39,110 bases of DNA from Actinomycetota bacterium (GTDB lineage Bacteria > Actinomycetota > Actinomycetes > Nanopelagicales > Nanopelagicaceae), in contig JAPLAY010000061.1 in assembly GCA_026393035.1 (NCBI GenBank), positions 1 to 39,110 on the forward strand. The letters run 5' to 3'. The notes beneath the pieces are model-generated. The model was not told the origin of the DNA, made no database searches, and worked only from the letters and a program-made list of their open reading frames with translations. Numbering within the stretch: the first letter of the stretch is position 1; each line of letters opens with the position of its first letter. Position numbers and translations under genes: made by a program. Below, piece after piece: positions 1 to 39,110 of the stretch.

Positions 1-2
1 AT

Positions 3-2681
3 GTTGAATCACTTTCGGCATACGCCCGACAATTCCTGGGCCAGATGGATAAACCCGATGTGGATTTCATCGAAGGACTCTCACCTGCAGTATCGATTGA
101 TCAAAAATCAACAAACCGAAATCCAAGATCTACAGTTGGAACTATTACTGAAGTTTATGATTATCTGCGTCTGCTATTTGCACGCGCAGGTCGACCACAT
201 TGTCCAAGCTGCGGAAAGCCGATTGCGAAGCAAACACCACAAAATATTGTTGATCAAATTCTGGCGATGCCAGTTGATACTAAATTCTTAGTTTTAGCGC
301 CAGTAGTTCGAGCTCGCAAAGGTGAATTTCTAGATCTTTTTAAGGATTTCACAACTCAGGGTTTCGCCAGAGTTCGCGTTGATGGCACGGTATATCCAAT
401 AGCGGAAGTGCCGAAACTCAAAAAGCAAGAGAAGCACACTATTGAAGTAGTCGTAGATCGATTAACTGTAAAAGCAGAATCGAAGACACGTCTAACAGAC
501 TCAATTGAAACAGCGCTCCGACTTGCAAGCGGTTTAGTTATTTTGGATTTTGTTGATATAAAAGTGGGAGCAGCGGATAAAGAACGCACCTACAGCGAAC
601 ATATGGCTTGTCACGATTGCGGACTCTCTTTTGAAGAGTTAGAACCACGCTCTTTCTCTTTCAACTCGCCATTTGGAGCCTGTCCAGAGTGCACAGGTAT
701 CGGTACAAAGTTAGAAGTTGATGCTGAACTAGTAATTCCTGACGACGATCTTTCAATTGATGACGGCGCGATTGCCCCTTGGGCTGGGGGACAATCTTCA
801 GAGTATTTTGCGAGGTTGATTGAGGGCTTAGCTGGGGAGCTTAAGTTTTCGTTATCAACGCCGTGGAAGAAGTTGTCGGCAAATGCTAAAGATGCAATTT
901 TGAATGGCTGGGATTACGAAGTCCATGTTAAATATAAAAATCGTTATGGTCGAGTACGCAACTACTCAACTGGTTTCGAAGGCGTTGTTTCATTCATCGA
1001 ACGCAGACATTCTGAAACTGATAGCGATTTCTCACGCGATAAATATGAAGCATATATGCGTGAAACACCTTGTCCGGTATGTAAGGGAACACGGTTAAAG
1101 CCTGAAGTTCTAGCGGTAACAATCGGTGATAAGAGCATCGCGGCAATATGTGAACTCTCTATCAAGGACTGTGCACAATTCTTAAATAAGATTTCTCTGA
1201 ACGCACGAGAGAAACAAATTGCCGAACGAGTCTTAAAGGAAGTTAATGCCCGTTTAGGTTTTCTACTCGATGTTGGCTTAGATTATTTATCTCTTGATCG
1301 CCCAGCAGCAACGCTTTCTGGTGGCGAGGCGCAACGTATCCGTCTCGCAACTCAAATTGGTTCAGGGCTAGTCGGCGTTCTATATGTATTAGACGAGCCA
1401 AGCATTGGTCTGCACCAACGCGATAACCGCAGGCTAATTGACACACTGACCAGACTTCGTGACCTTGGAAATACTTTGATTGTTGTCGAGCATGATGAAG
1501 ACACAATCAGAACGGCAGATTGGATTGTTGATATCGGTCCGGGTGCCGGAGAACATGGTGGACATGTTGTTTCATCGGGCGATTATCAGGCTTTGATTAC
1601 TGCTAAAGATTCAATCACCGGTGCTTATCTTTCTGGGCGTACCAAGATCGAAGTTCCTAAAGTTCGTCGCGAGCTGGATGCGAAGCGAAGTTTGACCGTT
1701 AAGGGTGCACGCGAGAATAACTTGCAGAATATTGATGTTTCATTCCCACTTGGCGCTTTTGTTGCAGTATCTGGCGTAAGTGGTTCTGGAAAATCAACTT
1801 TAGTTAATGATATTTTGTATTCAGTTCTCGCTAATAAATTGAATGGGGCTCGGATAGTTCCTGGTCGTCACAAGTCGATTTCGGGTTTAGAGCTACTGGA
1901 TAAAGTGGTTCACGTAGATCAATCGCCGATTGGCAGAACTCCAAGATCAAATCCAGCTACCTACACCGGAGTATTCGACAAAGTTCGCGCTCTCTTCGCC
2001 GAGACGACAGAAGCGAAAATCCGCGGTTATCTTCAAGGTCGATTCTCGTTCAATGTTAAAGGCGGACGCTGTGAAAACTGTGCTGGCGATGGAACAATCA
2101 CAATTGAAATGAACTTTCTGCCTGATGTTTATGTGCCGTGCGAAGTTTGTCATGGGGCTCGATATAACCGGGAAACTCTGGAAGTCCATTACAAGGGAAA
2201 AACTATCGCCGAAGTGTTGAACATGTCTATCGAAGAAGCGTTTGGGTTTTTTGAATCGGTTCCTGCGATCGCTCGCTATTTAAAAACCTTAAATGATGTT
2301 GGTCTTGGCTATGTGCGATTAGGTCAATCGGCTCCGACGCTCTCTGGTGGCGAGGCACAGCGAGTTAAGTTGGCTACCGAACTTCAACGCCGCTCAACTG
2401 GTCGAACAATTTACGTTCTGGATGAGCCAACAACTGGCTTGCATTTTGAGGATGTTAGAAAACTTTTGATTGTTTTAAATCGCTTGGTTGATACCGGAAA
2501 CACTGTAATTGTTATTGAACACAACTTAGATGTTATTAAATCTGCCGATTGGGTAATCGATTTAGGCCCCGAAGGTGGCTCTGGTGGCGGAGTAGTTGTG
2601 GCCGAAGGAACTCCAGAAGAGGTAGCTAAGAACAAGGCCAGTTATACCGGAACATTTTTGGCTACCTCTCTTAAGGGATAG
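3..2681 (+). CDS. uvrA: UvrA, excinuclease ABC subunit A (5' end off-window)
   Basis: DNA damage-recognition ATPase of nucleotide excision repair; it works as a dimer that loads UvrB on lesions. The frame is open from base 3 and the first codons already read as UvrA ([20 protein letters not shown]). About 60 N-terminal residues, including the first Walker A, therefore lie upstream of the window, and the ATG at 45 is internal. Visible features are the CPSC zinc-binding pair near nt 210, the CHDC/CPEC region near 610-700, ABC signature [12 protein letters not shown] near 1315, second Walker [10 protein letters not shown] near 1775, the zinc module CENC...CEVC near 2070-2155 and the second signature [12 protein letters not shown] near 2340. 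Three bases separate it from uvrC. Family certain; complete apart from the cut 5' end. Confidence 0.97.
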
Positions 2682-2684
2682 CAA

Positions 2685-4595
2685 ATGACAGATCCCGCGA
2701 GCTATCGTCCCGATTCAATACCTACTGAACCTGGCGTTTATCGTTTCTTTAACGATAAGGGAACCGTGATTTATGTTGGTAAAGCTAAAAATTTAAAGAA
2801 TCGACTCAACTCATATTTTCAGAAGAATCTTCTTGAGAAGACTTACCGCATGGTTAATGAAGCGGTGCGCGTCGATTGGACGATTGTTAATACTGAAATC
2901 GAAGCGCTGCAACTTGAATTCACTTGGATTAAGACCGAAAATCCCAAATACAATATTCAATTCAAGGACGATAAGTCATATCCCTATCTAGCCGTAAGTC
3001 TCACCGATGAATTTCCTCGGCTATTTATATCGCGCGCAAAGAAGCGGCCAGGTGTTAAATATTTTGGACCATATGCTCATGCCTGGGCGTTGCGAAGCAG
3101 TTTCGATGTAATCCAAAAACTTTATCCAATTCGAAGTTGTACCGATTCTAATTTTTCACGAGCGGTGAAGAGCAAACGCCAATGCCTACTTGGAGATATT
3201 GGAAAATGCAGTGCGCCTTGCGTCTCATGGGTTTCGAAAGAGGAGCACTTAGAAATTGCGAAAAAGTTGGTCAAATTTGTAGACACGAGTTCGGGGGATA
3301 TTGCAGCTACCTTGACGAGAGAGATGTCCGAAGCTTCGGATCGTGAAGAGTTTGAACAAGCGGCACGAATTCGAGATCAGATATCTGCTATTGAAAGATC
3401 GGCTGAAACGTCGGGAACATTTCTAAGTGATGGCTTCTCTGCGGACTTGTTAGCTACGCACTCGGAAATTACGCATGCCAGCGTGACGATGTTCTCGGTT
3501 AGACACGGTCGGGTTGTCGGATCACGATCATGGATTTTGGATCGCTCGGATGTTCTTGAAGCTGAGAATGTAATTGAGGCAATGATTTCAAAGATCTATT
3601 CCGAACTAGATGCGCCAACTGAAATATTGGTGGACGAACTTCCTGAAAACCTGGAAACAATTCAAGATTGGCTTACGGATAAATCAGGGCACAAAGTTAC
3701 AATCAACAAGCCACTTCGCGGCGATAAGCATGAAGTTATTAATACCGTTAAACGCAATGCGCATCAGGCCTTAATTCAATACCTAAGCAAGCGTTCAAAC
3801 GATGCCGCAGTTTCTGGAAGGGCCTTAGAAGAGATCGCTAATCTCTTAGATCTTCCCGAACTTCCACTGCGTATCGAATGTTTTGATATTTCAAATATTC
3901 AAGGCAAACATATGGTCGCCTCGATGGTTGTATTCGAAGATGGTCAAATTAAGAAGAGCGACTACCGAAGATTTGCAATCGATGATGATGCTGGATTCGA
4001 TGACACTCGAGCTATGCACCATGTTCTGACCAGGCGTTTGAAGCGTTATTTATCCGAGCGTGAAATTGATAATTCGGAGATTGCTGTATCTGGGGGAGTA
4101 AGACCAAAATTCGCTTATCCTCCGCAGTTAATTGTCGTAGATGGCGGAAAGCCACAAGTTGCAGCTGCAGCAAAAGCCTTAGCTGACTTGGGAATCTCCG
4201 ACATATTTATTTGCGGACTTGCAAAGCGTTTAGAAGAAGTCTGGCTGGCAGACAGCAAGGAACCAATTATTTTTCCAAGACATAGCGAGGGTCTTTACTT
4301 ATTGCAACGAATACGCGATGAGGCTCATCGCTTTGCCATTACATTCCATAGGAGCAAACGTTCGAAAGTTATGCTTGAATCACTTTTAGATGGCATCCCA
4401 AAGTTGGGCGAATCTAGAAGAACAGCCCTTTTGGATCACTTCGGTTCCGTCACTGCTATCCGCAAAGCTAGTGTGTTAGAGCTTGCAGCAATTCCGGGTA
4501 TCGGTACTGGAATTGCAGAGTCGATATTTAGCCATCTAAATTCTGAAAGAGATGAAATTCGAAGCATAAATATGGAAACTGGCGAGATTACTTGA
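2685..4595 (+). CDS. uvrC: UvrC, excinuclease ABC subunit C
   Basis: Dual-incision nuclease of nucleotide excision repair; it cuts both sides of a lesion marked by UvrA/UvrB. At 636 residues it is normal length. The N-terminal GIY-YIG nuclease starts at about residue 17 (GVYRF...VIYVGKAKNLKNRLNSYF, conserved Tyr, Arg and Lys present). A UvrB-binding UVR helix pair lies near residues 205-240 (REEFEQAARIRDQISAIE). The RNase H-like second nuclease is marked by ECFDISNIQG and by VVDGGKPQVAAA, and helix-hairpin-helix motifs end the protein (LLDHFGSVTAIRKAS, AAIPGIGTGIAESI). The ATG follows the uvrA stop by three bases, suggesting co-transcription. uvrB is not in the window. Confidence 0.97.
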   Translation: MTDPASYRPDSIPTEPGVYRFFNDKGTVIYVGKAKNLKNRLNSYFQKNLLEKTYRMVNEAVRVDWTIVNTEIEALQLEFTWIKTENPKYNIQFKDDKSYPYLAVSLTDEFPRLFISRAKKRPGVKYFGPYAHAWALRSSFDVIQKLYPIRSCTDSNFSRAVKSKRQCLLGDIGKCSAPCVSWVSKEEHLEIAKKLVKFVDTSSGDIAATLTREMSEASDREEFEQAARIRDQISAIERSAETSGTFLSDGFSADLLATHSEITHASVTMFSVRHGRVVGSRSWILDRSDVLEAENVIEAMISKIYSELDAPTEILVDELPENLETIQDWLTDKSGHKVTINKPLRGDKHEVINTVKRNAHQALIQYLSKRSNDAAVSGRALEEIANLLDLPELPLRIECFDISNIQGKHMVASMVVFEDGQIKKSDYRRFAIDDDAGFDDTRAMHHVLTRRLKRYLSEREIDNSEIAVSGGVRPKFAYPPQLIVVDGGKPQVAAAAKALADLGISDIFICGLAKRLEEVWLADSKEPIIFPRHSEGLYLLQRIRDEAHRFAITFHRSKRSKVMLESLLDGIPKLGESRRTALLDHFGSVTAIRKASVLELAAIPGIGTGIAESIFSHLNSERDEIRSINMETGEIT

Positions 4596-4607
4596 GAGGA
4601 TTGAACC

Positions 4608-5483
4608 ATGGGTTCTAATGAAGTTTTAGTAATCACTGGAATGAGTGGCGCTGGAAAATCTACTGTCTCCCATGCTTTAGAAGATTTAGGTTGGTATGTA
4701 GTTGATAACTTGCCACCTTCAATGATTGCCTCGCTCTGTGCAATGGCAGCTAAAACCCCATCAGCAATTGCCGTCGTTATTGATGTTCGTGGTGGCCAAT
4801 TTTTCGACGATTTAACTAAATCACTCTCTGATTTAAGCGAGTTAAATATTGCACGCAGAATTCTCTTCGTTGATGCTTCAGATGAATCCTTGGTGCGCCG
4901 CTTCGAAGCAACGAGACGCCCACATCCATTGCAAGGTACAGATCGAATCTTGGATGGAATAACTAAGGAACGTACCCGCCTACAAGAAGTTCGATCAGCC
5001 GCAGATTTTGTAATCGATTCCTCTTCGCTAAATATCCACCAGCTAGAAGCAAAAATTGGCGAGATTTTTAGTAAGGAATCGGATTCAGATTTGCGAGTAA
5101 ACATACTTTCTTTTGGATACAAATACGGCATACCGGTCGATGCCGACTTGGTTATGGATTGCAGATTTATCGCCAACCCACATTGGATTCCAGAGCTACG
5201 ACCATTAACCGGTCTAGATAAAGCCGTCTCCGATAATGTTTTGGCAAGTTCCAATGTTCAAGAATTTTTAACGAAATATCAATCGCTCTTTGAAACGATG
5301 GCAGTTGGTTTCATGCAGGAGGGTCGTAAATATCTAACTCTTGCAGTTGGTTGCACTGGCGGTAAGCACCGGAGTGTTGCGATCTCAGAGGAATTAGCAA
5401 AGCGATTCGCAAAATCTAGTGGCATAACCGCTAGCAAGATATCTGCGCAAGCAGTGCACCGTGATTTGGGTCGCGAAGTTTAA
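4608..5483 (+). CDS. rapZ: RapZ/YvcJ-family nucleotide-binding protein
   Basis: P-loop protein of the RapZ (YvcJ) family, 291 residues. In E. coli RapZ is an RNA-binding adaptor that steers small RNAs controlling amino-sugar synthesis to RNase E. In Gram-positives the role is less clear, and target RNAs cannot be read from this sequence. The Walker A is GMSGAGKST at residues 11-19, and the conserved C-terminal block reads VGCTGGKHRSVAISEELAKR. It is preceded by the Shine-Dalgarno-like GAGAGGA and followed by yvcK with a one-base TAATG overlap. The order uvrC-rapZ-yvcK-whiA is a long-conserved Actinobacteria/Firmicutes cluster, which supports the call. Confidence 0.94.
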   Translation: MGSNEVLVITGMSGAGKSTVSHALEDLGWYVVDNLPPSMIASLCAMAAKTPSAIAVVIDVRGGQFFDDLTKSLSDLSELNIARRILFVDASDESLVRRFEATRRPHPLQGTDRILDGITKERTRLQEVRSAADFVIDSSSLNIHQLEAKIGEIFSKESDSDLRVNILSFGYKYGIPVDADLVMDCRFIANPHWIPELRPLTGLDKAVSDNVLASSNVQEFLTKYQSLFETMAVGFMQEGRKYLTLAVGCTGGKHRSVAISEELAKRFAKSSGITASKISAQAVHRDLGREV

Positions 5484-6433
5484 TGAGCAATTCGAAAGAA
5501 AAAGTCGTTGCATTTGGTGGCGGCCACGGTCTTGCGGCAACTCTTACAGCGCTACGAGATGTGACACCAAATATCACGGCAGTTGTAACTGTCGCCGATA
5601 ACGGTGGATCAAGCGGACGAATCCGCGATGAATTTAATTTTTTGCCGCCGGGTGATTTACGGATGGCACTGGCGGCGCTCTGCGGTTCCGATGCTTGGGG
5701 ACAAAGTTGGTCAGAAATTATTCAACATCGATTTACCAGTGATGGCGATTTAGCTGGACATGCACTCGGAAACTTACTGCTGGCAGCGTTATGGGATAGC
5801 TCTGATGATTTAGTTGCGGGTATCGATCGTGTTGGTGAACTGTTGAAAATTGTTGGAAGAGTTCTACCAATGTCGCTAGAACCCTTAGATATCGAAGGTG
5901 TTTTTGAATCTAACTCCGGTGAAGTTCGAGTTCGAGGTCAGATTGAAGTAGCAACCGCTAAAGGTAAATTGAAGACGCTAAAATTGCTTCCGGATAAACC
6001 AGCTGTTGCGCCGCAAGTTTTGACTGCAATCGAAGAGGCAGATTGGTTAACTTTCGGTCCAGGATCATGGTTCTCAAGTGTTATGCCACATTTTCTTCTT
6101 GATGAGATGGCTTCGGCAATAGCCAAGAGTAAGGCGAAGAAAATTATGATCTTAAACCTGCAAGAAGTTGAAGGTGCCGATGAATTTGCGGGGAATACTC
6201 CAGAGGAACACCTGAGATTGGTAATTTCACATTTACCGAGCTTTAAATTGGATATTGCAGTAGCCGATCCAACAACCATTGATTCCACAAGTGGTCTCTC
6301 TAACATGGTCGAGAATCTTGGCGGAGAACTCATTGTGGTTGATGTGGCTAGAGATCAGGACCGAAATCATCATGATTCAAGAAAAATGAGTTCACTTTTC
6401 ACGCACATTTTTGCCTCAACCCTGCTTAAATAG
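5483..6433 (+). CDS. yvcK: YvcK/CofD-like gluconeogenesis factor
   Basis: Member of the YvcK (UPF0052/CofD-like) family, 316 residues. Homologues bind UDP-sugars and are needed for growth on gluconeogenic carbon sources and for normal cell wall/shape in Bacillus and mycobacteria. The N-terminal nucleotide-binding motif [14 protein letters not shown] and the conserved [12 protein letters not shown] are both present, as is the [12 protein letters not shown] segment. The start codon shares its A with the rapZ stop (TAATG), so the two are probably translationally coupled. The gene sits directly before whiA and the gap-pgk-tpi glycolytic block, consistent with a central-carbon/cell-envelope role. 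It is not a CofD: there are no F420 genes nearby. Confidence 0.93.
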
Positions 6434-6438
6434 CGCCC

Positions 6439-7419
6439 ATGGCAATGACATCCGCGGTGAAAGATGAATTGAGCCGACTCTCTATATCGAAGCCGTGTTG
6501 TCGTAAGGCCGAAGTATCCGCAGTTCTTAGATTTGCTGGTGGATTACATATAACAGCGGGAAAAATTGCGATTGAAGTTGAATTAGATACCGCGCAAGGT
6601 GCTCGCAGATTGCGTAAAGATATCGCTGAAATTTTTGGTCATGAAAGTGAACTCGCAGTCCTGTCACCAAGTGGACTACGCAAGGGAAGTAGATATGTAG
6701 TTCGAGTTACATCTGATGGCGACGCGCTAGCAAGACAGACTGGATTGATTGATGCAAATAATCGACCGATTCGCGGATTGCCGCCACAAGTTGTTTCTGC
6801 CGGTATCTGTGATGCCGAAGCTGCCTGGCGCGGCGCATTTCTTGCACATGGTTCACTTACCGAACCTGGAAGATCCTCGGCGCTAGAAATTACCTGTCCC
6901 GGACCTGAAGCTGCGCTGGCCTTAGTTGGAGCAGCGAGAAGGCTTGGTATTACTGCGAAGGCACGTGAAGTTAGAAGTGTGGATCGAGTAGTACTTCGCG
7001 ATGGCGATGCGATTGGTGCACTGCTTACAAGGTTAGGTGCACATGAAAGTGTTCTCGCATGGGAAGAGCGTCGAATGCGCCGCGAAGTTCGGGCAACAGC
7101 AAACCGACTAGCTAATTTTGATGATGCAAACCTGCGTCGTTCTGCGCGAGCAGCGGTTGCCGCTTCAGCGCGCGTCGCTAGAGCAATGGAGATCCTCGGT
7201 GCAGAAATCCCAGATCACCTTAAGCAAGCAGGGGAGTTGCGAATAAATCACGGTCAAGCAAGCCTTGAAGAACTCGGTTCACTCGCATCTCCACCTATGA
7301 CTAAGGATGCAATCGCTGGCCGTATTCGCAGATTACTTGCGATGGCAGATAAGCGCGCTCATGATTTAGGGATTCCAGATACCGAAGCGGGCTTAAGTCC
7401 CGATTTATTGGCTGAGTAA
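6439..7419 (+). CDS. whiA: WhiA, sporulation/division regulator
   Basis: DNA-binding protein of the WhiA family, 326 residues. It combines a degenerate LAGLIDADG homing-endonuclease fold (N-terminal two thirds) with a C-terminal helix-turn-helix. In Streptomyces it works with WhiB to switch on sporulation septation; in non-sporulating bacteria it affects division and chromosome segregation. Recognisable segments are the N-terminal [18 protein letters not shown] near residue 20, [17 protein letters not shown] near residue 120 and the C-terminal [23 protein letters not shown] region. Start: ATG five bases after the yvcK stop; a second in-frame ATG lies two codons on. It is the last gene of the uvrA-whiA run, followed by a 96-base gap. 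Confidence 0.95.
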
Positions 7420-7446
7420 GCGGGATTATCACTTAATTCTGGCTGA

Positions 7447-7452
7447 TAGGAT
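7447..7452 (+). promoter_or_regulatory. Candidate -10 element in the whiA-gap gap
   Basis: The 96 bases between whiA and gap contain TAGGAT, a fair actinobacterial -10 (TAnnnT), about 64 bases before the gap ATG. No good -35 sits 16-18 bases upstream. A purine-rich GAGGCAGG at 7501-7508 is the likely ribosome site for gap. I see no terminator hairpin, so read-through from whiA is also possible. Confidence 0.3.
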
Positions 7453-7515
7453 TTAGACCTCTACAGCGTTGTGGTTTATAAATTTTCGCTTTTCCAATCT
7501 GAGGCAGGCAAATAA

Positions 7516-8516
<1,001 letters not shown>

Positions 8517-8517
<1 letters not shown>

Positions 8518-9686
8518 TGAATATCAAAACCCTCGACTCGATAGATGTTCGTGGGAAGCGAGTTCTACTTCGCTGTGATTTAAATGTGCCGTTGAAAGAT
8601 GGCGTGATCACAGATGATGGTCGAATTAAGGCTTCACTACCAACTATTAAGTATTTGCTCGCACAAGGTGCATCGGTTGTCATAACTGCGCACCTTGGTC
8701 GACCAAAAGGGGAGCGTAAAGCTGAACTTTCACTTGCGCCAATTGCGAAGCGACTTTCGGAATTGCTTGAAACAGAAGTTAAGTTTTCACCCGAAATTGT
8801 GGGGGCAAAGCTAAGTGGTACTGGGGTTACCTTGCTTGAAAACATTCGTTATGAAGCGGCTGAAACTTCTAAGGATGAAAGTGAACGCGCGGTTTTAGCT
8901 AATGAACTTGCCAGTTATGCCGATTTCTTTATCAGTGATGGTTTTGGGGCGGTACACCGCAAGCACGCTTCGGTTTACGATGTTGCAAAATTATTGCCAC
9001 ATGCCGCTGGATATTTAGTTGCTGCTGAAGTTGAAGTTTTAAAGAAACTTACACAATCTCCAGAGCGCCCATATGGCGTTGCTTTAGGTGGTTCAAAAGT
9101 TTCGGACAAGATTGGTGTTATTTCGAATCTACTTACAAAGGTAGACACAATTGCAATCGGTGGTGGGATGCTCTTCACATTCTTGGCAGCTAAAGGTTTG
9201 GAGATTGGGAAATCTTTAGTTGAGACTGATTTGATTCCAACTGTTATTGAACTTATGGAACGTGCAGAGATGCGTGGAGTTAAATTCCTACTTCCAAGCG
9301 ACATTGTGGTTGCTCCAGAATTTAACGCTGATGCCGAGCCAGCCGTTGTTTCGGCTGATGCAATTCCAGCTGATCAAATGGGGCTTGATATTGGTCCGGA
9401 GAGTGCGAAAGCTTTCGCGGCTGCGATAAGCGAATGTAAAACTGTTTTCTGGAATGGACCGATGGGAGTCTTTGAATTTCCTAATTTTGCAAATGGCACG
9501 AAGGTATTAGCGCAAGCGCTTACCAAAGTAAGTGGAATTAGCGTTGTGGGAGGCGGAGATTCTGCAGCCGCAGTTCGTAAACTAGGTTTTGCTGATTCGG
9601 ACTTCGGGTATATCTCCACCGGTGGTGGAGCTTCGCTGGAATATCTTGAAGGCAAAGAATTGCCTGGTCTAGTTGTTCTACAGTAA
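8517..9686 (+). CDS. pgk: Phosphoglycerate kinase
   Basis: Transfers the acyl-phosphate of 1,3-bisphosphoglycerate to ADP, the first ATP-yielding step of glycolysis; cytosolic. At 389 residues it is normal length. The N-terminal substrate domain shows [16 protein letters not shown] and AHLGRPKG; the hinge/nucleotide domain shows [23 protein letters not shown] and the C-terminal [15 protein letters not shown] plus [13 protein letters not shown]. All catalytic-site motifs are present. The ATG overlaps the gap stop by one base, and tpiA follows after 27 bases with its own ribosome site. Confidence 0.98.
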
Positions 9687-9713
9687 TTTTCGCCCTACAA
9701 ATCTGGAGGAATA

Positions 9714-10493
9714 ATGCGTAAGCCGTTAATCGCAGGGAACTGGAAGATGAACCTCAATCACCTTGAGGCAATCGCCGTTACGCAGAAACTCTCTTACTCA
9801 TTAGATGACAAGGATTATGACGCAGTTGATGTTGTAGTACTTCCACCGTTTACTGATATTAGATCAGTTCAAACGCTGATTGACGGAGATCGACTACGCC
9901 TATCATATGGCGCACAAGATTTATCACCAGATGTAAGTGGCGCTTTTACTGGCGATATCAGTGGTTCGATGTTGAGCAAACTGGGATGTTCTTACGTAGC
10001 GGTTGGTCACTCCGAACGTCGCGCTATTCACAAGGAAGATGATGCAACGATTAATCGTAAGATTAAAGCTGCACTAACAAATGAAATTACGCCAATTTTC
10101 TGCATTGGTGAAGAGCTTGATATACGTGAAGCAGGCAATCATGTTGCTCATGTATTGAACCAACTTCGCAACGGCTTGAAGGGTTTTCACAAACCAGATT
10201 TGAAGAAGATCGTCTTCGCCTACGAACCAGTTTGGGCAATCGGAACTGGCAAGACTGCGAGCGCTGCGGATGCTGAAGAAGTATGTGCAGCAATCAGAAG
10301 CGAACTTGTGAAATTCGGTTCTGATGAAATTGCAGAAGGTGCGCGCATTCTCTATGGTGGTTCGGTCAAGTCGGCCAATATCGTCGAAATTATGCAACAG
10401 CCAAATATCGATGGTGTTTTAGTCGGGGGCGCAAGCCTAGATCCTGAGGAATTCGCTCGAATCGCCAAGTTTCACCGGGCGGTAACGGCGTAA
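9714..10493 (+). CDS. tpiA: Triosephosphate isomerase
   Basis: Interconverts dihydroxyacetone phosphate and glyceraldehyde-3-phosphate; a TIM barrel of 259 residues. Signature pieces are the N-terminal GNWKMN (catalytic Lys), VGHSERR (catalytic His), [13 protein letters not shown] (catalytic Glu and flexible loop 6) and YGGSVKSAN (phosphate-binding loop). A strong ribosome site, GGAGGAAT, lies just before the ATG. It follows pgk in the conserved gap-pgk-tpi order. A hairpin with a T run begins six bases after its stop, so the glycolytic transcript probably ends partly here before secG. Confidence 0.98.
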
Positions 10494-10498
10494 TTCCA

Positions 10499-10534
10499 CA
10501 CTGGCTGGCAGGTATCCTTACCCCAGTGCTTTTT
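10499..10534 (+). terminator. Hairpin plus T run after tpiA
   Basis: CACTGG (10499-10504) pairs perfectly with CCAGTG (10523-10528), and TTTTT follows at 10530-10534. A second small hairpin, GGTA-TCCT-TACC, fits inside the loop. The outer stem is short (6 bp) with an 18-base loop, so this looks like a partial, intrinsic-type terminator between the glycolysis genes and secG. Confidence 0.5.
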
Positions 10535-10553
10535 AGTTCGCAAGCGGCAGACG

Positions 10554-10559
10554 TATAAG
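10554..10559 (+). promoter_or_regulatory. Candidate -10 element for secG
   Basis: TATAAG lies 23 bases before the secG GTG and just after the hairpin at 10499-10534. It would put a transcript start about six bases before the AAGGAG ribosome site. No convincing -35 is visible at 16-18 bases upstream. Confidence 0.3.
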
Positions 10560-10582
10560 CAGATTTATAAAAGGAGAAATTC

Positions 10583-10813
10583 GTGGTTCTAACTCTTTCA
10601 ATTCTTTTAGTTGTAACCAGTGTTCTTATGGTTCTACTCGTACTTCTCCACAAAGGTAAAGGCAGTGGGCTATCAGATCTATTTGGTGGCGGAATTTCAT
10701 CTAGCTACGGCGGATCTTCGGTTGTAGAAAGAAACTTGGACCGCATCACAATCGTTGTTGGCGGACTTTGGTTTGCTGGCGTAATTGCTTTGAGTTTAGT
10801 TCTTAAAAAATAA
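10583..10813 (+). CDS. secG: SecG, preprotein translocase subunit
   Basis: Small accessory subunit of the SecYEG protein-export channel in the cytoplasmic membrane, 76 residues. Two hydrophobic segments (about residues 2-22 and 53-73) flank a glycine/serine-rich loop with the family motif GKGSGLSDLFGGG. The start is GTG at 10583, placed six bases after a clear AAGGAG ribosome site. Its position after tpiA is the usual actinobacterial one. The second segment runs to a Lys-Lys C-terminus, as in other SecG proteins. Confidence 0.95.
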   Translation: MVLTLSILLVVTSVLMVLLVLLHKGKGSGLSDLFGGGISSSYGGSSVVERNLDRITIVVGGLWFAGVIALSLVLKK

Positions 10814-10849
10814 TTTTCTAAATGTTTAATCTAGTAAGAGGAGATAAAA

Positions 10850-11185
10850 ATGGGTAGCGCAATTCGTGGAAGTCGCGTCGGCGCAGGTCCTATGGGCGAA
10901 GCAGAGCGTGGCGATGCCATTGCTCGTTTTCGAGTCTCTTATTGGTGTGCAAAGGGTCATGAAACTAGACCATCATTTGCTGAAGATGAAACAGTTCAAA
11001 TTCCAGAGATTTGGGATTGCCCACGTTGCGGTTATCCAGCAGGTCTAAATAAAGATAAACCACCTATGCCAATAAAGAATGAACCATACAAAACTCACTT
11101 GGCTTATGTAAAAGAGCGTCGTACCGAAGCAGAATCTAAGAAGATTCTAGAAGATGCACTCTCTAGACTTCGCGGCGAAGATTAA
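10850..11185 (+). CDS. rbpA: RbpA, RNA polymerase-binding protein
   Basis: Actinobacteria-specific transcription factor, 111 residues, that binds RNA polymerase and group I/II sigma factors and stabilises the open promoter complex. Family features in order: the basic N-terminal tail IRGSRVGAGPMGEAERGD, a zinc-type core with YWCAKGHE and WDCPRCGYPAG (Cys pairs visible), a basic linker (KDKPPMP...KTHLAYVKERRTE) and the sigma-interacting C-terminal helix (LEDALSRLRGE). A ribosome site GAGGAG precedes the ATG by seven bases. It is transcribed toward pgi, whose stop lies two bases away on the other strand. A strong marker for the phylum. Confidence 0.96.
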   Translation: MGSAIRGSRVGAGPMGEAERGDAIARFRVSYWCAKGHETRPSFAEDETVQIPEIWDCPRCGYPAGLNKDKPPMPIKNEPYKTHLAYVKERRTEAESKKILEDALSRLRGED

Positions 11186-11213
11186 TTTTAAAGGTTTTTA
11201 ACTAACTTTAAAA
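11186..11213. terminator. AT-rich inverted repeat between convergent rbpA and pgi
   Basis: TTTTAAAG (11186-11193) and CTTTAAAA (11206-11213) are perfect inverted repeats around a 12-base loop. They span the junction where rbpA (plus) and pgi (minus) meet, and each side carries T residues. The stem is A/T-only except one G-C pair, so it would be a weak bidirectional terminator at best. Confidence 0.35.
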
Positions 11214-12735
11214 TTTCTGCAATACCTGCTTCTCTATTTTTCAAGTGGATTCTTACTAGCGGTAATTCTCGTGATTGGATTGCCGCGCCATCGCCAAGCG
11301 CTTGCGCCATCAACAAAGTGTGAAATGAAAATTCCTTATTGGGAATCTCTAGATCTTTCGCACTCTCACCCGTTATTTGTAGGAATGCACCGTTCTGCGC
11401 CCCGCCTTTATGGAACTGACCGGTTGAATGCAAAAATCTTGGACCCCAACCAAAGGTAACGCCGATCTTAGTTTTTTCTGCGAGCACGCTTCTAATCTCA
11501 CAAATGTGATGATCTGCAACGCGATTTAAATAAGCCATTACCGCTAGATACTTTTGGTTGGGCGAGATCAATGCGCGAATTGCATCGCCGGGAGTCAGGG
11601 GTGAACCGGTGGCATAGATGTCGAAATTTGCGGTTGAAATAACTGGTGTTATTTCAGGTATTCCACTGGCTCGCCATTCTTCGAGTAATTCACCAGTTCG
11701 CTCTTTAGCTTCAGTTACGTTTGGTTGATTAAATGGATCAACTTTAAGCGCGCGACATAAAAGGGCTGTGACCCATTCCCACAAAATAAAATGCTCACCA
11801 AGTGAGGCGATGACATTTAGATCTGCTACGCCAGGTGCAAAACCAATTTGCAGTGCTGGGCCTGAAACCTTTGCCGCACTTGATTCGACAACTATCGGAA
11901 GTCGACCGCTTTGATCTTTCCCGGTGGACTCTGCGATTAATTGCTCAATCCAATCGCCCAAGCCCTTAACGCTTGATTTCTCATCGGTGAGCGAAAAATT
12001 CTCTTTGCATTGTTCAAAAAGCAGAGTCGCTAACTTGATAGCAGGGGAGTTTGGTTCGCTAAATGTTTGGCTTGCAATATCGGCATCATCGAGAAGAACT
12101 GAAACATCGACGCCTATCAACGCAGCTGGTACTAAGCCAAAAGCGCTAAGCGCGCTAAATCTTCCGCCAACGTTGGGATCGGCGTTTATTACACGATAGC
12201 CAGAGGCTCGGGATGCTTTATCAAGCGGTGATTGTGGATCAGTCACTATTACAAAATGATCTACTGGATTTAGCCCAGCTTTGACGAAGAGATTTTCAAA
12301 GAATGATTTCTGTGAAGCAGTTTCTATTGTTGATCCTGATTTGGATCCGACAATTACAAGAGTCGTTGTTAAGTTAGTAGGTATAGATGCAGCAATTTGT
12401 GCGGGATCTGTGGTGTCCAAGATCGTTAACGCCCGGTTAAAAGTCTTAGCAATTACCTCTGGCGCTAAGGAAGAGCCTCCCATCCCACACAGAATGAAGT
12501 TGGTTAAATTATTGGATCGCGCCCAAGCGCTTAACGCATCAAGCTGGGGCAATAATTCACGGCTAGATTTTGGAAGATCTATCCAATTCAAGCGAACGCC
12601 AGCTTCGATTTGGGCAGCTTTACCCCAAAGGGTTGGATCCTTCTTCGCTAGTGCGCCGGCTATCGCATTTAAGTCTTTTGCAACCTCACTCGTCGCATCA
12701 TATTTAGCAGCAACGGCACCATCGAGATTAATCAT
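11188..12735 (-). CDS. pgi: Glucose-6-phosphate isomerase (Tal-Pgi-type)
   Basis: Interconverts glucose-6-phosphate and fructose-6-phosphate; 515 residues, two SIS sugar-isomerase domains. Sugar-phosphate loops are visible as CGMGGSSLAPEV near residue 85 and VGSKSGSTIET near residue 133, and the C-terminal catalytic stretch is FLHSTGQFHKGGAQNG. These resemble the Pgi half of actinobacterial Tal-Pgi fusions and their stand-alone relatives rather than the classic E. coli-type Pgi, but no transaldolase domain is attached. The ATG at 12735 begins immediately after the tkt stop, so it is the last gene of a ctaA-tkt-pgi operon. zwf, opcA, tal and pgl, usual neighbours in this cluster, are absent here. 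Confidence 0.93.
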   Translation of the reverse strand: MINLDGAVAAKYDATSEVAKDLNAIAGALAKKDPTLWGKAAQIEAGVRLNWIDLPKSSRELLPQLDALSAWARSNNLTNFILCGMGGSSLAPEVIAKTFNRALTILDTTDPAQIAASIPTNLTTTLVIVGSKSGSTIETASQKSFFENLFVKAGLNPVDHFVIVTDPQSPLDKASRASGYRVINADPNVGGRFSALSAFGLVPAALIGVDVSVLLDDADIASQTFSEPNSPAIKLATLLFEQCKENFSLTDEKSSVKGLGDWIEQLIAESTGKDQSGRLPIVVESSAAKVSGPALQIGFAPGVADLNVIASLGEHFILWEWVTALLCRALKVDPFNQPNVTEAKERTGELLEEWRASGIPEITPVISTANFDIYATGSPLTPGDAIRALISPNQKYLAVMAYLNRVADHHICEIRSVLAEKTKIGVTFGWGPRFLHSTGQFHKGGAQNGAFLQITGESAKDLEIPNKEFSFHTLLMAQALGDGAAIQSRELPLVRIHLKNREAGIAEILKLVKNL

Positions 12736-14781
12736 CTAACTCCTTGCAATTGTGCGACGTGCAGCTGCAACGATATTTTCTGGAGTGAATCCGTACTCCT
12801 TAAACAATTCACCGGCAGAAGCCGATGCACCAAAGTGTTCGAGGCTAATAATTTCACCGCTGTCGCCAACATACTTGTGCCAACCAGAACCGACACCAGC
12901 CTCAATGCTCACGCGTGCCTTGATCGACTTCGGCAAAATTTCTTCATGATAGGCCGGGCCTTGCTCATCAAACCATTCCAGAGATGGCGCACTTACAACA
13001 CGTGCAGCAACGTTCTCGTTCGCAAGTAGCGCCGCTGCTGCAATTGCTATGTGAACTTCCGACCCAGTAGCGATCAAAATAACATCAGGATCTTTTGCAG
13101 TATCACAAACAATATAAGCGCCCTTCGCTACTCCTTCGGCGCTGCCACAGCTTGTTCTATCTATTACAGGCAGATTCTGACGAGAGAGTGCAAATCCAGT
13201 TGGTTTACGTCGCTTAATAACTTCACGCCAGGCAATTGCAGTTTCATTTGCATCGGCAGGTCTAACGACGGTGAAATTTGGAATTAACCGAAGTGCAGCA
13301 ATATGTTCAACAGGTTGATGTGTTGGCCCATCTTCACCAAGTCCGATTGAATCGTGGGTCCAAACAAAGATTGATGGAATATCCATTAGAGCAGCGAGTC
13401 GAACTGAACCTCGCATGTAATCACTAAAGACTAAGAATGTGCCACCGAAGCATGTCGATAGCCCATGTAGCGCAATTCCATTAAGGATTGCACCCATTGC
13501 ATGTTCTCGAATTCCAAAATGAATAATTCGACCATAGGGATTGGCATTGGACATCGCACTTGTTTTAGGTAAGAACGATCCGCCACCGCTGATAGTCGTG
13601 TTATTACTTCCCGCGAGGTCAGATGAACCGCCCCAGAATTCTGGCAGAACTGTTGCAAGTGCATTTATAACCTTGCCTGAAGCAGCGCGGGTTGCAAGAT
13701 CTTTGCCACTTTCAAATACCGGAATTACCTTCTCCCAATCTTTTGGAAGTTCTTTGTTGCGTAAACGATTTAGCAGGGCAGCTTTTTCGGGATTAGCTTT
13801 CTCCCAAAGCAAAGCTTGCGCGTTCCATTCGCCATGTAGTTGCGCGCCTCGATATTTCACTTTGCGAGCGTGTGCTAAAACTTCAGTTGACACGACAAAT
13901 GATTCTTCGGGATTTAATCCAAGTGCAATTTTCGTCGCTGCAACTTCTTGCGCACCAAGTGCTGATCCATGCGACTCCGCTGTGCCCTTAGCACTTGGAG
14001 CGGGCCATGCAATAACGGTGTGCAGGCGAATCAAGGTTGGTTTTTTACTCTCAGCTTTCGCTGCAAACATCGCCTTCTCTAAAGCTTCTCGATCAACACT
14101 GCCATCGCTATTTGCGGAAACTTCAATGACGTTCCAACCATAAGCTCGATAGCGTGCAGGAACATCTTCCGTAAAAGCGACGTGAGTATCGCCCTCAATT
14201 GAAATCCGATTGTCATCATAAATAACTTTCAAATTACCAAGCTCTTGCGTGCCCGCTAGTGAGCAGGCTTCAGCACTTACGCCTTCTTGTAAATCGCCAT
14301 CGGAAGCAATTACCCAGATATCGTGATCAAAAAGTTTCGTTGCGCCAGTCGGGTCGAATAGCCCTTTCTCATAACGTGCAGCCATTGCCATACCTACTGC
14401 GCTAGAGATTCCCGAACCAAGAGGCCCAGTTGTTATTTCTACGCCATCGGTATGTCCAAACTCAGGATGGCCCGGAGTTTTTGAACCTGCAGTTCTAAAA
14501 CTTTTTAGATCATCTAGTTCAAGTCCGTAGCCCGAGAAAAAAAGTTGGATGTAAAGAGTCAGTGATGAGTGACCAGCAGAAAGTACAAAGCGATCTCGAC
14601 CTAGCCATTTTGGGTCACTTGGATCATGTCGCAACACGCGTTGAAAGAGTGTGTATGCAACTGGCGCAAGTGCCATCGCAGTACCAGGGTGACCGTTGCC
14701 AACTTTCTGTACCGCATCCATTGCTAAGGCACGGCTTGCGACTACGGCCTGATCATCGAGATCGTTCCACTTTTCAACCAT
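12736..14781 (-). CDS. tkt: Transketolase
   Basis: Thiamine-diphosphate enzyme of the non-oxidative pentose phosphate pathway, 681 residues, moving two-carbon units between sugar phosphates. The N-terminal domain shows VGNGHPGTAMALAP and the ThDP motif SDGDLQEGVSAEA...YDDN near residues 160-195. The middle Pyr domain carries GIREHAMGAILNG (catalytic Glu) and THDSIGLGEDGPTHQPVEH. The start overlaps the ctaA stop by one base (TAATG), and pgi follows at once. In most actinobacteria tkt is followed by tal and the zwf-opcA-pgl genes; here pgi takes that place directly. Length and motifs are complete. Confidence 0.97.
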   Translation of the reverse strand: MVEKWNDLDDQAVVASRALAMDAVQKVGNGHPGTAMALAPVAYTLFQRVLRHDPSDPKWLGRDRFVLSAGHSSLTLYIQLFFSGYGLELDDLKSFRTAGSKTPGHPEFGHTDGVEITTGPLGSGISSAVGMAMAARYEKGLFDPTGATKLFDHDIWVIASDGDLQEGVSAEACSLAGTQELGNLKVIYDDNRISIEGDTHVAFTEDVPARYRAYGWNVIEVSANSDGSVDREALEKAMFAAKAESKKPTLIRLHTVIAWPAPSAKGTAESHGSALGAQEVAATKIALGLNPEESFVVSTEVLAHARKVKYRGAQLHGEWNAQALLWEKANPEKAALLNRLRNKELPKDWEKVIPVFESGKDLATRAASGKVINALATVLPEFWGGSSDLAGSNNTTISGGGSFLPKTSAMSNANPYGRIIHFGIREHAMGAILNGIALHGLSTCFGGTFLVFSDYMRGSVRLAALMDIPSIFVWTHDSIGLGEDGPTHQPVEHIAALRLIPNFTVVRPADANETAIAWREVIKRRKPTGFALSRQNLPVIDRTSCGSAEGVAKGAYIVCDTAKDPDVILIATGSEVHIAIAAAALLANENVAARVVSAPSLEWFDEQGPAYHEEILPKSIKARVSIEAGVGSGWHKYVGDSGEIISLEHFGASASAGELFKEYGFTPENIVAAARRTIARS

Positions 14782-15671
14782 TATATTTTCGCCTTCTTTA
14801 TCTCGATCGCTGTCAATTTAATGCGCCAAATACTTATCCAAACCAGAGTTGCACCTAGGAGATGGGCCCCGACAATCAATTCTGGCAAACCTGTGAAATA
14901 TTGTATGTAACCAATTGCGCCTTGCGATAGCGAAACAATTAGAAAAATTGTTACCAATCTTCCTAGCTCTTTTTTCACTAAAGTGGTTTCAGAAACTCGG
15001 ACCACGAATAATAGTGCAACAGTGATACCGATAAGAAGAATGACCGTGTCTGCGTGAATCCACGAGACCATACGCGGATCAAAGTTATAACGCTTGGCAT
15101 CGATATCGCCAGCATGAGGACCAGTTCCAGTAACAACGGTTCCAAGAAGCAGTACTACAAAAGTTAAGGCGATAACAATTTTTGCAAGCAGGGCCGTTGT
15201 CGGCAAAACTGTAATCATCGGTTTATCGAGTATTCGGTGACGTAATGCAAGGGCTCCTGCTATGAGGGGAATAGTCAAAACAAAATGAGCGGATACTGAA
15301 ATAGGATTAAGTTTTGTTAACACCGTTATGCCACCAAGAACCACCTGGCCGAGAAATCCTGCAATTTGAAGAATGGCTAGCAAACGCAATCTCTTATAAT
15401 CGCCGCGGGCTTTTAGATTCCTAACAATATAAATCAGTGCAGCAAGTGCCAAGATCAAGATAAGCCAGGCGATCAAGCGATTGCCGAATTCGATCCACGC
15501 ATGAAGTTGACCCTGCGCCTGATGAACTACGGGTTTAATAGATCCGCCAGTGCATTCCGGCCAAGTGGGACAGCCGAGTCCTGATCCAGTCAGTCGCACG
15601 GCCCCGCCGGTTACGACTAAACCAGCTTGAAATACGAGGAGCGCTGTAAAGATAAATGCTGACAGGCTCAT
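14781..15671 (-). CDS. ctaA: CtaA/COX15, heme A synthase
   Basis: Integral membrane enzyme, 296 residues, converting heme O to heme A for aa3-type cytochrome oxidase. Eight hydrophobic segments can be traced, the first at residues 3-25. Family motifs are GGAVRLTGSGLGCPTWPEC (paired extracytoplasmic cysteines region near residue 35), a glutamate/histidine loop around HAWIEFGNRL, VTGTGPHAGD and WIHADTV, and HLLGATLVWI near the end; these supply the heme-ligating histidines. Heme O synthase (ctaB), often a neighbour, is not in the window. The gene heads the minus-strand operon and appears leaderless: a -10-like TAGGCT stands six bases before its ATG. Confidence 0.93.
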   Translation of the reverse strand: MSLSAFIFTALLVFQAGLVVTGGAVRLTGSGLGCPTWPECTGGSIKPVVHQAQGQLHAWIEFGNRLIAWLILILALAALIYIVRNLKARGDYKRLRLLAILQIAGFLGQVVLGGITVLTKLNPISVSAHFVLTIPLIAGALALRHRILDKPMITVLPTTALLAKIVIALTFVVLLLGTVVTGTGPHAGDIDAKRYNFDPRMVSWIHADTVILLIGITVALLFVVRVSETTLVKKELGRLVTIFLIVSLSQGAIGYIQYFTGLPELIVGAHLLGATLVWISIWRIKLTAIEIKKAKI

Positions 15672-15677
15672 GCTCGT

Positions 15678-15683
15678 AGCCTA
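15678..15683 (-). promoter_or_regulatory. -10 element of a leaderless ctaA promoter
   Basis: On the minus strand TAGGCT is followed by ACGAGC and then the ctaA ATG, so transcription would start at or next to the A of ATG. There is no Shine-Dalgarno sequence in between. No good -35 was found. The same six-base spacing is seen before the DUF3099 gene, fabG and argC. Confidence 0.55.
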
Positions 15684-15741
15684 TGCGCAGGAGGGTCAAC
15701 CTTGCGTCAGCCTGCCGACTGGCGGGTTTGGCCTATTTACG

Positions 15742-15755
15742 CAACAATAATGTTG
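15742..15755. promoter_or_regulatory. Putative SufR operator CAAC-N6-GTTG
   Basis: The palindrome CAACAATAATGTTG matches the CAAC-N6-GTTG operator established for cyanobacterial SufR. Arms are perfect over five bases (CAACA/TGTTG). Its last base is the first base of the GTG proposed as the sufR start, so bound repressor would cover the transcript start and a possible -10 (AACAAT, 15743-15748, six bases before GTG). This suggests autoregulation of the sufR-suf operon in response to Fe-S status. Binding is inferred from the match only. Confidence 0.6.
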
Positions 15756-16429
15756 TGAAAAAGAGCGAAGAGCGGACCCGAGATCAAGTAGCTCGCGCAA
15801 TTCTTGAAAATGGCCCAGCCACCGCTGTGGCACTTGCATCTAAATTGAAGATCACGCCAGCGGGGATAAGACGGCACTTGGATACCTTGGTTGCGGAAGG
15901 CGTTTTAACTGCCCGTGAACCATTTCAATCAGCAATTGATTCAAGAGGTCGGGGAAGACCTTCAAAAGTTTTCGTTATGACAGATACTGGTCGCGAAAAA
16001 TTTGAACATACTTATGATGATCTCGCAGTTTCTGCTCTTAGGTTTATGTCTTCAAAGGGAAGTAATACTCTCGTAAAAGAATTTGCAAAGAATCGTGCCG
16101 AAGAGATAACTAAACGCGCGGCACAGATTTTGGCTAACAAGAAAAATTTAAGCGATAAGAGCGATGCGCTAGCAACTTTCCTAACTCAAGAAGGTTACGC
16201 AGCAAGTAATCATTCGCAAGGAATTGGCGAGGAGTTATGTCAGCATCACTGCCCAATCGCGCATGTGGCAGCACAATTTCCAGAGCTTTGTGAAGCCGAA
16301 ACCGAAGCGTTTTCAGAGTTACTTGGAACCCACGTACAACGCCTTGCGACAATCGCACATGGCGATGGCGTCTGCACAACATTTATTCCCAACACAAAAA
16401 ATCTAACTAAAAACGGAAAGCGGGCCTGA
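15755..16429 (+). CDS. sufR: SufR, Fe-S cluster-sensing repressor of the suf operon
   Basis: Winged-helix repressor with a C-terminal Fe-S sensor, 224 residues from the GTG chosen. The N-terminal HTH covers about residues 8-60 ([20 protein letters not shown]). The sensor region carries four cysteines at about 162, 166, 179 and 207 ([22 protein letters not shown]), the pattern expected for cluster ligation. The frame is open further upstream to an ATG at 15683, but those 24 extra residues look non-conserved and basic and would read through the operator, so I prefer GTG at 15755. No ribosome site precedes it, in line with a leaderless transcript. The stop lies one base before sufB. Confidence 0.88.
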
Positions 16430-16430
16430 T

Positions 16431-17849
16431 ATGAGCGATGTCTTAGCGAAGAATCCTGGACTTGAAGGAATCGGAAATTATGAGTTCGGCTGGTCTGATA
16501 AAAACGATGTTGGTGCTAATTCGCGTCGAGGCCTGAATGAAGATGTTGTGCGCGATATTTCATCAAAGAAGAGCGAGCCACAGTGGATGTTAGATCTACG
16601 CCTTAAAGGCTTGTCACTCTTTGAGAAGAAGCCAATGCCTACTTGGGGTTCAGACTTATCTGGCATCTTCTTCGACACCATCAAATATTTCGTTCGCTCA
16701 ACCGAGAAGCAAGCTACTTCTTGGGAAGATCTACCAGATGACATTAAGAACACTTACGATCGTTTGGGAATTCCAGAGGCCGAAAAACAACGTTTAGTTT
16801 CCGGTGTTGCAGCTCAGTATGAGTCTGAAGTTGTTTATCACTCGATTCGTGAAGATTTAGAAGCTCAAGGCGTTATCTTCGTAGACACCGATACCGCGCT
16901 ACGTGAACATGAAGAGTTATTCAAGGAGTATTTTGGAACTGTAATCCCAGTTGGAGACAATAAGTTTGCAGCCCTAAATACCTCTGTCTGGTCTGGCGGC
17001 TCATTTATTTATATCCCTAAGGGTGTAAAAGTTGATATTCCGTTACAAGCATATTTCCGTATTAACACTGAGAATATGGGACAGTTCGAACGCACGTTGA
17101 TCATTGCGGATGAAGATTCTTATGTTCACTATGTCGAAGGCTGCACAGCGCCAATTTATTCATCCGATTCATTGCACAGCGCAGTGGTTGAAATCATCAT
17201 CAAAAAGGGTGCGCGAGTTCGCTACACGACAATTCAGAACTGGTCTAATAACGTTTATAACTTGGTAACCAAGCGCGCAACATGTGCAGAAGGTGCAACC
17301 ATGGAATGGGTTGATGGCAATATCGGTTCTAAGGTAACTATGAAATATCCAGCAGTTATGTTGATGGGTCCTCACGCGAAGGGCGAAACTCTTTCGATTG
17401 CCTTTGCTGGTGAAGGCCAACATCAGGATGCCGGTGCAAAGATGGTTCATGCTGCGCCGTACACATCTTCTTCAATCATTTCTAAATCTGTAGCTCGAGG
17501 TGGCGGTCGTACTTCGTATCGCGGATTGATTCAGATTAATGAAGGTGCACATCACTCAAAGTCGACAGTTAAATGTGATGCGCTTCTAGTTGATTCGATC
17601 TCGAGATCTGATACCTATCCTTATGTTGATGTTCGTGAAGATGATGTCTCAATGGGACACGAAGCTACAGTTTCAAAAATTAGCGATGATCAACTCTTCT
17701 ATTTGATGTCTCGTGGCTTAGGCGAAGATGAAGCTATGGCAATGATTGTTCGTGGATTTATTGAACCAATCGCCCGTGAGCTTCCAATGGAATATGCGCT
17801 TGAACTAAATCGTCTGATTGAAATGCAGATGGAAGGTGCTGTTGGTTAA
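16431..17849 (+). CDS. sufB: SufB, Fe-S cluster assembly scaffold
   Basis: Core scaffold of the SUF machine, 472 residues; with SufC and SufD it receives persulfide sulfur and builds Fe-S clusters in the cytosol. The protein shows the conserved [27 protein letters not shown] (Cys), the beta-helix body and the C-terminal [11 protein letters not shown] region ([20 protein letters not shown]). The length is typical. It starts one base after the sufR stop and its own stop overlaps the sufD ATG by one base (TAATG), so expression is tightly coupled. Confidence 0.97.
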
Positions 17850-18934
17850 TGAGTACCTTAACCACTAATTATTTAGCGCCCTCGGGTCGCGAAGAAGCGT
17901 GGCGGTTCACACCGCTATCGCGTCTTGGTGGACTCTTGGATGCGTCCGTAAACCTAGAGAGTGCAAATACTATTTCTCTGGTAAAAAATATCGAAGGTCT
18001 GAAGTTCTCAATAAAGAGTGCGGAAGATTTGCCGGCAATTTCAGTAAGTGATGATTCTGCAACTATCCGAGCACGAGAGTTTATAACTCAGGTAACTCAT
18101 ATTGAGGTAGCTAAAGATGCGAATCTAAGTGAGCCGATTCTTCTAGAGCGCACTTCGCTGAACGGAAACCCGCAAGCAAGCAGAACTTTAATATCTGCTG
18201 GGGTAAATTCTCATGCCACGATAATTCTTCAAAATACCGGCAACGCAATTTTGGCGGATGAGATTGAGTTTGATGTGGCCCCAGGATCGAACCTAACTTT
18301 TGTTTCATTACAAGAGTGGGATGCAAAGACGGTTCATCTAGGACGCCAGCATGCAGTTGTAAGCAAAGATGCAGAATTCAATTCAATCGTTGTAACTGTT
18401 GGTGGATCTCTAGTTCGGCTGCTTCCTACTGTTGAATACAGTGGACCAGGTTCGAGCGCTGATTTGCAGGGACTCTACTTCGCAACTGACGGTCAACATT
18501 TAGAACATCGGTTATTTGTTAATCACAATGTGCCGAACGCTAAAAGTCGGGTCAATTACAAGGGCGCACTTGCGGGAGATAAGGCACATACGGTTTGGAT
18601 TGGTGATGTTTATATTCGAGCCAATGCAGAAGGAACTGATACTTACGAGTTAAACCGAAACCTCCTACTTTCTGATGGAGCTCGTGCAGATTCAGTCCCT
18701 AACTTAGAGATTGAAACTGGCGAAATAGTTGGTGCCGGGCACGCGAGCACTACAGGGCGCTTTGATGATGAACAGCTCTTCTATTTATCTTCACGTGGTA
18801 TTCCTGCTGAGATTGCTCGCCGCTTAGTAGTTCGTGGTTTCTTCGCCGAGATCGTGGGCAAGATCAAGAACGAAGAGATTGAAAATAGATTGATGGATCG
18901 CATTGATGCTGAGCTAGCCAAGGTTGGTGCGTAA
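17849..18934 (+). CDS. sufD: SufD, Fe-S cluster assembly protein
   Basis: Paralogue and partner of SufB in the SufBC2D complex, 361 residues. The N-terminal part (SGREEAWRFTPLSRL) is the usual SufD start helix. The C-terminal beta-helix shows NYKGALAGDKAHTVWIGDVYI, the ELNRNLLLSDGARADSVPNLE motif, a conserved GHASTTGRFDDEQLFYL with the key His, and the closing ARRLVVRGFFAEI. The start overlaps the sufB stop by one base; the Rieske gene begins directly after its stop. Sequence divergence in the N-terminal third is normal for SufD. Confidence 0.94.
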   Translation: MSTLTTNYLAPSGREEAWRFTPLSRLGGLLDASVNLESANTISLVKNIEGLKFSIKSAEDLPAISVSDDSATIRAREFITQVTHIEVAKDANLSEPILLERTSLNGNPQASRTLISAGVNSHATIILQNTGNAILADEIEFDVAPGSNLTFVSLQEWDAKTVHLGRQHAVVSKDAEFNSIVVTVGGSLVRLLPTVEYSGPGSSADLQGLYFATDGQHLEHRLFVNHNVPNAKSRVNYKGALAGDKAHTVWIGDVYIRANAEGTDTYELNRNLLLSDGARADSVPNLEIETGEIVGAGHASTTGRFDDEQLFYLSSRGIPAEIARRLVVRGFFAEIVGKIKNEEIENRLMDRIDAELAKVGA

Positions 18935-19249
18935 ATGTCGGAGCTATCTTTTGATTCATTAGTCGAACGTAAGCCAGTGAAAATTGATCTAAATGGCACT
19001 CCCGTCTGCGTAACTCGGATTGGCGACGAAGTTTTTGCGATTGCAGATACTTGTTCACACTCTGAAGCCTCGCTCTCGGAAGGAGAAGTAACTGACTACA
19101 AAATTGAGTGTTGGTTACATGGCGCTGAATTCGATTTAAGAAGCGGGGAAGTTGTCACACCACCAGCTTCGATCCCAGTTGAAGTATTCGATGTAGTTCG
19201 CGAAGGTGCCGCAATAAAAATTTCTAGCAGAAAATCTGCCCAAGGTTAA
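18935..19249 (+). CDS. Rieske-type [2Fe-2S] ferredoxin in the suf operon
   Basis: Small protein of 104 residues with a complete Rieske motif, Cys40-x-His42 (TCSHSEA) and Cys59-x2-His62 (ECWLHGAEF), which bind a [2Fe-2S] cluster. It resembles the ferredoxin-like subunits of non-heme dioxygenases (BphA3/NirD-like), here placed between sufD and sufC as in many actinobacteria. Its role in SUF is not settled; electron supply for cluster assembly is an inference from position. No signal peptide is visible, so it should be cytosolic. The ATG abuts the sufD stop. Confidence 0.9.
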   Translation: MSELSFDSLVERKPVKIDLNGTPVCVTRIGDEVFAIADTCSHSEASLSEGEVTDYKIECWLHGAEFDLRSGEVVTPPASIPVEVFDVVREGAAIKISSRKSAQG

Positions 19250-19258
19250 GGAGAGAAA

Positions 19259-20011
19259 ATGAGCACATTAGATATTAAGAATTTACAGGTTGCGGTGGCA
19301 ACAGAGAACGGATTCACCGAAATCTTGCGCGGCGTTGATCTAACTATTAAGTCTGGTGAGACACATGCAATCATGGGACCAAATGGTTCCGGCAAATCAA
19401 CCTTGGCGTATTCAATCGCCGGTCATCCGAAATACACAATCACAGGTGGTTCAGTAACTCTGGATGGCGTAGATGTACTTGCGATGTCGGTAGATGAACG
19501 TGCGAAAGCTGGCCTATTTTTGGCTATGCAATATCCAGTTGAAGTACCAGGAGTTTCAGTAACTAACTTTTTGCGTACCGCTGCAACTGCAATTCGAGGC
19601 GAAGCTCCGAAGATCAGAACTTGGGTAGGCGAAGTTAAAGAGGCAATGGCGGCGCTAAACATGGATACGAACTTTGCTGAACGTAACGTTAACGAAGGTT
19701 TCTCAGGTGGCGAGAAGAAGCGTCACGAGATTCTTCAACTAGAACTTCTAAAGCCTAAATTTGCCATCCTAGATGAGACCGACTCTGGTCTAGATGTGGA
19801 TGCACTTCGCATTGTTTCCGAAGGTGTAAATCGCGTTAAGGGAAATAGCGATCTTGGAATAATGCTGATTACGCACTACACAAGAATTCTTCGTTACATC
19901 AAACCTGATTTTGTTCACGTCTTTGCTGCTGGAAAAATTGTTGAAGAAGGCGGACCAGAGCTAGCAGACAAATTAGAAGAGAAAGGTTATGCAGAGTACA
20001 CAACTGCATAA
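19259..20011 (+). CDS. sufC: SufC, Fe-S assembly ATPase
   Basis: ABC-type ATPase of the cytosolic SufBC2D complex, 250 residues; ATP use drives conformational change in SufB/SufD rather than membrane transport. Walker A is GPNGSGKST at residues 40-48, the family signature is FSGGEKKRHEILQ (SufC-type, not the usual LSGGQ), and Walker B is AILDETDSGLDVDAL. The switch His is in LITHYTRIL. A ribosome site AAGGAGAG precedes the ATG. The length is normal, and the gene lies between the Rieske gene and sufS. Confidence 0.97.
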   Translation: MSTLDIKNLQVAVATENGFTEILRGVDLTIKSGETHAIMGPNGSGKSTLAYSIAGHPKYTITGGSVTLDGVDVLAMSVDERAKAGLFLAMQYPVEVPGVSVTNFLRTAATAIRGEAPKIRTWVGEVKEAMAALNMDTNFAERNVNEGFSGGEKKRHEILQLELLKPKFAILDETDSGLDVDALRIVSEGVNRVKGNSDLGIMLITHYTRILRYIKPDFVHVFAAGKIVEEGGPELADKLEEKGYAEYTTA

Positions 20012-20014
20012 GCA

Positions 20015-21268
20015 ATGAAATCAATGTTCTCTCCAGCAGAGATTCGAAAAGACTTTCCTATCTTCGCTAAAACCATGCGTGGTGGTAATCGCTTGGTCTA
20101 TTTAGATAGTGGAGCTACGAGCCAAAAACCTCGTTCGGTTTTGGACGCTGAGCGCAATTTTTATGAATTGCATAATGCGGCAGTACATCGTGGCGCACAT
20201 CTGTTAGCGGAAGAAGCAAGTAGCGAATATGAAGGCGCAAGAGCGGTTCTAGCTGGATTTCTTAATGCAGAAGTTGATGAAGTTATCTTCACGAAGAGCG
20301 CTACCGAAAGCTTGAATGCAATTGCATATTCATTTGGAAACGCTCCTGCAAATTCTAAGTTCTCGATAAAGCCAGGGGATCGAATAGTAGTTTCAGAGTT
20401 AGAGCATCATGCGAATTTGATTCCGTGGCAACAACTAGCGAAACGAACCGGCGCGGAACTCGTTTGGTTTCCAATCGATGGCGAAGGTCGGATAGATCTC
20501 TCGAAAATCGATGAGCTCATTACCGAGCGCACAAAAGTTGTCGCCCTGACACATCAGTCAAATGTCCTTGGGACAATTGTTCCAATTGAGAAGATAGTAG
20601 AAGCGACCCATGCGGTTGGAGCGCTCTTCGTTTTAGATGCTTGCCAATCAGCCCCGCACTTTAAAATTGATGTAAAAAAATTAGGAGTTGATTTCCTAGC
20701 ATTTTCTGGTCACAAGGCGCTAGGACCAACTGGCATTGGAATTCTCTGGGGGCGTTTAGATTTATTGAATCATATGGAGCCATTTCTAACAGGTGGATCA
20801 ATGATTGAGTCAGTAACAATGACCGATGCAACTTGGGCAAAGGCCCCGAAGAGATTTGAAGCTGGCGTTCCCAATATGGCGCAGGCAGTTGGGTTAGCGG
20901 CAGCAATTAAATATTTAGATGCACTTGGCATGGATAACGTTGCCAAGCACGAAAAAGATTTGACTGGCTATGCGCTTAATCAATTTGCTAATTTAGATGG
21001 CGTAAATGTCATAGGTCCTAAGAACAACATCGATCGTGGTTCCGTAATCTCCTTCGAAATAACAGGAATTCATCCTCATGATGTCGGGCAAGTTCTTGAT
21101 CAATATGGAATAGCGGTCCGGACGGGGCATCACTGCGCTTGGCCGTTGATGAGGAAATTAGGATTAGTCGGTACAACAAGAGCTTCTTTCTATGTTTACA
21201 ATGATGAAAGCGATGTCGATAGTTTAATTTCAGCAATCGATGAAGCTAAGAAATACTTTAAGGTATAG
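20015..21268 (+). CDS. sufS: SufS, cysteine desulfurase
   Basis: PLP enzyme, 417 residues, taking sulfur from cysteine as a persulfide for Fe-S synthesis. The PLP lysine is Lys234 in SGHKALGPTG, and the catalytic Cys374 lies in RTGHHCAWPLM, the group II (SufS/CsdB) context. ELEHHANLIPWQQL and LTHQSNVLGTIVPI are other conserved parts. It starts three bases after the sufC stop and precedes sufU, its usual sulfur-acceptor partner in Gram-positives, by two bases. A second in-frame ATG lies at codon 4, so the exact start is open by a few residues. Confidence 0.96.
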   Translation: MKSMFSPAEIRKDFPIFAKTMRGGNRLVYLDSGATSQKPRSVLDAERNFYELHNAAVHRGAHLLAEEASSEYEGARAVLAGFLNAEVDEVIFTKSATESLNAIAYSFGNAPANSKFSIKPGDRIVVSELEHHANLIPWQQLAKRTGAELVWFPIDGEGRIDLSKIDELITERTKVVALTHQSNVLGTIVPIEKIVEATHAVGALFVLDACQSAPHFKIDVKKLGVDFLAFSGHKALGPTGIGILWGRLDLLNHMEPFLTGGSMIESVTMTDATWAKAPKRFEAGVPNMAQAVGLAAAIKYLDALGMDNVAKHEKDLTGYALNQFANLDGVNVIGPKNNIDRGSVISFEITGIHPHDVGQVLDQYGIAVRTGHHCAWPLMRKLGLVGTTRASFYVYNDESDVDSLISAIDEAKKYFKV

Positions 21269-21270
21269 AT

Positions 21271-21708
21271 ATGGAATTAGATTCGCTCTATCAAGAAGTG
21301 ATTTTGGATCACTACAAACATCCGCAACATAAGAAACTCAATCCGAGTTATACAGCACAGGTGCATCATGTAAACCCAAGTTGTGGTGATGAAATCACCC
21401 TCAATGTTTCGATGAAAGATGGGGTAGTGGAGAGCGTTTCTTGGGATGGAGTCGGTTGCTCAATCTCACAAGCAAGTACTTCGATAGCTTCAGATTTAAT
21501 GATCGGCAAAACCCTCGAAACAGCCCTCGCAACGGTCGATGCATTCTCGCAATTGATGTCCAGTAAAGGGAATGAAACGGGCGATGAGAATGTTTTAGAG
21601 GATGGAGTTGCGCTAGCTGGGGTATCAAAGTTCCCAGCTCGTATAAAATGCGCACTATTAGGGTGGATGGCGTTTAAGGATGCAGCACTACAAAGCGGAG
21701 CTAACTAG
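21271..21708 (+). CDS. sufU: SufU, zinc-dependent sulfur transfer protein
   Basis: IscU-like fold, 145 residues. In Gram-positives SufU is a zinc-bound sulfurtransferase that takes persulfide from SufS. The three family cysteines are in place: Cys38 (NPSCGDE), Cys63 (GVGCSIS) and Cys127 (ARIKCALL), with Asp40 as the fourth zinc ligand candidate. The N-terminal LYQEVILDHYKHP is characteristic. The spacer of about 20 residues between the second and third cysteines that distinguishes SufU from IscU appears present (MSSKGNETGDENVLED). The gene lies two bases after sufS; sufT follows after 18 bases. Confidence 0.95.
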   Translation: MELDSLYQEVILDHYKHPQHKKLNPSYTAQVHHVNPSCGDEITLNVSMKDGVVESVSWDGVGCSISQASTSIASDLMIGKTLETALATVDAFSQLMSSKGNETGDENVLEDGVALAGVSKFPARIKCALLGWMAFKDAALQSGAN

Positions 21709-21726
21709 TAATAAATAGGGAGAAGA

Positions 21727-22047
21727 ATGAGCAATTCAAATACAACGCTCGATGATGTAACAGAAGCTATGAAAGATGTGATCGATCCCGAACTTGGGAT
21801 TAACGTCATCGATTTGGGCTTGGTCTACGACATGCGTCTGGACGAGAACAATGTTGCAATTTTGGATATGACTTTAACTTCTGCTGCTTGCCCGTTACAG
21901 GATGTTATTGAAGATCAGACCCATCAAGTTCTAGCGGATATAACTTCTGATGTAAAAATAAACTGGGTTTGGATGCCACCTTGGGGACCAGGAAAGATTA
22001 CAGACGAGGGTAGAGAACAATTACGAGCGATTGGTTTCACGGTTTAA
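21727..22047 (+). CDS. sufT: SufT-like DUF59/MIP18-family Fe-S maturation protein
   Basis: Small MIP18/PaaD-family protein of 106 residues, associated with Fe-S protein maturation (SufT in actinobacteria and Staphylococcus). The motif DPELGINVIDLGLVYDMR and the cysteine-bearing TSAACPLQDVIEDQ are both intact, and the C-terminal WVWMPPWGPGKITDEGREQL matches the family. A ribosome site AGGGAGAAG precedes the ATG. As the last suf gene it probably helps deliver clusters to client proteins; the clients are not identifiable here. Confidence 0.92.
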   Translation: MSNSNTTLDDVTEAMKDVIDPELGINVIDLGLVYDMRLDENNVAILDMTLTSAACPLQDVIEDQTHQVLADITSDVKINWVWMPPWGPGKITDEGREQLRAIGFTV

Positions 22048-22050
22048 TAG

Positions 22051-23919
22051 GTGTCGATGCATGGCCAATGGATGGCCCTTAGATCACTAAGTTCTGATCA
22101 ATCTGTAAAGAATCAAAAACTCAAGGCCGGTACTTTCAAAAGAATTCTTGCCTTTGCTTCGCCGTACCGCAAATATCTAATAATTTTTCTGACGACCGTC
22201 GTTATCGACGCGCTTCTAGTTGTCGCAACTCCACTTCTACTACGTTCCTTGGTCGACCAAGGCGTAGTAAAAGGCCGCGGTGATGTTGTAACTAAGTTAG
22301 CCCTAATTGTGGGTTTACTTGCAATAGCTGATGCAGTTTTTAGCGCACTCGGTCGATGGTTTTCGAGCCGCATTGGTGAAGGTTTAATTTATGATCTTCG
22401 AAGCCAAGTCTTTGAACATGTGCAGAAGCAATCCATAGCCTTCTTCACGAGAACTCAGACTGGTTCGCTGATTTCACGAATCAACTCAGATGTAATTGGC
22501 GCACAACAAGCCTTTACTTCAACACTTTCAGGGGTCATAAGTAATGCACTGACTTTAATCTTGGTTGCAGCAGCGATGCTTGCGCTCTCTTGGCAAATCA
22601 CTCTGGTTTCACTTGTTCTGCTACCTATTTTTATCATCCCAACAAAGTGGATTGGTAAGAGATTAGCTGGGTATACAAGACGATCGTTTGAATTGAATGC
22701 AGAAATGTCCTCAAATATGACCGAGCGATTCAATGTTTCAGGTGCGCTCTTAGTTGCACTTTACGGGGATCGCAAGACGGAATCTACAAATTTCAGAGGT
22801 AAAGCTCGCCGGGTTGCAGATATGGGTATAAAGATTGCGATGCTAAACCGAATCTTTTTTATTGCTATGACTTCAGTAGCTGCGATAGCAACATCTTTCG
22901 CTTATGGAATCGGCGGCCACCTAGCGATAAACCAGAAAATTACTATTGGAACTCTCTTAGCTATAACTGCGCTGCTTGCAAGACTTTATGGCCCGCTCAC
23001 TGCACTTTCGAATATTCGTGTTGATGTTATGTCGGCCTTAGTTTCATTCGAGCGAGTCTTCGAAGTATTAGATCTTGAGCCAATGGTCAAGGAGAGCGCA
23101 AACCCTAAAAGTATTTCTAACGCTATTCCGGCAATTGCTTTTGAGAAGGTCTTCTTCGCATATCCAAAGGCCGAAGAGATTTCCCTAGCTTCATTGGAAG
23201 CTGCTGCTAAACCAGAGTTAGTTGAAAGTGGCGAAGTACTTCGCGGAATATCGTTCAACTGTGAACCAGGAACGCTAACCGCAATCGTTGGTCCATCGGG
23301 AGCTGGCAAGAGCACTATTTCTTCGTTGTTGCCACGTCTTTACGATGTCACAAGTGGAGCAATTAAAATTAATGGAACTGATATTCGAGATAGTTCGATT
23401 TTAGATTTGCGATCACTTATTGGGATTGTTACGCAAGATTCTCATATGTTCCACGAAAGCATCCGATATAACTTGCGCTATGCCAAAAATAACGCCACGG
23501 ATGAAGAAATAAGTAGTGCGTGTGAAGCGGCACAGATCGGTGAATTTATTAGATCTTTACCTAACGGCCTAGATACAGTCGTGGGAGAGCGCGGGCACAG
23601 ATTGTCCGGCGGTGAGAAGCAGAGACTTGCTATTGCGCGACTGTTACTTAAAGCGCCAAGGATTGTAATTCTAGATGAGGCAACAGCTCATCTGGATTCC
23701 GAAAATGAAGCCATGGTTCAAGAGGCGCTTAAGATTGCTTTAGTTGGTCGAACAAGTATCGTCATTGCCCATCGACTTTCGACAATCGTGCATGCGGATC
23801 AAATCTTAGTTATTGATAATGGTCAGATTGTTGAGAGTGGCAAACATGAAGCTTTGGTCGCAAATGGCGGACTCTATTTCGAGCTATACCAGCGACAATC
23901 TCTTGGTTTCTCTGAATAA
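22051..23919 (+). CDS. ABC exporter half-transporter (permease-ATPase fusion)
   Basis: A 622-residue type IV ABC exporter half-unit with six hydrophobic spans in roughly residues 40-310 followed by the ATPase domain. Walker A is GPSGAGKST, the signature is LSGGEKQRLAIAR, and Walker B is RIVILDEATAHLD with the H-loop in IAHRLSTI. An insertion of about 25 residues precedes the Walker A. It should work as a homodimer; the substrate (lipid, drug or peptide) cannot be told from sequence. The start used is GTG at 22051, three bases after the sufT stop; ATG at 22057 is an alternative. Its last 36 bases overlap the 3' end of the SURF1 gene on the other strand. Confidence 0.9.
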   Translation: MSMHGQWMALRSLSSDQSVKNQKLKAGTFKRILAFASPYRKYLIIFLTTVVIDALLVVATPLLLRSLVDQGVVKGRGDVVTKLALIVGLLAIADAVFSALGRWFSSRIGEGLIYDLRSQVFEHVQKQSIAFFTRTQTGSLISRINSDVIGAQQAFTSTLSGVISNALTLILVAAAMLALSWQITLVSLVLLPIFIIPTKWIGKRLAGYTRRSFELNAEMSSNMTERFNVSGALLVALYGDRKTESTNFRGKARRVADMGIKIAMLNRIFFIAMTSVAAIATSFAYGIGGHLAINQKITIGTLLAITALLARLYGPLTALSNIRVDVMSALVSFERVFEVLDLEPMVKESANPKSISNAIPAIAFEKVFFAYPKAEEISLASLEAAAKPELVESGEVLRGISFNCEPGTLTAIVGPSGAGKSTISSLLPRLYDVTSGAIKINGTDIRDSSILDLRSLIGIVTQDSHMFHESIRYNLRYAKNNATDEEISSACEAAQIGEFIRSLPNGLDTVVGERGHRLSGGEKQRLAIARLLLKAPRIVILDEATAHLDSENEAMVQEALKIALVGRTSIVIAHRLSTIVHADQILVIDNGQIVESGKHEALVANGGLYFELYQRQSLGFSE

Positions 23920-24603
23920 AAGATAACGACCCAGCAGAATAAGTACGGCAAAGGCGAGCCATTGAAGTGCATAAGCAAAGTGCGGTCCATTAGTTAACTC
24001 TGGAAGTTGGATTTGCGTTAGTGGTTGTGCTGAGGTTTCGGAACTATTAATTAAATCCAAATAATAAGGCTCTGCAGTGATGCCTTGAATTTTGGTCATA
24101 TTCAAAGGCTTAGCAGCCGCAGTTTTTGTAACGAAGAATGAACCTTGTAATTGTCGGCTCAAATTCTCGGATCTAATTCTTGCCGTTATTTGGATCTCGC
24201 TATTGGTAATTTCAGGCACAACCGGGGGAGTCGCAGCGTTTGGACCTGCAGCAACCCAGCCTCTATCTACCCAAAAGTTATCGCCAGATTTGGTCGTGAA
24301 AAGGGTAAGTACTTCAAAGCCAAATTTTCCTTCGTTATAACGGTTTCGAACTAACTCTTGTAAATTTGGTGAAAATTTTCCCGTCAACGAAATCTCGCGC
24401 CATTGATTTGCTACGGGATCTAGGCCTTGCAACTCATTCGAACCCAAGGTCTTTTGCTGGAGATTTGCGTTAATTATTTTATTGTTATCCATTTGTGCAG
24501 TGCCGCGATGGAATTGCCATTGCGCTGCGAATAGACATCCAACCGTAAGCGCTAAGGCAATTGCACTCTGAAGCAAACTGATAGCCCTAGTTTTGGCCAA
24601 CAT
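23884..24603 (-). CDS. SURF1-family cytochrome oxidase assembly protein
   Basis: Membrane protein of 239 residues with a hydrophobic segment at each end (about 10-28 and 210-230) and an extracytoplasmic domain between. SURF1 proteins help insert heme A in cytochrome aa3 oxidase. Family marks are QWREISLTGKF near residue 65, the conserved FWVDRGWVAAGPN near 110 and HFAYALQWLAFAVL near the C-terminus. It follows the DUF3099 gene by seven bases on the same strand. Functionally it pairs with ctaA at 14.8-15.7 kb. The 3' end overlaps the convergent ABC exporter by 36 bases. Confidence 0.88.
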   Translation of the reverse strand: MLAKTRAISLLQSAIALALTVGCLFAAQWQFHRGTAQMDNNKIINANLQQKTLGSNELQGLDPVANQWREISLTGKFSPNLQELVRNRYNEGKFGFEVLTLFTTKSGDNFWVDRGWVAAGPNAATPPVVPEITNSEIQITARIRSENLSRQLQGSFFVTKTAAAKPLNMTKIQGITAEPYYLDLINSSETSAQPLTQIQLPELTNGPHFAYALQWLAFAVLILLGRYLLFRETKRLSLV

Positions 24604-24610
24604 AAAATTC

Positions 24611-24895
24611 TTAGCTTTCTATCTGTTTTTGCTTATTGGTGTAGATAGTTGACTTATCTCGAATGCTTTCTCGGCCCGCGTTCGCTACTACAACCGCTAC
24701 GTAAGGTAAAACCACTGCTCCCAAGAGAGCAATCCAACGAAACGGACTTGGTGTAATCACCGCAAGAATAAAGCAGAGAGTTCGAACCATCATAGAAATG
24801 AAATAGCGCTTGGCCCTAGAGGATTGATCCTTGGATAGCGACTGACCTACATCTGATACCGAGGCGGTAACGATTTTCTTGTCAGGCTTTTCCAT
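24611..24895 (-). CDS. DUF3099 small membrane protein
   Basis: A 94-residue protein with two hydrophobic segments (about 32-46 and 51-71) separated by a short polar turn, a basic RAKRYFISMMVRTLCF entry and a NAGRES exit motif. This is the pattern of the actinobacterial DUF3099 family, whose function is unknown. It is commonly found between a SURF1 gene and fabG, as here. The transcript seems leaderless: TAGAGT lies six bases before the ATG with no ribosome site. It heads a two-gene unit with SURF1, so a link to oxidase assembly is possible but unproven. Confidence 0.85.
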   Translation of the reverse strand: MEKPDKKIVTASVSDVGQSLSKDQSSRAKRYFISMMVRTLCFILAVITPSPFRWIALLGAVVLPYVAVVVANAGRESIRDKSTIYTNKQKQIES

Positions 24896-24901
24896 AGGAG
24901 A

Positions 24902-24907
24902 ACTCTA
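24902..24907 (-). promoter_or_regulatory. -10 element of a leaderless DUF3099-SURF1 promoter
   Basis: Minus-strand TAGAGT, then TCTCCT, then the ATG at 24895. The hexamer is identical to the one six bases before argC. No clear -35 was found 16-18 bases upstream. The 89-base gap 24896-24984 holds divergent promoters for this unit and for fabG. Confidence 0.5.
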
Positions 24908-24950
24908 TGGGCGAAGGATGAAATTTTCGTGTTCGAAGCTGCGCCGTCAT

Positions 24951-24978
24951 TTGAATACGCATGAGTAGCAGGTAAGTT
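24951..24978 (+). promoter_or_regulatory. fabG promoter (-35 TTGAAT, -10 TAAGTT), leaderless
   Basis: TTGAAT (24951-24956) and TAAGTT (24973-24978) are 16 bases apart. Six bases (TCTCGC) then separate the -10 from the fabG ATG, so the mRNA would begin at or beside the start codon. No ribosome site lies before the ATG, which fits. Confidence 0.6.
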
Positions 24979-24984
24979 TCTCGC

Positions 24985-25698
24985 ATGAACCAAGATACAA
25001 AAGTTGCCCTAATCACTGGCGGCAACCGTGGAATTGGGTTGGCGATAGCTGAAAAATTTAAGCAAGATGGATATCAAGTCATTGTTACGCATCGATCAGG
25101 TTCGGCGCCACAAGGTTTAGATGGCGTAATTATGGATGTAACTGATTCAGATAGCGTCAACAACGCTGTGAAAACTATTGAAGAGAAGTACGGTCGCATC
25201 GATGTCCTAGTTGCTAACGCCGGCATTACTAAAGATGGTCTTGTCATGCGAATGAGTGATGAAGATTTCGAATCCGTAGTTGAAACCAATTTAATGGGAG
25301 CCTTTAGAGTTGCCCGTGCATGTACCCGCGGGATGTTAAAGCAGAAGAGTGGTCGAATAATTTTTGTTGGTTCAGTAGTTGGAATGCTTGGATCTGCTGG
25401 TCAGGTTAATTACGCGGCTACCAAGAGCGGATTAATCGGAATGGCACGAAGTTTCGCCAGAGAATTAGGAAGTCGCGGGATTACGGCAAATGTTGTGGCC
25501 CCCGGCTTTGTCGAAACTGAGATGACTCAGGTTTTAGATGAAAAGCGCAAGGCTGAAATTATTGGCGCCGTTCCATTAGCAAGATTCGCTACACCGAACG
25601 AGGTTGCAGGAGTCGTTGCCTTTTTAGCATCACCAGAAGCTGCTTACATAACTGGTGCGGTAATACCTATAGATGGCGGATTAGGAATGGGGCACTAA
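24985..25698 (+). CDS. fabG: FabG, 3-oxoacyl-ACP reductase
   Basis: Short-chain dehydrogenase of type II fatty acid synthesis, 237 residues, reducing 3-ketoacyl-ACP with NADPH. The cofactor motif is TGGNRGIG at residues 11-18, NAG is at 78-80, and the catalytic Ser130, Tyr143 and Lys147 are all present (VNYAATKSG). The GGNRGIG form with FabG1/MabA-like context fits the actinobacterial fabG-fabI (mabA-inhA) pair. fabI follows with no gap: TAA is immediately followed by ATG. The start is set by the leaderless promoter just upstream. Confidence 0.95.
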   Translation: MNQDTKVALITGGNRGIGLAIAEKFKQDGYQVIVTHRSGSAPQGLDGVIMDVTDSDSVNNAVKTIEEKYGRIDVLVANAGITKDGLVMRMSDEDFESVVETNLMGAFRVARACTRGMLKQKSGRIIFVGSVVGMLGSAGQVNYAATKSGLIGMARSFARELGSRGITANVVAPGFVETEMTQVLDEKRKAEIIGAVPLARFATPNEVAGVVAFLASPEAAYITGAVIPIDGGLGMGH

Positions 25699-26472
25699 AT
25701 GGGAATTCTTTCTGGCAAGAATATTTTGGTAACAGGAGTGCTGACTGAATCATCGATTGCATTTCATATTGCTCGGATTGCGCAAGAAGAGGGAGCTAAT
25801 GTTGTTTTAACCTCATTCGGTCGCGCGCTAAGCATTACAACTCGTATCGCCGTAAGACTTCCAAAGCCGGCTCCGGTAATTGAGCTGGATGTAACAAACG
25901 TTGAACACCTTGATCGACTTGCTGGTTTAGTTAAGGAGCACTTACCAACTTTGGATGGCGTAGTTCATTCAATTGGTTTCGCTCCTGAAGCGGCTCTTGG
26001 TGGCAATTTCCTAAACACCTCTTGGGAAGATGTAGCTACGGCAGTTCATGTTTCGACTTTCTCGTACAAGTCACTTGCGATGGCATGTAAACCGCTTTTC
26101 AACAAGGAGGCTGGCGCCGCAATTGTTGGGCTAACTTTCGATGCAACCGTTGCCTGGCCAAAGTACGACTGGATGGGAGTTGCTAAAGCGGGACTGGAAT
26201 CTGCGAATCGCTATTTAGCGCGCGACTTAGGCGCAGAAAATATTCGTTGTAATTTAATTGCTGCAGGTCCGATAAAGACAATGGCTGCAAAATCTATTCC
26301 GGGCTTCGGAGATTTCGAAGATGTTTGGAATTCCCGGGCTCCGCTATTTTGGGATGTCGCTGATCCGATTCCAGCAGCACAAGGGGCGGTAGCGCTACTT
26401 TCACCGCTTTTTCCAAAGACCACAGGCGAGATAATCCACGTAGACGGTGGCGTCCACGCAATCGGAGGCTAG
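25699..26472 (+). CDS. fabI: FabI/InhA-like enoyl-ACP reductase
   Basis: NADH-dependent enoyl-ACP reductase, last reductive step of each fatty acid elongation round, 257 residues. It is an atypical SDR with catalytic Tyr156 and Lys163 spaced Y-x6-K (KYDWMGVAK), as in InhA and FabI. VHSIGFAP near residue 89 and the cofactor stretch TGVLTESSIAFHIA near residue 12 also match InhA-type enzymes. The substrate loop region AAKSIPGF is present. It forms an operon with fabG. Chain-length preference (ordinary fatty acids or mycolate-like) cannot be judged, but no mycolic acid genes are in the window. Confidence 0.95.
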   Translation: MGILSGKNILVTGVLTESSIAFHIARIAQEEGANVVLTSFGRALSITTRIAVRLPKPAPVIELDVTNVEHLDRLAGLVKEHLPTLDGVVHSIGFAPEAALGGNFLNTSWEDVATAVHVSTFSYKSLAMACKPLFNKEAGAAIVGLTFDATVAWPKYDWMGVAKAGLESANRYLARDLGAENIRCNLIAAGPIKTMAAKSIPGFGDFEDVWNSRAPLFWDVADPIPAAQGAVALLSPLFPKTTGEIIHVDGGVHAIGG

Positions 26473-26670
26473 TAGCACCTCGCGATTTCTAGATATTTGA
26501 CTCTTGAGGTAGCCTTACGCAATCAAGTGGAGCTAGTCGCTCCCACCTCTCTCGCTTCGGCGAATTGGTCTTTACAGGTTAATTAGCCTGGATTTGCGAC
26601 TGTCTCCACCTGCTTCTAAAAATAGATATAAATTTATTTTAAAGAAGCTAATAACCAGGGAGGAGAAGTT
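26473..26670 (+). promoter_or_regulatory. Structured infC leader
   Basis: The 198 bases between fabI and infC carry no gene but much potential RNA structure. There is a bulged stem GTGGAG/CTCCCAC (26527-26546), a UUCG-capped hairpin TCGC-TTCG-GCGA (26552-26563), and CAGGTT-AATT-AGCCTG (26575-26590, one G-U pair). An AT-rich hairpin follows with GCTTCT (26612-26617) against AGAAGC (26643-26648). TCTCC at 26603-26607 can pair with GGAGA at 26662-26666 in the ribosome site, closing over that last hairpin and possibly hiding the start. IF3/L20 feedback on this operon is known in other bacteria; here it is inferred. Confidence 0.45.
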
Positions 26671-27258
26671 ATCAGCACTGAGCCAAGAATCAACGATCGG
26701 ATTCGCGTTCCGCAAGTTCGTCTGATTGGTTTTTCCGGTGAACAAGTAGGCGTAGTCGATATCGATACTGCTTTGAAAATGGCAGATGAAGTCGGATTGG
26801 ATCTCGTCGAAATAGCACCAGAGGCCCAACCTCCAGTTTGTAAAGTGATGGATTTCGGTAAGTACAAATACGAAATCGCACAGAAAGCTCGTGAGGCTAG
26901 ACAGAACCAAACACATATTGTTGTTAAGGAAATGCGACTTCGACCAAAGATCGAGCCACATGATTACGAAACTAAGAAGACACATATCGAACGTTTTCTT
27001 AAAGGTGGCGACAAGGTGAAGGTGACTATTCAATTCCGTGGCCGTGAGCAAGCAAGACCTGAAATTGGTTATCGCTTACTTATGAAGTTGGCCGAAGAGT
27101 TATCCGAAGTAGCGTTCGTCGAATTTGCCCCTAAGCAAGAAGGACGAAATATGACGATGGTATTAGGAACGAATGTAAAGAAAGGCCAGTCAGTTTCACA
27201 GCAAAAAGCTGCGAAGGTAGCTAGCCGAAAGAAAGAAGAAGTAGTACCTGAAATTTAA
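26671..27258 (+). CDS. infC: Translation initiation factor IF-3, rare ATC start
   Basis: IF3 binds the 30S subunit and checks initiator tRNA and start codon. Starting at ATC (26671) gives 195 residues with the complete N-terminal domain ([19 protein letters not shown]) and C-terminal domain ([19 protein letters not shown]...). The first in-frame ATG, at 26773, would remove the first 34 residues. The ATC sits seven bases after a strong GGAGG core (26659-26663). Rare starts are a known infC property: E. coli uses ATT, and IF3 rejects such codons, giving negative feedback. GTT just upstream is not a credible start. First gene of infC-rpmI-rplT. Confidence 0.92.
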
Positions 27259-27289
27259 GAAGTTTTTCTCGTAATGTTCGACCGTTTTA

Positions 27290-27305
27290 CTAACTGGGAG
27301 GTTAG
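27290..27305 (+). promoter_or_regulatory. Hairpin presenting the rpmI ribosome site
   Basis: CTAAC (27290-27294) and GTTAG (27301-27305) form a perfect five-base stem whose loop is TGGGAG, the main part of the rpmI Shine-Dalgarno. The rpmI ATG follows four bases later. The structure could either display or tune access to the site. The L20 protein represses rpmI expression in other bacteria; a link here is speculative. Confidence 0.35.
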
Positions 27306-27308
27306 CGA

Positions 27309-27506
27309 ATGCCAAAGATGAAGACCCATAGCGGAGCTAAGAAGAGGTTCCGTTTAACTGGAACCGGCAAAGTCATGCACGAGCGTGCAGGCAAGCGCCA
27401 CCTTCTAGAACATAAGTCATCACGCGTAACTCGTCGGCTTAGCGGCGATTCTGTAGCTAAGGCACCAAACTCATTCACCGCCAAGCGCATGCTCGGCTTG
27501 AAGTAA
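27309..27506 (+). CDS. rpmI: 50S ribosomal protein bL35
   Basis: Basic ribosomal protein of 65 residues, normal length. The N-terminal [20 protein letters not shown] is a textbook L35 start, and the C-terminal half keeps the [14 protein letters not shown] region that contacts 23S rRNA. It lies 50 bases after infC and 16 before rplT in the widely conserved infC-rpmI-rplT order. The ribosome site GGGAGG is in a small hairpin loop. Confidence 0.98.
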
Positions 27507-27522
27507 TAGGAAGGAATAAACC

Positions 27523-27885
27523 ATGGCAAGAGTAAAACGTGGCGTTCACGCCGCAAAGAAGCGTCGTACAACACTTGAGCGCGCAGCCGGATATCGTGGT
27601 CAACGTTCCCGACTGTTCTCAAAAGCAAAAGAGCAAGTTACCCACTCACTTGTTTATGCATTTAATGATCGTAAAGATAAGAAAGGTGACTTCCGTCGTC
27701 TTTGGATTCAACGCATTAATGCAGGAACTCGCGCAAATGGGATGACATATAACCGTTTCATTCAAGGATTGAAATCTGCAGGCGTTGAAGTTGATCGCCG
27801 CATTCTCTCCGAGCTTGCAACTAATGACCCAGCTGCTTTTGCGGCTCTGGTTGAAGTTGCTCGCAAGCACGTAGTAAATGCCTAA
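27523..27885 (+). CDS. rplT: 50S ribosomal protein bL20
   Basis: Ribosomal protein of 120 residues needed early in 50S assembly. The long basic N-terminal extension starts [20 protein letters not shown] with [17 protein letters not shown], followed by the globular domain ([20 protein letters not shown]-like core and [13 protein letters not shown]). AGGAAGGA precedes the ATG. In several bacteria L20 also controls its own operon by binding mRNA. The final eight bases overlap the start of the downstream methyltransferase gene. Confidence 0.98.
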
Positions 27886-28684
27886 TAACCAAATTACGAG
27901 CCTTCACTCTCCACACGTTGAGAGAGTGAAGGCTCTTTTGGGTTCTCGGGGTAAGAAAATTCGCGCCACTGAGAAGGAATTTATCGCCGATGGAATTCAA
28001 AGTGTGCGCGAAGTTCTTGCACCAAGTTTTGATGCTGCTCCAACTCTGATTGCGTTATATGTGACCGAAAAGGGCTTCGAAAAGTTAGAGCAAGAAATCC
28101 CTTCCGACATCGTTGCAAGTGCGCCAATTGTTCATGTTTCAGATGAAGTTATGACAGCAATGGCTGATACCGAATCACCTCAAGGCATTTTGGCGTTATG
28201 TAAATTCACTGAAATTACCCTTTACAAAATTAAGCAACGCCAAGCAAAGAAAATTGCATATTTCTGGGAGATTCAAGACCCGGGTAATTCCGGAACTGTA
28301 ATCCGCACTGCCGAGGCACTTGGATTCGATGCCGTTGTTTTCTCAACCAATAGTGTTGACGCATATTCGCCAAAAACCGTGCGCGCAACTGTCGGTGCTC
28401 TTTGGCATATCCCAGTAGTTCAAGGGGTTGGCCTGGAAGAGCTTATGGAATTTGCTGAAGCTAATGAGTTTTTCACAATCGCCTTAGCGGGGGATGGAAG
28501 TGGATCAATACTTGATCTTCCTAAAAATGATAAGTCCATTTTAATTTTCGGAAATGAAGCACGAGGTTTACCCGAGATTTCAGGAGTTAAGGCAAGAGTG
28601 GCTATTCCCATGACTGGGCGTTCTGAGAGTTTAAATGTTGCAAGTGCAGCTGCAATCGCGATGTTTGAGGTAGGGATTCGGTAG
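27878..28684 (+). CDS. SpoU/TrmH-family RNA 2'-O-methyltransferase
   Basis: SPOUT-class methyltransferase, 268 residues, expected to methylate ribose 2'-OH in rRNA or tRNA using S-adenosylmethionine; the exact target is unknown. An N-terminal substrate-binding domain (about 8-105) precedes the trefoil-knot domain with [31 protein letters not shown] and [19 protein letters not shown], the three SpoU motifs. The ATG overlaps rplT by eight bases, so it is likely translated by coupling. A strong terminator hairpin covers codons 7-21, a peculiar place. GTG at 27926 (codon 17) is an alternative start but would cut the first helix. Gene order rplT-spoU-pheS-pheT is common in Actinobacteria. Confidence 0.9.
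27898..27939 (+). terminator. Strong intrinsic-type terminator inside the methyltransferase ORF
   Basis: Arm 27898-27911 (GAGCCTTCACTCTC) is perfectly complementary to arm 27922-27935 (GAGAGTGAAGGCTC) with a 10-base loop, followed by TTTT at 27936-27939. The 14-bp stem starts 12 bases after the rplT stop. It should end many infC-rpmI-rplT transcripts, while ribosomes that enter the overlapping methyltransferase frame could unfold it and allow read-through. Confidence 0.75.
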
Positions 28685-28687
28685 GAT
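28682..28687 (+). promoter_or_regulatory. Candidate -10 of a near-leaderless pheS promoter
   Basis: TAGGAT overlaps the methyltransferase stop and lies eight bases before the pheS ATG, with no ribosome site in between. The spacing is close to the six bases seen at other first genes. No good -35 is visible, and the TAG is also the stop codon, so this may be chance. Confidence 0.35.
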
Positions 28688-28695
28688 TTCGCATT

Positions 28696-29712
28696 ATGTC
28701 GATAAGCATCGCTGAGGTAACCGAGAGCGCAAAGAGCGCATTGCTTGCGATTGCTGGGGCTAATGAGTTATCCGATTTAAAGAGTGTAAAGATTGAACAT
28801 CTCGGCGATAAATCACCGCTATCAAAGGCGAGTCAAGCACTTGGAAAGATTGCTGCAGAAGAGAAAGCCGCCTTCGGAAAAGTTGTTGGTTCAGCTAAGG
28901 CCGAGGTATCTGCCGCCTATGAGGCGAGGTTAAAAGTACTTGAAGCAGAGAGAGATTCGCGAGTTCTAATCGAAGAACGTGTAGATGTAACACTTCCAGC
29001 ATCTAATATTCCTAAAGGTGGATTGCATCCATTAACTATTCTGACAAATGAAATTTCTGATTTATTTATTGGTTTGGGTTATCGCGTTGCCGAAGGGCCC
29101 GAACTCGAGGCGGAGTGGTTGAATTTCGATGCCCTTAATATTCCGGCAGATCATCCAGCTCGAACTATGCAGGACACCTTCTTCATAGAGCCGCTAGATT
29201 CGAAATTGGTTCTACGTACACATACTTCGCCAGTCCAAATTCGTACGATGCTAGAGAACAATCCACCTATCTACGTAATCTGTCCAGGCCGTACTTATCG
29301 GGCAGATGAATTAGATGCGACTCACACTCCAGTATTTAGCCAAGTTGAAGGTTTAGTGATCGATCGTGGAATCACAATGGCAGATCTTAAAGGCACTCTG
29401 GATTATTTTGCCCAAAGTATTTTTGGCCCAGATGTGAAAACAAGATTGCGTCCATCCTTCTTTCCATTCACCGAACCAAGTGCGGAAGTTGATTTCTTTT
29501 TCAATGGTCGCTGGATTGAGTGGGGCGGCTGCGGAATGGTTAATCCAAAAGTTCTAGAGGTTTGCGGAATTGATACAACAGAATTTACTGGCTTCGCCTT
29601 TGGAATGGGTTTAGAGCGCACGCTTATGGTTCGCCACGGAATCACCGATATGCACGACATCGTCGAGGGTGACACTCGTTTCACGCGAAGTTTTGGCTTG
29701 GGAATTAAATGA
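28696..29712 (+). CDS. pheS: Phenylalanyl-tRNA synthetase alpha subunit
   Basis: Catalytic subunit of the alpha2-beta2 enzyme that charges tRNA-Phe, 338 residues. An N-terminal coiled-coil arm (about 1-95) contacts tRNA. The class II core follows with HTSPVQIRTM, CPGRTYRADELDATHTPVF (motif 2), FFPFTEPSAEVD (Phe-binding region) and GMGLERTLMVRHGI (motif 3). The stop overlaps the pheT start in ATGA, so the subunits are translationally coupled. There is no ribosome site before the ATG. Confidence 0.97.
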   Translation: MSISIAEVTESAKSALLAIAGANELSDLKSVKIEHLGDKSPLSKASQALGKIAAEEKAAFGKVVGSAKAEVSAAYEARLKVLEAERDSRVLIEERVDVTLPASNIPKGGLHPLTILTNEISDLFIGLGYRVAEGPELEAEWLNFDALNIPADHPARTMQDTFFIEPLDSKLVLRTHTSPVQIRTMLENNPPIYVICPGRTYRADELDATHTPVFSQVEGLVIDRGITMADLKGTLDYFAQSIFGPDVKTRLRPSFFPFTEPSAEVDFFFNGRWIEWGGCGMVNPKVLEVCGIDTTEFTGFAFGMGLERTLMVRHGITDMHDIVEGDTRFTRSFGLGIK

Positions 29713-32171
29713 AAATCCCACTCTCCTGGATAAGAGAATTTGTTGAAGTTCCTACGGATATCTCGCTTGAAGTTTTAGAGAACGCCTTTGTTAACGTAGG
29801 TTTCGAAGTTGAAGAGATTGTTGTTACGGGTGTGGACCTAACTGGGCCACTAGTTGTTGCAAAGGTTGATTCGATTGAAGAGTTAACTGGAAATAAGAAG
29901 CCAATCAGATATGTCGGGCTAGATTGTGGCGGCGGAAAAATCCGGTTTGTAATTTGTGGAGCGACTAACTTTTCCGTTGGAGATCTAGTGGTGGCAGCGC
30001 TTCCAGGCGCAGTACTTCCCGGCGACTTCGCAATATCTGCTCGCGAAACTTATGGCAAAACAAGTAATGGAATGATCTGTTCCTCTCGAGAACTCGGACT
30101 AAGTGATGAACATGCTGGAATTATTGTTTTGCCCGCAGATTGTGCGAAACCTGGAATTGACGCAATCTCATTACTAGAAATTAATGATGTTGTTATTGAT
30201 GCTGCCGTTAACCCAGATCGGGGATATGCGTTATCGATTCGTGGGCTAGCGCGTGAACTTGCTGCTTCCTTGGGGCTAAAGTATAAAGATCCAGTTAAAT
30301 CAGTCGATTGCGCTAAATTCAAAATTAATAACAATGGAATCCAATTAACTATCGAAGATGGCTCAGCGGTATCTGTTGCATATATCCGCACTATTTCCGG
30401 CTTTGACGCGAAGGCTGTTACACCAATTTGGTTGAGTCGCAGAATCGAAAAGTGTGGGATGCGGTCAATTTCGCTCGCTGTAGATATCACAAATTATGTA
30501 ATGCTGGAACTTGGACAGCCTCTGCATGCATTTGATGCAACTAAAATATCTGGTTCGCTTGTAATGCGAAGAGCAGGCGAGAGTTCTAAATTAAAAACCT
30601 TAGACGGCCAGGATCGTAAATTGGATAAAGAGGATCTGGTTGTTGCTGATAAAAGTAACCCGCTCGCTCTGGCTGGAGTAATGGGTGGCGCAAGTTCAGA
30701 GGTTACTGACCTGACAACTTCAATAGCGCTAGAAGCCGCACGCTTTGATCCAATCACAATCGCTAAGAGTTCAAGACGACACAAATTATCTTCCGAGGCT
30801 TCGCGCAGATTGGAACGAGGCGTAGATCCTTCATTGGCAGAGATTTCTTCAGCAAGGGCTATTGATTTAATGATTGAACTTGGTGGCGCGAATTATGTTG
30901 GCAGTAGTAAGGCTGGTGAGCCACGCTTCGCTCCAATCGTAAGTTTTGATCCAAACTTCGTGTCTAAATACCTTGGCACCAAAGTTACTCTTGCTGAGAT
31001 TGAAGAGAAGTTAGTCGTTGTTGGCTGCGATGTCTCAAAGAAATCAGTTAGCGAATGGTTAATTGATCCACCGTCATGGCGGGCAGATTTGATTCTGGCA
31101 CCTGATTTAGTCGAAGAAGTTGCAAGAATGATTGGGTATGACCGTATTCCATCGACTCTGCCAACTGGCAAAGCTGGCGCAGGACTTTCTGCGGCGCAAT
31201 ATCGGAAGCGCTCGGTAGCAAACTATCTAGCTAGTAATGGTTTCGCCGAGGTTTATAACTCGCCATTTGTAAATCCAACTTTCGTTGCAGATTTAGGTTT
31301 CACTGGGGATCGCGCTAAGAGTTTCAAACTTGCTAATCCAATGTCTGAAGAATTTCCAGAATTGCGAACTCACTTACTTCCTGGCTTGCTTCTGACTGCG
31401 GTTCGCAACCAAGGACGCGGGGCAAGTGATATCGCGATCTTTGAAATTGGTTCTGTCTTTCGTAACACCGAAAAATTGAGTAGCCCTGGATCAATCTCTG
31501 TGACGCAAGTTCCAGATAATCAATCTAGAGAAGCTATCTATAAGAGCGTCCCAAATCAACCGCTGCATTTGGCGGCCGTTGTTGCCGGAAAATTGGCGAG
31601 CGATAGCTGGCATACCAAGGGAGTTAATTTCACTTGGGTAGAAGCAATCGGATTTGCAAAATCAATTGTTGAAAATACTGGAAATATTTCAAGCACCGTG
31701 GCCTCAGATTTTGCACCATGGCATCCAGGTAGATGTGCTGAGATTCAGGTTGATGGCAAACCAGTTGGCCATGCGGGTGAATTGCACCCAAGAGTAATTT
31801 CACTTCTGGGCTTACCTGAACGTTCTTGTGCCTTCGTCGTAGTTCTTAGTGCGCTGCCGATTGTTGAATCTAAGAGATCAAACGCACTTATAACTATGCC
31901 GCCTGCAATCCAAGATATTTCACTCATGGTGACTGAAAACGTTTCTGCAAGTTCGGTAGAAAGCGCCCTTCGAGAAGGGGCAGGGGAGTTATTGGAAAGC
32001 ATCACGCTCTTCGATCGCTATTCAAAGGTGGGGGAAGGCAAAATTTCACTGGCCTTCACATTGGTCTTTCGCGCAGCCGATCGAACGCTCACCGCTGACG
32101 AAGTATCGAAGTATCGTGAGTCTGCAATGGCATCTGCCGCGAAGAAGTGTGGCGCAGTTCTAAGGTCCTGA
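29709..32171 (+). CDS. pheT: Phenylalanyl-tRNA synthetase beta subunit
   Basis: Large subunit of PheRS, 820 residues, with tRNA-binding and editing functions. Domains in order are the EMAP/OB-like tRNA-binding domain (about 40-150), the B3/B4 editing domain (about 205-370; LGQPLHAFDATKI and RRLERGVDPS), B5 (about 400-470), the catalytic-like core (LRTHLLPGLL and NQGRGASDIAIFEIG) and a C-terminal FDX-ACB anticodon-binding domain (PPAIQDISLMV...GEGKISLAFTLVFRA). Full length. It starts within the pheS stop. The operator/promoter of the arg operon begins right after its stop codon. Confidence 0.97.
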   Translation: MKIPLSWIREFVEVPTDISLEVLENAFVNVGFEVEEIVVTGVDLTGPLVVAKVDSIEELTGNKKPIRYVGLDCGGGKIRFVICGATNFSVGDLVVAALPGAVLPGDFAISARETYGKTSNGMICSSRELGLSDEHAGIIVLPADCAKPGIDAISLLEINDVVIDAAVNPDRGYALSIRGLARELAASLGLKYKDPVKSVDCAKFKINNNGIQLTIEDGSAVSVAYIRTISGFDAKAVTPIWLSRRIEKCGMRSISLAVDITNYVMLELGQPLHAFDATKISGSLVMRRAGESSKLKTLDGQDRKLDKEDLVVADKSNPLALAGVMGGASSEVTDLTTSIALEAARFDPITIAKSSRRHKLSSEASRRLERGVDPSLAEISSARAIDLMIELGGANYVGSSKAGEPRFAPIVSFDPNFVSKYLGTKVTLAEIEEKLVVVGCDVSKKSVSEWLIDPPSWRADLILAPDLVEEVARMIGYDRIPSTLPTGKAGAGLSAAQYRKRSVANYLASNGFAEVYNSPFVNPTFVADLGFTGDRAKSFKLANPMSEEFPELRTHLLPGLLLTAVRNQGRGASDIAIFEIGSVFRNTEKLSSPGSISVTQVPDNQSREAIYKSVPNQPLHLAAVVAGKLASDSWHTKGVNFTWVEAIGFAKSIVENTGNISSTVASDFAPWHPGRCAEIQVDGKPVGHAGELHPRVISLLGLPERSCAFVVVLSALPIVESKRSNALITMPPAIQDISLMVTENVSASSVESALREGAGELLESITLFDRYSKVGEGKISLAFTLVFRAADRTLTADEVSKYRESAMASAAKKCGAVLRS

Positions 32172-32173
32172 AA

Positions 32174-32211
32174 TACGCATAAATATGCATAATCTTGCAT
32201 ATATATACAAT
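32174..32211. promoter_or_regulatory. Tandem ARG boxes (ArgR operator)
   Basis: Two 14-base half-site pairs fit the ArgR pattern (arms TGNAT/ATNCA around four A/T bases). Box 1 is CGCAT-AAAT-ATGCA (32176-32189) and box 2 is TGCAT-ATAT-ATACA (32196-32209). Their centres are 20 bases apart, close to the double-box spacing known from E. coli. Between them a 20-base dyad (ATATGCA/TGCATAT, 32183-32202) overlaps both. Box 2 covers the argC -35, so arginine-bound ArgR, encoded three genes downstream, would block transcription. Confidence 0.75.
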
Positions 32212-32223
32212 CCACAATAGAGT
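32195..32223 (+). promoter_or_regulatory. argC promoter (-35 TTGCAT, -10 TAGAGT), leaderless
   Basis: TTGCAT (32195-32200) and TAGAGT (32218-32223) are exactly 17 bases apart. AGTCCT then separates the -10 from the argC ATG, so the transcript should start at the ATG. No ribosome site is visible. The -35 lies inside the ARG-box array. Confidence 0.7.
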
Positions 32224-32229
32224 AGTCCT

Positions 32230-33252
32230 ATGAAAATCGGTGTTGTAGGTGCAAGCGGGTATGCGGGTGGAGAGCTCCTACGAATCCTTGCTGGCCATCC
32301 AAAATTTGAAGTGGTGTATGCAAGTGCGGGTTCTAACGCCGGCGAAGACATAACTTCGATACATCCGCAATTACTTTCATATTCGGGCCAGAAATTTGCA
32401 GCCACAGAGATCCTTGAAATCAATAAGTGTGAATTGGTGTTCTTAGCACTTCCGCATGGTGAATCTGCGAGCCTGATTTCTAAAATTTCTGCTGGAGTTA
32501 AAGTTGTGGATTTAGGAGCGGACTTCAGATTAGAAGATAAGAAAGCATGGGAGAAGTATTACTCCGGAACCTATGCTGGAAAATTCACCTACGGCTTGCC
32601 TGAAGTCAATAATAATTTCTTAAAAATAGCTGAATCAACTCGGGTAGCTAATCCAGGCTGCTATGCGACAGCCATTATCTTAGGTAGCGCACCAGCGATT
32701 GCCTCAGAAATTGCAGAACCAAATAACTTTATTGCTGTTGCAGCAAGTGGAACTACTGGTGCCGGAAGAAGCGCAAAGATAAATTTATCGGCGAGTGAAG
32801 TAGTTAATAATCTAAGCTCTTACAAATTTGGGGGAGTTCATCAGCACACTCCTGAGATCGAAGAAAACTTGGCACTTATCAATGGAGCCAATGTTAAATT
32901 CTCACTTACACCTATTTTGGCACCTATGCCAAGAGGAATTCTTGCGACTGTCAGTTCGCAACTAAGTAAAAAGATCTCAACAGCCGAAGCCCATAAAATC
33001 TTTTCAGATTACTATTCGAAATCTTTATTTGTGAAAGTTTTACCAACGGGTGAAATGCCGCAAACCTCAACGACAATCGGAACCAATTACGCAGTGATGC
33101 AGCTTGCGGTTGATGAACATGCAAACAGGTTAGTTGTCTCCATTGCGATCGATAATTTGGGTAAAGGTGCTGCAGGGCAAGCAATCCAGAATGCAAATTT
33201 GATGTGTTGTTTTCCGGAAGATTCCGGTCTAAATCAGTTAGCAACTAAATAA
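32230..33252 (+). CDS. argC: N-acetyl-gamma-glutamyl-phosphate reductase
   Basis: Third step of arginine synthesis: NADPH-dependent reduction of N-acetylglutamyl phosphate to the semialdehyde. The protein has 340 residues. The Rossmann motif GVVGASGYAGGELLR opens the protein, catalytic Cys144 lies in VANPGCYATA, and the conserved HQHTPEIEE follows. First gene of the arg operon, with an apparently leaderless start. Its stop overlaps the argB ATG by one base (TAATG). In most actinobacteria argJ lies between argC and argB; here there is no room for it. Confidence 0.96.
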   Translation: MKIGVVGASGYAGGELLRILAGHPKFEVVYASAGSNAGEDITSIHPQLLSYSGQKFAATEILEINKCELVFLALPHGESASLISKISAGVKVVDLGADFRLEDKKAWEKYYSGTYAGKFTYGLPEVNNNFLKIAESTRVANPGCYATAIILGSAPAIASEIAEPNNFIAVAASGTTGAGRSAKINLSASEVVNNLSSYKFGGVHQHTPEIEENLALINGANVKFSLTPILAPMPRGILATVSSQLSKKISTAEAHKIFSDYYSKSLFVKVLPTGEMPQTSTTIGTNYAVMQLAVDEHANRLVVSIAIDNLGKGAAGQAIQNANLMCCFPEDSGLNQLATK

Positions 33253-34022
33253 TGATTCTTTTTAAATATGGCGGTCACGCTATTAGCGAAGGCGAAGGAA
33301 TTGATCCGACCCTGCAAGTTTTAGCAAAGTTGATTAAATCGGGTGAGCAAATCGTTATCGTTCATGGCGGCGGTCCTGCAATTAATAGAGAGCTCGAGGT
33401 TCACGGCGTAAAGAGCGAGATGATTGGCGGTTTTCGTAAAACCACACCCGAAGTCTTTGAAGTAGTTCAGAGAACTCTTTGCGGTGAAGTTCTAAGAAAC
33501 TTAGTAAACCAACTGATCTCACTGGATATTAATGCCATAGGTATTACAGCGGGCGATGGTGAATTAACGAGAGCAAAGATCGCCAATCCTGATTTGGGTT
33601 TAGTTGGAGAATTGATTTCTACGAATCCTAAATTTATTCAATCTTTGTTGGAATCTGGTATGACACCAGTGATTTCACCAATATCTATAACACCCGATGG
33701 TGTTGCAGTGAATATGAATGCTGATCTCGTTGCTGGAGCAATTGGTGGCGCACTCGAGGCAGATAACGTTCTTTTTGCTACAGATGTGTCAGGCATATAT
33801 CGGAATTGGCCGGATCTGGAATCTTTTATCGCGGAAATTTCGGTCGCTGAATTGATCACAATCGCCAAAGATTTTCAAGGTGGAATGATTCCGAAAGCTG
33901 CGGCCGCTATAAATGCTATTTCTTCTGGCGCCATTTCAGCCCGCATCTTCGATGGTCGCGACGCGGGAAATATCGAGCCAGCAATAGCAGGAAAAATCGG
34001 AACGCTGGTGGTTTTTAAGTGA
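33252..34022 (+). CDS. argB: N-acetylglutamate kinase, short form
   Basis: Second step of arginine synthesis: ATP-dependent phosphorylation of N-acetylglutamate. The protein begins directly with the ATP-site strand ILFKYGGHAI and has 256 residues, about the size of the arginine-insensitive E. coli enzyme (258) and shorter than the ~290-residue arginine-inhibited hexameric form usual in actinobacteria. The frame is closed by a stop two codons upstream, so there is no hidden N-terminal helix. VHGGGPAINREL, GLVGE and VNMNADLVAGAIGGALEAD are intact. It overlaps argC by one base and argD by four. Loss of feedback control is an inference from the missing helix. Confidence 0.94.
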   Translation: MILFKYGGHAISEGEGIDPTLQVLAKLIKSGEQIVIVHGGGPAINRELEVHGVKSEMIGGFRKTTPEVFEVVQRTLCGEVLRNLVNQLISLDINAIGITAGDGELTRAKIANPDLGLVGELISTNPKFIQSLLESGMTPVISPISITPDGVAVNMNADLVAGAIGGALEADNVLFATDVSGIYRNWPDLESFIAEISVAELITIAKDFQGGMIPKAAAAINAISSGAISARIFDGRDAGNIEPAIAGKIGTLVVFK

Positions 34023-35194
34023 GTAACAATTCAATCGCACAGTCACGCTGGCAGAGCGCACTTCAGAATAATTATGGCGTGCCCGAAGTTTCATTAGTTA
34101 AGGGAAGTGGCGCGGAAGTTTGGGATGCAGACGGTAAGGAATATTTAGATTTCCTAGGTGGGATTGCAACAAACATTTTGGGACATGCCCATCCCGTGCT
34201 AATCGAAGCCATTTCGGCGCAGGCTAAAGAACTTAGCCATGTCAGCAATTTGTATTCACATCCTCGAGTTCTCGAATTAGCAGAGAAACTGGTTCAACTA
34301 ACAGGCAGAGCTGATTCAAAAGTATTTTTTGCTAACTCGGGCGCGGAAGCGAACGAGGCGGCAATTAAATTATCAAGGCTGACTGGACGTAAAAGAATTA
34401 TCTCCACTTTGGGTTCATTTCACGGTCGCACTATTGGCGCCCTTTCTATAACAGGCCAAATTTCTAAACGTAAGGCTTTTCTACCTTTACTCAGTGATGT
34501 GAAGTTCATTGCCTACAACGATATTGCGGCCGCAAAGAAGGTGATTCGCAAGAAAGTAGCGATGATTATTGTTGAACCGATTCAAGGCGAAAACGGCGTG
34601 GTGGTTCCGGATCTTGGCTATCTTAAAGAGCTACGGTCATTAACAACTAAGCATGGGGTTCTGCTCGCCTTTGATTGCGTGCAAACTGGAATGGGTCGAA
34701 CCGGGCAGTGGTTCGGTTATGAAAATGAAAATATTGTGCCGGACATTATTACGTTAGCTAAAGGTTTAGGTGGTGGTTTACCTCTTGGGGCCATGATTGC
34801 AATCGGAGACTGCGCCACGCTATTCGAACCAGGTTCACATGGAAGTACCTTTGGAGGAAGCCCCATGGCTTGTGCTTCAGCTTTAGCTTCAATTAAGTTT
34901 TTGGAAGATGAAAAGATTTTGGAACGTGTGAAACAGATCGAGCTTTCTTTGAAACTAGAAATTTCCAAAAATCCGATCGTCGAAACTGTTAGGGGTTCAG
35001 GGCTATTAATAGGAATAGTTTTGAAAGAACCGATTGCCAAGAAATATGTTGGTGATCTACAAAAACTAGGAATTCTGGCAAATGCGACATCGGAAACCGT
35101 GATTCGAATCGCACCGCCACTAATTGTTTCGGATAGTCAAGTTGGGTATTTCATTGAAACTTTCAGAAAGGTAGCCCTCACTTATGAACGTTAA
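34019..35194 (+). CDS. argD: Acetylornithine aminotransferase
   Basis: PLP-dependent class III aminotransferase, 391 residues, converting N-acetylglutamate semialdehyde to N-acetylornithine. The PLP lysine is Lys248 ([15 protein letters not shown]). [18 protein letters not shown] and [15 protein letters not shown] are typical. The start is GTG in a four-base GTGA overlap with the argB stop. The 3' end overlaps argR by 11 bases. Related aminotransferases can also act on succinyl-diaminopimelate, so a role in lysine synthesis as well is possible. Confidence 0.94.
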
Positions 35195-35672
35195 GACTGC
35201 GCTGAGTTCGAATCAGAGGAGAGCTGTAATAGCGAAATTAGTTCGACAAGGTGGCGTTGAGTCACAGGTACATTTGGTGAAGTTGCTATCGCGAGAAGGC
35301 GTCAAAGTTACCCAGGCAACTGCGAGTCGCGATCTTGAAGATTTAGGTGCAACCCGTGTTCGTGACGTCAATGGCGAATTTCAGTATGTGATTCCAGAAG
35401 AGTCCAGCGCTAAAAGTAGTTCAGCCGCTAACTTAATCTTGAGTGTTACTGCTAGCGGGAATTTAGCAGTGGTTCGCACGCCACCAGGTGGCGCGCAGTT
35501 GCTGGCTAGTGCTATCGATCGAAATTCTTTAAATGGCGCAATCAAGAGCGCTATTGGAACGATTGCTGGAGATGACACTGTTCTCGTAGTTTCCAAAACC
35601 GCAAATGGTGGCGGGGAGCTCGCAAAATCAATAATGAATTATGCAGCAACAATAAAGGGAAAGAGGAAGTAG
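35184..35672 (+). CDS. argR: ArgR, arginine repressor
   Basis: Hexameric arginine-sensing regulator, 162 residues. The N-terminal winged HTH (about 10-75) shows [20 protein letters not shown], the recognition-helix region with the conserved SR-D. The C-terminal domain carries the trimerisation/arginine-binding stretch [12 protein letters not shown]. The ATG lies inside the end of argD (11-base overlap), so the regulator is made with the enzymes it controls. The matching tandem ARG boxes upstream of argC make this a self-limiting loop. The stop is followed at once by the argH ATG. Confidence 0.95.
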
Positions 35673-37100
35673 ATGGCGCTTTGGGGCGGAAGATTTTCGA
35701 GCGAACCCGCAGATTCTGTTGCAGCGCTTTCGCGCAGCGTTGATTTTGATTGGCGACTTGCGCCTTATGACATCAAGGTAAATCTTGCTCACTTAGATGG
35801 CTTAGTGGCTTCTGGAGTTATCGCATCAGGCAATGGTGAAGTTATCCGTGCGGGCCTAAAAGCACTCAGTACCGAGATTATCGCGGGTAAATTTACCTAT
35901 AACGATTCCGATGAAGATGTTCACAGCGCAATAGAGCGCGGGCTTATCGCAAAGATAGGTGCAATTGGTGGGGCGCTTCGAGCTGGACGCTCTCGTAATG
36001 ATTTGGTCGTAACCGATTTTAAACTCTATTTGATTGATCATTTATTGGAAGTAGCTTCTTTAACGACTGATCTTGTTTCGGCATTTAATCAACAGAGTGC
36101 GGCGCTAGTTGAAGTTATTGCGCCAGGGTTTACGCACCTACAACATGCACAGCCAATAGTTTTCGGTCATGAACTTGCTAAGCATTCACAAGCACTGCTT
36201 CGCGATGTGGATCGCATAGGGGATTGGTTAGTTAGAAATAACTTTTCGCCTCTGGGTTCTGGCGCTTTGGCAGGCAGTGGACTGCAACCAAATCCAGAAT
36301 CGAGTGCAGATACTTTAGGTTTCGATGGAGTTTTAGCAAATAGTATCGATGCAGTAAGCGATCGTGATTTCGCGGCCGAAGCTCTCTTTGTTATGGCGAT
36401 GCTCGGGGTTCATCTTTCGCGCATTGGTGAGGAATTTACAATTTGGAGCACGACCGAATTTAAATGGGTAGTAATTGATGATGCCTATTCAACTGGCTCT
36501 TCGATAATGCCTCAGAAGAAGAATCCAGATATTGCAGAACTCGCTAGAGGTAAGAGTGGACGTTTGATTGGAAACTTAACGGCGCTACTTGCGGTTCTAA
36601 AAGGTTTACCTTTCGCATACAACAGAGATTTACAAGAAGATAAAGAACCGATATTTGATTCTGTCGAGACACTTTTAGTTTTATTGCCGGCACTTACCGG
36701 CATGGTTGAAACTGCAAAGTTCAACGGTGCAAATATTTCAAGCGGCGCACATTCGGGATATGCACTAGCTACCGAAATCGCAGATTATTTGGCTAAGAAG
36801 TCTGTTCCATTTGCCCAAGCACATGAGGTAGCAGGGGAGTGTGTGCGGTTATGTGAAAGCGCGGGCATCGAACTTTATGAATTATCGGATGATCAACTTA
36901 AAGCTATTCATCCTGAGTTGAAATCTGATTTGAAAGAGTTATTAACAACGCAAGGAGCGGTGGCATCTCGTACCTCATCTCTTGGAACTTCTATCTCTAG
37001 CGTTACGAAGCAGATTGCCGATCTGAAAAATGCCACGAAGGAAGCGAAGAGCTGGATATCCAACGAGGTTGAACGCTTTTCGGGCATGATGAAGCCATGA
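35673..37100 (+). CDS. argH: Argininosuccinate lyase
   Basis: Last step of arginine synthesis, splitting argininosuccinate to arginine and fumarate; 475 residues, fumarase/aspartase superfamily. The three conserved regions are present: SRNDLVVTDFKL, THLQHAQPIVFGHELAKH (catalytic His) and the signature loop GSSIMPQKKNPDIAEL. The N-terminal MALWGGRFSSEPAD is typical. It directly follows argR; argF and argG, which normally precede it in actinobacterial arg clusters, are not here. Its stop overlaps the tyrS ATG (ATGA). Confidence 0.96.
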   Translation: MALWGGRFSSEPADSVAALSRSVDFDWRLAPYDIKVNLAHLDGLVASGVIASGNGEVIRAGLKALSTEIIAGKFTYNDSDEDVHSAIERGLIAKIGAIGGALRAGRSRNDLVVTDFKLYLIDHLLEVASLTTDLVSAFNQQSAALVEVIAPGFTHLQHAQPIVFGHELAKHSQALLRDVDRIGDWLVRNNFSPLGSGALAGSGLQPNPESSADTLGFDGVLANSIDAVSDRDFAAEALFVMAMLGVHLSRIGEEFTIWSTTEFKWVVIDDAYSTGSSIMPQKKNPDIAELARGKSGRLIGNLTALLAVLKGLPFAYNRDLQEDKEPIFDSVETLLVLLPALTGMVETAKFNGANISSGAHSGYALATEIADYLAKKSVPFAQAHEVAGECVRLCESAGIELYELSDDQLKAIHPELKSDLKELLTTQGAVASRTSSLGTSISSVTKQIADLKNATKEAKSWISNEVERFSGMMKP

Positions 37101-38316
37101 GTTTGGAACTTTTAGCTGATTTAGAGTGGCGTGGGTTGGTCGCGCAAACGACTGATCGAGAAGCGCTCACCAAGGAATTGAGTTCTGCTCCCGTAAAGTT
37201 TTATATTGGTTTTGACCCAACGGCGCCAAGTTTGCATGTTGGAAATTTGGTAGTAATTCTTGTTATGCGACGTTTTCAATTGGCGGGACATCTGCCAATT
37301 GCACTCGTCGGTGGCGCAACTGGATTGGTTGGCGATCCAAGTGGTCGCAATGAAGAGCGCACACTAAACGATGAATCAGTTGTTGAAGAGTGGGTTGAAA
37401 ACATTCGTAAAATAATTTAGATTGGACAAAGCCGGTATCCGCTCTGGAATTTCTCCGTGATATCGGAAAACATTTCAGTGTAAATCAAATGCTTGCAAAA
37501 GATTCGGTCTCATCACGCCTAGAAAGTGGCGGAATTTCTTACACAGAATTCTCATATCAGGTGCTTCAAGCGTTTGATTATTTAGAGTTGTATCGTCGCG
37601 ATAATTGCAAACTTCAACTTGGTGGCTCTGATCAATGGGGCAATATTGTCGCGGGCTTAGATCTAATTCGTAAGGTTGAAGGCGGCTCGGCTCATGCTTT
37701 TACGATTCCATTAATGGCTAAATCAGATGGAAGTAAATTCGGTAAGACTGCAGGTGGCTCTGTGTGGCTCGATTCAGAAATGACTTCACCATATGCTTTC
37801 TATCAATTTTGGATTAACACTGAAGATGCTGACGTAGAAAAATATCTCAAAGTTTTTTCATTTAAGGATCGCACCGAGATTGCAAGACTAATTGAAACTG
37901 TTAAAACAAATCCTGGTGCTCGTGAAGCACAGCGCGAACTTGCGCGGGAGTTAACGACGTTAGTTCATGGCTCGAGCGAATGTGAAAAAGTAGAAGCGGC
38001 ATCGAAAGCGTTATTTGGTCAAGGCGAATTGAATGAGTTGGATGAAAAAACTTTGGCAGCCGCACTTTCGCAATTGCCTAAAACTTCTATAGCTAAAGGT
38101 GAAACTTTTCCTTCATGGGTAGATTTGTTAACTGCCACCGGAGTTGTTGATTCTAAATCTGCCGCACGAAGAATTGTTAAAGAGAACGGCGCATACTTAA
38201 ATAACGAGAAAATTTCTGGAGAAGATTTCGTGCCAACTGCTGCGAATTTGATTCATGGTCGCTTCTTGGTGCTACGCAAAGGTAAACGCGATCTCGCTTC
38301 GGTAGAAGTTCTCTAA
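37097..38316 (+). pseudogene. tyrS: Tyrosyl-tRNA synthetase gene with an out-of-frame internal deletion
   Basis: TyrRS reads in two frames. Bases 37097-37420 give 107 residues with the class I HIGH site as HVGN (SLHVGNLVVIL) and GATGLVGDPSGR, ending VENIRKII-stop. From about 37410 a different frame gives NNLDWTKPVSALEFLRDIGK and runs to 38316 with GISYTEFSYQVLQAFDY, QLGGSDQWGN, KFGKT (KMSKS site) and a C-terminal S4 domain. Against the family, about 18 residues between IRK and NNLDW are absent, and the remaining spacing is out of frame, so a loss of some 52-58 bases near 37408-37414 is likely. TyrRS is essential, so either another copy exists, or this is an assembly fault or minority variant. 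Neither half should work alone. Confidence 0.85.
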
Positions 38317-38371
38317 ATCCAAAATTTCGATTCATTGCTTAGCGGTTGCGCAAAGATAAAGTTATAATTTT

Positions 38372-38392
38372 GAGCGCAAATTTGGCGCTTTT
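38372..38392 (+). terminator. Hairpin plus T run after tyrS
   Basis: AGCGC (38373-38377) pairs with GCGCT (38385-38389) around a seven-base loop, extendable by one G-U pair, and TTTT runs 38389-38392. It lies about 55 bases after the tyrS stop and before the rrn promoter, a sensible end for the arg-tyrS transcript. A perfect TATAAT at 38363-38368 lies just upstream but has no good -35. Confidence 0.5.
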
Positions 38393-38452
38393 CCAGGTGA
38401 TTAACCTCGCAGCGAAAATGACCGTTTTTGGCCCGATTCTTGGCATCCGAAT

Positions 38453-38481
38453 TTGACCCTAGGCAGGGCATCGGCTATCTT
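38453..38481 (+). promoter_or_regulatory. rRNA operon promoter (-35 TTGACC, -10 TATCTT)
   Basis: TTGACC (38453-38458) and TATCTT (38476-38481) are 17 bases apart, the best sigma-A-type promoter in the 567-base gap before 16S. The transcript would start near 38488, giving a leader of about 395 bases. The match to consensus and position upstream of rRNA make it the likely main rrn promoter. Confidence 0.75.
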
Positions 38482-38487
38482 TACCCC

Positions 38488-38883
38488 TCGCTTGCGAATT
38501 GGACGAAAAACCCTTTAAAACCGGGGCAAATAAGGCCAAGCAACGATAAGTATTTCCAAGCACTATGAAGGATCTACCGGATTTGCTCTTCCGTGTGCCT
38601 TCCACTAGGTTTGGCGGTCTGCCCTGCAATCGGTGAGAAATCGCCGTGCCCGGTGTGCATTCGTACCTTGAGAACTCAACAACGTGCAAAAAATCAATGC
38701 CAATCGGCATATATTGGCCTGCCCCTGTTTTCAGGTGCAGAAAAAATATGCCAAATTCCTTTGTATTTCCAGGACTTCGGAGCCCCTCAAAAGGCGACGG
38801 ATATTGGGTACAGAAACAAAAACAATTGGTAAAAATGAAATAGCTATAAACGCTAGTTTCGTTTTTTTGCCAGATCACAACTT
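38488..38883 (+). other. rrn leader region, structured and non-coding
   Basis: About 395 bases with no supportable gene. It can form a GAAA-capped hairpin CGGTGA-GAAA-TCGCCG (38631-38646, one G-U pair), ATGCC-AATC-GGCAT (38697-38710) and a nine-pair hairpin with one mismatch and a TTTT loop (38719-38740). GGCATAT (38706-38712) can instead pair with ATATGCC (38746-38752), enclosing that last hairpin. The final 60 bases should hold the upstream strand of the 16S processing stem; its partner lies beyond the window. Confidence 0.6.
38668..38679 (+). promoter_or_regulatory. Actinobacterial rrn antitermination-type element
   Basis: The palindrome TTGAGAACTCAA, within CCTTGAGAACTCAACAACGT, matches an element found upstream of rRNA genes in many actinobacteria and associated with nut-like (box) antitermination signals. 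It lies about 205 bases before 16S. The assignment rests on recalled similarity. Confidence 0.6.
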
Positions 38884-39110
38884 TCTATGGAGAGTTTGAT
38901 CCTGGCTCAGGACGAACGCTGGCGGCGTGCTTAACACATGCAAGTCGAACGATGAAGTTTCTTCGGGGATGGATTAGTGGCGAACGGGTGAGGAACACGT
39001 GAAGAATCTGCCCTCCACTTTGGGATAACTCCGGGAAACCGGGGCTAATACCGAATATTGAAACATAAGCGGCATCGCTGAGTTTTGAAAGAATTTCGGT
39101 GGAGGATGAC
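38884..39110 (+). rRNA. rrs: 16S ribosomal RNA, 5' part (cut by the window end)
   Basis: The universal 27F site AGAGTTTGATCCTGGCTCAG starts at 38891, which corresponds to E. coli position 8, so the mature 5' end is near 38884. It is followed by the conserved GACGAACGCTGGCGGCGTGC and CTTAACACATGCAAGTCGAA, then variable region V1/V2. Only about 227 of some 1,500 bases lie in the window. The gene is in the same direction as tyrS and the arg operon. The V1/V2 sequence here is the best handle for naming the organism. Confidence 0.97.

Follow-up and report, generated by a model that had tools for sequence, protein, structure and literature searches.

The window analysed here is a stretch of 39,110 nucleotides that makes up contig C60 of a 1.26-Mb genome, 83% complete, and it carries a suf gene cluster for Fe-S cluster assembly that opens with sufR, a gene for a putative Fe-S-sensing repressor, and stands divergently to a heme A synthase gene. 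The genes of the locus, with the models that identify their products, are as follows.

14781..15671, − strand: divergent heme A synthase gene (COX15/CtaA), with its start codon 83 bp from the sufR start codon
15755..16429, + strand: sufR (224 aa; winged helix; presumed cluster-ligand cysteines 162, 166, 179 and 207)
16431..17849, + strand: sufB (TIGR01980)
17849..18934, + strand: sufD (TIGR01981)
18935..19249, + strand: Rieske-type [2Fe-2S] ferredoxin gene (PF00355)
19259..20011, + strand: sufC (TIGR01978)
20015..21268, + strand: sufS (TIGR01979)
21271..21708, + strand: sufU (TIGR01994)
21727..22047, + strand: gene of a sufT-like protein (PF01883)

The genes sufR-B-D-Rieske-C-S-U-T are closely packed on the + strand, all of them 3' of the candidate regulatory site, and from the gene spacing it is plausible that the whole suf unit is under the sufR operator. 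At its far end, the contig stops within the start of a 16S rRNA gene (Rfam RF00177; 38884-39110). The regulatory features read at the 5' end of sufR are the following.

15719..15724, + strand: putative -35 CTGGCG, 18 bp from the -10, suggested by the class columns
15735..15761, unstranded: class-wide conserved block, consensus AATTA(C/G)G n(C/A)ACA(C/A)T nnT GTTGTGAAA(A), profile positions -6 to 20
15737..15760, unstranded: extended operator TTACGCAACAATAATGTTGTGAAA, with 0 mismatches to the extended dyad; supported by the class profile and the efeU dyad
15742..15755, + strand: core SufR-type operator CAACAATAATGTTG (CAAC-N6-GTTG), kept in 24 of 24 same-genus loci
15743..15748, + strand: putative -10 hexamer AACAAT
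15755..15757, + strand: GTG start codon and probable transcription start (leaderless), supported by the class sites and by parallels in Streptomyces avermitilis and Mycobacterium tuberculosis

The original prediction had described a CAAC-N6-GTTG palindrome at 15742-15755, whose last base is the first of a GTG start codon and which holds an AACAAT hexamer ending six bases before that codon, and all of these elements are present in the sequence. As a bare pattern the palindrome carries no significance. The window holds a single CAAC-N6-GTTG where 0.56 would be expected, 38 of 100 shuffled versions contain the pattern one or more times, and in the window's genome it is found at 33 places, fewer than the 82 of a reversed control pattern. 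An argument from motif counts was therefore rejected, since chance suffices in the window and the reversed control is the commoner of the two in the genome; we consider the sufR site real because of its position and conservation, not its count. Among 27 genomes of the same genus the sufR locus was located in 24, and in all 24 loci CAAC-N6-GTTG is followed directly by TGAAA, with a variable N6. The palindrome is thus kept in close relatives, as the original prediction needed it to be, and a related element extends to 74 of 79 genera.

For this wider comparison, one sufR upstream region was used per genus of the class, the loci being chosen among the matches listed plus 30 more genomes. With the extended motif, a score of 12 or higher out of 16 is obtained for 74 of the 79 genera, and for first-order shuffles of the upstream regions in 10 of 1580 trials; the profile and the counts on 74 refer to the genera that pass this threshold, the representatives below 12 being L198, L228, L242, L243 and L244. 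Contig ends truncate three loci (L097, L102 and L210), and the N-terminal part is missing from L133. At 71 of the 74 class sites the last G of the operator, which is position 15755 in the window, opens an in-frame GTG (70) or ATG (1). L215 has GTC where the start codon would be expected at its SufR-type site, and L239, L241 and L244 have weak or out-of-frame SufR-type sites 5' of sufR and are perhaps leadered genes.

We infer that sufR is leaderless, with transcription starting at the G of the GTG at 15755: the spacing of the putative promoter and the 71 class sites agree with a start point on the first base of the start codon. The class profile columns that correspond to 15720 and 15721, within the putative -35, hold T in 88% and G in 51% of the sites, respectively. 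A consensus promoter scan made no call at sufR, and in the whole region it found 4 promoters against 15.5 expected. Translation from the ATG at 15683 (codon -24), which would place the palindrome inside the coding region and which the original prediction had itself named as fatal, is barely credible and was rejected, because that frame, which stays open in the window and 8 further loci out of the 24 from the genus, is interrupted by in-frame stops at codon -7 in L006 and codon -10 in L026 with no start in between, and the 71 class sites whose last G begins a GTG or ATG in frame speak against it as well. The sequence and these stops support the predicted layout, with the operator lying over the -10, the start point and the GTG start codon at 15755.

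Such a layout raises the question whether the conserved block could be nothing but a promoter and a leaderless start codon, with the palindrome incidental. A -10, a start point and a GTG do account for A3, T7 and positions 14-16 of the element, and since the motif itself served to select the sites and includes most core columns, the conservation of the core is biased and partly a product of construction. The left flank, however, was not used in picking, and it is conserved without a promoter reason: AATTA(C/G)G is kept at 81-96% per base, with 59% C and 35% G at the C/G position, and the flank columns (positions -6 to 0) hold 0.8-1.7 bits against mostly less than 0.5 further upstream, except for the -35 T. 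Codon 2 also argues against a promoter alone. With sites picked without regard to this codon, 61 high-GC representatives have AAA there 50 times and AAG 0 times, whereas the rest of their coding stretches have AAA 6 times and AAG 65 times (Fisher p about 1e-27); an earlier count on 22 loci, with a motif that included codon 2, gave the same picture. The second codon of sufR is constrained at the DNA level. Binding of SufR to the same site is moreover reported for S. avermitilis in the available part of PMC11995493, and the same arms recur at a second gene, efeU, where they lie off any start codon. Taken with these observations, a promoter with an incidental palindrome is a very improbable account of the block.

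The class profile also bears on the identity of the motif. Strict CAAC-N6-GTTG is present in 18 of the 74 genus representatives and elsewhere positions 1-2 vary (GC, AC, TC, CC and others), while ACA(C/A)T-N3-GTTGTGAAA stays. The mycobacterial SufR motif is ACACT-N5-TGTGA; its strict form is found in 29 of the 74 genera, and ACA(C/A)T-N5-TGTGA in 51. Because the class-wide element contains both descriptions, the cyanobacterial and mycobacterial motifs look like one element in two registers, and the contrast between a cyanobacterial and a mycobacterial-style site, from which the original prediction had drawn part of its interest, looks false. A literature search for the letters of the mycobacterial motif matched no SufR paper. 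In this motif, and in its iron import, which is thought to be under IdeR, M. tuberculosis is unlike the system described here. Within the family Nanopelagicaceae (f1), the strict form is present in 8 of 13 sampled genera (g1, g2, g6, g7, g8, g10, g11 and g16) and changed in the others (g3, g5, g9, g14 and g15). The best dyad centre of the element is 7.5, which is the centre of CAAC-N6-GTTG, with a column-permutation value of 0.0045 at this fixed centre and 0.06 for the maximum over centres; the centres 9.0 (TCACA-N7-TGTGA) and 5.0 were rejected as weaker, and the palindromes at efeU share the centre 7.5.

The protein encoded by sufR in the window has an N-terminal winged helix-turn-helix that matches PF13412 above its cut-off. 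Across 63 SufRs of the class, counted where the site is in frame and scores 12 or more and the protein has 190 aa or more, the helix-turn-helix stretch is largely kept, with the helix TPAG(I/V)RRHLD, and all 63 share the cysteine ligand spacing C-x3-C-x12-C-x27-C (residues 162, 166, 179 and 207 here). The NCBIfam model TIGR02702 (SufR_cyano) is named for the cyanobacterial branch, and the window's SufR differs from that branch in scoring 82 bits, below its cut-off of 178.8; the same model matches 12 of 14 control genomes, C. glutamicum included, only 1 of them above the cut-off. The assignment to SufR consequently rests on the winged helix, the cysteines and the gene linkage, sufR being linked to sufB, sufD, sufC, sufS and sufU. 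The presumed ligands of the C. glutamicum SufR, at 171, 175, 188 and 216, have the same spacing according to the available part of PMC11995493. In family f31, all 13 sampled genomes are without a SufR match among the matches listed (G234, G243, G252, G270, G278, G294, G310, G317, G325, G333, G356, G377 and G398).

The sufR site closely resembles characterized SufR systems, as these are described in the parts of the cited articles that were available. In S. avermitilis, the sufR promoter has CAAC-N6-GTTG with the -10 AACAAT over its first half and the last G as transcription start, and sufR is likewise the first gene of a sufRBDCSU operon (Cheng et al. 2020 via PMC11995493). The M. tuberculosis sufR (Rv1460) is leaderless and autorepressed, with the suf operon downstream and a ChIP site near the start codon, as here (PMC6034842). 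The original prediction had considered such a site notable for Actinobacteria, a view that these two precedents do not support. Cyanobacterial SufR is similarly an Fe-S repressor with an N-terminal DNA-binding domain, a CAAC-N6-GTTG operator and autoregulation (PMC8593673, PMC13421787, PMC7058544; partial texts); unlike here, sufR is divergent from sufBCDS in cyanobacteria, and the ligand spacing given in the accessible part of a review is C-X12-C-X13-C-X14-C. The C. glutamicum sufR promoter shares GAAC-N6-GTTG with TSS1, but differs in having several start points and an apparent leader, since the authors keep a ribosome binding site (PMC11995493, available part). The sufR site is therefore ordinary: a known type of autoregulatory operator, in a form with class-wide conservation. 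The class-wide extent and the codon-level constraint at sufR are made explicit here, and the new part is the operator at efeU: S. avermitilis differs in that the available portion of PMC11995493 reports no efeU target, and L284, the only efeU region read in genus g32, from a 9.2-Mb genome that resembles Streptomyces in size and sufR site, is without the palindrome.

This second candidate target, an iron importer, is reached through the fuller SufR half-site, AATTACGCAAC, that the sufR site provides. An extended-dyad scan of the window's genome returned sufR with 0 mismatches and one site with 1 mismatch, TTTCGCAACATTTAAGTTGCGTAA, which is located between an RNase D-like gene and efeU and starts at the stop codon of the former. 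The product of efeU is an iron permease by its match to NF041756 above the cut-off and to PF03239. Upstream regions of efeU were read in 49 of the 60 family genomes with efeU (30 loci and 19 added for genera, including g5), and 3 more efeU genomes (G051, G083 and G088) were covered by a scan of 29 genomes. The palindrome matches at least 16 of 18 positions in 49 of 49 family loci and is perfect (18/18) in 37 of them, with 29 different N6 cores. Its full form is AATTACGCAAC-N6-GTTGCGTAATT. The left arm of the sufR element has the same half-site, AATTACGCAAC, and its right arm differs and encodes GTG AAA. From the end of the right arm of the efeU palindrome to the aligned efeU start there are 27-29 nt in 45 of 49 loci, and TAnnnT/C lies within 14 nt of that start in 46 of 49; this spacing suggests that efeU is leaderless and has its -35 inside the right arm.

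Scanned with up to 3 mismatches, the 29 genomes gave 47 sites against 35 for the reversed control. Sites with 0-1 mismatches number one per genome; 24 of these adjoin a located efeU, and the other 5 lie in genomes where efeU is unlocated (G098, G103, G108, G113 and G121). Thirteen further sites are those of sufR, with 2-3 mismatches. An RNA hairpin, or a terminator belonging to the upstream gene, is a scarcely conceivable alternative to a protein site at efeU. In its favour, the palindrome of the window's genome starts on the RNase D-like stop codon, and 28-mers from three loci fold at about -8 to -13 kcal/mol; against it, none of 50 loci has a TTTT within 12 nt 3' of the arm, the inner arms show little or no sequence variation, compensatory changes are confined to one of 11 pairs (an A-T pair near the outer end, in 4 of 49 loci), L247 and L250 have no Rfam match, and the right arm keeps its fixed distance from the efeU start. 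Given arms that hardly vary, almost no compensation and no T-run, the palindrome reads as a protein-binding site.

The DtxR/IdeR C-terminal domain PF02742 was not found in 78 of 81 family genomes, and the three genomes that have it all belong to genus g5; the 81 genomes represent family genera other than g4, g11, g12 and g14, four genera with sites, and overlap only partly with the 49 efeU loci. The three efeU loci of g5 (L337, L338 and L339) combine the palindrome at 16/18 with an IdeR-type box at 16/19, so that DtxR domain, IdeR box and SufR palindrome occur together in this genus, whereas the other family loci read have the SufR palindrome only: those 46 loci score no higher than 12 for the IdeR box, a value that lies within the range of shuffles. 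Of 27 efeU-like loci outside the family, from 25 genomes, 23 score at least 13 for this box (shuffles, 3 of 540), and the palindrome is found at 1 of the 27, in the 1.5-Mb genome G269 of family f34, without an IdeR box. At least 18 of the 25 outside genomes have SufR among the matches listed; as the palindrome is nearly absent from them despite SufR, it appears to be a lineage trait, and the idea of a general actinobacterial trait was rejected. The seven efeU loci of family f31 have no palindrome, which proves little because 19 of the 20 other outside loci are also without it. Family f34 also includes G277, whose two efeU-like copies carry IdeR-like boxes where the small genome G269 has the palindrome (L288, L305 and L289).

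We propose that SufR autoregulates the sufR operon and, in Nanopelagicaceae, also represses efeU, a reading to which we assign a probability of about 0.78. SufR carrying a [4Fe-4S] cluster would bind the extended dyad, AATTACGCAAC-N6-GTTGCGTAATT in its full form, which at the leaderless sufR covers the -10, the start point, the GTG and codon 2, and its binding would shut off the whole sufR-B-D-Rieske-C-S-U-T unit. Under iron or redox stress SufR would lose the cluster and free the operator. At efeU, a near-perfect operator copy that covers the -35 region would let the same SufR repress the gene, and iron import would then be controlled by Fe-S status and not by the free Fe2+ sensed by DtxR/IdeR. 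What can be read directly from the genomes are the sites, their conservation, the 29-genome distribution, the lack of PF02742 in 78 of 81 genomes and the conserved cysteines, and it is from these that we infer SufR binding, the direction of control and the leaderless start points. In the case of efeU, three observations make SufR the predicted regulator: the half-site common to both genes, the way close matches are distributed, and the lack of the DtxR domain.

SufR might instead autoregulate as in Streptomyces, with the efeU palindrome belonging to another iron regulator, such as one of the Fur family, that shares the half-site. This would fit the SufR-bearing genomes outside the family, almost all of which are without the efeU palindrome. 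We nevertheless consider it unlikely, because the efeU half-site is identical to the left arm of the sufR element, the flank of which is conserved in genera without an efeU palindrome, and because sites with 0-1 mismatch occur in the 29 genomes only at efeU (24) or where efeU was unlocated (5). With efeU as the only close site in 24 genomes, a second, autoregulated regulator would have no close site of its own, and the DtxR domain was not found in 78 of 81 family genomes.

If SufR does control efeU, iron uptake would follow the demand for clusters and not free Fe2+, and a sensor of Fe-S status would have taken over iron uptake upon loss of the standard iron sensor. It is somewhat probable, judging by these distributions, that SufR replaced DtxR/IdeR as the controller of iron import in streamlined freshwater actinobacteria, with g5 as the intermediate state, which would make these bacteria a testable case of regulatory handover during genome streamlining. 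The literature searched (SufR regulon and iron uptake, Nanopelagicales, DtxR/IdeR, acI), a scope outside which most subscription papers fell, held no link between SufR and efeU, and neither did the available parts of PMC10848736, PMC2807442, PMC12422013 and PMC7058544.

Beyond sufR and efeU, a wider regulon in the window's genome was considered and rejected. With a looser dyad pattern and up to 3 mismatches, this genome gave 4 matches against 11 for the reversed control, and the matches on C17 (2 mismatches; within a putative ATP synthase subunit ORF) and C71 (3 mismatches) are for this reason treated as chance. Reversed controls match often at 3 mismatches, so only close matches are meaningful and 3-mismatch sites are noise. 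The 29-genome scan left 5 sites other than those at sufR and the close matches, four with 3 mismatches and one with 2. A 2-mismatch palindrome in G040 (L356:1506-1529, G040:C1:1126005-1126028) lies 5' of a metY-like sulphur amino acid gene, labelled from its ORF reading in this single genome, and may be chance.
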